The notes beneath the pieces are model-generated. The model saw only the letters and a list, made by a program, of their open reading frames with translations. It had not been told where the DNA came from and did not search any database. A DNA stretch of 64,000 nt, from assembly GCF_001277175.1 (NCBI RefSeq), contig NZ_CP012257.1, positions 496,001 through 560,000 on the forward strand, written 5' to 3'. Origin of the DNA: Cronobacter universalis NCTC 9529 (GTDB taxonomy: Bacteria; Pseudomonadota; Gammaproteobacteria; Enterobacterales; Enterobacteriaceae). This document shows positions 1-64,000 of this stretch, piece after piece; position 1 is the first letter of the stretch, and each line of letters opens with the position of its first letter. Made by a program: the position numbers and the translations under genes.

Positions 1-1231
1 GCACATCCTGAATTTTGTCGATAATCAGGCTGTGCGGCGTGGCGGCCAGCGTCCCGGCGTTGACCCTCTCAAACTGTCCCGGCAGATACTGGCTGATAAG
101 GCCGGGCGGGAGCGGTGTCTCTTCCAGGTTGGCGATAAGTTTGCCCACGCTCTCGCTGATGCGCGGGTGCGGCCAGTAGTAGCGGATGCGATCGGAGAGG
201 CTGAAGTGAATATCGACCATCGCCTGGCTCCAGATGGGCAGGTAATACTTTTTCCAGTACTCCGGCTCGTTCAGCATCACCTCGTCAATGACGTCCCGCA
301 CATGGCTGCGGCGTTCCGGCGGGATCAGCGCCTCTTCCATCCAGGCCAGGCCAAAGAGGGCTTCGCGCAGCGCGAAAGTGAGCGCAGGCCCCACTTTCAG
401 AATGGCGAAATGGTCACGGACCAGCGCCCGGTACGCCTCGCGGGACTGGTAATCCGTTGAGTGGGCTTCGTACACCAGCGGCGTCTGGTTAATCCACGCG
501 GAAAGCGCCTGCGCGTGTTGCGGCTGATAGTGAACGATTTGGGTATGGTCGAACTCCACGCCAGGCTGCACCACCATAGCGATGACGCGTTCAAATGCCG
601 CTTCCAGCCCCAGCCGGTAAAACGCCTCGCGGTGGGTTTCAAGCGTCAGCGAGGCGTCCTCTACACGCGTGACATGAACACTGCCAATCGTCGTGGCCTC
701 GCCGCCCGGCACCGGCACTTCCGTACCGATGACATACGTCAGCCGTTGCCGCTGCTCCGCGGTGGCGGCGCGCTCCGCTGCCTCACAAAGGCGGGCTGCT
801 CGCTCGGCCACCGTATGCGGTGCAAGCGGCACCGGGTCGCCTTTGCAGGACATGGAAGCATCAAGGTGAATTTTGCTGAACCCCGCTTTTACATACGCGG
901 CGACCAGCACAACGGCTTTTTCCATCGCCGCCTCCGCGCTTTCGCTTTGCCAGCAGTTAGGCCCAAGGTGATCGCCGCCCAGAATGATGCGCTGGTGGGG
1001 AAAGCCGAGCCGGTCCGCTATCTGCCAGACAAAATCGCGAAACTGATAAGGCTGCATACCGGTGTAGCCGCCATACTGATTGACCTGGTTTGAGGTGGCT
1101 TCAATCAACACCTTTCTGTCAGTGTGAAGATCGAAACGCAGCGCCGCCTCTATCACCAGCGGATGGGCGGAGCAGACGGAACATATCCCAATATGTTTTC
1201 CGGCTTTGTGTCGGGCTATCAGATCCTGCAT
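1..1231 (-). CDS. gatZ: Tagatose-1,6-bisphosphate aldolase accessory subunit GatZ (3' end cut by window edge)
   Basis: This is the non-catalytic partner that stabilises and activates the class II aldolase GatY, which splits tagatose 1,6-bisphosphate in galactitol breakdown. Reading leftward from the ATG at 1231, the frame is open for 410 codons to the edge. It begins [20 protein letters not shown], which follows E. coli GatZ almost residue for residue, and contains [13 protein letters not shown] and [12 protein letters not shown]. The last visible residues are IIDKIQDV; GatZ is about 420 residues, so only about ten are missing. A GGAGGG Shine-Dalgarno precedes the start. It lies 152 bp downstream of gatY on the same strand; that gap has no gene. 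GatZ and the related KbaZ are close, but the N-terminus favours GatZ. The other gat genes would lie left of the window. Confidence 0.9.
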
Positions 1232-1383
1232 AATCCCTCCATTTCATTTAATTTCATAAACTTTTGTTTGACTGACAAAGGACTTGCTTCGCTTTCGCGA
1301 TCCGCCTCGTGAATTTTTCGAAAGTTGCCAGAAAGCGCTTAAGGCAGGGGGAATGGGCAGCCCTGAACCGCCTGCGCGCTGTC

Positions 1384-2395
<1,012 letters not shown>

Positions 2396-2424
2396 GTGAC
2401 AGACGAGCATAAACCCTCTATACT
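2396..2424 (+). promoter_or_regulatory. rnpB promoter
   Basis: A -35 GTGACA at 2396-2401 and a -10 TATACT at 2419-2424 are separated by 17 bp. The -10 lies 7 bp before the RNase P RNA 5' end, and the arrangement resembles the E. coli rnpB promoter. A GC-rich discriminator (CCGCGCC) follows, as in stringently controlled stable-RNA promoters. Confidence 0.85.
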
Positions 2425-2431
2425 CCGCGCC

Positions 2432-2809
<378 letters not shown>

Positions 2810-2814
2810 TTAGA

Positions 2815-2838
2815 AAACCCCGCTCCGGCGGGGTTTTT
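2815..2838 (+). terminator. rnpB intrinsic terminator
   Basis: AACCCCGC and GCGGGGTT form a stem around a short TCCG loop, followed by TTTTT, directly after the mature 3' end of RNase P RNA. Confidence 0.9.
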
Positions 2839-2857
2839 GCTTTTATTGGTAGTGCAA

Positions 2858-2920
2858 AGATGAATGACTGCCCACGACGCTTTCTATGAAAAGCACGCGG
2901 CTTACCGGTCAGCTTCACTT
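2858..2920 (+). repeat. Partial duplication of the rnpB 3' end
   Basis: AGATGAATGACTG-CCACGAC and then GGCTTACCGGTCAGCTTCAC repeat the last roughly 60 nt of rnpB, with a diverged middle (GCTTTCTATGAAAAGCACG in place of AGAACC). It begins about 20 bp past the rnpB terminator. E. coli is known to have repeated copies of the rnpB 3' segment downstream of the gene. Here the copy has no good terminator and marks the left edge of the AT-rich islet. I found no third copy at the right side of the islet. Confidence 0.85.
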
Positions 2921-3336
2921 CATATGAAAATTACTTACATGAATTTAATGAAGAGTACATATATCAAATGCTAATGTTTTTAGCATTCATTATATATCTT
3001 GCGATATTTGTTTTCTTTTTGTTTTGAACATGGTTTATTCCATTACAGGAAGCAGCATGATTGTTACTTCAGCGATAATGATTTTTAGAATGGCAAAGGG
3101 TTAGGAAAGGATTTTTCAAGCGAGTATATGCTATTTGTCTTCTGCCACCTGTTGTCTAAGTAAAGTCTTCGCAATATTTAAATATTCCTATAACACTTTA
3201 AAAGGAACTATTCCAGATAAAATTAAATGATGTCCTATAACTTCATTATTAATGAATTGTGAGCGCATTCAAAGAATTTTCTTTGTAGGAGCGAGATATT
3301 TGTTTTCCCACTAGTGCCATTAAGTTAGGAGGAAAA
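2921..3336. other. AT-rich gene-poor stretch upstream of the beta-family gene
   Basis: These 416 bases are much richer in A+T than the flanking chromosome and hold no convincing gene. At 2968-3027 there is a tiny open frame encoding an all-hydrophobic 19-residue peptide without a clear Shine-Dalgarno (see findings). The right end carries AGGAGG at 3327-3332, the ribosome site of the next gene. Many -10-like AT runs occur, so no promoter can be picked out with confidence. Confidence 0.6.
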
Positions 3337-4437
3337 ATGGCAAATATCTCTTATATTCCAATACTTAAAACGAAAAGGGCGGAATTCACTGCACTCGCAC
3401 AGCTTACTCCAAGCGTTAAAGAAAAAATCTCACCTTTACTTGAAATTGAACCAGTTCCTATCGATCCAGATACTGAGATACCTGACAAAACATATGATGA
3501 AATGCTTGACGGTTTTGGACAAAAAGTTGCTGCGGCATGTTCCGCTATGCCCTCGGTTTTTTTAGATGGTCTTCTTATAGAAGAGGAGTTTATATCGCCC
3601 CAAGATACCTATCCATTTATAAATGCAGTAAGTCAATTACGCTCGACAGGAATGCATGTAATACCTGTTACATCTCCGACAAGAACACAAAACTATCGTA
3701 ATGCTGTAGATTTTATTCTGGATAATGAAGTTTGCTTAAGGCTCACCACTGTAGATCTTGTAAATCCACAACTGATTTCTTCGTACATACATCATCTAAA
3801 ATTACTTCCTCATCAAATTGATGTTGTAATCGATTTAAGAGATATGTTAACAGAGGAAAGTATTAACGCTGGAACTATCAAGATTATGGCTCTCGGACTT
3901 ATCAATAATCTCCAGCATATTTCAAGTTTTAGAACAGTTGCTCTTGCATGTGGTTCATTTCCAGTTGATTTAAGTAATATCTCGGTAGGTATTTATTCGC
4001 AGCAAAGGCTCGAATGGACTCTTTGGCAAGATTTGCATGCTAATGGCCAATTAGTCAGACAAATGGTATACAGCGATTATGGAATTCAGCACCCCGAATA
4101 CACTCGCTTAGCGACTCGCTTTCCAAGTGCTACTGCAAGTGTACGTTATACAGGTGATAATGATTTCTGGGTGTTTAGAGGGAAAGTAGCAACTCGATAT
4201 GGCTATGAGCAATACGGGGCACATAGCCAAGCAATCATTGCTCATCCAGAATATCCTGGTGCTGGTTTCTGTACTGGAGATCAAGATATAGCTACCTATG
4301 CTCAAGTTTACGCTGCTTATCAGCTAAATCCGTCACCTGCACATAAGTTTGGTAGCGCAGAAGTATGGCGCAGGATTGGTCAAAATCACCACATTACAAA
4401 GGTCGTATATCAACTCGCCAATCTTTACGGGCTTTAA
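3337..4437 (+). CDS. Beta-family protein (Pfam Beta_protein type), function unknown
   Basis: This 366-residue soluble protein has no signal peptide or membrane segment. It opens MANISYIPILKTKRAEFTAL, the usual start of the family named after the phage T4 beta protein: a YIPILKTKxAE motif, then KEKISPLLEIEPVP, a central IDVVIDLRDM strand and a C-terminal half rich in aromatics (ASVRYTGDNDFWVFRG). An ideal AGGAGG is 4 bp before the ATG. Codon use is AT-rich, unlike the flanking genes, suggesting transfer. Its last 44 bp overlap the 3' end of an sce7726-family gene on the opposite strand; from memory, these two families are often neighbours. No catalytic motif is evident. Family assignment is from recall of the motif, not a search. 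Confidence 0.8.
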   Translation: MANISYIPILKTKRAEFTALAQLTPSVKEKISPLLEIEPVPIDPDTEIPDKTYDEMLDGFGQKVAAACSAMPSVFLDGLLIEEEFISPQDTYPFINAVSQLRSTGMHVIPVTSPTRTQNYRNAVDFILDNEVCLRLTTVDLVNPQLISSYIHHLKLLPHQIDVVIDLRDMLTEESINAGTIKIMALGLINNLQHISSFRTVALACGSFPVDLSNISVGIYSQQRLEWTLWQDLHANGQLVRQMVYSDYGIQHPEYTRLATRFPSATASVRYTGDNDFWVFRGKVATRYGYEQYGAHSQAIIAHPEYPGAGFCTGDQDIATYAQVYAAYQLNPSPAHKFGSAEVWRRIGQNHHITKVVYQLANLYGL

Positions 4438-4975
4438 GGGTTGCACGCACGAAAGCACGCAATTCGTCTGTTGGTAGAGTATCTGCTAGAAGCGCCCATA
4501 AATATTTACGCGGTTTACTTTTTAAACCGCGATCTTGCCCTAATCCTTTCAGGATTGACAATAATTCATCTTTCCACAAAAGCATAGACAAAGACAATTT
4601 ATCTATATTTGGGTTGCGTTTATCAGCACGAACGGTTTGTAAATGTATGCCGTTTCGCAATCCTTGATTTGCAATTTTTACGCCCCACCATATGGGTATT
4701 ATGTTAAGTGCCGATTCAGCATGACATTCTGAAACAACTAAGGTTACTTTATCCATAACGGATGAATAGTGTTCTATTTGCGCAGGTAGTCTAAGTAAAT
4801 TATCACTCTTACTTTTCAGCTCGTAACCATGCATTAAACCATTGATTACAGCAATATCTGCGCGTCCTGCACCCAGATTAATTGTAAATTCATCAATAAT
4901 GAGTGTATCAGGGTCTTTATGGTGTTCCTTAAGAATTTTGCTGTGTACAGCTCTTCTTACATCGATATCTCTCAT
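4394..4975 (-). CDS. sce7726-family protein, predicted PD-(D/E)XK nuclease
   Basis: A 193-residue protein. The start MRDIDVRRAVHSKILKEHH is the hallmark of the sce7726 family. A restriction-like core is visible: Glu29, Asp40 (GRADIAV), Glu52-x-Lys54 (YELKSKSD) and Gln66-x3-Tyr70 (QIEHY). This matches the E/D/ExK/QxxxY order of RecB-type nucleases, so DNA or RNA cleavage is predicted but not shown. The ATG at 4975 is the first possible start because an upstream ATG in another frame stops at once; only a weak Shine-Dalgarno is seen. It is transcribed leftward and ends inside the last 44 bp of the convergent beta-family gene. AT-rich like its partner, it is probably part of the same accessory module. 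Confidence 0.8.
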   Translation of the reverse strand: MRDIDVRRAVHSKILKEHHKDPDTLIIDEFTINLGAGRADIAVINGLMHGYELKSKSDNLLRLPAQIEHYSSVMDKVTLVVSECHAESALNIIPIWWGVKIANQGLRNGIHLQTVRADKRNPNIDKLSLSMLLWKDELLSILKGLGQDRGLKSKPRKYLWALLADTLPTDELRAFVRATLKARKDWRVDIRPL

Positions 4976-5276
4976 TTTTTAACCATGCAATAACGCTCAA
5001 AGCGCCCCATCTAGCGGTGTGTCCGGGTTGAATCTTGTAGATTGTATAGCACAGTTTTTTGAAGCGCTACTGGGCTAGTCTCACACTTCGGTGCATCATA
5101 ACGACAATGAATACATGTTTTTAAAGAATTTTTTATGGAAAAATTTCGTTTTTAATCGAAGCAATTTGTAAAGGCAGCATGAATCCCTTCTTTAGAAGGG
5201 AACAAATATTGGGGGAATGCTAAAAATTTGTAGACTCAGAGGAGGCGAGCCATCCGGCCCGCCCGGTAAGCGTACG
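4976..5276. other. Non-coding right flank of the accessory islet
   Basis: About 300 bases without a gene. This should hold the promoter of the leftward sce7726 gene and the 3' region of leftward yhaL. A short perfect palindrome, CCCTTCT-TT-AGAAGGG, lies at 5188-5203 without a T-run on either side. Base composition changes from AT-rich to the GC-rich chromosomal level at about 5230-5270, which I take as the islet boundary. No tRNA, integrase or rnpB repeat is visible here. Confidence 0.55.
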
Positions 5277-5453
5277 TCAGGCGGCTTCTTCCTCGGCCAG
5301 GCGTACTTCGGCTTCAGCGATAATGGCTTCCAGCTCGCTGAGCATGCAATCGTAGGTAAACTCTGGTTGCGCTCCGGCGCGTGTATGCGCTTCCTGCGGG
5401 GCGGGTGATACAGTCAACTTCGTGACTTTCTTTTGCTGTGTGATAGTACTCAT
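5277..5453 (-). CDS. yhaL: Small conserved protein YhaL
   Basis: A 58-codon protein, MSTITQQKKVTKLTVSPAPQ..., with C-terminal half YDCMLSELEAIIAEAEVRLA then EEEAA. It aligns with the C-terminal block of E. coli YhaL (YEEMLSELEAIVADAETRLA, 54 residues). The first half is basic and variable; the second is acidic and helical, probably amphipathic. AGGAG lies 8 bp before the ATG. It sits 35 bp downstream of yhaK on the same strand, as in E. coli. Function is unknown. A longer frame on the opposite strand is a shadow of this gene. Confidence 0.85.
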   Translation of the reverse strand: MSTITQQKKVTKLTVSPAPQEAHTRAGAQPEFTYDCMLSELEAIIAEAEVRLAEEEAA

Positions 5454-5488
5454 TTTATGACTCCTGATGCAGCGATCCGCATCTTCTG

Positions 5489-6190
5489 TTACACCGGCAA
5501 ATCTACCAGCAAAGCGCGCAGCGGCGAATCCGCAATAAGGGTTATGTTAGCCTCGTCACGAATAAACGCGCCGTCTCCGCAGGTTAATGCTTCTTTGTCT
5601 TCCGTTTCGGTCTTTGCATGGACCGTACCGTGGATCGACTGTAAATAGGCGCGCGGCCCGTTCAGGGGCATACTCACCGATTCCCCTTCGTTCAGCGCGA
5701 TATGCCACAGCCAGACCTGCTGGCGCAGTTGCAGACTGCCTTCCGCGCCGTCCGGCGAGGCGAGAAGCTGGCGCGCCTGCGGGCCGACCGCGATTTTCTG
5801 CACCGTCGGGTTTTCCCGCTCCGGGCAGGCGTCGAGCCAGAGCTGCATCCGCGTCAGCGAATGCTCTTTGCTCAGGTTATGTTCGCTGTAGCTCACGCCC
5901 GGTTGGGTGGAGAGCAGCAGCGCGTCGCCTGCTTTCGCGCGCAGGTGATTGCCTTCGCTGTCGCGGTATTCCGCTTCGCCGTCGAGGATCAGGTTAAGAA
6001 TATCGACTTTCGGGTAGGTACGCGGCTGGAACGCGGCGGCGGGCGCCAGCACTTCCTGGTTCAGTACGCGCAGCGAGGCGTAGCCCAGCAGTTTCGGATC
6101 GAAGTAGTGGCCAAAGGAAAAGGTATAGCGAGCCTGCAGCCATCCGTAGTCAGCTTGCCCACACTGTTTGGCTGTTCTCGTGATAATCAT
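5489..6190 (-). CDS. yhaK: Pirin-like bicupin YhaK
   Basis: A cytoplasmic pirin-related protein of 233 residues, the same length as E. coli YhaK. The E. coli protein is a redox-sensitive bicupin whose substrate is unknown. Sequence identity is high: CGQADYGWLQARYTFSFGHY, NQEVLAPAAAFQPRTYPKVD, QPGVSYSEHNLS and the end DSPLRALLVDLPV. The N-terminal cupin keeps the pirin FSFGHY pattern but lacks the full metal-binding His set of quercetinase-type pirins. It is divergent from yhaJ across 102 bp, and in E. coli YhaJ activates it. yhaL follows in the same direction. Confidence 0.93.
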   Translation of the reverse strand: MIITRTAKQCGQADYGWLQARYTFSFGHYFDPKLLGYASLRVLNQEVLAPAAAFQPRTYPKVDILNLILDGEAEYRDSEGNHLRAKAGDALLLSTQPGVSYSEHNLSKEHSLTRMQLWLDACPERENPTVQKIAVGPQARQLLASPDGAEGSLQLRQQVWLWHIALNEGESVSMPLNGPRAYLQSIHGTVHAKTETEDKEALTCGDGAFIRDEANITLIADSPLRALLVDLPV

Positions 6191-6292
6191 AAATTTACCT
6201 CTCTTGACAGGCTTTTATGTTAAGGGTGTGGACGCTGCATTGTTAGCCAGTTAATCTGCTGGGTATATTCAAATTTCCTGAACGAGAACCTG

Positions 6293-7192
6293 ATGGCTAA
6301 AGAAAGGGCATTGACGCTTGAGGCGCTGCGCGTGATGGACGCTATCGACCGGCGCGGCAGTTTCGCCGCCGCGGCTGACGAACTGGGCCGCGTGCCGTCT
6401 GCATTGAGCTACACCATGCAGAAGCTGGAAGAGGAGCTGGACGTGGTGCTGTTCGACCGCTCCGGACACCGTACGAAGTTCACGAATGTCGGACGCATGT
6501 TGCTGGAGCGCGGGCGCGTGCTGCTGGAAGCGGCGGATAAACTCACCACGGATGCCGAAGCGCTGGCGCGCGGCTGGGAAACTCACCTGACTATCGTCGC
6601 CGAGGCGCTGGTGCCCACGCCCTGTTTATTTCCGCTGGTGGATAAACTCGCCGCGAAAGCCAACACCCAGCTCTCGTTCATTACCGAAGTGCTGGCAGGC
6701 GCCTGGGAGCGTCTGGAGCAGGGGCGCGCCGATATCGTCATCGCGCCGGACATGCACTTCCGCTCGTCGTCGGAGATCAACTCCCGCAAGCTGTATACGC
6801 TGATGAATGTCTATGTGGCCGCGCCGGATCACCCGATCCACGACGAGCCGGAGCCGCTGTCCGAGGTGACGCGCGTGAAGTATCGCGGCGTGGCGGTGGC
6901 GGACACCGCGCGCGAACGCCCCGTATTAACGGTGCAACTGCTGGATAAACAGCCAAGACTGACGGTGACGTCTATTGAAGATAAGCGCCAGGCGCTGCTC
7001 GCCGGGCTTGGCGTGGCGACGATGCCGTATCCGCTGGTGGAAAAGGACATCGCCGAAGGGCGGCTGCGCGTCGTCAGCCCGGAATCCACCAGCGAAGTGG
7101 ACATTATCATGGCCTGGCGTCGCGACAGCATGGGCGAGGCGAAAGCCTGGTGCCTGCGCGAAATCCCCAAACTCTTTAACGTGAAGCGTTAA
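6293..7192 (+). CDS. yhaJ: LysR-family transcriptional regulator YhaJ
   Basis: A 299-residue LysR regulator. An N-terminal winged helix-turn-helix ([20 protein letters not shown], then [20 protein letters not shown]) is followed by a periplasmic-binding-protein-like effector domain ([20 protein letters not shown]). In E. coli it activates yhaK and responds to dinitrotoluene degradation products, and in pathogenic strains it influences virulence genes. It is transcribed away from yhaK. Its stop codon overlaps the end of convergent scrR by 4 bp, so there is no room for an intrinsic terminator between the host gene and the sucrose regulon. Confidence 0.92.
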
Positions 7193-8202
7193 TCCGCCGG
7201 ATGACGCCATTGCAGCGTGGCCGGAAGGTGACGTTGCAGGGGCGTCGGTTCTTTGTCATCCACCAGTTGGGTGATCATCTCAAAGCAGTCCAGCGCCAGC
7301 TGACGGCAATCCTGCTGCACGGTGTCGATGCGCACCGACAGCGAATCATAGAGATAGTGATCGTCAAAGCTCGCCAGATGGATATCGCTTTCCAGCAGGC
7401 GATGCTGGCTCATGTAGCGCAGCACCCCTTCCAGCAGGCCGCAGGCGGCGGTAAACAGCGCTTTCGGCGGGCGTCCCAGCCGGGCGCAGAGCGCGGCGAA
7501 CATCTCATAGCCGCTGCTCGGATGATAATTGCCGTGAATAATCCACTCCGGGCGTAGCTCAACGCCCGCCCTCGCCAGCCCTTGTTTAAAGCCTTCCAGA
7601 CGATCGCGGGTGGGGGAAAGACGCGGCTGGCCGCCGAGAAAATAGAACTCGTCCGGGTGCTGGCGCGCGATGCGCGCTACCAGCTCGGCGGTCGGCGTAA
7701 TGGAATCGGTGATTACCAGCGGCAGCTGAGTGTCGTTCATATGGCGGTCAAAGAGCACCACCGGAAGCTGCTCGCTGAGCTTCACATAATCGCTGTCGCT
7801 CAGCATGCTGGAGGCGACGATAAGCCCGTCCACCTGGCGCGACACCAGGTTATTGACCACCACCGTCTCCTGGCCCGGATTTTCATCGGTACAGGAGATA
7901 AGCAGCTGAAGCCCGGCCTCGCGGCACAGGGTTTCCAGCTCGTACGAAAACACCGCGAAACCGTAGTTGGTTATCTCCGGCACCACCAGGCCCAGCGTAT
8001 GGCTGCGGTTGTCGCGCAGCAGGCGGGCGTGGATGCTCGGCTGATAGTGATGCTGCTGGGCGATAGCCAGAACGCGCTCGCGCGTCTCCTGCGCCACGCG
8101 CAGCTCTTTGCCTCGTCCATTGAGCACGAGGCTGGCGGTGGCTTTGGAAACCCCCGCCAGGGCGGCGATATCACTGATGGTAACGCGTTTGGTTTTTCGC
8201 AC
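7189..8202 (-). CDS. scrR: Sucrose operon repressor ScrR (LacI/GalR family)
   Basis: A repressor of the scr regulon, released by fructose or fructose 1-phosphate in characterised systems. The LacI helix-turn-helix [20 protein letters not shown] is followed by a hinge and a sugar-binding domain ([49 protein letters not shown]). I chose the GTG at 8202 because it gives [10 protein letters not shown], matching the usual MKTKRVTIKD. A TTG at 8226 would add eight residues, but its GAGGG is too close. The gene follows scrB by 28 bp (5 bp for the TTG) in the scrYABR operon. Three CTAAACCGGTTTAG-type operators upstream of scrY and scrK are its likely targets. Confidence 0.92.
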
Positions 8203-8230
8203 GGCTTCGGTTCGGTGAGTGGTCAAACCC

Positions 8231-9640
8231 TCATTCTACCATGCAGGCGCGTAACGACCAGTAGCGCAGCCGGAGTTGCGCGTCGCCCTCAAAGCCAAGC
8301 GTCGCGTCGGTCGCCGGGAAATAACGACTGCTCATCACGCCTTCGCCGTCGTTAATGAAAATCTCAACGCTCGAGCGGTCGCACAAAATGTGCAGGCGGC
8401 GGGCGTCGCCCTGCCAGTAACGATACATCCACTCGCCGGTGGCGAGGCTCCGGCGCGAAAGCCGCAGACCGTCGCGCGTCCATTCGAGACGCAGGGTGGC
8501 GGCGAAATCGAGCGTGACGTCGCCCTGCGCCTCCAGCATCAGCTCCAGGCTTTCCGCCGCGAGTGGTGAGAGCGTGGCGGCCACGCCCTCCAGGCGCCGC
8601 TCCTCGCCGCGCAGCGCGGCGAGCTCGCGTACCGGCTGCTGGCAGAGTTTACCGTCGCGCAGCGTCAGTTCGCGCGGGCAGGTCATCTGATGGATCCAGC
8701 CCTGCGCCACCGTCGGCTGCAACATCTCTTCGCCGTCCGGCACGCCCATCCAGCCGATGAGTAACCGGCGGCCATCGTTGGCCAGCGTGGTTTGCGGCGC
8801 GTAAAACTCAAAACCGGCGTCCAGCTCCTCCAGCGGGCCGTGACGAAATTCCGGCGTGTCGTAATCAAGCTCGCCGCACAGGTACGCGCTCGGGTAGGTG
8901 TTGAGATAGCGTTTTTCTTCGCGCGTCACCCCCTGCGGGCAGGCGATCAGAATCGCTTTGCCGTCCAGCATGAAGAGATCCGGGCACTCCCACATATAAC
9001 CCGCCTCGCCGAGCCCGCCGAGCGTGCTGCCGGCGATCTCGCCCAGGTTTTCCCAGTTCCACAGATTGTCGGAGCGCAGCAGCAGCACTTTGCCCTGCAA
9101 TTCCAGATCCTGCGCGCCCAGCACCATGTACCAGTGCTCGCCGTGACGCCAGACTTTCGGATCACGCACATGGCCGGTATAGCCGCCGGGCAGCGTCATC
9201 ACCGGGCCGAGCTTGTCGAAGCCGCCGTCCGCGTTCTGCACCGCCAGACACTGCCAGGCGGTGCGGGTGCCGTCGTCAAATTTCACGTTGCCGGTATAGC
9301 AGAGCGTCAGACGCCCGTTGTCATCCACCGCGCTGCCGGAATAACAGCCGCTGCGGTCATACTCTTCATCCGGCATCAGCGCCAGCGGCTCGTGTCGCCA
9401 GTGCGTCAGATCCGTCGAGCTCCAGTGTCCCCAGCATTTATGCTGATGCGCACAGCCCAGCGGGTTCCACTGATAAAACAGGTGGTAGCGCCCCTGAAAT
9501 TGGATAAAACCGTTTGGATCGTTCATCAGGCCCGTGACCGGCGCCAGATGCCAGCGCGGGTAGTGGCGATCGCCAAGCGCGACCGGCTGGCCTTTCATCA
9601 CGGCCTGTAAAATGGCAGGCAGCAGCGTGCGGGTGGTCAT
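8231..9640 (-). CDS. scrB: Sucrose-6-phosphate hydrolase ScrB (GH32)
   Basis: This enzyme hydrolyses sucrose 6-phosphate, delivered by ScrA, to glucose 6-phosphate and fructose in the cytoplasm. It has 469 residues, normal for ScrB. GH32 motifs: [16 protein letters not shown] with the nucleophile Asp41, FYQWNP, RDPKVW (transition-state Asp) and ECPDLF (acid/base Glu), then a C-terminal beta-sandwich. No signal peptide. The ATG overlaps the scrA stop in TAATG, implying translational coupling; scrR follows. The order scrY-scrA-scrB-scrR matches the enteric scr regulons of pUR400 and Klebsiella. Confidence 0.95.
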
Positions 9641-11010
9641 TATTCAGCGTCCGTTTTGTATTTCCACAGGTAAGAGACCGCAAAAGCGATACAGAAGGCG
9701 ATCGCCATGCCGATGACATAGTTAAGCAGCGAGCTGGCCTGAACAATCGCCATGCCCGGAATCCCGGTCAGGCCGACCGCCGTCATGCCGACATGGGTAG
9801 AGACGACCCACGCGCCGCCCGCCGCGCCGCCGATAAGCCCGGAGATAAACGGCTTCACGAAGCGCAGGTTGACCCCGAAAATGGCCGCCTCGGTAATGCC
9901 GAGCAGCGCCGAAAAGCCTGACGGCAGAGTAATCGCCTTCACTTTGGCGTCTTTGGTTTTGAACCACACCGCCAGACACGCGCCGCCCTGCGCGACGTTC
10001 GCCATCGCCCAGATGGGCAGCAGGAAGTTAACGCCGATAGACGGGTTGCCAAGCAGCCCCGCTTCAATCGCATGGAAGCTGTGATGCACGCCGGTTATCA
10101 CAATCACCGAATAGAGCCCGCCGAACAGCAGCCCCGCGAGCCAGCCCGCGTGAGTAATCAGCGTGCTTAATACCAGCGAGATGCCGTCGCCCAGCGCGCG
10201 GCCCGCCGGGCCAATCACCAGCAGCGCCACGAAACCGGAAATAATCACGGTAAAGAAGGGCGTCAGGATGAGGTCCAGCGCGTCCGGGATAATCCGGCGC
10301 AGCTGTTTTTCCAGGATACTCATGAACCACACCGCCAGCAGAACCGGGAAAACGGTGCCCTGGTAGCCAATCATCGCGACTTCAATCCCGAAAAAGTTCA
10401 TGGTGTGGAAGCCCGCCGCGACGCCCCAGGCGTTGGTGAGCGCCGGGTGGGTGAGAATGCCGCCAAGCGTCGCGCCCAGATACGGGTTGCCGCCAAATTC
10501 CCGCGCGGCGGTAAAGCCAATCAGGATAGGGAGAATGATAAACGCCGCCGAGCTGCACATATCCAGCATGATATAGAGCGCGTTATCCGGGCTGACCCAG
10601 CCGTAGGTTTTCACCATGCCGAGCAGGCCCATCAGCAGGCCGGACGCCACAATCGCCGGAATGATCGGCACAAAAATATTAGAAAGCAGGCGGGCGATGC
10701 GCTGGAACGGGTTCAGCTTGCGGGCCGCCACGCTTGCGGCTTCCGATTTGCTCGATTCGCTGATCCCGGCGGCGGCGATAAACGCGGCATAGACTTTATT
10801 CACCACGCCGGTGCCGAAGATAATTTGCAGCTGACCTGCGTTGCGAAAACAGCCTTTCACGCCCTCGACATTGCCGATGGCGGCGGTGTCGGCTTTGGCG
10901 TCATCCGCCAGCACCAGCCGCAGGCGCGTGGCGCAGTGGGCGGCGCTGGCGATATTCTCTTTGCCGCCGAGCAGCGGCAGTAGCGAGCGGGCAATCTGTT
11001 CAAAATCCAT
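9640..11010 (-). CDS. scrA: Sucrose-specific PTS transporter EIIBC, ScrA
   Basis: An inner-membrane phosphotransferase permease of 456 residues that imports sucrose as sucrose 6-phosphate. The IIB domain (residues 1-90) carries the phosphorylated Cys26 in AAHCATRLRL. The IIC domain (about 105-450) has roughly ten membrane segments and the conserved GVHHSFHAIEAG. There is no IIA domain, so it must use the cellular IIA-Glc (Crr), as in other ScrA systems. It lies 72 bp downstream of scrY, with an intercistronic GC-rich hairpin between them, and overlaps scrB by one base. Confidence 0.95.
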   Translation of the reverse strand: MDFEQIARSLLPLLGGKENIASAAHCATRLRLVLADDAKADTAAIGNVEGVKGCFRNAGQLQIIFGTGVVNKVYAAFIAAAGISESSKSEAASVAARKLNPFQRIARLLSNIFVPIIPAIVASGLLMGLLGMVKTYGWVSPDNALYIMLDMCSSAAFIILPILIGFTAAREFGGNPYLGATLGGILTHPALTNAWGVAAGFHTMNFFGIEVAMIGYQGTVFPVLLAVWFMSILEKQLRRIIPDALDLILTPFFTVIISGFVALLVIGPAGRALGDGISLVLSTLITHAGWLAGLLFGGLYSVIVITGVHHSFHAIEAGLLGNPSIGVNFLLPIWAMANVAQGGACLAVWFKTKDAKVKAITLPSGFSALLGITEAAIFGVNLRFVKPFISGLIGGAAGGAWVVSTHVGMTAVGLTGIPGMAIVQASSLLNYVIGMAIAFCIAFAVSYLWKYKTDAE

Positions 11011-11054
11011 AACAACCTCAGTCTTGTGGTTTTTTATGTTGTCAGCAATACGCA

Positions 11055-11075
11055 GGCCCCCGCGCGGCAGGGGCC
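11055..11075 (-). other. Intercistronic hairpin between scrY and scrA
   Basis: GGCCCC and GGGGCC arms (11055-11060 and 11070-11075) flank a GC-rich loop. No T-run follows on the coding strand, so it more likely adjusts mRNA stability or relative expression (abundant porin versus permease) than terminates fully. Role inferred. Confidence 0.45.
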
Positions 11076-11082
11076 GTTATTA

Positions 11083-12669
<1,587 letters not shown>

Positions 12670-12683
12670 CTAAACCGGTTTAG
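12670..12683 (-). promoter_or_regulatory. ScrR operator, scrY proximal
   Basis: Perfect palindrome CTAAACCGGTTTAG, typical of LacI/GalR operators with a central CG. It lies just downstream of the scrY -10 box, where a bound repressor would block transcription. Confidence 0.85.
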
Positions 12684-12689
12684 GCGGCA

Positions 12690-12719
12690 ATCATAATCAC
12701 GCCTTATTTTTACTGGCAA
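12690..12719 (-). promoter_or_regulatory. scrYABR promoter
   Basis: On the minus strand a -35 TTGCCA (12714-12719) and a -10 TATGAT (12690-12695) are separated by 18 bp, flanked by one ScrR operator on each side and with a CRP site upstream. Confidence 0.6.
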
Positions 12720-12728
12720 TTAAATTAG

Positions 12729-12742
12729 CTAAACCGGTTTAG
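12729..12742 (-). promoter_or_regulatory. ScrR operator, scrY distal
   Basis: A second perfect CTAAACCGGTTTAG, centred 59 bp from the first and upstream of the -35 box. Two operators before scrY and one before scrK reproduces the layout known for enteric scr regulons. Confidence 0.85.
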
Positions 12743-12746
12743 TGAT

Positions 12747-12762
12747 TGTGATGCGGTTCGCA
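12747..12762 (-). promoter_or_regulatory. CRP-binding site upstream of scrY
   Basis: TGTGA-TGCGGT-TCGCA (TGCGA-N6-TCACA on the coding strand) matches the CRP consensus at 9 of 10 key positions. It sits upstream of the distal operator and fits catabolite control of sucrose use. Confidence 0.6.
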
Positions 12763-12763
12763 A

Positions 12764-12786
12764 AACGAGCCGCGGCAGCGGCTCAG
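12764..12786 (-). terminator. Terminator-like hairpin after scrK
   Basis: GAGCCGC and GCGGCTC arms (12768-12774 and 12779-12785) form a stem 5 bp past the scrK stop, followed on the minus strand by GTTTTG. The T-run is short, so read-through into scrYAB is possible. Confidence 0.55.
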
Positions 12787-12790
12787 AGGA

Positions 12791-13714
12791 TCAGACGAGG
12801 TGTGGTTGTAGATCGTTAAGGCGGGGCAGCGCGGTCATCGCGCCTTTGGCGGTGGTCGCGAGCGCGCCGCAAACCTGGGCTGCGGCAATAACGGCCGCAA
12901 GCTGCGTGGCGTTCTCCGACAGGCCATGCGCCGCAAGTCCCCAGAGCAGCCCGGCCACAAACGCGTCGCCCGCGCCGGTGGTATCGACGCACTCGACCTT
13001 CACCGCCGGGTAGTGGTGCAACGCGCCGTTAAAACAGGCGTCAACGCCTTCTGCGCCGCGGGTAATCAGCAGCAGCGGGATCGCGTGGCGGCGCGCCAGC
13101 GCCAGGGCGCTTTCTTCGTCATCCGCTCCGGCGATAAACGCCAGCTCTTCCAGCGAGAGCTTCACCACATCCGCCTGCGCCAGCGCGCGTTCCACGCACT
13201 CACGCAGCTGCGCGGTATCGGGCCAGAGATCTTCACGGATATTCGGGTCGAAGCTGACAAACCCGCCCGCGCGCTTAATGCGCGCCATCGCCTCAAAGGC
13301 GGTATCGCGCGACGGCTGGGCGCACAGCGCAATCGAACAGACGTGCAGCCACTCGCCAGCGCCGAACGGCGGTAAGTCGTCGGCGGTAAGAAACAGATCG
13401 GCGGACGGGCGCACCATGAAGGTGAACGAGCGTTCGCCACGGTCATCCAGCGCCACCACCACCGTCGAGGTGCGGTGCGCCGGGTCCTGATGCATGGCGC
13501 GGGTATCGACGTTTTCATCTTTCAGCGTCTGCGTCATAAACGCCCCGAACGGATCGCGCCCGACCCGGCCGATAAATCCGCTCGCGCCGCCAAGCCGCGC
13601 CACGCCGACCGCCACGTTGGCGGGGGCACCGCCAGGGCATTGCAGTAACCGGCCGTGGCCGTCGGGCAGCAGATCCACCACGGCATCTCCAAGCGCCCAT
13701 ACTTTTGCTGACAT
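12791..13714 (-). CDS. scrK: Fructokinase ScrK (PfkB/ribokinase family)
   Basis: ScrK phosphorylates the fructose released by ScrB to fructose 6-phosphate, using ATP. It has 307 residues as in other ScrK proteins. It starts MSAKVWALGDAVVDLLPDGH and has both PfkB signatures: GGAPANVAVGVARLGG near the N-terminus and DTTGAGDAFVAGLLWG with the catalytic Asp of GAGD. It is transcribed leftward from its own promoter with one ScrR operator, separate from the scrYABR promoter 120 bp downstream. It completes a self-sufficient sucrose pathway when combined with IIA-Glc and glycolysis. Confidence 0.95.
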   Translation of the reverse strand: MSAKVWALGDAVVDLLPDGHGRLLQCPGGAPANVAVGVARLGGASGFIGRVGRDPFGAFMTQTLKDENVDTRAMHQDPAHRTSTVVVALDDRGERSFTFMVRPSADLFLTADDLPPFGAGEWLHVCSIALCAQPSRDTAFEAMARIKRAGGFVSFDPNIREDLWPDTAQLRECVERALAQADVVKLSLEELAFIAGADDEESALALARRHAIPLLLITRGAEGVDACFNGALHHYPAVKVECVDTTGAGDAFVAGLLWGLAAHGLSENATQLAAVIAAAQVCGALATTAKGAMTALPRLNDLQPHLV

Positions 13715-13744
13715 GCGTATCTCCTTCGATTCATCCTGCGCTAA

Positions 13745-13773
13745 ACAATAGTTAAACCGGTTTAGCTAATCAA
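13745..13773 (-). promoter_or_regulatory. scrK promoter with ScrR operator in the spacer
   Basis: On the minus strand a -35 TTGATT (13768-13773) and a -10 TATTGT (13745-13750) are 17 bp apart. The operator TTAAACCGGTTTAG (13752-13765) occupies the spacer, so repressor and RNA polymerase binding would be mutually exclusive. The outer base pair differs from the two scrY operators. Confidence 0.75.
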
Positions 13774-13848
13774 TACTCTTTATGCGCTTATGGCGCTGCA
13801 ACAAGAAAGGAGAGCAGAAACGTGCCGCGCCGGAACGCGGCCAGAGGA

Positions 13849-14214
13849 TCAGTGATGATGTTTCGGGTCAGGGCCGAAGCGGTTTTCGCCGTGGGTGCCT
13901 TCCTGCGTGTTGAACGCGAGGATCATCAGCCAGCCGATAACCGGGATCAACAGGACAAACAGCCACCGCGCGGTGCGGTCAGTGTCATGCAAGCGGCGGA
14001 ACTGTACCGCCAGCGCGGGCAGCAGCACCGCCAGCCCGTAAATCAGCGTGAGCAGCCCTTGTTCGCCGATAACGCGCAGCCCAAGCATTCTATCAAGCGC
14101 CAGCATCACGCCCGCGAGGATGAGATTTACCAGGGTGAACATCCAGTACTCTTTACGACGCGACCTGCCGGTAAAACCGAGGTAATTTTTAAACGCTTTT
14201 ATGTACCAGTACAT
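13849..14214 (-). CDS. yhaH: DUF805 inner-membrane protein YhaH
   Basis: A small membrane protein of 121 residues, the same length as E. coli YhaH. The family pattern is complete: WYIKAFKNYLGFTGRSRRKE, EYWMFTLVNLI (first segment), LLPALAVQFRRLHDTDRTAR, LLIPVIGWLMILAF and the ending GENRFGPDPK. About four membrane segments are predicted. Function is unknown. In E. coli it follows yhaJ directly; here the sucrose regulon lies between them. It ends in a His pair (KHHH). Confidence 0.9.
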   Translation of the reverse strand: MYWYIKAFKNYLGFTGRSRRKEYWMFTLVNLILAGVMLALDRMLGLRVIGEQGLLTLIYGLAVLLPALAVQFRRLHDTDRTARWLFVLLIPVIGWLMILAFNTQEGTHGENRFGPDPKHHH

Positions 14215-14369
14215 CTGTTCTCGCCTCCCTTGCCATCAATCACTTGTTTTTAAAGCGATCGCTTAACTAAATGCTAGCTGTCGGCAGAGGAAACGGCCTG
14301 GGGGAAAACGCAAAGTGTGAGCGCCGTCGGAACGGCGCATTTTTCAGAAGAGGCTTAGGGCGAAGCGGA

Positions 14370-15356
14370 TTAGCGGAAGCGCTCGTCGCGCCCGTGCGGC
14401 TCATTGAGATCCTGCCAGGGGCCGATGGAGATAATACCGGTCGGATTAATGGTTTTGTGGCTGCAAAAATAGTGGTGGCGGATATGCCCGAAATCCACGG
14501 TTTCCGCGATGCCCGGCATCTGGTAAATCTCGCGCAGAAAGCCATGCAGGTTCAGGTAATCGCTGATGCGATGCTTATCGCATTTAAAGTGCGTGACGTA
14601 GACCGGATCAAACCGCACGAGCGTCGTCCACAGACGAATATCGGCTTCGGTGAGCTGGTCGCCTGCCAGATAACGTTGCTGGCCGAGGATCTGCTCAAGG
14701 CGCGACAGCGAGGCGAACACCTGTTCCACTGCTTCGTCATACGCCTGCTGGCTGGTGGCGAAGCCCGCTTTATAGACGCCATTGTTCACCGTGTCGTAAA
14801 TCCAGCCGTTCAGCTCATCTATCTCCGCGCGCAGCGCCTGCGGATAGTAATCGCCCGCGCGAGCGCCCACCGCGTCGAAAGCGCTGTTGAACATGCGAAT
14901 GATATCAGCGGATTCGTTACTGACGATGGTCTGACGCTCTTTATCCCACAGCACCGGCACGGTGACGCGCCCGGAGTAGTGCGGGTCGGCCTGGAGGTAC
15001 AGCTGATAGAGAAAATCGTGCTGATAAAGCGTGTCGCCGGTCGCCGCCGGGAAATCGTCGCCGAAGGTCCAGCCGTTTTCCAGCATCAGCGGATGCACCA
15101 CTGAAACGGAGATAAACGACTCCAGCCCTTTCAGCGCGCGCAGAATTAACGTGCGGTGCGCCCACGGGCAGGCGAGCGAGACGTAAAGATGGTAGCGATC
15201 TTTCTGCGCCGCGAAACCGCCTTCGCCTGTCGGCCCCGGTTCGCCGTCGGCGGTCACCCAGTTGCGGTACGCCGCCGAAGAGCGCTTAAAGCGGCCGCCG
15301 GTGGATTTGGTGTCATACCAGGTGTCGTGCCAGACGCCGTCGATCAGTTGTCCCAT
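14370..15356 (-). CDS. yqjG: Glutathionyl-hydroquinone reductase YqjG
   Basis: A xi-class glutathione transferase that reduces glutathionyl-hydroquinones, recycling quinone adducts in the cytoplasm. It has 328 residues. The catalytic cysteine is Cys63 in LACPWAHRTL, followed by ALKGLESFISVSVVHP, and the helical C-terminal domain contains TEADIRLWTTLVRFDPVYV. It is transcribed leftward, 75 bp from yqjF upstream. A GCGCCGT/ACGGCGC hairpin about 30 bp past the stop (near 14322-14339) may end the transcript, though its T-run is weak. Confidence 0.95.
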   Translation of the reverse strand: MGQLIDGVWHDTWYDTKSTGGRFKRSSAAYRNWVTADGEPGPTGEGGFAAQKDRYHLYVSLACPWAHRTLILRALKGLESFISVSVVHPLMLENGWTFGDDFPAATGDTLYQHDFLYQLYLQADPHYSGRVTVPVLWDKERQTIVSNESADIIRMFNSAFDAVGARAGDYYPQALRAEIDELNGWIYDTVNNGVYKAGFATSQQAYDEAVEQVFASLSRLEQILGQQRYLAGDQLTEADIRLWTTLVRFDPVYVTHFKCDKHRISDYLNLHGFLREIYQMPGIAETVDFGHIRHHYFCSHKTINPTGIISIGPWQDLNEPHGRDERFR

Positions 15357-15392
15357 GATGCTCTCCTGTCAGAAGTGTCCCCTCAGTATGGC

Positions 15393-15421
15393 AAAAAGGC
15401 AGGCGGTGAGGGCCGCCTGCC
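15393..15421 (-). terminator. Terminator after yqjF
   Basis: The arms GGCAGGCGG and CCGCCTGCC (15398-15406 and 15413-15421) surround a short loop. On the minus strand the stem is followed by TTTTT. It separates yqjF from yqjG. Confidence 0.85.
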
Positions 15422-15431
15422 GTGAAGTCAG

Positions 15432-15824
15432 TTACCAGTTCTTTTTCAGCAGACGATCCAGGCTGTAGGCGCCAGGACCCATCAGCGCCAGCAGCAGATA
15501 ACCGCCCGCGATAGAAAAGTTCTTCATAAACATAATCGAGTTAACGCCTTCCGCGAAGTTGCTGTGAAACAGGAAGGCGGTCAGCAGCGTAAACACAGCG
15601 GTAATCAGCGCCGTGGTGCGGGTCAGGAACCCGAAAACAATGGCCAGGCCGCCGCCAAACTCAAGCAGGACCACCAGCGGCAGGATAAAGCCCGGCACGC
15701 CCATCGCTTCCATATACTGCTGCGTACCCGCATAGCCGGTAATTTTGCCAAAGCCGGAGACGATAAACAGAATCGGCATCAGAATACGTGCCACCAGTAC
15801 GCCAGCATCTTCGAATTTTTTCAT
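15432..15824 (-). CDS. yqjF: DoxX-family inner-membrane protein YqjF
   Basis: A 130-residue DoxX-type membrane protein with four hydrophobic helices: VLVARILMPILFIVSGFGKI, IVFGFLTRTTALITAVFTLL and IAGGYLLLALMGPGAYSLDR are the clearest. The conserved RILMPILFIVSGFGKITGYAG motif near the N-terminus is characteristic. In E. coli yqjF responds to nitroaromatics and quinones and is a target of YhaJ, which suggests a role in detoxifying such compounds beside YqjG. Monocistronic, with its own terminator. Confidence 0.9.
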   Translation of the reverse strand: MKKFEDAGVLVARILMPILFIVSGFGKITGYAGTQQYMEAMGVPGFILPLVVLLEFGGGLAIVFGFLTRTTALITAVFTLLTAFLFHSNFAEGVNSIMFMKNFSIAGGYLLLALMGPGAYSLDRLLKKNW

Positions 15825-16001
15825 TTTACTCTCCAGGAAACCCGCTTCATCACGAAAGGTTGATTGTCATTAAAGGGCTGCTTTGCGCGGGGTTATCCGC
15901 GTTCCGCCGTTGATGGAAAGCATCATAGGGCGGGCGTGATGGGAATGTAAGCAAGGAAAACTGGCAAAGTTATTCAAAAATAATGAAGGATGTGGAAGGG
16001 G

Positions 16002-16031
16002 ATAAAAAAACGCCTCTCCGGGGAGAGGCGT
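16002..16031 (-). terminator. Terminator of the yqjCDEK operon
   Basis: The perfect stem ACGCCTCTCC/GGAGAGGCGT at 16010-16031 is followed on the minus strand by seven T residues. It lies 5 bp past the yqjK stop. Confidence 0.93.
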
Positions 16032-16036
16032 CAGTG

Positions 16037-16333
16037 TCAGGGGAGCGGATGTTTCATGGTGGTTTTAATCAACCGCCAGGTGCTCCACGCGGCGAATCCG
16101 CGTTTAGCCCAGCGCAGCAGGAAGTTAGGATTCCTGATGCTCCAGATAGCCATCGCGCTGCTGCCAACCAGCGCCCAGGAGCGCAGGCTCAGCAGCGTGT
16201 TCCAGCTACGGTCGTAAGAGCCGGTGGCGGCAAGCCAGTCGCGACGACCGGCCGCCATATCCAGCCGCTGCTGCTGGATTTGACTGAGCAGCAGCGCTTT
16301 GCGCCTTTCGCGCTCGGCTTTGCTCATGCTCAT
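16037..16333 (-). CDS. yqjK: Small protein YqjK
   Basis: A 98-residue basic protein matching E. coli YqjK (99 residues): RERRKALLLSQIQQQRLDMA, then AGRRDWLAATGSYDR, a hydrophobic stretch (WALVGSSAMAIWSI) and WAKRGFAAWSTWRLIKTTMK. It probably has one membrane-associated helix. Its ATG overlaps the yqjE stop by 4 bp (ATGA), so the two are likely translationally coupled. Last gene of yqjC-D-E-K. Function unknown. Confidence 0.9.
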   Translation of the reverse strand: MSMSKAERERRKALLLSQIQQQRLDMAAGRRDWLAATGSYDRSWNTLLSLRSWALVGSSAMAIWSIRNPNFLLRWAKRGFAAWSTWRLIKTTMKHPLP

Positions 16334-16728
16334 GACTTATCGTCCTCCAGCAGCTGGCGGTCGTTAGAAAGCTCATGACGCGTGTGGCGCAGAAGCGTCG
16401 ACTGACGCGATTTCCTGAGCGTCCAGACGCCGCCAATCAGCGCCAGTACAAACAGCGCGACGGTCGTGCCAATCATGACGTTAAGGCGATACTGCGGATC
16501 GACTGCCCAGATAAGCAGCACCATCAGACTCATCAGTCCAAAGGCGGCAAACAGCATCGTCAGGCCAGTCATCAGCAGCAGCTGAAAGAGATTCGCTTTC
16601 TCCTCTTCCAGCTCCACGACAGCGAGCCGTAAACGGGTTTCCACCATCTCCACAAGCACGGTGACGATACGTTGTCCGATGCCGAGAACGCTTTTACCCG
16701 GCCCTTGCGCGTGACGAGGCTCCGTCAT
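16330..16728 (-). CDS. yqjE: Phage holin-superfamily membrane protein YqjE
   Basis: A 132-residue inner-membrane protein (DUF1469, holin superfamily III-like). The ATG at 16728 gives MTEPRHAQGPGKSVLGIGQR, aligned with E. coli YqjE; an upstream in-frame ATG would add 23 unconserved residues inside yqjD. There are two membrane helices: FQLLLMTGLTMLFAAFGLMS and LNVMIGTTVALFVLALIGGV. The amphipathic helix before them (VEMVETRLRLAVVELEEEKA) is highly conserved. It starts 2 bp after yqjD. Confidence 0.9.
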   Translation of the reverse strand: MTEPRHAQGPGKSVLGIGQRIVTVLVEMVETRLRLAVVELEEEKANLFQLLLMTGLTMLFAAFGLMSLMVLLIWAVDPQYRLNVMIGTTVALFVLALIGGVWTLRKSRQSTLLRHTRHELSNDRQLLEDDKS

Positions 16729-16730
16729 AA

Positions 16731-17033
16731 TCAGCGCCGCGTCAGGAGCACGCCCAGCACGACGCCGATGGCCGCACCGATACCCACGCCGGTCCACGGA
16801 TTTTCACGCACATAATCTTCCGCACGCGCCGCCGCTTCGCGGGTCTGTTTGGCAATCACATCACCGGTTTCAGTTAAGTGATAACGGGTGTCTTTCAGCG
16901 CGCGCTCTGCTTTATTGCGCAGTTTGCTCATCTCTTCCTTCGATTTGTCCCCGGAGGCGGTCAGCACCTCTTCCAGCGTATCGGCAAGCGATTTCAACTC
17001 AGCGCGCAGGTGGTCGGTATTTTCTTTTGACAT
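16731..17033 (-). CDS. yqjD: ElaB/YqjD-family membrane-anchored ribosome-associated protein YqjD
   Basis: A DUF883 protein of 100 residues. A charged helical N-terminal part (LRAELKSLADTLEEVLTASG) is followed by a single C-terminal membrane helix, PWTGVGIGAAIGVVLGVLLT, ending in RR. In E. coli, YqjD is induced in stationary phase under RpoS, binds 70S ribosomes and tethers them to the membrane through this tail. It precedes yqjE by 2 bp and follows yqjC in the same operon. Confidence 0.93.
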   Translation of the reverse strand: MSKENTDHLRAELKSLADTLEEVLTASGDKSKEEMSKLRNKAERALKDTRYHLTETGDVIAKQTREAAARAEDYVRENPWTGVGIGAAIGVVLGVLLTRR

Positions 17034-17068
17034 AATGCTCTCCTGATAAGTGAGGGTTATCCATAAGC

Positions 17069-17437
17069 TCAGTAGTCTTGAGCTTTCAGCGCCTTAAGCT
17101 CTTGCTCAGCTTCTGCGAGCTTGTGGCGACGTTTGGCAATTTTATCCGCATCGCCTTTCTGCGACGCTTCATGCAATTCGGCGCGGCGCTCGGCCACTTC
17201 CGCCTGTTTCTTTGCCACTTTCTGCCGGTGTTCGGCAAGAACATCGCCGTCGCGGCAGCTGGCCCGTACCTGACTTAGCGCTTTTTTCAGGCCGTCGATG
17301 CGGCCCTGATTCTGGTGCTGCTCGGCGTAGCGGATCTCCTTTTCAATCTCCTGCGCTTTTTCATCGCAGGGGGAGGCGGCAAACGCTGCGGCATTCCAGG
17401 AAAAAAGGGCTAAGGCCAGTACTGTGCTGTAATTCAT
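17069..17437 (-). CDS. yqjC: Periplasmic DUF1090 protein YqjC
   Basis: A 122-residue exported protein. The ATG at 17437 has GGAAGG upstream and gives a signal peptide, MNYSTVLALALFSWNAAAFA with cleavage near AFA/ASP; a longer in-frame start is not conserved. The mature part is a charged alpha-helical coiled coil (ELHEASQKGDADKIAKRRHK, LAEAEQELKALKAQ) with two cysteines (SPCDEK and RASCRD) that may form a disulfide in the periplasm. First gene of yqjCDEK. Function unknown; the E. coli protein is acid- or stress-linked in some reports. Confidence 0.88.
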   Translation of the reverse strand: MNYSTVLALALFSWNAAAFAASPCDEKAQEIEKEIRYAEQHQNQGRIDGLKKALSQVRASCRDGDVLAEHRQKVAKKQAEVAERRAELHEASQKGDADKIAKRRHKLAEAEQELKALKAQDY

Positions 17438-17587
17438 GATAAACCTTCCATTGTGTTGCGTAAGGCCAGCGGCCTGACGCGATTCCGGTGTGTTGCGCGG
17501 ACAGAACAATGGGTTGCGCTTACTCAAGCATAGTAAGTAATGGCGCAAACCCCAAAGTCCGTGAAAAGATTCAGATTCCTGGAAGGG

Positions 17588-17971
17588 TTAACCCAGGCGC
17601 TGAATATCGTGACGCAGGCGCGTGAGCCAGGCGGGGGTGAGGCTTTTTTCTTCCTGCTGGGCGATGACAAAACCGCGCGGCAGCGAGCGATAGAGCACTT
17701 TGCGCGCCGCTTCGCTCTGATTGCTGTCGTCGAACTTGATGAGCAGGATGTCATCCTGGGGCGTAATACTTTTAAAACGAATGCCGTTGGCGTCGAGATG
17801 GTGCCAGACGGAAAAGCCGTCGGGGATCGTCGCACCCTGCGACACCGGGCGGATTTCCAGCGTGGTTTCATGTTTTTGCAGCGCGGCCCAGCTCAGCAGA
17901 AACGCCGCCAGCAGCGCGCCTGCCGAAAGCGTTAGCGTAAGACGACGAGAAAGCGCGCGTGTGAAAGCCAT
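17588..17971 (-). CDS. mzrA: Modulator of EnvZ/OmpR, MzrA
   Basis: A 127-residue single-pass inner-membrane protein, the same length as E. coli MzrA (YqjB). A short cytoplasmic N-terminus is followed by one membrane segment ([20 protein letters not shown]) and a periplasmic domain ([40 protein letters not shown]). MzrA binds EnvZ and raises OmpR phosphorylation, linking the CpxAR envelope stress response to the porin regulon. It starts 3 bp after the yqjA stop, so the two are co-transcribed, as in E. coli. Confidence 0.93.
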
Positions 17972-17974
17972 CCT

Positions 17975-18637
17975 TCAGCTCCGGTTTCCATGTTTTTTCT
18001 TCCATAACACCACCAGCGATCCTATCAGGCCGATAACCAGCAGCACGACTGGCAGCAGCATCAGACAGGACATCAGGGCGTCTTCATATTTAAGGAACAC
18101 CGGCGTTTTGCCGAGCAGATAGCCGAGCGTGGTGAGAATCACCACCCACAGCAGACCGCTCATCCAGTTAAAGAACTGGAAACGGGCGTTATTGAGGCCA
18201 GAAAGCCCGGCGATAGTGGGCAGCAGCGTGCGCACAAAGGCGATAAAGCGGCCCAGCAGCAGCGCGGACAGCCCATGTTTATGGAACAGGTGGTGCGCCC
18301 GCTGGTGATAATGTGCGGGCAGATGCGAAAGCCAGTTCTGTACGATGCGCGTATTGCCGAGCCAGCGTCCCTGAATATAGCTCACCCAGCAGCCGAGGCT
18401 GGCGGCGGCGGTCAGCAGCAGCACCGTTTGCGGATACCCCAACGCGCCTTTGGCGATCAGTACCCCCACCAGCACCAGCAGGCTGTCGCCCGGCAGAAAC
18501 GCGGCGGGCAGCAGGCCGTTCTCCAGAAACAGGATCATAAACAGCACAAAATAGAGCATGCCGATCATGCCGGGGTTGGCCAGCGTTTCGAAGTCCTGGC
18601 TCCAGAGCGCGGTGAGTAATTGTGTCAAAAGTTCCAT
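17975..18637 (-). CDS. yqjA: DedA-family membrane protein YqjA
   Basis: A 220-residue DedA-family inner-membrane transporter. DedA proteins are implicated in undecaprenyl phosphate or lipid flipping and in proton-dependent drug and alkali tolerance. Motifs: [20 protein letters not shown] with the conserved acidic residues, the re-entrant-loop motif [20 protein letters not shown] with essential Arg residues, and [20 protein letters not shown]. The basic C-terminal tail (WKKKHGNRS) is cytoplasmic. It heads the yqjA-mzrA unit. Confidence 0.94.
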
Positions 18638-18952
18638 TCAGTGATCCTGGCACATCGGTTAAAGCCAATGGGGTAGAACAGATAGCATTGCGACATTTCT
18701 GAGGTATGAAGGACGTCAACAGCGCTCTGTGCGTTCCTGGCGCCGGCACGGCTCCGTGTGCGATGAGTGAAGTAAGCAAGCGCTAACTATTCACCAGGAA
18801 ATGCGTCTAATTGTAACAAAGCTCTGCCTGATGCGTCACAGAAATCGTGCTTTGTTGAAGAATGATTTTGCTTTCCGGGAGTAAGGCTGGCGAGGGTATT
18901 TACACACACTGACACTATATATGGTTTGCTTACCCTCGCGGTAAGAAGAGGA
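18638..18952. other. Intergenic region between exuR and yqjA
   Basis: These 315 bases hold no supported gene. The right part shows an inverted repeat GCGAGGGTA (18890-18898) / TACCCTCGC (18931-18939) with a 32-bp loop, just past the exuR stop; it lacks a T-run. The left part must hold the yqjA promoter, where a CpxR-responsive promoter would be expected from E. coli, but I could not assign hexamers. Confidence 0.5.
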
Positions 18953-19732
18953 CTACTTTTCGCTGTTTGCCGCCGCGTCGAGGTGGACCACCGGATTTTC
19001 GGCAAAAAGATAACGGTCGGCGTTGAATTCAAAGTCGTCGCTGGTTTCATTAAACAGCATCTGCTTGGTGTTCTCCAGATGCTGCCACATGGCGAGCTTC
19101 GCGCCGTGCGGGTCTTTGCGAATCAGGGCTTTAAGGATGTTATCGTGATCGTCGCACCAGTTGTCGACCGTGCGTAAATCGATATGTTCATGCAGTTTTT
19201 TCCAGTACGGGTTGTGAACGCGCTGGGTCCACATTTTTTCAACGATAGCGGCAAGCGCCGTGTTCTGCGTGGCGAGCGCGACCTGTACGTGAAACTGGAG
19301 ATCCCACTCAGAGTCGCGGAAGAACTTCTCGTTGCGCGCTTTCTCCTGGATCTCCATCAGCTTAATAATGTCCTGTTTGGTCACCTGGGTGGCGGCGAAC
19401 TCGGCGATATTACTCTCGATAAGCTGGCGGGCCTGTAACAGTTCGAACGGGCCGTAGCTGGCGAATTCATACTCCTGTTCAGGCGCCGGGGCGTGGTATT
19501 TCGCCTGGCTGGCGATCACATGGATGCCCGAGCCTTTGCGTACTTCAACATAGCCTTCGACTTCGAGCATGATGATGGCTTCGCGCACGACCGTGCGGCT
19601 GACGTTTTTCTCGTCGGCGATAAATCGCTCGGCAGGAAGTTTTTCACCTACCTGATAAACGCCCTCTTCAATGCGTTGCTTAAGCTCGGCGGCCAGTTGT
19701 TGATACAGACGACGCGGTTCTGCGATTTCCAT
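18953..19732 (-). CDS. exuR: Hexuronate regulon repressor ExuR (GntR family)
   Basis: A 259-residue FadR-type GntR repressor that controls hexuronate uptake and catabolism. It has an N-terminal winged helix ([40 protein letters not shown], then [20 protein letters not shown]) and a helical FCD ligand domain with a metal-binding set ([17 protein letters not shown]). I chose the ATG at 19732, which gives [14 protein letters not shown] as in E. coli and has GGAG upstream; a longer start adds seven residues. A palindromic operator-like site upstream suggests autoregulation. The inducers in E. coli are glucuronate and galacturonate. Confidence 0.94.
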
Positions 19733-19762
19733 GTGCGACTCCAGTGAACACAATACTGCTTA

Positions 19763-19780
19763 GATTTGTTATACCACTTT
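19763..19780 (-). promoter_or_regulatory. Putative ExuR/UxuR operator upstream of exuR
   Basis: GATTTGTTATACCACTTT resembles the ExuR/UxuR operator pattern AAATTGGTATACCAATTT with the central TATACCA. It lies 31 bp before the exuR start. Related sequences occur before exuT and uxaC. Confidence 0.5.
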
Positions 19781-19808
19781 TCGGATGAGCCCTCCACTCG
19801 ACGCCCAT

Positions 19809-19834
19809 GAAAAAGCCGCCCGCAGGCGGCTTTC
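19809..19834 (-). terminator. exuT terminator
   Basis: AAAGCCGCC and GGCGGCTTT form a stem around a CGCA loop. On the minus strand it is followed by a T-run and lies 12 bp past the exuT stop. Confidence 0.9.
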
Positions 19835-19845
19835 CGGAGCATTAA

Positions 19846-21147
19846 TCAATGTTGTGTGACGGGAGCGCCACTTCGCGTCTCTCGCTCCAGCTCGCTGGCC
19901 GGTTTGTTTTTCAGCACCGTCCAGATAACCAGCGCGCCCATCAGGTCGAACACGGCCAGTACGGCGAACAGCGGGCTGAAGCCAATGGTGTCGGCCAGCG
20001 CGCCGACCACCAGCGCAAACAGGGTGCTCGCGGTCCATGCGGCCATGCCGGTCAGGCCGTTGGCGGTCGCCACTTCATTACGGCCAAACACGTCAGAGGA
20101 GAGCGTAATCAGCGCGCCGGAGAGCGACTGGTGCGCGAACCCGCCGATGCACAGCAGGGCAATCGCCACGTACGGGCTGGTGAACAAGCCGATCATGCCT
20201 GGGCCAATCATCAGCACCGCGCCCAGCGTCACCACCATTTTACGGGAGACGATCAGGTTCACACCGAACCAGCGCTGGAACAGCGGAGGCAGGTAACCGC
20301 CGACGATACAGCCGAGATCCGCGAACAGCATCGGCATCCAGGCGAACATCGCGATCTCTTTCAGGTTAAAGCCGTACACTTTGAACATAAACAGCGGGAT
20401 CCAGGCGTTGAACGTGCCCCAGGCCGGTTCCGCCAGGAAGCGCGGCAGCGCGATGCCCCAGAACTGACGGGTACGCAGGATCTGCCACGGCGACATTTTT
20501 TTACCGTTGTTGGTCTGATGCTGCGCTTCTTGGCCGCCAATGATGTAGTCACGTTCTTCTTCGGTCAGTTTTTTCTGGTCGCGCGGATGTTTGTAGAAAA
20601 TCAGCCAGGCCATCGCCCAGGCGAAGCTCAGCACGCCGGAAATAATGAACGCCAGTTCCCAGCTATGCATCACGATAGCCCACACCACCAGCGGCGGCGC
20701 AATCATGGCGCCGATAGACGAGCCCACGTTGAAATAGCCCACCGCGATGGAGCGCTCTTTCGCCGGGAACCACTCGGAGCTGGCTTTCAGGCCGGCCGGG
20801 ATCATGGCCGCTTCCGCCGCACCCACGGCGCCGCGCGCCAGCGCCAGACCGCCCCAGCTGCCTGCCAGCGCTGTCGCGCCGCAAAATACTGCCCAGGTGA
20901 CGGCGAAGAAGGCGTAGCCGATTTTGGTGCCGAGAATATCCAGCACGTAGCCAGCCACTGGCTGCATGACGGTGTAGGCCGCGGAGTAGGCCGCGATAAT
21001 ATAGGAGTATTGCTGTGTGGAGATGTGCAGCTCTTCCATCAGAGTGGGCGCTGCGGCGGCCACAGTGTTACGGGTCAGGTAGCCCAGCACGGTGCCCAGC
21101 GTCACCAGCGCAATCATGTACCATCGTAACCCTTTAATTTTACGCAT
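19846..21147 (-). CDS. exuT: Hexuronate transporter ExuT (MFS)
   Basis: A proton-coupled major facilitator of the ACS family that imports galacturonate and glucuronate. The ATG at 21147 gives 433 residues beginning MRKIKGLRWYMIALVTLGTV, as in E. coli; AGG lies 7 bp upstream. Twelve membrane segments are expected. Signature stretches: RNTVAAAAPTLMEELHISTQ, GLALARGAVGAAEAAMIPAG, GYFNVGSSIGAMIAPPLVVW and the second-half LPRFLAEPAWGTFNAWIPLF. Divergent from uxaC across 471 bp that carry operator-like and CRP-like sites. Confidence 0.95.
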   Translation of the reverse strand: MRKIKGLRWYMIALVTLGTVLGYLTRNTVAAAAPTLMEELHISTQQYSYIIAAYSAAYTVMQPVAGYVLDILGTKIGYAFFAVTWAVFCGATALAGSWGGLALARGAVGAAEAAMIPAGLKASSEWFPAKERSIAVGYFNVGSSIGAMIAPPLVVWAIVMHSWELAFIISGVLSFAWAMAWLIFYKHPRDQKKLTEEERDYIIGGQEAQHQTNNGKKMSPWQILRTRQFWGIALPRFLAEPAWGTFNAWIPLFMFKVYGFNLKEIAMFAWMPMLFADLGCIVGGYLPPLFQRWFGVNLIVSRKMVVTLGAVLMIGPGMIGLFTSPYVAIALLCIGGFAHQSLSGALITLSSDVFGRNEVATANGLTGMAAWTASTLFALVVGALADTIGFSPLFAVLAVFDLMGALVIWTVLKNKPASELERETRSGAPVTQH

Positions 21148-23031
<1,884 letters not shown>

Positions 23032-23048
23032 GGCCCTTTGAGGTTGAT

Positions 23049-24536
23049 ATGCAATACATCAGGATCCATTCGCAGGATAACGTTGCGGTAGCGCTGGCGG
23101 ATCTGCCCGAAGGCACGGTGATCGCCATCGACGGGCTGTCCGTCATGCTGTTGCAGCCGGTGACGCGCGGGCATAAGTTCGCGCTGCTGCCCATCGCACA
23201 GGGAGAGAACGTCGTAAAATATGGCCTGCCGATTGGTCATGCGCTGGCGGATATCGCGCCGGGCGAACATATTCACTCCCATAATACCCGCACCAATCTC
23301 AGCGATCTGGATGAATACAGCTATCAACCCGAAGCGCCTTATACGGGCGAGCAGATGGGCGATCGCGAGGTGCAGATCTACCGTCGCGCCAGCGGCGAAG
23401 TGGGGATCCGCAATGAACTGTGGATCCTGCCGACCGTCGGCTGCGTCAACGGAATCGCGCGCCAGATCCAGAACCGTTTCCTGAAAGAGACGCGCGACGC
23501 CGAAGGCACCGACGGCGTCTTTCTCTTCAGCCACACCTACGGCTGCTCGCAGCTGGGCGACGATCACATCAACACCCGCACCATGCTGCAAAACATGGTG
23601 CGCCACCCGAACGCCGGGGCGGTGCTGGTGATTGGTCTGGGCTGTGAGAACAATCAGGTGGACGCGTTTCGCGAGACGCTCGGCGATTTCGACCCTGCGC
23701 GCGTGCATTTCATGGTCTGCCAGCATCAGGATGATGAAGTGGAAGCGGGGCTTGAGCATCTGCATGCGCTGTATGACGTGATGCGTCACGACAAGCGCGA
23801 GCCGGGCAAGCTCAGCGAGCTGAAATTCGGGCTGGAGTGCGGCGGCTCAGACGGGCTTTCCGGCATTACCGCCAACCCGATGCTTGGCCGTTTCTCGGAT
23901 TACGTCATCGCCAACGGCGGCACCACGGTACTGACCGAAGTGCCGGAGATGTTCGGCGCGGAGCGCATTCTGATGAGCCACTGCCGCGACGAAGCGACGT
24001 TTGAGAAAACCGTCACCATGGTGAACGACTTCAAACAGTACTTCATCGCGCACAACCAGCCGATTTACGAAAACCCGTCGCCGGGCAACAAAGCGGGCGG
24101 CATCACTACGCTTGAAGAGAAATCGCTCGGCTGCACGCAGAAAGCGGGCGCAAGCCAGGTCGTCGACGTGCTGCGCTATGGCGAGCGGCTGCATACGCCG
24201 GGCCTTAACCTGCTGAGCGCGCCGGGCAACGACGCTGTCGCCACCAGCGCGCTGGCGGGCGCGGGCTGCCATATGGTGCTGTTCAGCACCGGGCGCGGCA
24301 CGCCCTACGGCGGTTTCGTGCCGACGGTGAAAATCGCCACCAACAGCGAGCTGGCGGCGAAAAAACCGCACTGGATAGACTTCGACGCCGGTCAGCTGCT
24401 GCACGGCACCGCGATGCCGCAACTGCTGGAAAAGTTTGTCGATAAAATTGTGGAAATCGCCTCCGGCAAAGAGACCTGCAACGAGAAAAACGATTTCCGC
24501 GAGCTGGCTATCTTTAAGAGCGGCGTGACGCTGTAG
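23049..24536 (+). CDS. uxaA: Altronate dehydratase UxaA
   Basis: UxaA dehydrates D-altronate to 2-keto-3-deoxygluconate, which is then phosphorylated and enters the Entner-Doudoroff route. It has 495 residues as in E. coli. The SAF domain is N-terminal (GTVIAIDGLSVMLLQPVTRG), followed by the dehydratase part with TVGCVNGIARQIQ, FSHTYGCSQLGDD, IGLGCENNQ and GLECGGSDGLSGITANP, whose cysteines probably bind iron. The intervening tagaturonate reductase gene uxaB is not in the window. Confidence 0.96.
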   Translation: MQYIRIHSQDNVAVALADLPEGTVIAIDGLSVMLLQPVTRGHKFALLPIAQGENVVKYGLPIGHALADIAPGEHIHSHNTRTNLSDLDEYSYQPEAPYTGEQMGDREVQIYRRASGEVGIRNELWILPTVGCVNGIARQIQNRFLKETRDAEGTDGVFLFSHTYGCSQLGDDHINTRTMLQNMVRHPNAGAVLVIGLGCENNQVDAFRETLGDFDPARVHFMVCQHQDDEVEAGLEHLHALYDVMRHDKREPGKLSELKFGLECGGSDGLSGITANPMLGRFSDYVIANGGTTVLTEVPEMFGAERILMSHCRDEATFEKTVTMVNDFKQYFIAHNQPIYENPSPGNKAGGITTLEEKSLGCTQKAGASQVVDVLRYGERLHTPGLNLLSAPGNDAVATSALAGAGCHMVLFSTGRGTPYGGFVPTVKIATNSELAAKKPHWIDFDAGQLLHGTAMPQLLEKFVDKIVEIASGKETCNEKNDFRELAIFKSGVTL

Positions 24537-24558
24537 GCCCCGGACGACGTAATCATCA

Positions 24559-24594
24559 GACGGCGTTTCATTTATGAAGCGCCGTTTCTTTTTT
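24559..24594 (+). terminator. uxaCA terminator
   Basis: The arms ACGGCGTTTCAT and ATGAAGCGCCGT form a strong stem followed by TTTCTTTTTT, ending 15 bp before ygjV. This separates ygjV from uxaCA transcription. Confidence 0.92.
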
Positions 24595-24608
24595 GAGAGG
24601 GACGCTTT

Positions 24609-25151
24609 ATGACCGCGTATTGGCTTGCTCAGGGCGTTGGGGTCATCGCCTTTCTGATTGGCATCACCACCTTTTTCAACCGCGACGAGCGGCGCTTCAA
24701 GCTGCAACTGGCGGTCTACAGCGCCGTCATTGGCGGGCACTTTTTCCTGATGGGCGCGACGCCTGCGGGGATGAGCGCGGAGCTGAACGCCCTGCGCACG
24801 GTGATTTCGCTGCGCACCCGCAGCCTGTGGATCATGACGCTGTTTATCGTGCTTACGCTGACGCTCGGGCTGGTGAAACTCCATCACCCCATCGAGCTGT
24901 TACCGATTATCGGCACCGTCGCCAGCACCTGGGCGCTGTTTCGCTGCACCGGGCTTACCACCCGCTGCGTGATGTGGTGTTCCACCGCCTGCTGGGTCAC
25001 GCATAATTTCTGGATTGGCTCGATAGGCGGGACGCTGATTGAGGGCAGCTTTCTCATCATCAACGGGCTTAACATTATTAGGTTCTGGCAGATGCAAAAG
25101 CGCGGAATCGATCCGTTTAAGGTCGAAAAAGAGATAGTGCAGAAGCGGTAA
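24609..25151 (+). CDS. ygjV: YgjV-family inner-membrane protein
   Basis: A 180-residue integral membrane protein with about six hydrophobic segments (AQGVGVIAFLIGITTFF, LAVYSAVIGGHFFLMGA, LWIMTLFIVLTLTLGLV, LLPIIGTVASTWALF, TACWVTHNFWIGSIGG, LIEGSFLIINGLNIIRFW). The pattern FNRDERRFKLQLAVYSAVIG matches E. coli YgjV (183 residues). GAGAGGGA lies upstream of the ATG. Function unknown. It is convergent with sstT. Confidence 0.88.
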   Translation: MTAYWLAQGVGVIAFLIGITTFFNRDERRFKLQLAVYSAVIGGHFFLMGATPAGMSAELNALRTVISLRTRSLWIMTLFIVLTLTLGLVKLHHPIELLPIIGTVASTWALFRCTGLTTRCVMWCSTACWVTHNFWIGSIGGTLIEGSFLIINGLNIIRFWQMQKRGIDPFKVEKEIVQKR

Positions 25152-25176
25152 AAGACGGCGGCCCGCAGACCGCCGG
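25150..25176 (-). terminator. sstT terminator
   Basis: CGGCGG and CCGCCG arms form a stem. On the minus strand it is followed by TCTTTTA, just past the sstT stop and touching the end of convergent ygjV. Confidence 0.75.
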
Positions 25177-25183
25177 AGAGGGA

Positions 25184-26431
25184 TTAGTTACGCAGCGCGT
25201 GGCTCGCAAGACGCGCGTCTTCCGCCTGGCACGCCGCCGCGGTGAAGAGCACGTCGGTGGAGGAATTCAGCGCGGTTTCGCAGGAGTCCTGCAACACGCC
25301 GATAATAAAGCCCACCGCGACCACCTGCATGGCGATATCGTTCGGAATGCCGAACATATTGCACGCGAGCGGGATCAGCAGCAACGAACCGCCCGCCACG
25401 CCCGACGCGCCGCAGGCGCACAGCGACGCCACCACGCTCAGCAGCAGCGCGGTCGGCACATCCACCGCAATCCCCAGCGTATGCACCGCCGCCAGCGTCA
25501 GCACCGTAATGGTGATCGCCGCCCCCGCCATGTTGATGGTCGCGCCGAGCGGGATAGACACCGAATAGGTATCGCGATCCAGATTCAGCTTCTCGCACAG
25601 CGCCATGTTGACCGGAATATTCGCCGCCGAGCTGCGGGTAAAGAACGCGGTCACGCCGCTTTCGCGCAGGCAGGCGAACACCAGCGGGTATGGGTTACGG
25701 CGGATTTTGGCAAACACAATCAGCGGGTTAATCACCAGCGCCACCAGGAACATGCAGCCAATCAGCACCATCAGCAGCTGCGCGTAACCCCACAGGGTAT
25801 CGAAGCCGGTGGTGGCGAGCGTGGACGCGACCAGGCCGAAAATCCCGATGGGCGCGAAACGGATCACCAGCTTCACCATAAAGGTGACGGCATCCGACAT
25901 ATCATTCACCAGATTTTTGGTGGTGTCGTTGCCGTGACGCAGCGCGAAGCCGAGGCCCACGGCCCAGACCAGAATGCCGATGTAATTGCCTTTCAGCAGG
26001 GCATCAACCGGGTTCGCGACCATGCTGAGCAGCAGGTCGCGCAGCACGCCGACAATCCCGGTCGGCGGCGTGATATCCGTCGCGCCCGTGACCAGATGCA
26101 GCGTGGAAGGAAAGAGAAAGCTGAACAGCACGGCGGTCAGCGCCGCGGAAAACGTGCCCAGCAGATAGAGCCAGAGAATGGGGCGGATATTGGTTTTCTG
26201 CCCGTGTTTATGGTTGGCGATAGAGGCCATTACCAGCATCAGCACCAGTACCGGCGCCACGGCTTTCAGCGCGCCGACGAACAGCGTGCCGAGCAGTCCG
26301 ACCGCGATAGCCGCGGGTTTGGAAAGCCAGGCCAGCAGAATACCGAGCACCAGCCCCACCAGAATCTGTTTTACCAGACTGCCCTGCGCCAGGCGGTGTA
26401 ACAGGCCGCCGCCCTGAGATTGCGTAGTCAT
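25184..26431 (-). CDS. sstT: Sodium:serine/threonine symporter SstT
   Basis: A DAACS-family inner-membrane carrier that takes up L-serine and L-threonine with Na+. It has 415 residues. Characteristic stretches: [40 protein letters not shown], the serine-rich helical hairpin [40 protein letters not shown] and [20 protein letters not shown]. It is preceded by a 293-bp region carrying the alx terminator and presumably the sstT promoter. In E. coli its mRNA is repressed by the GcvB small RNA. Confidence 0.95.
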
Positions 26432-26668
26432 ACCATTTCCTTCAGAAGTGATGTGGTTGCATCCCGCGCCGTGTTCTGTGCCACGTTGCGTCAGGATGTA
26501 ACAAAAGTTTGCACAGATGAGTATAAGGATTTGGCTATGGCGGGAAAGGGGATAGTGCTGGATTTTCTGAATCGCTCCCGTTTTTTAACTGTCTCTTAAC
26601 GTTATTGTGACAAAATCGGCAATTCCGTCATCGTACGCGTTGCAAAAGCGCGGGCAGCGAATAGCGGA

Positions 26669-26703
26669 TAAAAAAACGCCGCCCGCAGGAGCACGGGCGG
26701 CGT
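26669..26703 (-). terminator. alx terminator
   Basis: CGCCGCCCG and CGGGCGGCG form a 9-bp stem followed on the minus strand by TTTTTTT, about 20 bp past the alx stop. Confidence 0.93.
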
Positions 26704-26724
26704 CAAAGCCATGACGGCAAAACG

Positions 26725-27693
26725 TTATTCCGCCAGCTTTTTCTTGTCGTTGCGATGGTTAACCCAGGCGTTAATCACAAGCGTCGTGACCAGAATGCCG
26801 CCGACCACGCCAAGCGAAATGGCGATCGGGATGTGGTAGAAATCGACAATCAGCATCTTGATACCGATAAACACCAGGATCACCGACAGACCATATTTCA
26901 GCATCGAGAAACGCTCCGCCACGCCCGCCAGCAGGAAGTACATGGCGCGCAGGCCGAGGATCGCGAACAGGTTAGAGGTCAGCACGATAAACGGGTCGGT
27001 GGTGACCGCGAAAATCGCCGGGATGCTGTCCACCGCGAAAATCACGTCGCTCAGCTCCACCATGATCAGCACCAGCAGCAGCGGTGTGGCGTAGAGCAGG
27101 CCGTTTTTACGCACGAAGAAGTGCTCGCTCTCGATGCTGTCCGTCATGCGCAAATGCCCGCGCAGCCAGCGTACCAGCGGCTTGTCGCCGATGCCGCCTT
27201 CATCTTCTTTCGCGAGCGCCATCTTCACGCCGGTAAAGAGCAGGAACGCGCCGAACACATAGAGCAGCCATTCAAACTGCGTAATAAGCCAGCTGCCGGC
27301 GAAAATCATAATGGTGCGCAGCACGATAGCGCCCAGCACGCCGTAAATCAGCACCCGGCGCTGCAGCGCAGGCGGTACGGCGAAGTAGCTAAAGAGCATC
27401 AGCCAGACGAAGACGTTATCGACCGCCAGCGCTTTTTCGATGAGATAACCGGTCAGGAAGGCGAGCGCCTGGGTATCCGCCACTTCACGTCCGGCGGTGC
27501 CGGTGAGATACCACCAGAAGGCAGCGTTAAACAGCAGGGACAGCGAAACCCAGACGATGGACCAGGCGGCCGCCTGCTTCATGGTCATCGCGTGCGCGCC
27601 GCGGCGCCCCTGAAGCAGAAGGTCGATAGCCAGCATAATCACCACGACGACGGCGAAGCCGCCCCACAGCAAGGGAGTGCCGACAGTATTCAT
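26725..27693 (-). CDS. alx: TerC-family manganese exporter Alx
   Basis: A 322-residue TerC-family inner-membrane protein with about nine helices. Conserved motifs: [20 protein letters not shown] with the metal-binding Asn/Asp pair, [20 protein letters not shown] and [20 protein letters not shown]. In E. coli Alx is induced at alkaline pH and by Mn2+ and lowers cytoplasmic manganese. A yybP-ykoY-type riboswitch lies immediately upstream. The longer cytoplasmic loop (residues about 170-200) is typical of Alx compared with plain TerC. Confidence 0.94.
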
Positions 27694-27709
27694 AAGCGAA
27701 ATCCTCTAA

Positions 27710-27890
27710 ACAAAAACGGCTAACGTCAGAAGACGTCAGCCGCTTTGCCTAAGAGCACCGCACAGACCTCGCCTTCCGGCAAGGTCTCACTTACAGCCGC
27801 CGCGTTACCGTGTGGATAACAGGCAGGCTGCCCGACGACCGGATGCGTGGCATCGTAATGACGACCGTCGGCAATGAAGTTACTCCCCTT
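27710..27890 (-). promoter_or_regulatory. yybP-ykoY (Mn2+/pH-responsive) riboswitch of alx, the PRE element
   Basis: On the minus strand the leader starts with GGGGAGTA (27881-27889), a signature of this class. It continues through a multi-helix junction whose paired GAGACCTTGCC / GGCGAGGTCT arms lie at about 27764-27791. It ends in a strong hairpin GGCTGACGTC/GACGTTAGCC followed by TTTTTGTTT (about 27713-27742), which acts as an intrinsic terminator or switch. Known members, including E. coli alx, bind Mn2+ and fold differently at high pH to permit expression. Confidence 0.9.
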
Positions 27891-27900
27891 TGCAAGTAAC

Positions 27901-27929
27901 AAAATATTACAACACATTTGTGCGGTCAA
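27901..27929 (-). promoter_or_regulatory. Putative alx promoter
   Basis: On the minus strand a -35 TTGACC (27924-27929) and a -10 TATTTT (27901-27906) are separated by 17 bp, placing transcription start just before the riboswitch. Confidence 0.5.
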
Positions 27930-27957
27930 TGCGTTGCCGGGGCGCTTTTACAAAGCT

Positions 27958-28956
27958 TTACGCCGGCAGCGGCGCGCTCACATCATCTGCCGGGAACTTC
28001 ACGCCCGTCTGGGCGCGAATTTCAGTGAGCAATTTCGCCGTCGCGCGGCTGACCGCGAGGCCCGGATGATTCACTTCGTTTGTCTCAACCAGGCGCGCGA
28101 AGGTTTCGGCTTCATAGAGCATCGTATTGATGTGCTGCGGCAGCGTCAGCTCCTGCGGTTTGCCGCCGCGCGGAATAAAGGTGATGCGCTGGCACTCGGA
28201 GAGTTTTTCAATCACCAGCGATCCCGCTTCGCCCTGAATTTCGCTCGGCAGCGCCGAGTCGCTCACTTTGGAGTGCAGCAGCGTGACGTCGAAATCGCCA
28301 TAGTTCATCTGAACCACGCCGTGCGCGTCCACGCCGCTTGCCAGCAGGCTGGCGGTGGCTTTCACCTCATGCGGCTCGCCCCACAGCGCGACGGCGCTGG
28401 CGAGCGTATAGAAACCGATATCCATGATGGAGCCGTTAGAAAACGCCGGGTTAAACGTATTCGGGTTTTCGCCGTTGAGATAACGCGGGTAGCGCGACGA
28501 ATACTGGCAGTAGTTAAACAGCACTTTGCGAAGCGCGCCCACTTTCGGCAGCGCCTGTTGCAGCGCGATGAAATTCGGCAGGCTGGCGGTTTTAAACGCC
28601 TCGAACAGCACGACCTGGTTTTCGCGCGCGCAGGCGATGGCCGCTTCCACTTCCCGCAGGTTAGAGGCCAGCGGCTTTTCGCAAATCACATGTTTTTTAT
28701 GGTTCAGAAACAGGCAGGACTGGGAAAAGTGCAGGGCGTTGGGGCTGGCGAGGTAGACCGCGTCGATGGCGTCGCTTTCGGCCAGCGCCTCCAGCGAGGT
28801 GAAGAGATGCTCCACCGGGTAATCGCTCGCGAACGTCTGCGCCTGTTCAAGGCTGCGGGAGTAGATCGCGGTCAGGGTAAATTTGCCCGTCTCGTGGGCG
28901 GCATCGACAAACTGGCGCGTTATCCAGTTCGTTCCAACAACGGCGAAACGTATCAT
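27958..28956 (-). CDS. ygjR: Gfo/Idh/MocA-family oxidoreductase YgjR
   Basis: A predicted NAD(P)-dependent sugar or cyclitol oxidoreductase of 332 residues. The N-terminal Rossmann domain (FAVVGTNWITRQFVDAAHET, with a shortened glycine motif) is followed by the family EKP motif (HVICEKPLASNLREVE, catalytic Lys) and a C-terminal beta-sheet domain (GSIMDIGFYTLASAVALWGE with catalytic Asp/Tyr). The substrate is unknown. Monocistronic and leftward, between alx and ygjP as in E. coli. Confidence 0.9.
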   Translation of the reverse strand: MIRFAVVGTNWITRQFVDAAHETGKFTLTAIYSRSLEQAQTFASDYPVEHLFTSLEALAESDAIDAVYLASPNALHFSQSCLFLNHKKHVICEKPLASNLREVEAAIACARENQVVLFEAFKTASLPNFIALQQALPKVGALRKVLFNYCQYSSRYPRYLNGENPNTFNPAFSNGSIMDIGFYTLASAVALWGEPHEVKATASLLASGVDAHGVVQMNYGDFDVTLLHSKVSDSALPSEIQGEAGSLVIEKLSECQRITFIPRGGKPQELTLPQHINTMLYEAETFARLVETNEVNHPGLAVSRATAKLLTEIRAQTGVKFPADDVSAPLPA

Positions 28957-29039
28957 AAAGGCGTGTCTTCTCCGGCAGTGAATATCTTTTCAGAGTAACA
29001 CGCGAAAATGACAAAACCAGTGCGCGCGGGCGCAGATTG

Positions 29040-29552
29040 TTAAGCCGTCTGCCCGCCGCCTTGCGTCAGCGCAAGCTGGGTCAGCCACAGGCGGGTATCG
29101 AATTCGAGCTGATGATATTGCGGCTCCATATGGCAGCACAGCTGATAAAAGGCTTTGTTATGTTCCTTTTCTTTAATATGCGCGAGCTCATGCACCACAA
29201 TCATCCGCAGAAAATCCTCCGGCGCCTGGCGAAACACCGTGGCGACGCGGATCTCTGCCTTTGCCTTTAGCTTGCCGCCCTGCACGCGGGAAATCGCGGT
29301 ATGCAGCCCGAGCGCGTGTTTCATGACGTGGATTTTATTGTCATACGCCACTTTATTGAGCGGCGGGGCGCTGCGCAGATAGCGGTTTTTCAGCCCCTGC
29401 GCATAGTCATAAAGCGCTTTGTCCGTGGTTATCAGGTGCTTGTGTGGATAACGCTTTTCAAGCACTTCGCCGAGGCGGTTCTGGTCAATCAGCGTGCGTA
29501 CCTGGACAAGCAGAGATTCCGGGTAGCCCTGGAGATACGTCAGTGTGGTCAT
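29040..29552 (-). CDS. ygjP: YgjP-family zinc metallohydrolase (WLM/SprT-like fold)
   Basis: A 170-residue DUF45-type protein with the zinc motif HELAHIKEKEHNKAFYQLC (HExxH plus a downstream His). It is annotated in E. coli as a metal-dependent hydrolase, with UTP pyrophosphatase activity reported. The ATG at 29552 is preferred over the preceding GTG because GAGG lies 5 bp upstream and the E. coli protein starts likewise (MSNLTYLQGYPE against MTTLTYLQGYPE). It is divergent from rlmG across 85 bp. Confidence 0.88.
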   Translation of the reverse strand: MTTLTYLQGYPESLLVQVRTLIDQNRLGEVLEKRYPHKHLITTDKALYDYAQGLKNRYLRSAPPLNKVAYDNKIHVMKHALGLHTAISRVQGGKLKAKAEIRVATVFRQAPEDFLRMIVVHELAHIKEKEHNKAFYQLCCHMEPQYHQLEFDTRLWLTQLALTQGGGQTA

Positions 29553-29637
29553 CACGGCCTCAGCGGGTGAAAAAAAGGTTTACTCAGGGGTGTAATTAAG
29601 GGATAAAACGCGCGGATTTTACCATTCGGGAGGGCCG

Positions 29638-30768
29638 ATGAGCCAGGTGGAGTTACTCAATCAAACACTGACGCTGCAGCGTTTTCCGCCAATGCCGGAA
29701 GAGACGCCGCTGCAGGCCTGGGAGGCGGCGGATGAATACCTGCTGCAACAGGTCGAACAGCCCTCCGGTCCGGTACTGATTTTCAACGATAGTTTCGGCG
29801 CGCTCGCCTGCGCGCTGGCGGATGTGCGTCCGGTCAGCGTCAACGATTCGTTCATCGCCCATCAGGCCACGCGCCATAACCTGCGCCTGAACGATATCGA
29901 CGAATCTCTCGTGACGATGCAGGACAGCCTGAGCCCGCTGCCCGCCGCACCGGAACTGGTGCTGATGAAGATCCCGAAACAGCTCGCGTTGCTGGAGCAA
30001 CAGCTGCGCGCGCTGCGAAACGTGGTGACGCCGCAGACGCGCATTATCGCCGGTGCCAAAGCGCGCGATATTCATACCTCGACGCTGGCGCTGTTTGAAA
30101 AAATCCTGGGGCCGACGACCACGACGCTCGCCTGGAAAAAGGCGCGCCTGATCCATTGCGCCTTCAGCGCCCCGGCGCTTGCCGACGCGCCTGAAACCTT
30201 AAGCTGGAAGCTCGACGGCACGCCGTGGACGATTCATAACCACGCCAGCGTGTTTTCCCGCGCCAGTCTCGACATCGGCGCGCGCTTCTTTATGCAGCAT
30301 CTGCCGGAAGCGGTGGAAGGCGAGATGGTGGATCTCGGCTGCGGCAACGGCGTGATCGGCCTGACGCTGCTGGCGCAGAATCCGCAGGCGCGGGTGCGGT
30401 TTGTCGACGAGTCTTATATGGCGGTGGCTTCGAGCCGTCTGAACGTTGAAACCAACCTGCCGGACGCGCTGGATCGCTGCGAGTTTCAGGTGAATAACGC
30501 GCTGACGGGCGTGGAACCGGAAAGCTTCCACGCGGTGCTCTGCAACCCGCCGTTTCACCAGCAGCACGCGATTACCGATCATATCGCCTGGCAGATGTTC
30601 CAGGACGCCCGCCGCTGCCTGAAATGGGGCGGCGAGCTGCGCATCGTCGGCAACCGCCATCTCGATTATTTCCGCAAGCTGAAAAAGATTTTCGGCAACT
30701 GCACCACCGTCGCGACCAACAATAAGTTTGTGGTGTTGAAGGCGGTGAAGCTGCGTAAAAGCCGCTGA
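29638..30768 (+). CDS. rlmG: 23S rRNA (guanine-1835-N2)-methyltransferase RlmG
   Basis: An AdoMet-dependent enzyme that makes m2G1835 in 23S rRNA. It has 376 residues. The N-terminal, catalytically inactive methyltransferase-like domain is followed by the active C-terminal domain with the AdoMet loop [17 protein letters not shown] (about 230-245) and the N2-guanine-specific NPPF motif, [10 protein letters not shown]. This tandem arrangement is shared with RsmC. GGGAGG precedes the ATG. A pair of inverted palindromic repeats follows, with no obvious intrinsic terminator. Confidence 0.95.
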
Positions 30769-30787
30769 GAAGGGCTTATGGCGGGGC

Positions 30788-30867
30788 GGTGGGTGCGCTA
30801 CGCTTACCCACTCTACATCCTATAAGGGAGCCTCGATCGTAGGACGGGTAAGCGCAGCGCACCCGCC
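30788..30867. repeat. Inverted pair of REP-like palindromic repeats
   Basis: Two 29-bp units of one repeat family occur in opposite orientation at 30788-30816 (GGTGGGTGCGCTACGCTTAC...) and 30839-30867 (ends GCGCAGCGCACCCGCC), separated by 22 bp. Each unit is itself an imperfect palindrome (GGTGGGT...ACCCACT). The same family occurs at 51.9-52.1 kb and 60.9 kb. It lies between convergent rlmG and fadH, a usual place for REP/BIME elements, and may act in transcription termination or mRNA protection. Confidence 0.85.
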
Positions 30868-30874
30868 ATATGCC

Positions 30875-33007
<2,133 letters not shown>

Positions 33008-33027
33008 TCAGGCGAGGGTGAAAAGGC

Positions 33028-33064
33028 GCCGCGCCTTCGCCGGACGAGAACGAAGGCGCGCTGC
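33028..33064 (-). terminator. patA terminator
   Basis: CGCGCCTTCG and CGAAGGCGCG form a long stem with a loop of about 11 nt, followed on the minus strand by GCGCCTTTT. It ends 8 bp past the patA stop. Confidence 0.8.
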
Positions 33065-33071
33065 CTGAGGG

Positions 33072-34508
<1,437 letters not shown>

Positions 34509-34515
34509 TTAAGTA

Positions 34516-34532
34516 TTGCAGCCTTTACGCCA
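34516..34532 (-). promoter_or_regulatory. Sigma-54 promoter of patA
   Basis: On the minus strand TGGCGTAAAGGCTGCAA has the invariant -24 GG and -12 GC separated by exactly 10 bp, close to the consensus TGGCACG-N4-TTGCA. It lies about 50 bp before the TTG start. E. coli patA (ygjG) is reported to belong to the Ntr response. No clear NtrC dyad was identified, although GCACC-N13-GGTGC near 34670-34692 is suggestive. Confidence 0.7.
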
Positions 34533-34880
34533 CATCGGCGTGGGGCGTGAAAATCGGGATAAACCGCTGTGAAGCCGCGGAGGCGGCGGCATGAAATCAT
34601 TCCAAAAAAACCATTGCGGCGCTTAATGCTGCCACCGCGTAAAGCGTCTGTGCGGGCCAGGCGGCGTGTTGCACCATAACAGGGCGTCGGTGCGCGGCGA
34701 TGGCGCAGCTGCGGGGAGATATTTCACCGGATGTTTTTCTGTATATAATTAACAGTAAATATATTTTAGTGGAGTAATCACACTATTTACTGATGTGCCG
34801 CCAGGTTCTTTTTCAAGCGCCTCTTTATTATTGCGCGTATTCCTGATAGCCAGGGTGGTTATTGTTTTTATGAGGTCAGC
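34533..34880. other. Intergenic region upstream of the diguanylate cyclase gene
   Basis: About 350 bases without a gene between divergent patA and the diguanylate cyclase. TATAAT at 34744-34749 is a good -10 for the rightward gene, but the best -35 (TTCACC, 34723-34728) is only 15 bp away. The right end has GAGGT before the ATG at 34881. The 34.75-34.79 kb part is AT-rich and may hold regulator sites I cannot name. Confidence 0.45.
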
Positions 34881-35768
34881 ATGGATTTGCACCAGATAGA
34901 TTTATCGTTAAACGAATTAAACCACGCCGTTAAATTACATTATGAGTGGACGGGGAAATTTTTAGAACTCGTCTTATTAGGTCGCGAACCAGATAACAGC
35001 TTTATTCATCCTCAGTCTCATCTTTCTTGTCGTTTCTGTCAGTGGATGACCAGGTGCGATAATAGTCCTTCCCGCTACGCTCGCTTTATTGAAAATATCA
35101 GCAAAGCGCATCAAACCATGCATGACACCGCGCACACGTTAATTCGATTGATTGCCGATAAACAGGTGGGCTCTGATGAACTCTACGCTTACCACGACGC
35201 GCAGCAGCAGTTTGTCGCCAGCATCGATGACTACCGCCAGCAGTTAATCTCACTACGCAACCGGCACGACATGCTTACCGGACTGCCGCTGCGTCAGCTG
35301 CTGTATGAAGATTTCGACTTCTTGCACAATAGCGCGCGTGAGCAGGCGCTGTGGCTGCTGATTATCGATATCGACCGCTTTAAAAAGGTCAATGATACCT
35401 ACGGACATAACGCGGGCGATGACGTGCTGCGTGAGGTCGCGCAGCGGTTAAAAAGCGAAGCGCGCGACGGCGAGCGGGTGTATCGCTTCGGCGGCGAAGA
35501 GTTTATTGCGCTCCTTGCAGGGCATACGCAGGAAGAAGCGCGGGAAGCGGGGTTGCGGCTCTGCGGGTGTCCCGCCCGGCTTCCGATAACGCTCAACGAC
35601 GAGAGTCTGCAAGTGACGGTTACGGGCGGTTTAACAGGCATAAGGCGGGACGAGACGCTGCATGAGGCAATTGGTCGTGCGGACGATGCTATGTATTTCG
35701 GGAAAAATAATGGACGTAACCGCTGTATTCTGACGCTCGACGGGCTGATGCGAGAAACGCTGAAATAA
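34881..35768 (+). CDS. Zinc-sensing diguanylate cyclase, DgcZ (YdeH)-like
   Basis: Makes c-di-GMP, promoting biofilm over motility. The 295-residue protein has an N-terminal CZB zinc-binding helical domain (residues 1-125) and a C-terminal GGDEF domain (about 126-290). The CZB ligands of E. coli DgcZ are all present: His20 (LHYEW), Cys50 (LSCRFC), His77 and His81 (AHQTMHDTAH). Extra cysteines at 53 and 59 are unusual. The active site GGEEF is at 204-208, with IIDIDRFKKVNDTYGHNAGD upstream. The inhibitory-site position reads RxxE rather than RxxD, as in E. coli DgcZ. It lies next to two chemoreceptors, suggesting a motility/surface switch. Confidence 0.88.
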   Translation: MDLHQIDLSLNELNHAVKLHYEWTGKFLELVLLGREPDNSFIHPQSHLSCRFCQWMTRCDNSPSRYARFIENISKAHQTMHDTAHTLIRLIADKQVGSDELYAYHDAQQQFVASIDDYRQQLISLRNRHDMLTGLPLRQLLYEDFDFLHNSAREQALWLLIIDIDRFKKVNDTYGHNAGDDVLREVAQRLKSEARDGERVYRFGGEEFIALLAGHTQEEAREAGLRLCGCPARLPITLNDESLQVTVTGGLTGIRRDETLHEAIGRADDAMYFGKNNGRNRCILTLDGLMRETLK

Positions 35769-35880
35769 CACAAGTGTATTATTCACCGTGGTAAATAATT
35801 GCGGATATAAATTATCGGCGGCGTGCATAAAAAAATGACCGCGAAATGTTTAATTTGCGAGCTGAATCGTATTTAACAGC

Positions 35881-35907
35881 TAAAGATAATTTATATATCG
35901 CCGACAT
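35881..35907 (+). promoter_or_regulatory. Sigma-28 (FliA) promoter of aer
   Basis: TAAAGATA, 11 bp, then GCCGACAT matches the flagellar class 3 consensus TAAAGTTT-N11-GCCGATAA at 12 of 16 positions, 54 bp before the aer start. Confidence 0.85.
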
Positions 35908-35960
35908 AACAAGGCAGAAAAAAGATTAACAATTGGATAACCTGCCTAAGGACGCCGTTT

Positions 35961-37484
35961 ATGTCTTCTCAGCCGTTCGTTACGCAACGCGACGTTGCGC
36001 TCGCTAACGACACCACGCTTATGTCTACCACCGATCTGCAAAGCTATATCACCCACGCCAACGACGCCTTCATCGAGGTAAGCGGGTACACCTCTGAGGA
36101 GCTGACCGGCAGCCCGCACAACATGGTGCGTCATCCGGATATGCCGAAAGCGGCTTTCGCCGATATGTGGTACACGCTGAAGCAGGGCGAGCCCTGGACC
36201 GGCATCGTGAAAAACCGCTGTAAGAACGGCGATCACTACTGGGTGCGCGCTAATGTGGCGCCGATGGTGCGCGGCGGAAAAATGACCGGCTTTATGTCGA
36301 TTCGCACCAAAGCCAGCGCGGAAGAGATAGCCGCCGTCGAGCCGCTCTATAAAGCGCTGCGCGAAGGGCGCAAACCGCGCCGTCTGTTCAAAGGCCTGGT
36401 GCTGCGCAATGGCTGGTGGGGAAAACTTCCTGCGCTGCCGTTGCGCTGGCGCCTGCGCGGCGTGATGGCGGCGCTGTTTATCGCCTGGACGGCGGTCATG
36501 GCCTGTACCGGCGCGCCTTTGCTGGCCCCGACGCTTGCCGCAGCGGTAATGCTGGCGCTCGGCGGCGCGGCGCTGGAGTGGCAGATTGTTCGCCCGATTG
36601 AAAACGTGGCGCGTCAGGCGCTGCGCATCGCGACAGGCGAGTCGCAAAGCATCGCGCATCTTAATCGCGTCGATGAAGTCGGCGTGACGCTCCGCGCCAT
36701 CGGGCAGCTGGGGCTGATGTGCCGCTGGCTGATGAATGATGTGTCAGGCCAGGTGAGCAACGTACGCAGCGGCAGCGAAACGCTGGCGCGCGGCAACGAC
36801 GACCTCAACGAGCGCACCCGCCAGACGGTGGTTAACGTGCAGCAAACCGTCACCACTATGAACCAGATGGCGGCGTCGGTGCAGAACAACTCCGCCACCG
36901 CGGCGGCGGCGGATAAGCTCTCCAGCGAGGCGAGCGACGCCGCGCGTCTCGGCGGACAGACGATGGAGACCGTGGTCAACACCATGGATGAGATTGCCGA
37001 CAGCACGCAGCGCATCGGCTCCATCACGGCGCTCATTAATGACATCGCGTTCCAGACCAACATCCTGGCGCTCAACGCCGCCGTGGAAGCGGCGCGCGCG
37101 GGCGAGCAGGGCAAAGGCTTCGCCGTCGTGGCGGGCGAAGTGCGCCATCTGGCGAACCGCAGCGCGAACGCCGCCAACGATATCCGCAAGCTGATTGACG
37201 CCAGCGCCAGCAAAGTGGAGTCCGGTACGGTGCAGGTGCATGAAGCGGGGCGCACGATGCAGGATATCGTCAACCAGGTGGAAAACGTGACGCGCCTGAT
37301 AGGCCAGATAAGCCAGGCGACGACCGAACAGGCCGACGGGCTTTCCGATCTTACCCGCGCCGTGGCGGAGCTGGACGCCATTACCCGCAAGAACGCGGCG
37401 CTGGTGGAGGAGAGCGCGCAGGTTTCTTCGATGGTGAAACACCGCGCCGGCCGTCTCCAGGATGCCGTGACCGTACTGCATTAA
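35961..37484 (+). CDS. aer: Aerotaxis/energy taxis receptor Aer
   Basis: Senses the redox state through FAD and steers swimming towards oxygen and energy sources. It has 507 residues. The PAS domain (about 20-120) includes [39 protein letters not shown] and [18 protein letters not shown] membrane anchor ([20 protein letters not shown], then [19 protein letters not shown]) is followed by a HAMP-like segment and a methyl-accepting signalling domain whose hairpin tip is [20 protein letters not shown]. No CheR-binding NWETF tail, as for Aer in E. coli. A FliA promoter and an intrinsic terminator make it a single-gene unit. Confidence 0.96.
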
Positions 37485-37491
37485 TTTTGGC

Positions 37492-37517
37492 TAAAGGCGG
37501 CGCGATGCCGCCTTTTA
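37492..37517 (+). terminator. aer terminator
   Basis: The stem AAAGGCGGC/GCCGCCTTT around a short GCGAT loop ends in TTTT, 8 bp past the aer stop. Confidence 0.88.
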
Positions 37518-37805
37518 GCTCCTCTGCGAGCCTCAAAGATTTATCAATTTGTGCCCTTTTTAATACCCGCTTTATTTGTTGCTCTAATGTTAAGGATAAA
37601 TTAAATAAATGTATTTAATTTAAACCCTTTCTTTTAAATTGTTTTTCCCATCTTCCTGAACCCACAGAAAAAAACCTTTCCGCTTCGCTGTAATTAATTG
37701 CGCAATTAAGTGATCGGGCGCACATTTGGCCGATCAATAGCCGCTTATTAATAGCCGCTGGCTATTGTTAAGTGGATTTATCAAAGAAAAAAACGATCAA
37801 AGTCA
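37518..37805. other. AT-rich non-coding stretch between aer and the MCP gene
   Basis: No gene is seen. The sequence is AT-rich with several TTAATA/GCCGCT repeats near 37738-37768 and in-frame upstream ATGs that lack Shine-Dalgarno sites and conservation. I could not assign any element apart from the FliA promoter that follows. Confidence 0.4.
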
Positions 37806-37832
37806 TAAAGTTACAAAAGGGCCTGACGATAA
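37806..37832 (+). promoter_or_regulatory. Sigma-28 (FliA) promoter of the MCP gene
   Basis: TAAAGTTA, 11 bp, then GACGATAA differs from the consensus TAAAGTTT-N11-GCCGATAA at only two positions. It lies 97 bp before the start codon. Confidence 0.88.
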
Positions 37833-37929
37833 CGACCTTTGTCGATCCCCGCAGGTTCGGCGGATCACGTTATCCATCGCTGCGATTTCCGTTTCGCCAG
37901 CGCAAAATAACCCGTTCAACGGAGTGAAT

Positions 37930-39477
37930 ATGTCCATCCGCGATATTAAAATCCGCACAAAGCTTATTTTCGCTTTTGCCTTTTTTATTGTTTTGTTACT
38001 TATCAGCGCCGGTTTATCACTCGGCAGTCTGAGCCAGGCCAATAATAATATTCAGCAGGTTATCGCTGAGGATTATCCCACTACCGTAAAAGCCAATCAG
38101 CTTATTGAGAATTTCCAGAGCTTCGTCAGTACGCAGCAATTAATGCTGATGGACGAGAACCAGCGCTGGACAACGCAGTCGGAGGCGCAGCTCAGCGCCA
38201 TCAGCGGGCGTATCAGCGCGCTGCTGACGGACCTGAATAAAACGCTGACCGATGACGCCTCGCGTCAGGCGCTGGCGCAAATCGCCGACGTACGTAAGCA
38301 GTATCTGGCTTCGCGGTTTCGCATTCTCGATGCGGTAAAACGCAACGACCGCAACGCGGCGCTGGAGGAGATGATGTCCACCACGCTGGCGCTTCAGAAC
38401 GAGTACAAATTGCGCGTCCAGGCGCTGATTAAAATTCAGGACAGCCATATGCGCGAGGCGGGCGTGACGGTCGCGAAAGATTTCAGCAACAACCGTGCGC
38501 TGACGATCGGCCTGACGCTGCTGTGCGTGGTGCTGGGCTCGCTGATGGGCGGACTGCTTGTACGCGCCATTACGCGCCCTCTCGATCAGGCGGTGCGTTT
38601 TGCCGGGGCGATTGCCGAAGGCGATCTTACCCGCTCGGTGGAGATACAGTCGCGCGATGAAACCGGCGTGTTACTGAATGCGCTGATGGATATGAAGCAG
38701 CGTCTGCAGGCGATTGTGCAGGAGGTACAGTACAGCGCGGAAAGCATCTCCAGCGCGGCGTCGCAGATTGTCGCGGGCAATCAGGATCTGGCGGCGCGCA
38801 CCGAAGAGCAGGCGAGCTCCGTGGAGCAGACCGCCGCCTCGATGGAGCAGATCACGTCAACCGTGAAAAACACCGCCGATAACACCAGCGAGGCGACGCG
38901 GCTCTCCTCCGACGCGGCAAGCGTGGTGAAACGCAACGGCGAGATGATGCAGCAGGTGACCGACAAAATGCGCGTTATTCGCGGCACGTCGGATCGGATG
39001 TCGGATATCATCAACCTGATCGATTCCATCGCGTTTCAGACCAATATCCTGGCGCTGAACGCCGCCGTGGAAGCGGCGCGCGCGGGTGAACATGGCCGTG
39101 GCTTCGCGGTGGTGGCGGGCGAAGTGCGACAGCTGGCGCAGAAGAGCGCGTCATCGGCAAGCGAGATCCGCGCGCTGATTGAAGACTCGACCGGCCAGAC
39201 CCGCGAAGGTATGGAGCTGGTGGAAAAAGCGAGCGGTCTGCTGAACGGTATGGTGGCAAACGTCGGGGAAATGGACACGATCCTGCGAGAAATCGCGCAG
39301 GCGAGCCGTGAACAGACCGACGGTATTTCGCAGATTAACAGCGCCATCGGCATGATTGACACCACCACCCAGCAAAACTCCGCGCTGGTGGAGGAATCGG
39401 TCGCGGCGGCATCTTCGCTTAATGACCAGGCGCATAACTTAAAAGAGATGGTTAAAGTATTCCGTCTCAGCGCCTGA
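37930..39477 (+). CDS. Methyl-accepting chemotaxis protein (four-helix-bundle sensor)
   Basis: A 515-residue transmembrane chemoreceptor. The ATG at 37930 (GGAG 6 bp upstream) gives [20 protein letters not shown], a typical MCP N-terminus with the first membrane helix; a longer frame starting upstream would overlap the FliA promoter. Layout: TM1 (about 10-32), periplasmic 4HB_MCP sensor (about 33-190), TM2 ([20 protein letters not shown]), HAMP ([20 protein letters not shown]), then the signalling domain with tip [20 protein letters not shown]. It ends MVKVFRLSA with no NWETF pentapeptide, so it probably depends on other receptors for efficient methylation. The ligand is unknown. Confidence 0.93.
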
Positions 39478-39484
39478 TAAAACA

Positions 39485-39508
39485 ACGGCGGTGGCCTGCC
39501 ACCGCCGT
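39485..39508 (+). terminator. Hairpin between the MCP gene and yqjI
   Basis: ACGGCGGTGG and CCACCGCCGT form a 10-bp stem with a CCTG loop between two convergent genes. T-runs are short on both sides, so it may be a bidirectional but leaky terminator. Confidence 0.6.
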
Positions 39509-39513
39509 TGGCG

Positions 39514-40047
39514 TTAATCGAGCTGGGAGATCGCCAGCGCCGCCCGGTCAATAATCCCGATAATCTGTTTTAACGTCTCCGGGCTGATTTCCGCCTGATT
39601 CACTTTTAAATCCAGCACCGCTTTCATGTTGTCGAGCGCCCGTTTCATTTGCGGATCTTTACGCAGTTTGTGCCCGATGGCGCGCGCCCGCATCCGCGCC
39701 TGAATATGCTCCAGCGCCTCGCGGTTCTCCCCAAGCCACGCGCGGCCCGCGTCGGTAATCGCGATTTTCTTTCGGCCGTTTTCTTCGTCGTGCAGCACCA
39801 CAAACCCTTGCGCCTCCAGCGCGTCGAGCGTCGGGTAGACCACGCCGGGGCTCGGCGCGTAATGGCCTGCGGTCAGCGTGTCGATGGCTTTGATGAGTTC
39901 ATAGCCGTGGCTCTCGCCGGCGCACAGGATATCCAGCATCACCAGCCGCAGTTCGCCGTTGCCGAAAAAGCGCGGGCGACGATGGCCGTCCGGCCCGTGA
40001 CGGCCCTCGCGGCGGGGGGATGAAGCGTGGCGGTCGTCTGAGCGCAT
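39514..40047 (-). CDS. yqjI: PadR-family regulator YqjI
   Basis: A metal-responsive repressor of yqjH and itself. It has 177 residues, shorter than E. coli YqjI (about 207). The PadR winged helix is well conserved: FFGNGELRLVMLDILCAGES, HGYELIKAIDTL, PSPGVVYPTLDALEAQG and GRKKIAITDAGRAWL. The C-terminal dimer helix contains PQMKRALDNMKAVLDLKVNQ. The N-terminal extension, Cys- and His-rich and nickel-binding in E. coli, is here shorter, Arg/His-rich and free of cysteine. Divergent from yqjH, with AT-palindromes between them. Confidence 0.9.
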   Translation of the reverse strand: MRSDDRHASSPRREGRHGPDGHRRPRFFGNGELRLVMLDILCAGESHGYELIKAIDTLTAGHYAPSPGVVYPTLDALEAQGFVVLHDEENGRKKIAITDAGRAWLGENREALEHIQARMRARAIGHKLRKDPQMKRALDNMKAVLDLKVNQAEISPETLKQIIGIIDRAALAISQLD

Positions 40048-40067
40048 AAGGGATCTCCGGTTTAAAC

Positions 40068-40088
40068 AGATATATCTTAACTATATCT
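40068..40088 (-). promoter_or_regulatory. Putative YqjI operator at yqjI
   Basis: The palindrome AGATATATCT (40068-40077) is followed by a second half-site, ACTATATCT. The same AGATATATCT core recurs before yqjH. Confidence 0.6.
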
Positions 40089-40218
40089 TTTTTTGCTGAC
40101 GGATGTCTTTCTAAAATCCAGTTTATAAATAATACGCTGTTTATAAAGGGTTTAATTATTGAGCTTTGCGTGATGTGCGGTTTCTGCCCTAGCTATCGAA
40201 AAATCACTTGCCATTTCC

Positions 40219-40237
40219 GTTGTTGGCAATCATTATC
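40219..40237 (+). promoter_or_regulatory. Fur box upstream of yqjH
   Basis: GTTGTTGGCAATCATTATC matches the 19-bp Fur consensus at about 14 positions, with a perfect right half (AATCATTATC). This fits iron-repressed yqjH. Confidence 0.65.
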
Positions 40238-40249
40238 ATTTACGACAAT

Positions 40250-40263
40250 TTAGATATATCTAA
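40250..40263 (+). promoter_or_regulatory. Putative YqjI operator at yqjH
   Basis: The perfect palindrome TTAGATATATCTAA lies 22 bp before the yqjH start. It shares the AGATATATCT core with the site before yqjI, supporting one regulator acting on both promoters. Confidence 0.7.
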
Positions 40264-40284
40264 TTTACCGTTTACGTTGGCAGG

Positions 40285-41052
40285 TTGATGATGAATCAGA
40301 CAACTCCATTCCCGCAGCGCGTGCGCAACGAACTGCGTTTTCGTGAAATTACCGTACTTAAAAGCGAACACGTCAGCGGCTTTCAGCGCATCGTGTTTGG
40401 CGGCGACGCGCTGGCAGGCTTTACCTCGCGCGGCTTCGACGACCATATCAAAGTGTTTTTCCCGCAGGACGGCGCGCCGTTTGTGCCGCCTGACGTCACC
40501 GATGAGGGCATCGTCTGGGCAGGCGACGTGCGACCGCCGTCGCGCGACTACACGCCGCTGTTTGACGAGGCGAGCCAGCAATTAACTATCGATTTTTACG
40601 TGCATGAATCTGGCGTGGCGAGCGACTGGGCGGTGGCGGCCAAACCCGGCGACACGCTCTGCATCGGCGGGCCGCGCGGCTCGTTAGTGGTGCCGGAAGA
40701 TTACGCCTGGCAGCTCTACGTGTGCGATGAATCCGGGATGCCCGCGCTGCGCCGCCGCCTTGAGGCGCTCCGCGCGCAGGCGAAACCGGTGCAGGTGGAG
40801 GCTATCGTGACGGTGGCGAATGAGACGCTGAAAGGCTACCTGGCGCACCTCGGCGAATTTAACATCCAGTGGGTGATCGGCCACGACGCCCAGGCGGTGG
40901 AAGCGAAACTGGCGGCGCTGACGGTGCCAGAGGACAATTACTACCTCTGGGTAACCGGCGAAGGCAAAGTCGTTAAGCGCTTAAGCGAGCCGTTTGAAGG
41001 GCGCGTCAACCCCCAGCTGATGCGCGCCGCGGCGTACTGGCACAGCAAGTAA
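40285..41052 (+). CDS. yqjH: NADPH-dependent ferric-chelate reductase YqjH (siderophore-interacting protein)
   Basis: A cytoplasmic FAD enzyme that reduces ferric siderophores to release iron. It has 255 residues. The FAD-binding beta-barrel (VSGFQRIVFGGDALAGFTSR, FDDHIKVFFPQDG) contains the RDYTPL motif (PPSRDYTPLFDEAS), followed by the SIP C-terminal NADPH domain (YVCDESGMPALRRRLEAL, YYLWVTGEGKVVKRLSEPF). It is preceded by a Fur box and a YqjI-type palindrome, so low iron and high nickel would both raise it. Confidence 0.94.
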   Translation: MMMNQTTPFPQRVRNELRFREITVLKSEHVSGFQRIVFGGDALAGFTSRGFDDHIKVFFPQDGAPFVPPDVTDEGIVWAGDVRPPSRDYTPLFDEASQQLTIDFYVHESGVASDWAVAAKPGDTLCIGGPRGSLVVPEDYAWQLYVCDESGMPALRRRLEALRAQAKPVQVEAIVTVANETLKGYLAHLGEFNIQWVIGHDAQAVEAKLAALTVPEDNYYLWVTGEGKVVKRLSEPFEGRVNPQLMRAAAYWHSK

Positions 41053-41061
41053 TCCTGTCCT

Positions 41062-41095
41062 CTGCGGGAAAGGGCGCTGGCGCTTTTTTCCGCAG
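41062..41095 (+). terminator. yqjH terminator
   Basis: A nested hairpin: the outer arms CTGCGGGAAA and TTTTTTCCGCAG enclose GCGC-TG-GCGC, whose downstream arm runs into TTTTTT. It lies 10 bp past the yqjH stop. Confidence 0.75.
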
Positions 41096-41175
41096 AATAA
41101 CCCTTCTTTTTTTGTTGCTTTCGGACGTATAATCGCCGCCCTTTGTCGATTCTTTTGCCTTTTTCCGGAAGCACT

Positions 41176-43329
41176 ATGAGTTCCCTGAGCCTGATCCAGC
41201 CGGATCGCGATCTGTTCTCCTGGCCGCAGTACTGGGCCGCCTGCTTTGGGCCTGCGCCCTTTTTACCGATGTCGCGCGAGGAGATGGACCAGCTCGGCTG
41301 GGACAGCTGCGACATTATTCTCGTCACCGGCGACGCCTACGTCGATCACCCGAGCTTCGGCATGGCCATTTGCGGCCGTATGCTGGAGGCGCAGGGCTTT
41401 CGCGTCGGGATCATCGCGCAGCCGGACTGGAGCAGCAAAGACGACTTCATGCGCCTTGGCAAACCGAACCTGTTTTTCGGCGTCACCGCCGGGAACATGG
41501 ATTCGATGATCAACCGCTACACGGCGGATCGCAAACTGCGCCATGACGACGCCTACACGCCGGATAACGAAGCCGGGAAACGCCCGGATCGCGCAACCCT
41601 GGTCTATACCCAGCGCTGTAAAGAGGCCTGGCGCGACGTGCCGGTGGTTCTGGGCGGCATCGAGGCGAGCCTGCGCCGCACCGCGCATTACGATTACTGG
41701 TCTGATACCGTGCGCCGCTCGGCGCTGGTGGATGCCAAAGCCGACATGCTGATTTTCGGCAACGGCGAGCGTCCGCTGGTGGAAGTGGCGCACCGTCTGG
41801 CGATGGGGGAGCCCATTACGTCTATCCGCGATGTGCGTAATACGGCGATCGTGGTGAAAGAGGCGCTGCCGGGCTGGGCGGGTGTGGATTCCACGCGTCT
41901 CGACACGCCGGGGCGCATCGATCCGATCCCGCATCCGTATGGCGACGATCTGCCGTGCGCCGATGGCAATAAACCGGAAAAACCGGCGGCGAAAGCCGTT
42001 ACCGTTCAGCCGCCGCGCCCGAAGCCGTGGGAGAAAACCTACGTACTGCTGCCGTCGTATGAAAAAGTGAAGGGCGATAAAGTGCTCTACGCGCACGCCT
42101 CGCGCATTCTGCATCATGAAACCAACCCCGGCTGCGCCCGCGCGCTGATGCAAAAGCATGGCGATCGTTATATCTGGATCAACCCGCCTGCGATCCCGCT
42201 CTCCACCGAAGAGATGGACAGCGTGTTTGCGCTGCCGTACCAGCGCGTACCGCACCCGGCTTACGGCACAAAACGCATTCCCGCTTATGAGATGATCCGC
42301 TTCTCGGTGAACATTATGCGCGGCTGCTTTGGCGGCTGTTCGTTCTGCTCTATTACCGAGCACGAAGGGCGCATTATCCAGAGCCGCTCGGAAGACTCGA
42401 TCATTAATGAGATAGAGGCGATCCGCGATTCAGTGCCCGGTTTTACCGGGATTATCTCCGATCTCGGCGGGCCGACGGCCAATATGTATATGCTGCGCTG
42501 CACGTCGCCGCGCGCCGAGCAGACCTGCCGCCGTCTGTCGTGCGTCTACCCGGCGATCTGCCCGCATATGGATACCGATCATACGCCGACGATCAACCTC
42601 TACCGCCGCGCGCGGGATCTCAGGGGCATCAGGAAGATCCTGATCGCCTCCGGGGTGCGCTACGATCTGGCGGTGGAAGATCCGCGTTATATCAAAGAGC
42701 TCGCGACGCACCACGTCGGCGGTTATCTGAAGATTGCCCCGGAGCATACCGAAGAGGGACCGCTGTCAAAAATGATGAAGCCGGGCATGGGCAGCTATGA
42801 CCGCTTTAAAGCACTGTTCGACACCTATTCCAGACAGGCGGGCAAAGAGCAGTATTTGATCCCGTACTTTATCTCCGCGCACCCCGGCACGCGTGACGAA
42901 GATATGGTGAACCTGGCGCTGTGGCTGAAAGCGCGCCGTTTCCGGCTCGATCAGGTGCAGAACTTCTATCCGTCGCCGCTCGCCAGTTCCACCACGATGT
43001 ATTACACCGGCAAAAACCCGCTCGGGAAAATCGGCTACAAAAGTGAAGACGTGGTGGTGCCGAGAGGCGATCGCCAGCGCCGACTGCACAAGGCGCTGCT
43101 GCGCTATCACGATCCGGCCAACTGGCCGGTTATTCGCGAGGCGCTGGAGGCAATGGGCAAAAAGCATCTGATAGGTTCGCGCCGCGACTGCTTAGTGCCT
43201 GCGCCGACCATCGAAGAGATGCGCGCGGCGAAGCGTCAGTATCGCAACACGCAGCCCGCGCTGACCAAACATACGCCGGTAAACGTTTCGCGCCAGAGCC
43301 CACCCAAAGCGAAGAAAACGGCGCGCTGA
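41176..43329 (+). CDS. ygiQ: YgiQ family radical SAM protein
   Basis: A 717-residue radical SAM protein with an N-terminal B12-like/UPF0313 region and the iron-sulfur motif CFGGCSFC (Cx3Cx2C) in [20 protein letters not shown]. Its reaction is unknown. The ATG at 41176 ([20 protein letters not shown]) matches E. coli; a longer start adds 11 residues. [40 protein letters not shown] and [20 protein letters not shown] are highly conserved. The C-terminal 40 residues are basic and disordered ([13 protein letters not shown]). TATAAT at 41128-41133 may be its -10. Confidence 0.94.
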
Positions 43330-43333
43330 GCCC

Positions 43334-43367
43334 ATAAAAAAAGCACCGCTCGCGGTGCTTTTTTTAC
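43334..43367. terminator. Bidirectional terminator between ygiQ and ridA
   Basis: AAGCACCGC and GCGGTGCTT form a stem flanked by A- and T-runs of about seven on both sides, serving convergent ygiQ and ridA. Confidence 0.95.
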
Positions 43368-43378
43368 GTCAGACGCGA

Positions 43379-43765
43379 TTAGCGACGTACGGCGATCGCT
43401 TCGATTTCGATTTTCACATCTTTCGGCAGACGCGCCACTTCCACGCAGGAGCGCGCCGGGAAGGTGGCGTTATGCTCGGTGAAAAACGCTTCGTAAGTGG
43501 CGTTAACGGTCGCGAAGTCGTTCAGATCTTTGACGAATACCGTGGTTTTCACGATATCGCCGACTTTCAGGCCGGCGGCTTCGATAATCGCTTTCACGTT
43601 ATCCAGCGACTGACGCGCCTGGGCGGCGATATCGTCCGGCACGCTGCCGGATTTCGGGTCGACCGGGATCTGACCGGAGGTGATAACCATGTTGCCCAGA
43701 TCGACGGCCTGAACGTAAGGACCGATAGCGGCAGGGGCGTTTTCCGTGGCGATAGTGCGGGACAT
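43379..43765 (-). CDS. ridA: 2-iminobutanoate/2-iminopropanoate deaminase RidA
   Basis: A trimeric enzyme that hydrolyses reactive enamine/imine intermediates made by PLP dehydratases such as IlvA, protecting other PLP enzymes. It has 128 residues. Conserved: AIGPYVQAVDLGNMVITSGQ, QIPVDPKSGSVPDDIAAQA and the active-site Arg-Ser-Cys in ARSCVEVARLPKDVKIEIEA. It lies downstream of pyrI on the same strand as in E. coli; TATAAT on the minus strand within the 73-bp gap may provide its own promoter. Confidence 0.96.
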   Translation of the reverse strand: MSRTIATENAPAAIGPYVQAVDLGNMVITSGQIPVDPKSGSVPDDIAAQARQSLDNVKAIIEAAGLKVGDIVKTTVFVKDLNDFATVNATYEAFFTEHNATFPARSCVEVARLPKDVKIEIEAIAVRR

Positions 43766-43838
43766 AATTTCTCCTGAAGTTAACAGCGGTAAGGCTCCCG
43801 CTCATTATAGGGAGCCGCAAGGCCATTGCCAGCCACAA

Positions 43839-44300
43839 TTAATCCGCCAGCACGACGTGACGGGCGAACTCTTTCTCGCAATATTTGCACTTCAGTTGCA
43901 CCGCGTCGTCGCGCGTTTTCACGGCAAAGCTGGAGGAGACCGGCTCGGTACGGCTGATGCAGTTGCCGTTCGGGCAGACCAGCACGTTCTCGATACGATC
44001 CGGCAGGCTCGGCTTGCTTTTGCCTACCACTTCATAATCGTCGATGCGGTTCACCGTCGCCTGCGGCGCATACAGCGCGAGCTGGTTCACCTGCTCGTCG
44101 GTCAGGAAGGTGTTTTCAATCTTGATTAAATCTTTGCGGCCCATTTCGCCGGAGGGCAGGTTAAGGCCGATAGTGATGCGCTGATCGGTTTCGGTAAGCT
44201 TAAACAGAGAAAGCAGCTTGAAGCCGACCTGCGCCGGAATATGGTCAATCACCGTGCCGCGGCGAATGGCTTCTACCTGAAGTTTATTGTCATGAGTCAT
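43839..44300 (-). CDS. pyrI: Aspartate carbamoyltransferase regulatory chain PyrI
   Basis: The regulatory subunit of ATCase, which binds CTP (inhibitor) and ATP (activator). It has 153 residues. The N-terminal nucleotide-binding domain contains [20 protein letters not shown]. The C-terminal zinc site has four cysteines, CPNGNC and CKYC, which hold the contact with the catalytic trimer. It starts 10 bp after the pyrB stop, in the pyrLBI operon. Confidence 0.97.
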
Positions 44301-44310
44301 GGGCTTCTCC

Positions 44311-45246
44311 TTACAGAGCTAAATCGCGATTCAGTACCAGCGCCAGCAACGCCTGACGGGCGAAAATACCGTTGCCCGCCTGCTGGAAATACCAGGCGTG
44401 GGGCGTTTTATCCACGTCGGTTGTGATCTCATCGATGCGCGGCAGCGGGTGCAGCACTTTCATATTGTCGCGCGCGCCCTGGAGATCGGCGGCGCGCAGC
44501 ACAAACTGGGCCTTCACGTTGGCGTATTCCGACGGGTCGAGACGCTCTTTCTGCACGCGGGTCATGTAGAGAATATCCACTTCCTGCACCACATCCTCGA
44601 TGGCGCTGTGCAGGCTCCACGGGATGCCTTTCTCATCAAGCATATCGAGAATGTATTGCGGCATCGCCAGCGCGTCCGGGGCGATAAAGCAGAAGCGGTT
44701 GCCGTTGAACTTCGCCAGCGCCTGCGCCAGCGAATGCACGGTGCGGCCATATTTCAGGTCGCCCACCATCGCGATGGTGAGGTTCTCAAGACGCCCCTGC
44801 GTCTCCTGGATGGTAAAGAGATCCAGCAGCGTTTGCGTCGGGTGCTGGTTGGCGCCGTCGCCCGCATTCAGCACCGGCACGCCGCCGGAAAATTCGGTCG
44901 CCAGACGCGCCGCGCCCTCCTGCGGGTGGCGCATTACGATGGCGTCCACATAGGTGCTGATGACTGAAATGGTGTCCGCCAGCGTTTCGCCTTTTTTGCC
45001 AAGCGAGGTGTTGCTGCTGTCGGAGAAGCCGACCACCGCCGCGCCCAGCCGGTGCATGGAGGTTTCAAACGACAGGCGGGTGCGGGTCGAAGCTTCAAAG
45101 AAGCAGCTGGCGATCACTTTGTGCTTCAGCAGCTCCGGCTGCGGGTTCGCTTTCAGCTTCGCCGCCGTCTCCAGCACCAGCTCAAGCTCGGCGCGGCTGA
45201 GATCGTTGATGGAAATAATATGTTTTTGATAAAGCGGATTAGCCAT
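44311..45246 (-). CDS. pyrB: Aspartate carbamoyltransferase catalytic chain PyrB
   Basis: Joins carbamoyl phosphate and aspartate, the committed step of pyrimidine synthesis. It has 311 residues. The carbamoyl-phosphate signature [20 protein letters not shown], the 80s loop ([20 protein letters not shown]), [30 protein letters not shown] and HPLPRIDEI are all present. It follows the pyrL leader and attenuator by about 40 bp. It shares its substrate with the nearby argI and arcB products. Confidence 0.97.
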
Positions 45247-45284
45247 TTCTGTCTCCTCTTTAGGCCGGCGGACAAACGCTGGAC

Positions 45285-45313
45285 AAAAAAAAGCCCCTCA
45301 TTGAGGGGCTTTT
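45285..45313 (-). terminator. pyrBI attenuator
   Basis: AAAAGCCCCTCA and TGAGGGGCTTTT form a stem ending in eight T residues on the minus strand, overlapping the pyrL stop codon. Ribosomes close behind polymerase at low UTP would prevent it from forming. Confidence 0.93.
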
Positions 45314-45402
45314 AACAGCAATTCAGGAACGGAAAGAGCAACGGCCTGGCCGTCAGCTTTCTGACGACGCGGTAAGACAAATTGTCGAACACACTGGACC
45401 AT
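45298..45402 (-). CDS. pyrL: pyrBI leader peptide PyrL
   Basis: A 34-codon leader beginning MVQCVRQFVLPRRQKADGQA and ending LLLKAPQ, with GGAGGG before the ATG. It mediates attenuation of pyrBI by coupling translation to UTP-sensitive transcription. The first 12 residues match E. coli PyrL. The rest differs, and the Phe-rich FFFP stretch encoded by the strong U-run pause site in E. coli is absent. The stop codon lies within the attenuator stem, as expected. Confidence 0.88.
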   Translation of the reverse strand: MVQCVRQFVLPRRQKADGQAVALSVPELLLKAPQ

Positions 45403-45427
45403 GCTTCCCTCCGGCAAATTGCCCGGC

Positions 45428-45455
45428 ATTATACGCATGTGCGTTTAGCTGACAA
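45428..45455 (-). promoter_or_regulatory. pyrBI promoter with UTP-sensitive start region
   Basis: On the minus strand a -35 TTGTCA (45450-45455), a 16-bp spacer and a -10 TATAAT (45428-45433) are followed by GCCGGGCAATTTGCC. The AATTTG start sequence is the one that allows reiterative (UTP-dependent) initiation in E. coli pyrBI. Confidence 0.85.
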
Positions 45456-45500
45456 GCAGGAAATGCACACTTTGCCATCAGGAATCGATTGCAGTGAATA

Positions 45501-45980
45501 TTAATGCGTTTTAAGTAAATAATTAATGCGTTTGTGCACCAGCGCGGTGCGCTTCACATCGCGTGGCGCTATCCAGACGATACTGCTACCGGCCACCACG
45601 CCTAAGATCTCCGGCAGGGCGTGATAATCCAGCACTTTCGCCACCGCCCGGCCATAGCCCGCCACCGTATGGACAAGGATAAATTCGCTGTTATGTTCAA
45701 CGCTCACCACCATTTCCGAGATAGAGCGCGCCGCGTCCGGCGCGGGTTGCAACAGTGGGTTCAGGGAATAAATTTTTTGGCCTTTGGCGTTGCGGATTTT
45801 AATCACGCCGAGCAGTTTCAGCAGGCGTGAAACGGAGGACTGGCTGATATTGTCAAACCCCTGGCGCTGCATATCGCGCCGGATCTCCTCCTGGGAGCAA
45901 TAGGTTTTATTGCTGATGAGCCGCTGGCACATCGCCATCTGCTCCTGCTCTTTTCCGGAATAATCACCGTAATCCTTCAT
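45501..45980 (-). CDS. ArgR-family regulator linked to the arginine deiminase operon
   Basis: A 159-residue ArgR paralogue. The N-terminal winged helix (EQMAMCQRLISNKTYCSQEE, GFDNISQSSVSRLLKLLGVI) is followed by the C-terminal arginine-binding/oligomerisation domain (FILVHTVAGYGRAVAKVLDY, EILGVVAGSSIVWIAPRD). The usual ArgR pair GTIAGDDT is replaced by GVVAGSSI, so arginine contacts may differ. It is the last gene of the arc cluster, as in the Salmonella locus that pairs an ArgR-like gene with arginine deiminase. GGAG precedes the ATG. It probably controls the arc genes; the housekeeping argR would be elsewhere. Confidence 0.85.
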   Translation of the reverse strand: MKDYGDYSGKEQEQMAMCQRLISNKTYCSQEEIRRDMQRQGFDNISQSSVSRLLKLLGVIKIRNAKGQKIYSLNPLLQPAPDAARSISEMVVSVEHNSEFILVHTVAGYGRAVAKVLDYHALPEILGVVAGSSIVWIAPRDVKRTALVHKRINYLLKTH

Positions 45981-46149
45981 GGACAGCCACTCCTTACGTT
46001 GATGAAAGTTGAAGAAAAACGATATTGTTTTCCCGGCCCGTGTTCAGGGGAACCACAATCACCTGACGATGCACGGGCTTTTTCAGAAGTGGGAGGCGTT
46101 TCATGCGGCGCGACGCCCCTGGTTGACAGCGCCGCAACGCCATGTATGG

Positions 46150-47553
46150 CTAAAACAGCGCGCCGAGGCTGAGCGCGGCCATGTTCAGCACCGTCAGAAT
46201 CAATATGAGCGGCGCGACCCATTTCAGATAACGCACATAAGGCACGCGGGCGATAGCGAGACCGCCCATCACCACCGCCGAAGTGGGCGTAATCAGATTC
46301 ACGATGCCGGAGGCGGACTGATAGGCGGTGACCACCAGGTCGCGGCCTACGTGGGCGAAATCAGCGAGCGGCGCCATAATCGGCATGGTCAGTACCGCAA
46401 GGCCGGAGGAGGACGGCACCAGAAACGAGAGCACCACTTCAATCCAGTACGTCACGTTAATAAATACCGTGGTGGAGAGCCCGGAAACCAGGTTTTCCGC
46501 GCTGTGCAAAATGGTGTGGGTGATCATGCCGTTATCCATCACCACCACAATGCCGCGCGCGATGCCGATGATCAGCGCCACGCCGAGCAGATCCCGCGCG
46601 CCGTCGATAAAGGTGCTGGTGAAGGCTTCTTCGCTCATGCGCGCCACCACCCCGGTGATAATGGCCGCGGCGAGAAACACGCCGGAAATCTCGCCCATCC
46701 ACCAGCCGCGCACCGCCACGCCGTAAATCATCACCGCAAACGAGGCGGCGAAAATCACCAGAATGATTTTGCGCGTGGCGGTGAAGGGGAGCATCTCGCC
46801 GGAGCGGCTGCCGAGAAAGTGCGCGCGGTTAGCTTCCCACTGATCCGCCACCACAGAACGCGACGGATCCTGACGCACGCGGCGGGCGTAACGCATCACC
46901 CACAACACGCAGATAATCCAGCCAATCACCAGCAGCGCCACGCGCAGCCAGATGCCGCTGGTGAACGGAATACCGGCGGCGTTGGCGGCAATCACCGTCG
47001 CGAAGGGGTTAATGGTGGAGCCGAGCGTGCCGATGCCCGCGCCGAGCAGCACCGTGGCGGCGGCGACCAGCGGGTCGAAGCGCGCGGCCATCATCACCGG
47101 CACCAGCAGCGTATAAAACGGCAGCGACTCTTCCGCCATGCCGTAGATGGTGCCGCCTGCGGCGAACAGCGCCATCAGTATCGGGATCATCCACTCTTCT
47201 TTGCCGTGCAGCCGCTCGGTGACGCGCTCGATACCGGCGTCAATGGCGCCGGTTTTATTCACCACGCCCAGAAAGCCGCCGATGATCAGCACAAACAGCG
47301 CCACGTCGATGGCGCCAGCGGTGTAGGTCACATGGTTATAAAGGCCATCCACCGGGGCCAGCAGAATGGCGGTGATGCCCTGCGGATGGGCCTCGACGGG
47401 CGCGTACGTACCGGCGACCGGCACCTCTTTGCCGAGCGTGTCGTTCATCGCCATCTGGTATTTCCCGGCAGGCACGACCCAGGTGAGCGCCGCGACCAGC
47501 GCGATAAGCACAAACAAAATGGTGTAAGCGGAAGGAAATTTGAACCTGTGCAT
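46150..47553 (-). CDS. YfcC-family amino acid permease, probable arginine/ornithine antiporter of the ADI operon
   Basis: A 467-residue inner-membrane carrier of the YfcC/DcuC-like family with about 12 segments. The ATG at 47553 (GGAGA 8 bp upstream) gives MHRFKFPSAYTILFVLIALV; a longer frame adds 15 Arg-rich residues. Family stretches: LIIGGFLGVVNKTGAIDAGI, GGTIYGMAEESLPFYTLLVP, GIGTLGSTINPFATVIAANA and VLSFLVPSSSGLAVLTMPIM. Its place between arcB and the ArgR-like gene implies exchange of arginine for ornithine, a role filled by the unrelated ArcD in other bacteria. Substrate inferred from context only. Confidence 0.85.
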   Translation of the reverse strand: MHRFKFPSAYTILFVLIALVAALTWVVPAGKYQMAMNDTLGKEVPVAGTYAPVEAHPQGITAILLAPVDGLYNHVTYTAGAIDVALFVLIIGGFLGVVNKTGAIDAGIERVTERLHGKEEWMIPILMALFAAGGTIYGMAEESLPFYTLLVPVMMAARFDPLVAAATVLLGAGIGTLGSTINPFATVIAANAAGIPFTSGIWLRVALLVIGWIICVLWVMRYARRVRQDPSRSVVADQWEANRAHFLGSRSGEMLPFTATRKIILVIFAASFAVMIYGVAVRGWWMGEISGVFLAAAIITGVVARMSEEAFTSTFIDGARDLLGVALIIGIARGIVVVMDNGMITHTILHSAENLVSGLSTTVFINVTYWIEVVLSFLVPSSSGLAVLTMPIMAPLADFAHVGRDLVVTAYQSASGIVNLITPTSAVVMGGLAIARVPYVRYLKWVAPLILILTVLNMAALSLGALF

Positions 47554-47601
47554 GAGGGTATCTCCGAAGCGGCGGGCGCACCGGCGGCGCGCCCGCAAAG
47601 G

Positions 47602-48606
47602 TTATTCGCCGAGCGTCGCCACCATCACGGCTTTGATGGTGTGCATACGGTTCTCCGCCTCATCAAACACAATGGAGCAGGGGGATTCGAACACGTCATC
47701 CGTCACTTCCAGCCCCTTCAGGCCGTAAGCGGCTTCGATGTCGCGCCCGACGGTGGTGTGCTCGTTATGAAACGCGGGCAGGCAGTGCATGAATTTGACG
47801 TTCGGATTGCCGGTCGCTTTCACCACCGCCTGGTTGACCTGATAGGGTTTCATCAGCGCGACGCGCTCGGCCCAGGCCTCTTTCGGCTCGCCCATCGACA
47901 CCCAGACGTCGGTGTAGAGGAAATCGACGCCGTCCACGCCTTCATCGACATGCTCGGTGAGGATGATGCGCGCGCCGGTTTCCGCGGCGATGGCGCGGCA
48001 CCGTTCGACTAACACCTCTTCCGGCCAGAAGGCTTTCGGCGCCACCAGGCGGATCTCCATGCCCATTTTTGCCGCACCCACCATCAGCGAATTGCCCATG
48101 TTGTTGCGCGCGTCGCCAAGATACGCAAAGCGGATCTGCGGGAGCGTTTTGCCTGGCGAATGCTCCAGCATAGTCATCAGGTCAGCCAGAATTTGCGTCG
48201 GGTGAAATTCGTTGGTGAGCCCATTCCACACCGGCACGCCCGCGAATTCGCCCAGCTCCTCGACGATCGCCTGGCCGTAGCCGCGATATTCGATGCCGTC
48301 ATACATGCGCCCCAGTACGCGGGCGGTATCTTTCATCGACTCCTTATGGCCAATCTGCGAGCCGCTCGGCCCGATATACGTCACCTGCGCGCCCTGATCG
48401 AACGCGCCAACTTCAAACGCGCAGCGGGTGCGGGTGGAGGTTTTTTCGAAAATCAGCGCGATGTTTTTACCCACCAGCGTTTTCTTCTCGCGCCCGGCTT
48501 TTTTATCGGCCTTCAGCTGCATGGCGAGATCGATGAGGTACTGGATCTCGGCTGGGGTGTAGTCGAGCAGTTTCAGGAAGTTGCGGTTTTTCAGGTTGAT
48601 AGTCAT
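47602..48606 (-). CDS. arcB: Catabolic ornithine carbamoyltransferase (arginine deiminase pathway)
   Basis: In the ADI pathway it phosphorolyses citrulline to ornithine and carbamoyl phosphate. It has 334 residues. Motifs: [20 protein letters not shown] (carbamoyl-phosphate site), [53 protein letters not shown] and [13 protein letters not shown]. It resembles the biosynthetic argI 3.5 kb away on the same strand, but position between arcC and the permease marks it as catabolic. It starts 36 bp after arcC. Confidence 0.92.
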
Positions 48607-48642
48607 GGTGAAATCCTTGTTGCGTGAAAGCGGTGAGAAAAC

Positions 48643-49554
48643 TTACTGGCGAATCAGCGTGCCTTTGTCGCCTGCGAGAATGGCGAGACCGTCGCCCAGC
48701 GCGCCGATGCCCGCGATGCCGCCGCACTGTTCGACGAAGGCGCAGCACGCGGCCACTTTCGGCCCCATCGAGCCTGCGTCGAAGTGCAGCTCCGCCAGCT
48801 GGGAAGGTGTTACCTGCGTGAGCGGACGCTGGGTCGGCTTGCCCCAGTCGGCGTACACCGCGTCGGCGTCGGTTAAAATCAGCAGCGCGTCGGCGTGTAA
48901 CTGGCGCGCCAGCAGCGCGGCCGAGAGATCTTTATCGATAACCGCCTCGATGCCGTGGTAGCCGTCGGCTTTGTCCACCACCGGCACGCCGCCGCCGCCG
49001 TTGCAAATCACCAGGTGGTCGCGCTCGATAAGCGCCTGGATGGCGTCGCTCTCGACAATCCGCTGCGGCCGGGGCGAGGGCACCACGCGGCGGAAGTAAG
49101 GCCCGTCGGCTTTCATCGTCCAGCCTTTCTCCGCGGCGAGCTGGTCCGCCTGGGTTTTGTCATACACCGGGCCGATATATTTGGTCGGGTTCTTAAACGC
49201 CGGATCGTTGTCATCCACCGCCACCTGCGTCAGCAGCACGCTGACTTCGCGATCCGGCAGCTGATTTTTCAGCGACTGTTGCAGCAGGTAGCCGATCATT
49301 CCCTGGCTTTCGGCGCCCAGGATGTCGAGCGGGTAAGGCGTCACGTTCTGGTAAGCGCTGTTTTGCAGCGCCAGCAGCCCGACCTGCGGGCCGTTGCCGT
49401 GCACCAGCACCACGCGCCACTGGCGGGTGAGCTGAGCGATGGTGTGGGCCGCCAGTTCGACGTTGTGACGCTGAATGTCGGCCTCCAGCGGTTCGCCGCG
49501 TTTCAGCAGCGCGTTGCCGCCAAGCGCCACCACCAGCGTGGGTTTCTTCTCCAT
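48643..49554 (-). CDS. arcC: Carbamate kinase ArcC
   Basis: Transfers phosphate from carbamoyl phosphate to ADP, yielding ATP, CO2 and NH3, the energy-producing step of arginine fermentation. It has 303 residues. Features of the amino acid kinase fold: VVALGGNALLKRGEPLEADI, VLVHGNGPQVGLLALQNSAY, VICNGGGGVPVV, DKDLSAALLARQLHADALLI and FVEQCGGIAGIGALGDGLAI. AAGGAG precedes the ATG; it starts 10 bp after arcA. Confidence 0.95.
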   Translation of the reverse strand: MEKKPTLVVALGGNALLKRGEPLEADIQRHNVELAAHTIAQLTRQWRVVLVHGNGPQVGLLALQNSAYQNVTPYPLDILGAESQGMIGYLLQQSLKNQLPDREVSVLLTQVAVDDNDPAFKNPTKYIGPVYDKTQADQLAAEKGWTMKADGPYFRRVVPSPRPQRIVESDAIQALIERDHLVICNGGGGVPVVDKADGYHGIEAVIDKDLSAALLARQLHADALLILTDADAVYADWGKPTQRPLTQVTPSQLAELHFDAGSMGPKVAACCAFVEQCGGIAGIGALGDGLAILAGDKGTLIRQ

Positions 49555-49564
49555 GGTGTTCTCC

Positions 49565-50785
49565 TTAAATGCCGTCGCGTTCCAGCGGGCAGCTCATGCA
49601 GCGCGCGCCGCCGCGTCCGCGGCCCAGCTCGTCGCCAGGAATCGGCAGCACGGTGATGCCGGCCTTGTCATATTTTTCGTTGGTCCAGGTGTTGCGCTCA
49701 TAACCGATCACCACGCCGGGGCGCACGGTCAGCACGTTGTTGGCGTCGTTCCACTGCTCGCGCTCGGCCTCAAAGGCATCGCCGCCGGTGGTGATGAGCC
49801 GTATCTGATCGATGCCGAGCGCCTGCTCCAGGGCGTATACCAGCGTTTTCTCTTCGGTACGCGCGATGCCGCCGCGCCCGTCCGGCGTTAAGGTCCAGCA
49901 CTTCACATCCGGGCGCACCACTTCGGGGTAGACGGAGAAGGTGTCGATATCGATATGCGTCATCACGGTATCGAGGTGCATACAGGAGCGGTGTTTCGGC
50001 AATTCCACGGCGATAACGCGCGTCGCCTGCTGGTGTTTAAACAGGGCGCTCGCGAGGAATTCCACCCCCTGCGGCGTGGTGCGCTCAGACATGCCGATTA
50101 ATACCGCGCCGCGGCCAATGACTAATACATCGCCGCCTTCCAGCGTGGCGTGGTCGTAATTAATATTCTGGTCGCCGAAATATTTAATAAATTCGCCATC
50201 GGCGAAGGCCGGGTGCCAGCGATAAATCGCACGCAGATTATTGGTTTCGCGCTGGCGGGCCGGTTTCGCCATTGGGTTAATCGACACGCCGTTATATATC
50301 CAGCAGGAGGTGTCACGCGTAAATAAATGGTTGGGCAGCGGCTCCATAATAAAATCGTTGGCGCCGTGCGTATCGACCACCATATTATGAATCGAGGCCG
50401 GGATTTCGCTGAAGGTCAGCCCCCCGCTTAAGCGCCGCGCCAGCTCCCGGTGCGGCAGGTCGGCAAGCCAGCCGCGAACATCCGCGGCAAAAGAGGGCCC
50501 AAGACGGTATTCGGAGACCTGCGTCTCCAGCAGCCAGTCTTTCGCCTGCGGGATATCCAGCGTGCGGGTCAGGAGATCCGTCAGCAATAATACATCCACA
50601 CCCTGGTCACGCAGAGTTCGGGCGAAAATATCGTGCTCTTCGCCCGCGCGTTCGACCGATAATACATCGTCAAACAGTAATTCCTGACAGTTCGACGGCG
50701 TCAGTCTTTTCAGGCTTAAATTAGGGCGGTGCAACATAACGCTGCGTAACTGACCTATTTCCGATCCCACGTAATGCTTTTCCAT
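49565..50785 (-). CDS. arcA: Arginine deiminase ArcA
   Basis: Hydrolyses arginine to citrulline and ammonia. It has 406 residues. Catalytic elements: [20 protein letters not shown] (loop with Asp), the His/Glu-type motif [20 protein letters not shown] and the nucleophile Cys399 in [10 protein letters not shown] at the C-terminus. First gene of the leftward operon; the ammonia it makes also helps cells resist acid. The 671-bp upstream region carries CRP-like and FNR-like sites and a perfect inverted repeat, fitting induction without oxygen. Confidence 0.95.
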
Positions 50786-51909
<1,124 letters not shown>

Positions 51910-51915
51910 GTGGGT

Positions 51916-52123
51916 TGTGGGGTAGGTAAGTGCCGCGCACCCATTATGCAATTATCAGCAAGGCGGGTGCGCGATGCTTACCCGCCCTACGGTGAGCATT
52001 GTTCTGTAGGGTGGGTAAGCGCAGCGCACCCACCATTCAGTTATCGGCAAGGCGGGTGCGCGATGCTTACCCGCCCTACGATAAGCGTTGTTCTGTAGAG
52101 TGGGTAAGCGAAGCGCACCCACC
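51916..52123. repeat. Array of REP-like palindromic repeats with an 89-bp tandem duplication
   Basis: Five units of one 29-bp palindromic family. One is degenerate (about 51916-51944). Four are good, in alternating orientation, at 51962-51990, 52006-52034, 52051-52079 and 52095-52123. Core forms are GGCGGGTGCGCGATGCTTAC and GTAGGGTGGGTAAGCGCAGC. Units 2/4 and 3/5 are each 89 bp apart with near-identical linkers, so a two-unit block was duplicated in tandem. The array lies between convergent tabA and argI and resembles a BIME. Related units occur at 30.8 and 60.9 kb. Confidence 0.9.
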
Positions 52124-52150
52124 TTCCGGCAAGCCGCCTGCCCCGCGAGC

Positions 52151-53155
52151 TTACTCAGACAGCGTCGCCACCATCACCGCTTTGATTGTATGCATCCGGT
52201 TTTCGGCCTGATCGAACACGATACTGTGGGACGACTCAAACACCTCGTCGGTCACTTCCATGCCGCCTTTCAGGCCATACTCCTGCGCCATCTGCTTGCC
52301 GAGCGTGGTCTGATCGTCATGAAACGCCGGCAGACAGTGCAGGAATTTCACGTTCGGGTTGCCGGTCAGCGCCAGCATCTGGCTGTTAACCTGATATGAC
52401 CGCAGCAGCGCGATACGCTCCGCCCATTTCTCTTTGGCTTCGCCCATCGACACCCAGACATCGGTATAGATGAAATCCGCGCCCTTCACGCCCGCGGCGA
52501 TATCCTCGGTGAGGGTGATCCGCCCGCCGGTCTCTTTCGCCAGCGCCTGGCACTCGGTCACCAGCTCTGCGGCGGGCCAGCAGCTCTCTGGCGCGACCAG
52601 ACGCAAATCCAGCCCCATCAGCGCGGCGGCTTCCAGCATCGAATTGCCCATGTTATTGCGCGCATCGCCCGCGTACACCAGCGTCATCTCATTAAACGCT
52701 TTGCCCGGCAAATGCTCCTGCATGGTCAGCAGATCCGCCAGAAGTTGCGTCGGGTGAAACTCATCGGTCAGACCGTTCCACACCGGCACGCCCGCGTACT
52801 GCGCCAGCGTTTCGACGATCTCCTGGCCAAACCCGCGATACTGAATGCCGTCATACATGCGGCCCAGCACGCGGGCGGTGTCTTTAATTGACTCTTTATG
52901 CCCAATCTGACTGCCGCTCGGGCCGAGATACGTGACGCGCGCGCCCTGATCATATGCGGCAACTTCGAAAGAGCATCGCGTGCGGGTTGAGTCTTTTTCG
53001 AAGATGAGCGCAATATTTTTTCCGGCAAGCTTTTGAACTTCAACGCCGTTTTTCTTATCGCTTTTAAGCGTTGCGGAAAGCTCCAGCAGCAGGCGGATTT
53101 GGGCAGGCGTAAAATCGAGCAGTTTTAAAAACGATTTCTGGTACAACGCAGACAT
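52151..53155 (-). CDS. argI: Ornithine carbamoyltransferase, anabolic (ArgI/ArgF)
   Basis: Makes citrulline from ornithine and carbamoyl phosphate in arginine synthesis. It has 334 residues, from the ATG at 53155 (GAGGGA upstream). Motifs: [53 protein letters not shown] and [20 protein letters not shown]. It matches E. coli ArgI throughout. Two ARG boxes upstream show ArgR repression. It is a close paralogue of the catabolic arcB gene upstream on the chromosome, same strand. Confidence 0.96.
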
Positions 53156-53184
53156 AATATCCCTCACTGGCTGACGCCACTTAT

Positions 53185-53219
53185 TGAATTAATATTCAAC
53201 ATATATGTATGAATATTCA
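53185..53219 (-). promoter_or_regulatory. Tandem ARG boxes of argI
   Basis: TGAATTAATATTCA (53185-53198), a perfect ARG-box core, and TGTATGAATATTCA (53206-53219) are 21 bp apart centre to centre, the spacing required by the ArgR hexamer. Confidence 0.9.
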
Positions 53220-53318
53220 TTTGCAACCCCCGATGTTAAAACTTTGCGGTGAAAGGTGGAGGCATTCCCGCGGGTGTGTGAAAATAGAAGGTATCTGCCA
53301 CACACTGAGGAACGAGCC

Positions 53319-53738
53319 ATGGCAAACCCGGAATTACTGGAAGAGCAGCGCGAAGAGACGCGTCTGATTATTGAAGAGCTGCTTGAAGATGGCAGCGATC
53401 CTGACGCGCTGTACACCATCGAACACCATTTCTCGGCAGACGATTTCGACACGCTGGAGAAACTGGCGGTGGAAGTGTTCAAGCTTGGCTATGAAGTGAC
53501 GGACCCGGAAGAGCTGGAGCTGGAAGAGGGCGGCGAAACCGTCATCTGCTGCGACGCGCTGAGCGAGTGCGCGCTGAACGCCGAGCTTATCGACGCCCAG
53601 GTCGAACAGCTGATGAACATGGCGGAGAAGTTTAACGTCGAATATGACGGCTGGGGCACTTACTTTGAAGACCCGGACGGCGAAGAAGACGAAGACGACG
53701 ACGGCATGGATGAAGACGACGACGGCGTTCGTCACTAA
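53319..53738 (+). CDS. rraB: Ribonuclease E inhibitor RraB
   Basis: Binds the C-terminal scaffold of RNase E and alters which transcripts are degraded. It has 139 residues from the ATG at 53319 ([20 protein letters not shown]); a longer frame adds 21 unconserved residues. It is highly acidic, with [20 protein letters not shown] in the centre and a C-terminal tail [20 protein letters not shown] that may contact basic partners. GAGG lies 10 bp before the start. It is divergent from argI. Confidence 0.96.
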
Positions 53739-53747
53739 GTCGCAGTT

Positions 53748-53770
53748 TGCGGCAGCGCGACGCTGCCGCA
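53748..53770 (+). terminator. Hairpin between rraB and miaE
   Basis: TGCGGCAGCG and CGCTGCCGCA form a 10-bp stem with a CGA loop, followed by TTTC. It is strong as a hairpin but has a short T-run, so termination is probably partial. Confidence 0.65.
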
Positions 53771-53785
53771 TTTCAGGAACCCCGC

Positions 53786-54550
53786 ATGAATTACGACGCA
53801 CTCCTTCTCCCCGTTAAAAATTTCCTTCACTGCGCCACCCCGCAAGCCTGGATAGATGAAGCCAGAGCGCCGGAAAACTTACCGCTGCTGCTGACTGACC
53901 ATATGATCTGCGAATTAAAAGCCGCGCAAACCGCGATGCTGCTCATTCGCCGCTATGTCGCCGATAAAAGCGGCTCTGACGAGCTGCTCGGCTGGCTACA
54001 GCCCTATGAAGATTTCACCTATCGCGAAGGGCCGGAGCCCGATTTCCTGGCGCTGCATAAGCGCATCGGTAAGAGCGTGATGCCGCACACCGACGATCCG
54101 TGGGGCCAGGCGCTCATCGACAGTATGGTGCTGCTCATCAAAGAAGAATTACACCACTTCTGGCAGGTGCGCGAAGTGATGCAGGCGCGTAACATCCCGT
54201 ATGTCAAAATTACCGCCAGCCGCTATGCGCGCGGGATGCGACGCGAAATGCGCACGTATGAGCCTGCGACGCTGGTCGATAAGCTGATTTGCGGGGCGTA
54301 TATCGAAGCCCGCTCGTGCGAGCGTTTCGCGGCGCTGGCGCCGTATCTGGATGATGACTTGCAGAAGTTTTACCTGTCGCTGCTGCGCTCGGAAGCGCGT
54401 CACTATCAGGATTATCTCGCGCTGGCGCAGCAGATTTCGCCGGATGACATCGCGCCGCGGGTGCAGGCGCTGGGCGAGGCGGAAGCGCGGCTGATTAATC
54501 AGCCTGACGCAGAATTCCGCTTTCACAGCGGCGTACCGGCGCGCGCCTGA
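53786..54550 (+). CDS. miaE: tRNA 2-methylthio-N6-isopentenyladenosine-37 hydroxylase MiaE
   Basis: A diiron monooxygenase that hydroxylates ms2i6A37 to ms2io6A37 in tRNAs reading UNN codons, with O2. It has 254 residues from the ATG at 53786 (AGGAA upstream). Diiron-ligand helices: LTDHMICELKAAQTAMLLIR, VLLIKEELHHFWQVREVMQA, AYIEARSCERFAALAPYLDD and LLRSEARHYQDYLALAQQIS. Present in Salmonella and absent from E. coli K-12. The long ExxH-type spacing is conserved. Confidence 0.95.
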   Translation: MNYDALLLPVKNFLHCATPQAWIDEARAPENLPLLLTDHMICELKAAQTAMLLIRRYVADKSGSDELLGWLQPYEDFTYREGPEPDFLALHKRIGKSVMPHTDDPWGQALIDSMVLLIKEELHHFWQVREVMQARNIPYVKITASRYARGMRREMRTYEPATLVDKLICGAYIEARSCERFAALAPYLDDDLQKFYLSLLRSEARHYQDYLALAQQISPDDIAPRVQALGEAEARLINQPDAEFRFHSGVPARA

Positions 54551-54594
54551 GTCGTCGGGCGCAATAAAAACTATCAATACCAAAGGGATAAAGG

Positions 54595-55401
54595 ATGAAC
54601 TGGAATCACGTCATACTCTCCGCGCTGGTGGGCATCGTGCTTGCCGTAGTGGCGTCTGCGCTTTATAAGAAAGGCAAGGTCAACAAACTCGCGGCCGTCG
54701 CGATTTTTGTCGTCGGCATTGTGCTGTGGAATATCGCCGATATCGCGTGGCTGAGAAGCGCGAACACGTCGCCGGAGCAGGGCTTTGACGAGGCGTTTAA
54801 CAGTATGCCGCTCTATAAGCTTCTCAAAGAGAAAGATCCGGCGTTCTACGCGCGCATGCGTGGACAGGCGCTGGAAATGGCGAAGCAGGGCAAAACGCAG
54901 CAGGATATTATCGACACGATGCAGGCGAATATGGCTGAGCTTGAGATGCAGCGCATTCAGTTCGCGCCGGATGAAGACGTTATCGCGTATATGCGCGTTA
55001 ATATGGAACAGACCCGCGAAATGCAGCAGCACAGCGACGACGCCTGTTTCCGCTTCCTGATGCCGCAGGTCAAAGGCGGCGTGAACCCGGTTCAGATGCT
55101 GTCGAAAGACGTTATCGCGAAGCGTATGGATGTCGAAATGAAGCTGCTGTCAACAAGCTACGGCCAGAACGCGCATAAGGTGACGCCGCAGGAGCAGAAA
55201 ATGGCGGAAGAGACGCTGGCGCCGATTGGTCAGTCGCTGGCGGCGAAATATGGCGACACGATTGAGGTCTTTACCGATCCGCAAAAAGGCGTCGGTCAGG
55301 AAAAACAGGTCTGCAATATGGTGCAGGATCTCTGGCATAACGTGCTGGCGCTGCCGCCGGAAAAAGCCGGGCCGGTTATCCGTATCTCCATGCAGCAATA
55401 A
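54595..55401 (+). CDS. Unrecognised membrane-anchored protein with cytosolic or periplasmic helical domain
   Basis: I do not recognise this 268-residue protein. Two hydrophobic helices are at the N-terminus (VILSALVGIVLAVVASALYK and LAAVAIFVVGIVLWNIADIA), separated by a short basic turn (KKGKVNK). About 200 mostly helical, Met/Gln-rich residues follow (MAKQGKTQQDIIDTMQANMA, VNMEQTREMQQHSDDACFRF, TPQEQKMAEETLAPIGQSLA), with two cysteines (DDACFRF and QVCNMVQ). AAAGGG and AGG precede the ATG. It has host-like base composition, sits between miaE and yjgM and is followed by a good terminator. A role at the inner membrane is all that can be inferred. Confidence 0.75.
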   Translation: MNWNHVILSALVGIVLAVVASALYKKGKVNKLAAVAIFVVGIVLWNIADIAWLRSANTSPEQGFDEAFNSMPLYKLLKEKDPAFYARMRGQALEMAKQGKTQQDIIDTMQANMAELEMQRIQFAPDEDVIAYMRVNMEQTREMQQHSDDACFRFLMPQVKGGVNPVQMLSKDVIAKRMDVEMKLLSTSYGQNAHKVTPQEQKMAEETLAPIGQSLAAKYGDTIEVFTDPQKGVGQEKQVCNMVQDLWHNVLALPPEKAGPVIRISMQQ

Positions 55402-55402
55402 T

Positions 55403-55430
55403 AAAAAAGCCGGGTCAGCCCGGCTTTTTT
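55403..55430. terminator. Bidirectional terminator before yjgM
   Basis: AAAGCCGGG and CCCGGCTTT form a stem around TCAG, flanked by A- and T-runs of six on both sides, between convergent genes. Confidence 0.95.
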
Positions 55431-55449
55431 ATTTCGCGGTTTCACGCGC

Positions 55450-55953
55450 TCAGAGCGTTTTTAACATTCGCACTTCGCAATCCACATGCCCGGTGCAGCC
55501 GAGCGGTTCCGAAATATGCGTGAAGCCTAAGCGTTCATACAGCGCGATCGCCTCTTTTAAAAAGGCGGTGGTTTCGAGATAGCAGCGGCGATAGCCTTGC
55601 GAGCGGGCGAAATCCATCGCCTGTAACGCCAGCTTTTTCGCAAGCCCTCTGCCGCGCGCGACGGGCAGAAAATACATTTTTTGCAGTTCGCAGATGTCCG
55701 TTTCGCTACAGACCAGCGGCGCAATTCCGCCGCCGCCCACCACTTCGCCGTCTAATTCAATCACCCAGTACGCGTGGCCTGGCTTGCTGTATTGCGTATA
55801 AAGCACGTCGAGATTGGGATCTGCGACGGTGTAGCCTTTATCCGCGGTCAGCCCGCATTCTGCGGAAACCTGGCGGATCACCCGGGCGACCGCCGCGTTA
55901 TCCGCCGCCGTCATCCGGCGCATAATAATGTCTACCGGCGCCTCAACATTCAT
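55450..55953 (-). CDS. yjgM: GNAT-family N-acetyltransferase YjgM
   Basis: A predicted acetyl-CoA-dependent N-acetyltransferase. The ATG at 55953 gives 167 residues, equal to E. coli YjgM, beginning [14 protein letters not shown]; an ATG at 55971 would add six. Core: [60 protein letters not shown] (Q/RxxGxG/A acetyl-CoA loop) and [20 protein letters not shown]. The C-terminus [13 protein letters not shown] has two cysteines. E. coli yjgM overexpression has been linked to O-acetylserine/threonine resistance; the substrate is uncertain. Confidence 0.9.
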
Positions 55954-56147
55954 CATTTGCTCTGATGTCATCTGTTCAACATAGTGTTGTGCTTAATACC
56001 ACTACAGGAAGAGTGACGCAAGCCCAGGAATATTGGCTGCTATTATTCTTTCCGGGCCTTTATTACACTAAAGTACGCACTGGATTAACCCTAAGATATT
56101 AACGGTTATAACGGCGCTTTTTTCTTTTTTACAGAATAAGGATTGTT

Positions 56148-57350
56148 ATGTCGGACGATAATAAATTCCTGGCAGGGAATAAGACACACGCATTCTCGTT
56201 TCAGGGCAGCGGCGGCGGTTATTTCCCCGTCTGGCTGGTCAACATACTGTTAACGGTGTTCACCGCCGGGCTGTTTTTACCCTGGGCGATGGTGCGCGCG
56301 CGCCGTTATTTTTATGAAAATACCGAACTGGCAGGCGCCCGTTTTTCTTACGACGCTAAAGGCGGCGCGATTTTTGTCGGCTGGATCTGCCTCGCGCTTC
56401 TCTACGTGGTATTTGTCGTTAACGTCGTTAATGATAATACCTTTTTGACCCTCTGCATGGTGCTGCTGTTTATCGCTTTTGCGCCGTTCCTTATTATGCA
56501 GGGCCTGCGCTATCAGCTGCTGATGACGAAGCTTAACGGCCTGCGTTTTAGCTTTAAAGCCAGCCCGCTGCGCGCCTGGTGGGTGATGCTCGGCTGCCCG
56601 CTGCTGATTGCGATTCTGGTGGCGGTCGTGATGGGGCTGGTCTTTACGATTGCAGGCTCCAGCCAGAGTATGACCGGTATTGTTGTCGGTATCGTGCTGT
56701 CGGTTCTGGTAGGCCTCGGTGGAACTGCGCTGATGCAGGGCATTTACGCCGCGCAGTGGTACGGCCTGCTGGTCAATAACCTGCAGTACGGTAAACACCG
56801 TTTCGCCATCAACCTGAACGTAAAAACCTGCACCTTTATTTATCTCAAGGCGATGCTGCTGTTTGTGCCATTTATCACGGTAGCATTGATTATGCTGGCG
56901 CCATTGATGACTCAGATAATGCATTACAGTGTATATGGTATGAATAGCCAGGAAGAAATGCTTAGTTTTTTGATATCGCTGATCATGAGCGTTTTACTGC
57001 CGTATTTCATTTATATGATCGGCATCCTGGTCTGCTTTAGCTTCGCGTTCGTTAAAGTGCGTAACTACGCTTATCAGCAGATGTCGCTGGAAGGCGGGAT
57101 TACGTTCCGCTCCACGGCGAGCGTCGGTTCTTTTGTCTGGATCATTCTGAGCAATTTCATGGTCTGCGGTATCACCTTTGGTCTGGCGTGGCCGTGGGCG
57201 AAAGTGCGCCTGACGCGCTACCTGCTGGAAAACACCCATGTTGACGGCGAACTGGATAACCTGGCGCTGGTCGATCACGACGAACAGCCGCGTAACGATC
57301 CGGCAAGCGTGCTGGGCCGTGGTTTCTCCATTCTGCCTTTCGCACTCTGA
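56148..57350 (+). CDS. yjgN: DUF898 inner-membrane protein YjgN
   Basis: A 400-residue polytopic membrane protein with eight or more hydrophobic helices. It carries two copies of the DUF898 pattern: FSFQGSGGGYFPVWLVNILL with PWAMVRARRYFYENTELAGA, and ITFRSTASVGSFVWIILSNF with PWAKVRLTRYLLENTHVDGE. These repeat LPWAxVRxxRY-type motifs suggest an internal duplication. Function unknown; the family is sometimes described as a transporter. AAGGA precedes the ATG. It has a strong terminator and is convergent with valS. Confidence 0.9.
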   Translation: MSDDNKFLAGNKTHAFSFQGSGGGYFPVWLVNILLTVFTAGLFLPWAMVRARRYFYENTELAGARFSYDAKGGAIFVGWICLALLYVVFVVNVVNDNTFLTLCMVLLFIAFAPFLIMQGLRYQLLMTKLNGLRFSFKASPLRAWWVMLGCPLLIAILVAVVMGLVFTIAGSSQSMTGIVVGIVLSVLVGLGGTALMQGIYAAQWYGLLVNNLQYGKHRFAINLNVKTCTFIYLKAMLLFVPFITVALIMLAPLMTQIMHYSVYGMNSQEEMLSFLISLIMSVLLPYFIYMIGILVCFSFAFVKVRNYAYQQMSLEGGITFRSTASVGSFVWIILSNFMVCGITFGLAWPWAKVRLTRYLLENTHVDGELDNLALVDHDEQPRNDPASVLGRGFSILPFAL

Positions 57351-57384
57351 AAATAAGCTCAGGGCTACGGCCCGCTAAAAGCAT

Positions 57385-57413
57385 AACGGCGCTCAGATGA
57401 GCGCCGTTTTTTT
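57385..57413 (+). terminator. yjgN terminator
   Basis: AACGGCGCTCA and TGAGCGCCGTT form a stem with a GA loop, followed by TTTTTTT. Confidence 0.93.
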
Positions 57414-57427
57414 ACGAAATACAGACA

Positions 57428-57452
57428 TAAAAAAAGCCGGGTCGCCCCGGCT
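57428..57452 (-). terminator. valS terminator
   Basis: AAGCCGGG and CCCCGGCTT form a stem followed on the minus strand by TTTTTTT, about 15 bp past the valS stop. Confidence 0.92.
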
Positions 57453-57467
57453 TGTTACTCAACTGAC

Positions 57468-60323
57468 TTACAGCGCGCTAATGACGCCCTGTTGTTCTAT
57501 CAGTTTGGCTTTCGCCTCGTGATAGCCCGCCAGTTTTTCGCGCTCTTTCGCGATAACGGCTTCCGGCGCGCGCGCCACAAAACCTTCGTTGCCGAGTTTG
57601 CTTTCGATGCGGCCGATTTCGCCTTCGATTTTGGCGACTTCTTTCGCCAGACGCGCCAGCTCGGCGTCTTTATCAATCAGCCCCGCCATCGGGATCAGCA
57701 GCTCGGCGCCGTCGATGATTTTGGTCACGGAAACCGGGCCTTTGTCATCGGCAGGCAGCACGGTAATGCTTTCAAGGCGCGCCAGCGTCTGCAGGAAGCC
57801 GCGGTTGTCGTTAACACGACGCTGCGCGTCCTGGCTGCAACCGCGCAGCAGCAGCGCCAGCGGTTTGCCCGGCGCGATGTTCATCTCGGCGCGAATATTA
57901 CGCACGGCGATGATCGCCTGCTTCAGCCACTCGGTATCCGCCAGCGCCGCGTCGTCCACGCGGGAGGCGTCAAACGCCGGGAAAGGCTGGAGCATAATGG
58001 TGTCGGCGTCGATACCGGCAATCACTTTCACGCGCTGCCAGATGGTTTCCGTGATAAACGGAATGATCGGATGCGCGAGACGCAGCAGACCTTCCAGCAC
58101 GGTCACCAGCGTGTTGCGGGTGCCGCGCAGTTCAGCTTCCGAGCCGCCGTTCATGACCGGCTTGGTCAGCTCCAGATACCAGTCGCAGAACTGGTTCCAG
58201 GTGAATTCATACAGAATGCCCGCCGCGATATCGAAGCGGAAGTTATCCAGCGCTTCACGGTACGCTTTCACGGTCTGGTTGAATTCCGCCAGGATCCAGC
58301 GATCGGCCAGCGACAGCACTTTCTCGCCGCCGTTGAAGCCGCAATCCTGCTCTTCGGTGTTCATCAGCACGAAACGGCTGGCGTTCCACAGCTTGTTGCA
58401 GAAGTTGCGGTAGCCTTCGAGACGCTTCATGTCCCAGTTGATATCGCGACCGGTGGAGGCCAGCGCCGCCAGCGTAAAGCGCAGGGCGTCGGTGCCGTGC
58501 GGCTCGATGCCTTCCGGGAACTGCTTCTCGGTGCGCTTGCGGATTTTCTCCGCCAGCTGCGGCTGCATCATGTTGCCGGTACGTTTCTCCAGCAATTCTT
58601 CCAGCGTGATGCCGTCGACCATATCCAGCGGGTCAATCACGTTGCCCTTGGATTTGGACATCTTCTGGCCTTCATCGTCGCGGATAAGACCGGTCATATA
58701 GACGGTTTTAAACGGCACCTGCGGCTTGCCGTTTTCATCTTTGATGAAGTGCATGGTCATCATGATCATGCGGGCAATCCAGAAGAAGATAATATCGAAG
58801 CCGGAGACCATCACGCTGGTCGGGTGGAACTGACGCAGCGCGTCGGTGTTTTCCGGCCAGCCGAGGGTGGAGAACGTCCAGAGCGCGGAGGAGAACCAGG
58901 TATCCAGCACGTCGTCGTCCTGGCGCAGCGCGATGTCCGCGGACAGGTTATTTTCCTGACGCACTTCCTCTTCGCTGCGGCCTACATAGACGTTGCCTTC
59001 GGCATCGTACCAGGCCGGGATACGGTGGCCCCACCAGAGCTGACGGGAGATACACCAGTCCTGAATATCGCGCATCCAGGAGAAGTACATGTTTTCGTAC
59101 TGCTTCGGCACAAACTGAATATCGCCGTTTTCTACCGCTTCCACCGCCGGTTTCGCCAGCACGTCGGCACGCACGTACCACTGGTCGGTCAGCATCGGTT
59201 CGATAACCACGCCGCCGCGGTCGCCGTAAGGCACGGTCAGATCGTGCGGTTTGATCTCTTCGAGCAGGCCGAGTTCATCCACGGCCGCCACGATCGCTTT
59301 ACGCGCGGCGAAGCGCTCCATTTTCTGGAACTGCGCCGGGATCTCGTTTGAGTAAACGTCAGATTCGTTGCCTTTGGTATCGTACACTTCCGCGCTTTCA
59401 CGGATATCGCCGTCAAAGGTCAGAATATTGATCATCGGCAGGGCGTGACGACGACCGACTTCATAGTCGTTGAAGTCGTGCGCCGGGGTGATTTTCACGC
59501 AGCCAGTGCCTTTTTCCATATCGGCGTGTTCGTCGCCGACGATCGGGATGCGGCGGTTAACCAGCGGCAGCACGACATACTTGCCGATCAGATCTTTATA
59601 ACGAGGATCTTCCGGGTTTACGGCAACGCCGGTATCGCCCAGCAGGGTTTCCGGGCGGGTGGTGGCGACCACCAGGTAATCTTTGCCGTCGGCGGTTTTC
59701 GCGCCGTCCGCCAGCGGATAGCGGATATGCCACATCGAGCCTTTCGACTCGCGGTTTTCCACTTCCAGGTCAGAGATAGCGGTACGCAGTTTCGGGTCCC
59801 AGTTTACGAGACGCTTGCCGCGATAGATCAGATCTTCTTTATAAAGACGGACGAACACCTCTTTCACCGCGTTGGAGAGGCCTTCATCCATGGTGAAGCG
59901 CTCGCGCTCCCAGTCCACCGAGTTACCCAGACGACGCATCTGGCGCGTAATGGTGCCGCCGGATTCCGCTTTCCACTCCCAGATTTTCTCGATGAAGGCG
60001 TCGCGGCCGTAGTCGTGACGGGTTTTACCTTCTTCAGCGGCGATTTTACGCTCGACGACCATCTGGGTCGCGATACCGGCGTGGTCGGTGCCGACCTGCC
60101 ACAGGGTGTTTTTACCCTGCATACGCTGGTAGCGGATCATGGTGTCCATGATGGTTTGCTGGAAGGCGTGACCCATATGCAAACTGCCGGTGACGTTCGG
60201 CGGCGGGATCATGATGCAGAAGCTTTCCTGGCTCTCGTCGCCGTTGGGTTTGAAATAGCCCTGCTGCTCCCAGTGCTCGTAAAGCGGCTGTTCGATATCT
60301 TGGGGGTTATATGTCTTTTCCAT
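57468..60323 (-). CDS. valS: Valyl-tRNA synthetase ValS
   Basis: A class I aminoacyl-tRNA synthetase of 951 residues, as in E. coli. The HIGH-type motif is [14 protein letters not shown] near residue 40 and KMSKSKGNV is the second signature near residue 555. The CP1 editing domain ([39 protein letters not shown]) removes mischarged threonine. The C-terminus is a coiled-coil tRNA arm ([20 protein letters not shown]). It starts 2 bp after the holC stop, so holC-valS are co-transcribed. Confidence 0.98.
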
Positions 60324-60325
60324 TT

Positions 60326-60787
60326 CTACTGTGTCGTTCCGGGCGCCGTGAAGGTGGCCGTGGTCAAGTGGAAACCGGCGGCGCGATAGGCTTTGTAGCG
60401 TTCGCGCGCCAGTTGTTTCTGGGATTCGTCGTAAGGTACGAAGTCTACCACTTCATAGAAAGCAGTGGCAAAAGCTGCGAATTCCGGCAGCAGGCTTATC
60501 AGGAGCTCCCGCGGGCTGCTGCCGCGTTTTTGCGGCCAGGCTATTTCCACCGGCGCGCCGCCGCGCGGCCCTTCGCCCGCGAGATTGTGCGGCACGAAGC
60601 TGTCCGGGTCGCGCTTCCAGAGCGCTTCGTCGATGCGGGTGGCCTGGGCTTCGTCGACGCAGGCAATCAGGATGCGTTTCCCTGCGCGCCAGCGCGCTGC
60701 GGCAACGTCGCACACCAGTTGTTCGACGGCGTTCAGGCCGTCCACCGCGTCGTCGTTGTCCAGCAGGTAAAACGTTGCGTTCTTCAT
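60326..60787 (-). CDS. holC: DNA polymerase III chi subunit HolC
   Basis: The clamp-loader subunit that binds single-strand-binding protein (SSB) and pairs with HolD (psi). It has 153 residues from the ATG at 60787 ([20 protein letters not shown]); a longer frame runs back into the palindromic repeats and is not conserved. Conserved: [54 protein letters not shown] and [20 protein letters not shown]. The C-terminal tail is slightly longer than in E. coli (147 residues). Confidence 0.95.
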
Positions 60788-60887
60788 AAGCGATACCCGT
60801 GGTGTTTCACGTTGCCTCGTTGTTGGCTGCCTGTCTTCACCCTGATTCGGGGGCGAGCGAGTATTTTTAGCGGAATGGTGGTTTGTT

Positions 60888-60979
60888 GTAGGGTGGGTAA
60901 GCAAAGCGCACCCACCGTTTACCTTATCGCCAGCGTATATGACGGTTTTTGTAGGGTGGGTAAGCGAAGCGCACCCACC
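60888..60979. repeat. Two REP-like palindromic repeats, same orientation
   Basis: Units GTAGGGTGGGTAAGCAAAGC... (60888-60916) and GTAGGGTGGGTAAGCGAAGC... (60951-60979), both ending GCGCACCCACC, are 63 bp apart. They belong to the 29-bp palindromic family of the 30.8 and 52 kb loci. They lie between pepA and holC, 13 bp past the pepA stop, where they may protect the pepA mRNA 3' end. Confidence 0.88.
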
Positions 60980-60992
60980 GTCTGTCAGCGCC

Positions 60993-62507
<1,515 letters not shown>

Positions 62508-62773
62508 CTACGCTCCTGAATCTTAAAGACAACGGCGGCGGCTACAGATAGAATTAACCACTTCGTAACTCGTGCTCCGCTGTTGCGATGACTTCGTGTT
62601 AATCTTAACGAATGTTGTTTTGGTTTCGGCTCGTCGGCAACGCTTGAAGCGCGAAGCCGTTAAGATAAGTAATCTTAGCGATCTTTTCGACGACTCAAGA
62701 GAATAAATGACGTTTAAGCCATGAAACAAGCGATTTTCCTGCAAAAAGACTCGTATTCACAGGCGTATTTAAT

Positions 62774-63886
62774 GTGATAATCATAAGATATCTGGTTCGG
62801 GAGACGCTCAAAAGCCAACTGGCGATTTTGTTCATCCTGCTGCTGATCTTCTTCTGCCAGAAGCTGGTGAGAATTCTTGGCGCGGCGGTGGACGGCGATA
62901 TTCCGACAAACCTCGTGCTCTCGCTCCTTGGCCTGGGCGTGCCTGAAATGGCGCAGCTCATCCTGCCGTTAAGCCTGTTCCTCGCGCTATTGATGACGCT
63001 TGGCAGGCTCTATACCGAAAGTGAAATCACCGTCATGCACGCCTGCGGGCTGAGTAAAGCGGTGCTGGTGAAAGCCGCGATGGTGCTCGCGCTGCTGACT
63101 GGCATTATCGCTGCGGTGAATGTGATGTGGGTCGGCCCGTGGTCGTCGCGTCATCAGGACGAAGTGCTCGCGGAGGCGAAAGCCAACCCCGGCATGGCGG
63201 CGCTCGCGCAGGGCCAGTTCCAGCAGGCGACCAACGGTAACGCGGTGCTGTTTATCGAAAGCGTGAACGGCAGCAAATTCAATGATGTCTTCCTGGCGCA
63301 GCTGCGCCCGAAAGGCAACGCGCGTCCTTCCGTGGTGGTCGCCGATTCCGGGGAACTCTCGCAGCGTAAGGATGGCTCGCAGGTGGTGACGCTCAATCAG
63401 GGCACCCGCTTTGAGGGCACCGCGATGCTGCGCGATTTCCGCATCACCGACTTTAAAGATTACCAGGCGATTATCGGCCATCAGGCCGTGGCGCTGGACC
63501 CGGACGACGCCGAGCAGATGGATATGCAAACGCTCTGGCAGGCGGATTCCAAATCGGCGCGCGCCGAGCTCCACTGGCGCCTGACGCTGGTGTTCGCGGT
63601 GATTGTGATGGCGCTGATGGTCGTGCCGCTCTCGGTGGTGAACCCGCGCCAGGGCCGCGTGCTCTCAATGCTGCCCGCGATGCTGCTGTACCTTATCTTC
63701 TTCCTGCTCCAGACCTCGCTGCGTTCCAACGGCGCGAAAGGCAAGCTTGATCCGCTGATCTGGATGTGGAGCGTTAACCTGCTTTATCTGGCGCTCGCCG
63801 TGGCGCTGAACCTGTGGGACACGGTGCCGGTGCGCCGCATTCGCGCCCGCTTTGCTCGTCGGGGAGTGATCGATGCTGGGATTTAG
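62774..63886 (+). CDS. lptF: LPS export permease LptF
   Basis: One of the two membrane subunits of the LptB2FGC ABC transporter that extracts lipopolysaccharide from the inner membrane and pushes it across the periplasm. It has 370 residues from a GTG start (62774), as in E. coli, beginning MIIIRYLVRETLKSQLAILF. There are six membrane helices (three N-terminal, three C-terminal) around a periplasmic beta-jellyroll (RPSVVVADSGELSQRKDGSQ). GLGVPEMAQLILPLSLFLAL and LSVVNPRQGRVLSMLPAMLL are conserved. It overlaps lptG by 14 bp. Confidence 0.96.
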   Translation: MIIIRYLVRETLKSQLAILFILLLIFFCQKLVRILGAAVDGDIPTNLVLSLLGLGVPEMAQLILPLSLFLALLMTLGRLYTESEITVMHACGLSKAVLVKAAMVLALLTGIIAAVNVMWVGPWSSRHQDEVLAEAKANPGMAALAQGQFQQATNGNAVLFIESVNGSKFNDVFLAQLRPKGNARPSVVVADSGELSQRKDGSQVVTLNQGTRFEGTAMLRDFRITDFKDYQAIIGHQAVALDPDDAEQMDMQTLWQADSKSARAELHWRLTLVFAVIVMALMVVPLSVVNPRQGRVLSMLPAMLLYLIFFLLQTSLRSNGAKGKLDPLIWMWSVNLLYLALAVALNLWDTVPVRRIRARFARRGVIDAGI

Positions 63887-64000
63887 CGTTCTCGACCGGT
63901 ACATCGGCAGAACAATTTTCAACACCATAATGATGACGCTGTTCATGCTGGTATCGCTGTCGGGCATTATCAAATTCGTCGATCAGTTGAAAAAGACCGG
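63873..64000 (+). CDS. lptG: LPS export permease LptG (5' end only, cut by window edge)
   Basis: The partner of LptF in the LPS transporter. Only the first 42 codons are inside the window: MLGFSVLDRYIGRTIFNTIM, then MTLFMLVSLSGIIKFVDQLK and KTG, matching E. coli LptG (MQPFGVLDRYIGKTIF...). The first membrane helix is included. The start lies inside the lptF 3' end (14-bp overlap), with GGGGAG about 7 bp upstream, indicating translational coupling. Confidence 0.95.
   Translation, partial: MLGFSVLDRYIGRTIFNTIMMTLFMLVSLSGIIKFVDQLKKT

What the first reader, a model, noticed from the sequence alone, without database searches (positions are those of the whole stretch)
2840..5270. AT-rich islet with a convergent, 3'-overlapping beta-family / sce7726-family gene pair
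Two poorly characterised families sit alone in a sharply AT-rich islet between rnpB and the conserved yhaL. Their genes run tail to tail and share 44 bp of coding sequence on opposite strands. Complete overlap of two 3' ends is hard to keep unless the genes move and are selected together, and each transcript is antisense to its partner's end, which could balance expression. One product is a predicted nuclease; the other has no catalytic motif and might recognise, inhibit or target. No integrase or transposase accompanies them. A two-component defence or toxin-neutraliser module is a plausible but unproved reading.
Basis: partly seen in the sequence, partly recalled or inferred. Interest (0 to 1): 0.78.

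Follow-up and report, generated by a model that had tools for sequence, protein, structure and literature searches.

The report
Tail-to-tail beta/sce7726 nuclease gene pair
Two genes on opposite DNA strands share their last 44 letters; the same overlapping pair recurs in distant bacteria and phages, a related pair belongs to a known phage-defence system, and this is probably a stripped-down two-gene version whose function has not been tested.

Summary
An AT-rich islet (2919-5231) carries a PF14350 "beta" gene (3337-4437 +) and an sce7726 gene (4394-4975 -) overlapping tail to tail by 44 bp. They are homologues of beta and cII of the P4 anti-phage system gop-beta-cII; beta also resembles component C of PD-lambda-2. 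The upstream genes of both systems (gop; HigB-like and XRE-peptidase) are absent here. The convergent pairing is conserved: 11 of 13 beta-bearing genomes (398 searched) and 5 of 8 (369 searched) have sce7726, always adjacent and convergent; so do 79 of the 80 closest viral sce7726 loci and 15 of 15 plasmids with beta. A beta His codon and an sce7726 Arg codon lie exactly 37 nt apart in 31 of 46 clusters (15 of 25 lineages under 40% beta identity). All 20 beta genes tabulated have an M78 peptidase gene upstream, sce7726 downstream, or both. Best reading: a minimal two-gene defence module; anti-phage activity is inferred, not shown.

The parts
2432..2808 (+). rnpB (RNase P RNA), left neighbour
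   Evidence: Rfam RF00010, 329.7 bits
2858..2918 (+). partial copy of the rnpB 3' end; left edge of the islet
   Evidence: 27 nt at 93% and 21 nt at 95% identity; such copies are normal in the genus
2919..5231 (.). AT-rich islet, GC 0.375
   Evidence: junctions against sister species L020 and GC minimum of the window
3252..5089 (.). stretch shared with the Phytobacter massiliensis pair (L165), 78.8% identity: likely extent of the transferable unit (inference)
   Evidence: blastn
3337..4437 (+). beta family gene, 366 aa, predicted TIM barrel
4394..4975 (-). sce7726 / cII family gene, 193 aa, predicted PD-(D/E)XK nuclease
   Evidence: NF033832 187 bits; PADLOC cll 96.5 bits; AlphaFold pLDDT 93.2; nuclease fold matches
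4394..4437 (.). 44-bp antisense coding overlap of the two 3' ends, codon phase 123:132
   Evidence: in ten related pairs fewer synonymous changes than in the codons before it
4390..4392 (+). beta His352 codon, left anchor of the 37-nt register
4427..4429 (-). sce7726 Arg183 codon, right anchor of the 37-nt register
   Evidence: read from the sequence; this flank is conserved in five sister species

Best explanation
The islet holds a two-gene core (beta plus sce7726) of a family of phage- and plasmid-borne systems that includes the published defence systems gop-beta-cII of satellite P4 and PD-lambda-2. SHOWN by computation: the two genes are partners (co-occurrence, adjacency, fixed orientation, and in most lineages sampled a base-exact overlap register); sce7726 has the PD-(D/E)XK nuclease motif and predicted fold; beta is a conserved protein with a predicted TIM barrel, and each of 20 beta genes tabulated has an M78 peptidase gene upstream, an sce7726 gene downstream, or both; the window pair is of the sce7726-only class. 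INFERRED: beta is the constant hub that senses infection and controls a partner. In this two-gene form the only candidate effector is the sce7726 nuclease, which beta holds inactive or directs and which cuts phage (or cell) DNA on infection. The overlap is an ancestral, frozen register: both C-termini are constrained, so neither gene is easily lost or swapped without damaging the other.
For: Families and P4 homology. Published activity of relatives: gop-beta-cII protects against lambda and P1 (PMC9122126, passages); PD-lambda-2C, P4-beta-related, is needed for defence against lambda-vir (PMC9519451, passages). Partnership: 5 of 8 beta genomes among 369 and 11 of 13 among 398 also have sce7726, all 5 and all 11 adjacent and convergent (Fisher p 5.5e-8 and 3.2e-17; the samples share some genomes); 79 of 80 viral loci (the 80 best of 214); 15 of 15 plasmid records with beta; 5 of 5 phage records with beta. 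Register: 37 nt in 31 of 46 clusters and 15 of 25 lineages; phase 123:132 in 39 of 42 overlapping clusters against 46% for E. coli convergent overlaps over 4 bp (PMC2174442, passages). Nuclease: E29, R38, D40, E52, K54, Q66 invariant and Y70 nearly so, fold. Beta contexts: 7 M78 only, 5 sce7726 only, 8 both, 0 neither (Pfam support). Mobile settings of relatives. Constraint on both genes.
Against: I found no published phenotype for a gop-less, M78-less pair. The published systems contain further genes absent here; this genome has no match to P4 gop or PF06114 (the gop search had no positive control). In PD-lambda-2 the beta-like C is not needed to neutralise the toxin, so a simple antitoxin role for beta is not general. 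Beta also occurs without sce7726 (3 of 8 and 2 of 13 genomes, plus one of two copies in G672). Neighbouring defence genes were not sought: only the two proteins were scanned with PADLOC. Among the 13 pairs from the genome samples the 37-nt register holds in 6, so it is common, not universal; P4 has a 27-bp gap.
Confidence: 0.6

Rival explanations
1. Beta is itself the enzyme or signal-handling component: a TIM barrel with a polar centre at the strand ends makes, binds or removes a small molecule or modifies nucleic acid, and sce7726 is gated by it or cuts what it has not marked (signalling or restriction-like logic rather than toxin-antitoxin).
For: TIM-barrel model; E16, D166, D247, H352 invariant and D77 in 94% of 32 betas including P4; D77, D166 and D247 are the last residues of predicted strands 74-77, 161-166 and 244-247. 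The nuclease fold matches include Can2 and Card1 in complexes with cA4.
Against: A shared fold shows no function; the best Z (12.3) is to a designed barrel and no single enzyme family stands out; residue clustering was inferred from strand ends, not measured, as no coordinates were available. In P4 beta is reported as a neutraliser of gop.
Confidence: 0.2
2. A selfish addiction pair: sce7726 is a toxin, beta its antitoxin, kept because loss kills the cell; any phage effect is incidental.
For: gop is toxic without beta in P4 (as cited in PMC9122126); beta genes sit on prophages and plasmids; no beta without a partner gene in 20.
Against: Convergent genes on separate transcripts are unlike classical toxin-antitoxin operons (established knowledge); sce7726-family genes occur without convergent beta in 15 loci listed, several of them duplicates and most of the sce7725 type; close relatives of the window's beta are few (cluster of 3 member sequences on 6 contigs).
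Confidence: 0.15
3. A decayed remnant of gop-beta-cII that lost gop.
For: Homology to the P4 genes.
Against: Both genes are full length, with dN/dS near 0.05 (dS near saturation) and intact nuclease residues; the window's beta lies in a supported 12-row clade of phage and viral-contig pairs in which no gop match was found upstream, away from P4 beta, so absence of gop seems the normal state of the lineage.
Confidence: 0.04
4. The overlap is kept because antisense transcription tunes the two genes against each other.
For: No terminator-like site was predicted in the overlap, so transcripts may run into each other.
Against: No expression data; a register locked by two constrained C-termini explains persistence without regulation; P4 and several other lineages have a gap or another register.
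Confidence: 0.1

Closest known systems
gop-beta-cII of satellite phage P4
   Same: beta (PF14350) and cII (sce7726) genes adjacent and tail to tail; non-essential cargo of a mobile element
   Different: P4 has gop directly upstream of beta and a 27-bp gap instead of an overlap; its beta is 20% and its cII 24-25% identical
PD-lambda-2 (HigB-like, XRE-peptidase, beta-like C)
   Same: beta gene; the best PADLOC match of the window's beta is PD-Lambda-2_C, 134.8 bits
   Different: no HigB-like and no XRE-peptidase gene here; a convergent sce7726 gene instead. Rhizobiaceae plasmids carry an XRE-M78 gene, beta and sce7726 together
Beta/sce7726 pair of Rac-type prophages (Rac-SA53; 93 of 5426 complete E. 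coli genomes)
   Same: two-gene form, convergent, 41-bp overlap, same 37-nt register
   Different: 63.6% (beta) and 69.8% (sce7726) identity; lies in a prophage, not in a chromosomal islet
sce7726-sce7725 operon, in some loci with a RES-domain gene
   Same: sce7726 domain with a partner that shows beta-like N- and C-terminal motifs
   Different: same strand, sce7726 domain inside a ~300-aa protein; relation of sce7725 to beta rests on 33 aligned columns

Membership tests
gop-beta-cII system | beta-family gene | tested here: met
   PF14350 192.6 bits; PADLOC P4-type 'beta' only 17.8 bits
gop-beta-cII system | cII/sce7726 gene convergent to beta | tested here: met
   PADLOC cll 96.5 bits; orientation as in P4
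gop-beta-cII system | gop gene upstream of beta | tested here: not met
   longest ORF in 2919-3345 is 31 aa; no gop match in the genome, without a positive control
gop-beta-cII system | protection against lambda and P1 | not testable with these tools
   needs plaquing assays
PD-lambda-2 | beta-like component C | tested here: met
   PDLC03984 134.8 bits
PD-lambda-2 | HigB-like A and XRE-peptidase B genes upstream | tested here: not met
   no such ORF upstream in the islet; no PF06114 match in the genome although 7 of 14 control genomes ring
NF033832 sce7726 family | score above curated cut-off | tested here: met
   187 bits, cut-off 70
PF14350 Beta_protein | score above gathering cut-off | tested here: met
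   192.6 bits, cut-off 27
PD-(D/E)XK nuclease superfamily | core fold and D..ExK..Q motif | tested here: met
PD-(D/E)XK nuclease superfamily | metal-dependent DNA or RNA cleavage | not testable with these tools
   needs biochemistry
TIM-barrel proteins | (beta-alpha)8 fold | tested here: met
Toxin-antitoxin system | one product toxic, neutralised by the other | not testable with these tools
   needs expression tests
sce7726-sce7725 operon | collinear genes with an NF033831 partner | tested here: not met
   genes convergent; the window's beta gives no NCBIfam match at E up to 1

The most novel reading that the evidence does not exclude
Beta is an active or ligand-binding TIM barrel that gates the sce7726 nuclease, a two-protein defence logic in which the barrel is the sensor or signal enzyme and M78 peptidase, gop or sce7726 are interchangeable partners; and the pair carries what may be one of the deepest antisense coding overlaps in bacteria (no survey was made here), its register kept to the base in pairs from Actinomycetota, their phages and Pseudomonadota.
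Probability: 0.25. Interest if true: 0.82.

Novelty: new variant of a known kind. Interest (0 to 1): 0.62.

Why it matters
If true, a two-gene, 1.6-kb unit is the core of defence systems that are now listed apart (gop-beta-cII, PD-lambda-2), and beta is their common hub. That makes a simple test possible: which partner does the killing, and what does beta sense? A base-exact antisense register among betas with a median identity of 25% and a minimum of 16% looks unusual: a survey of convergent overlaps longer than 60 bp found 54 that might be real, most conserved only in very close species (PMC2478687, passages; the window's overlap is shorter, 44 bp). It offers a natural case of how overlapping genes become locked together.

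Full report
OBSERVATION. The two ORFs, their strands and the 44-bp overlap are as described. The islet spans 2919-5231: in a sister species (L020) the flanks, about 95% identical, close over it, some 2313 bp being replaced by about 49 bp. GC is 0.375 against 0.577 for the window, the lowest of any stretch of that length. In four other sister genomes the same rnpB-to-yhaL interval holds other short cargo (two of them, L019 and L023, share a related 178-aa gene), so this is a variable site. The rnpB 3' repeat at the left edge is a normal genus feature.

WHAT THE GENES ARE. The + gene is a full-length Beta_protein (PF14350, 192.6 bits); its best PADLOC model is PD-Lambda-2_C (134.8 bits), with a weak match to P4-type beta (17.8 bits). 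The - gene is sce7726 (NF033832, 187 bits) and matches PADLOC cll (96.5 bits); tblastn finds P4 cII at 25% identity. In P4 the order is gop, beta, then convergent cII with a 27-bp gap. From passages read: gop-beta-cII protects against lambda and P1, and gop was shown earlier to be toxic without beta (PMC9122126); PD-lambda-2C is related to a P4 antitoxin, is not required to neutralise the toxin, and is required for defence (PMC9519451).

PARTNERSHIP. In 369 class-level genomes beta occurs in 8 and sce7726 in 8, both in 5; in 398 phylum-level genomes beta occurs in 13 and sce7726 above cut-off in 14 (19 at E <= 0.001), both in 11. In all 5 and all 11 the genes are adjacent and convergent by the coordinates listed (Fisher; the two samples share some genomes). 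All 15 plasmid records with a beta match have sce7726 next to it on the other strand; 44 records match sce7726. All 5 phage records with beta have it too; 13 match sce7726. Of 80 viral sce7726 loci (the best of 214), 79 have convergent beta, some cut by contig ends, 78 of them overlapping by 11-122 bp; L071 has a 14-bp gap and L066 no beta.

REGISTER. All loci fetched by then give 123 pairs, 46 clusters at 90% beta identity; 42 overlap, 39 of these in codon phase 123:132. In E. coli 46% of convergent overlaps over 4 bp are in that phase (PMC2174442, passages). The distance from the codon of beta His352 to that of sce7726 Arg183 is exactly 37 nt in 31 of 46 clusters. Without one fragment (L110), 45 clusters fall into 25 groups under 40% beta identity; 15 groups have the 37-nt register. 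These include Gordonia and Mycolicibacterium phages, a Rhodococcus plasmid, Rhizobiaceae plasmids and an Acinetobacter plasmid. Within the 37-nt set overlap lengths differ because the tails beyond the anchors differ. Exceptions matter: P4 and its tree neighbours (130-348 nt), the L068/L077 group (76 nt) and others use another spacing; among the 13 pairs from the genome samples 6 have 37. On the beta tree the label needs 4 changes against a shuffled mean of 12.7. Ten related pairs show fewer synonymous changes in the overlap (149 of 436 codon comparisons) than in the 60 codons before it (813 of 1505), as dual coding predicts.

MODULARITY. Of 20 beta genes found by searching genomes for beta alone (two further fragments in G770 left out), 7 have an M78 (ImmA/IrrE) peptidase gene directly upstream only, 5 a convergent sce7726 only (the window among them), 8 both, none neither. 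The M78 model used there was built partly from these same loci. Pfam puts 12 of the 15 upstream genes over its cut-off (one, L133, by 22.5 against 22); L147 is just under (21.0); L135 and L149 were not scanned with Pfam and rest on the home-made model, in which they were not included. In P4, gop takes the upstream place. So beta is the constant part and partners vary.

SETTING. The closest named relatives outside the genus sit next to a resolvase gene (Phytobacter, L165), near a primase-type gene (Cedecea, L166) and beside an Rz lysis gene (Xenorhabdus, L167); the Tatumella locus (L168) was not typed. Rac-type pairs occur in 93 of 5426 E. coli genomes. In the window no mobility gene remains. 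The genus is probably Cronobacter (inference: a 97% sce7726 match is named Cronobacter malonaticus).

MECHANISM AND VERDICT. That the two proteins act together is well supported (about 0.9). That they defend against phages or rival elements is the best reading by homology and setting (about 0.65). That sce7726 is the effector and beta the restraint or sensor is a guess guided by P4 and PD-lambda-2 (about 0.5). The pair lacks the defining further genes of both named systems, so it is filed as a new two-gene variant, not as a member of either.

Noticed in passing
L131:6087-7986 (own genome, outside the window): A second sce7726 gene, here collinear with an sce7725 gene, about 16 kb beyond the window end; ORFs on both sides look like tyrosine integrases by eye.
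   Followed up: partly
L139:4122-7004; also L153, L155, L156: sce7726-sce7725 followed by a third gene; in L139 it has a RES domain (PF08808), and the cut third genes of the other three start alike by eye.
   Followed up: partly
L019, L021, L022, L023 between rnpB and yhaL: The rnpB-yhaL interval of sister genomes holds other short cargo: a 178-aa protein (L019, L023), a 371-aa plus DUF4926 218-aa pair (L021), a 265-aa plus 114-aa pair (L022).
   Followed up: partly
window 2432-2918 and L019-L023: Tandem repeats of the rnpB 3' end vary from one to six extra copies among the six same-genus genomes searched.
   Followed up: no
window 3067-3080 and 5312-5325: Exact 14-bp direct repeat CTTCAGCGATAATG, one copy in the islet, one in the flanking yhaL gene; chance or a relic of insertion.
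   Followed up: no
window 61752-61946 +: Match to Rfam RF02850 (Yersinia sRNA 276), 188.4 bits.
   Followed up: no
L025:2321-2716: The small gene ahead of the XRE-M78 gene on this Rhizobiaceae plasmid matches DUF6932 (PF22014), not a HigB family.
   Followed up: no
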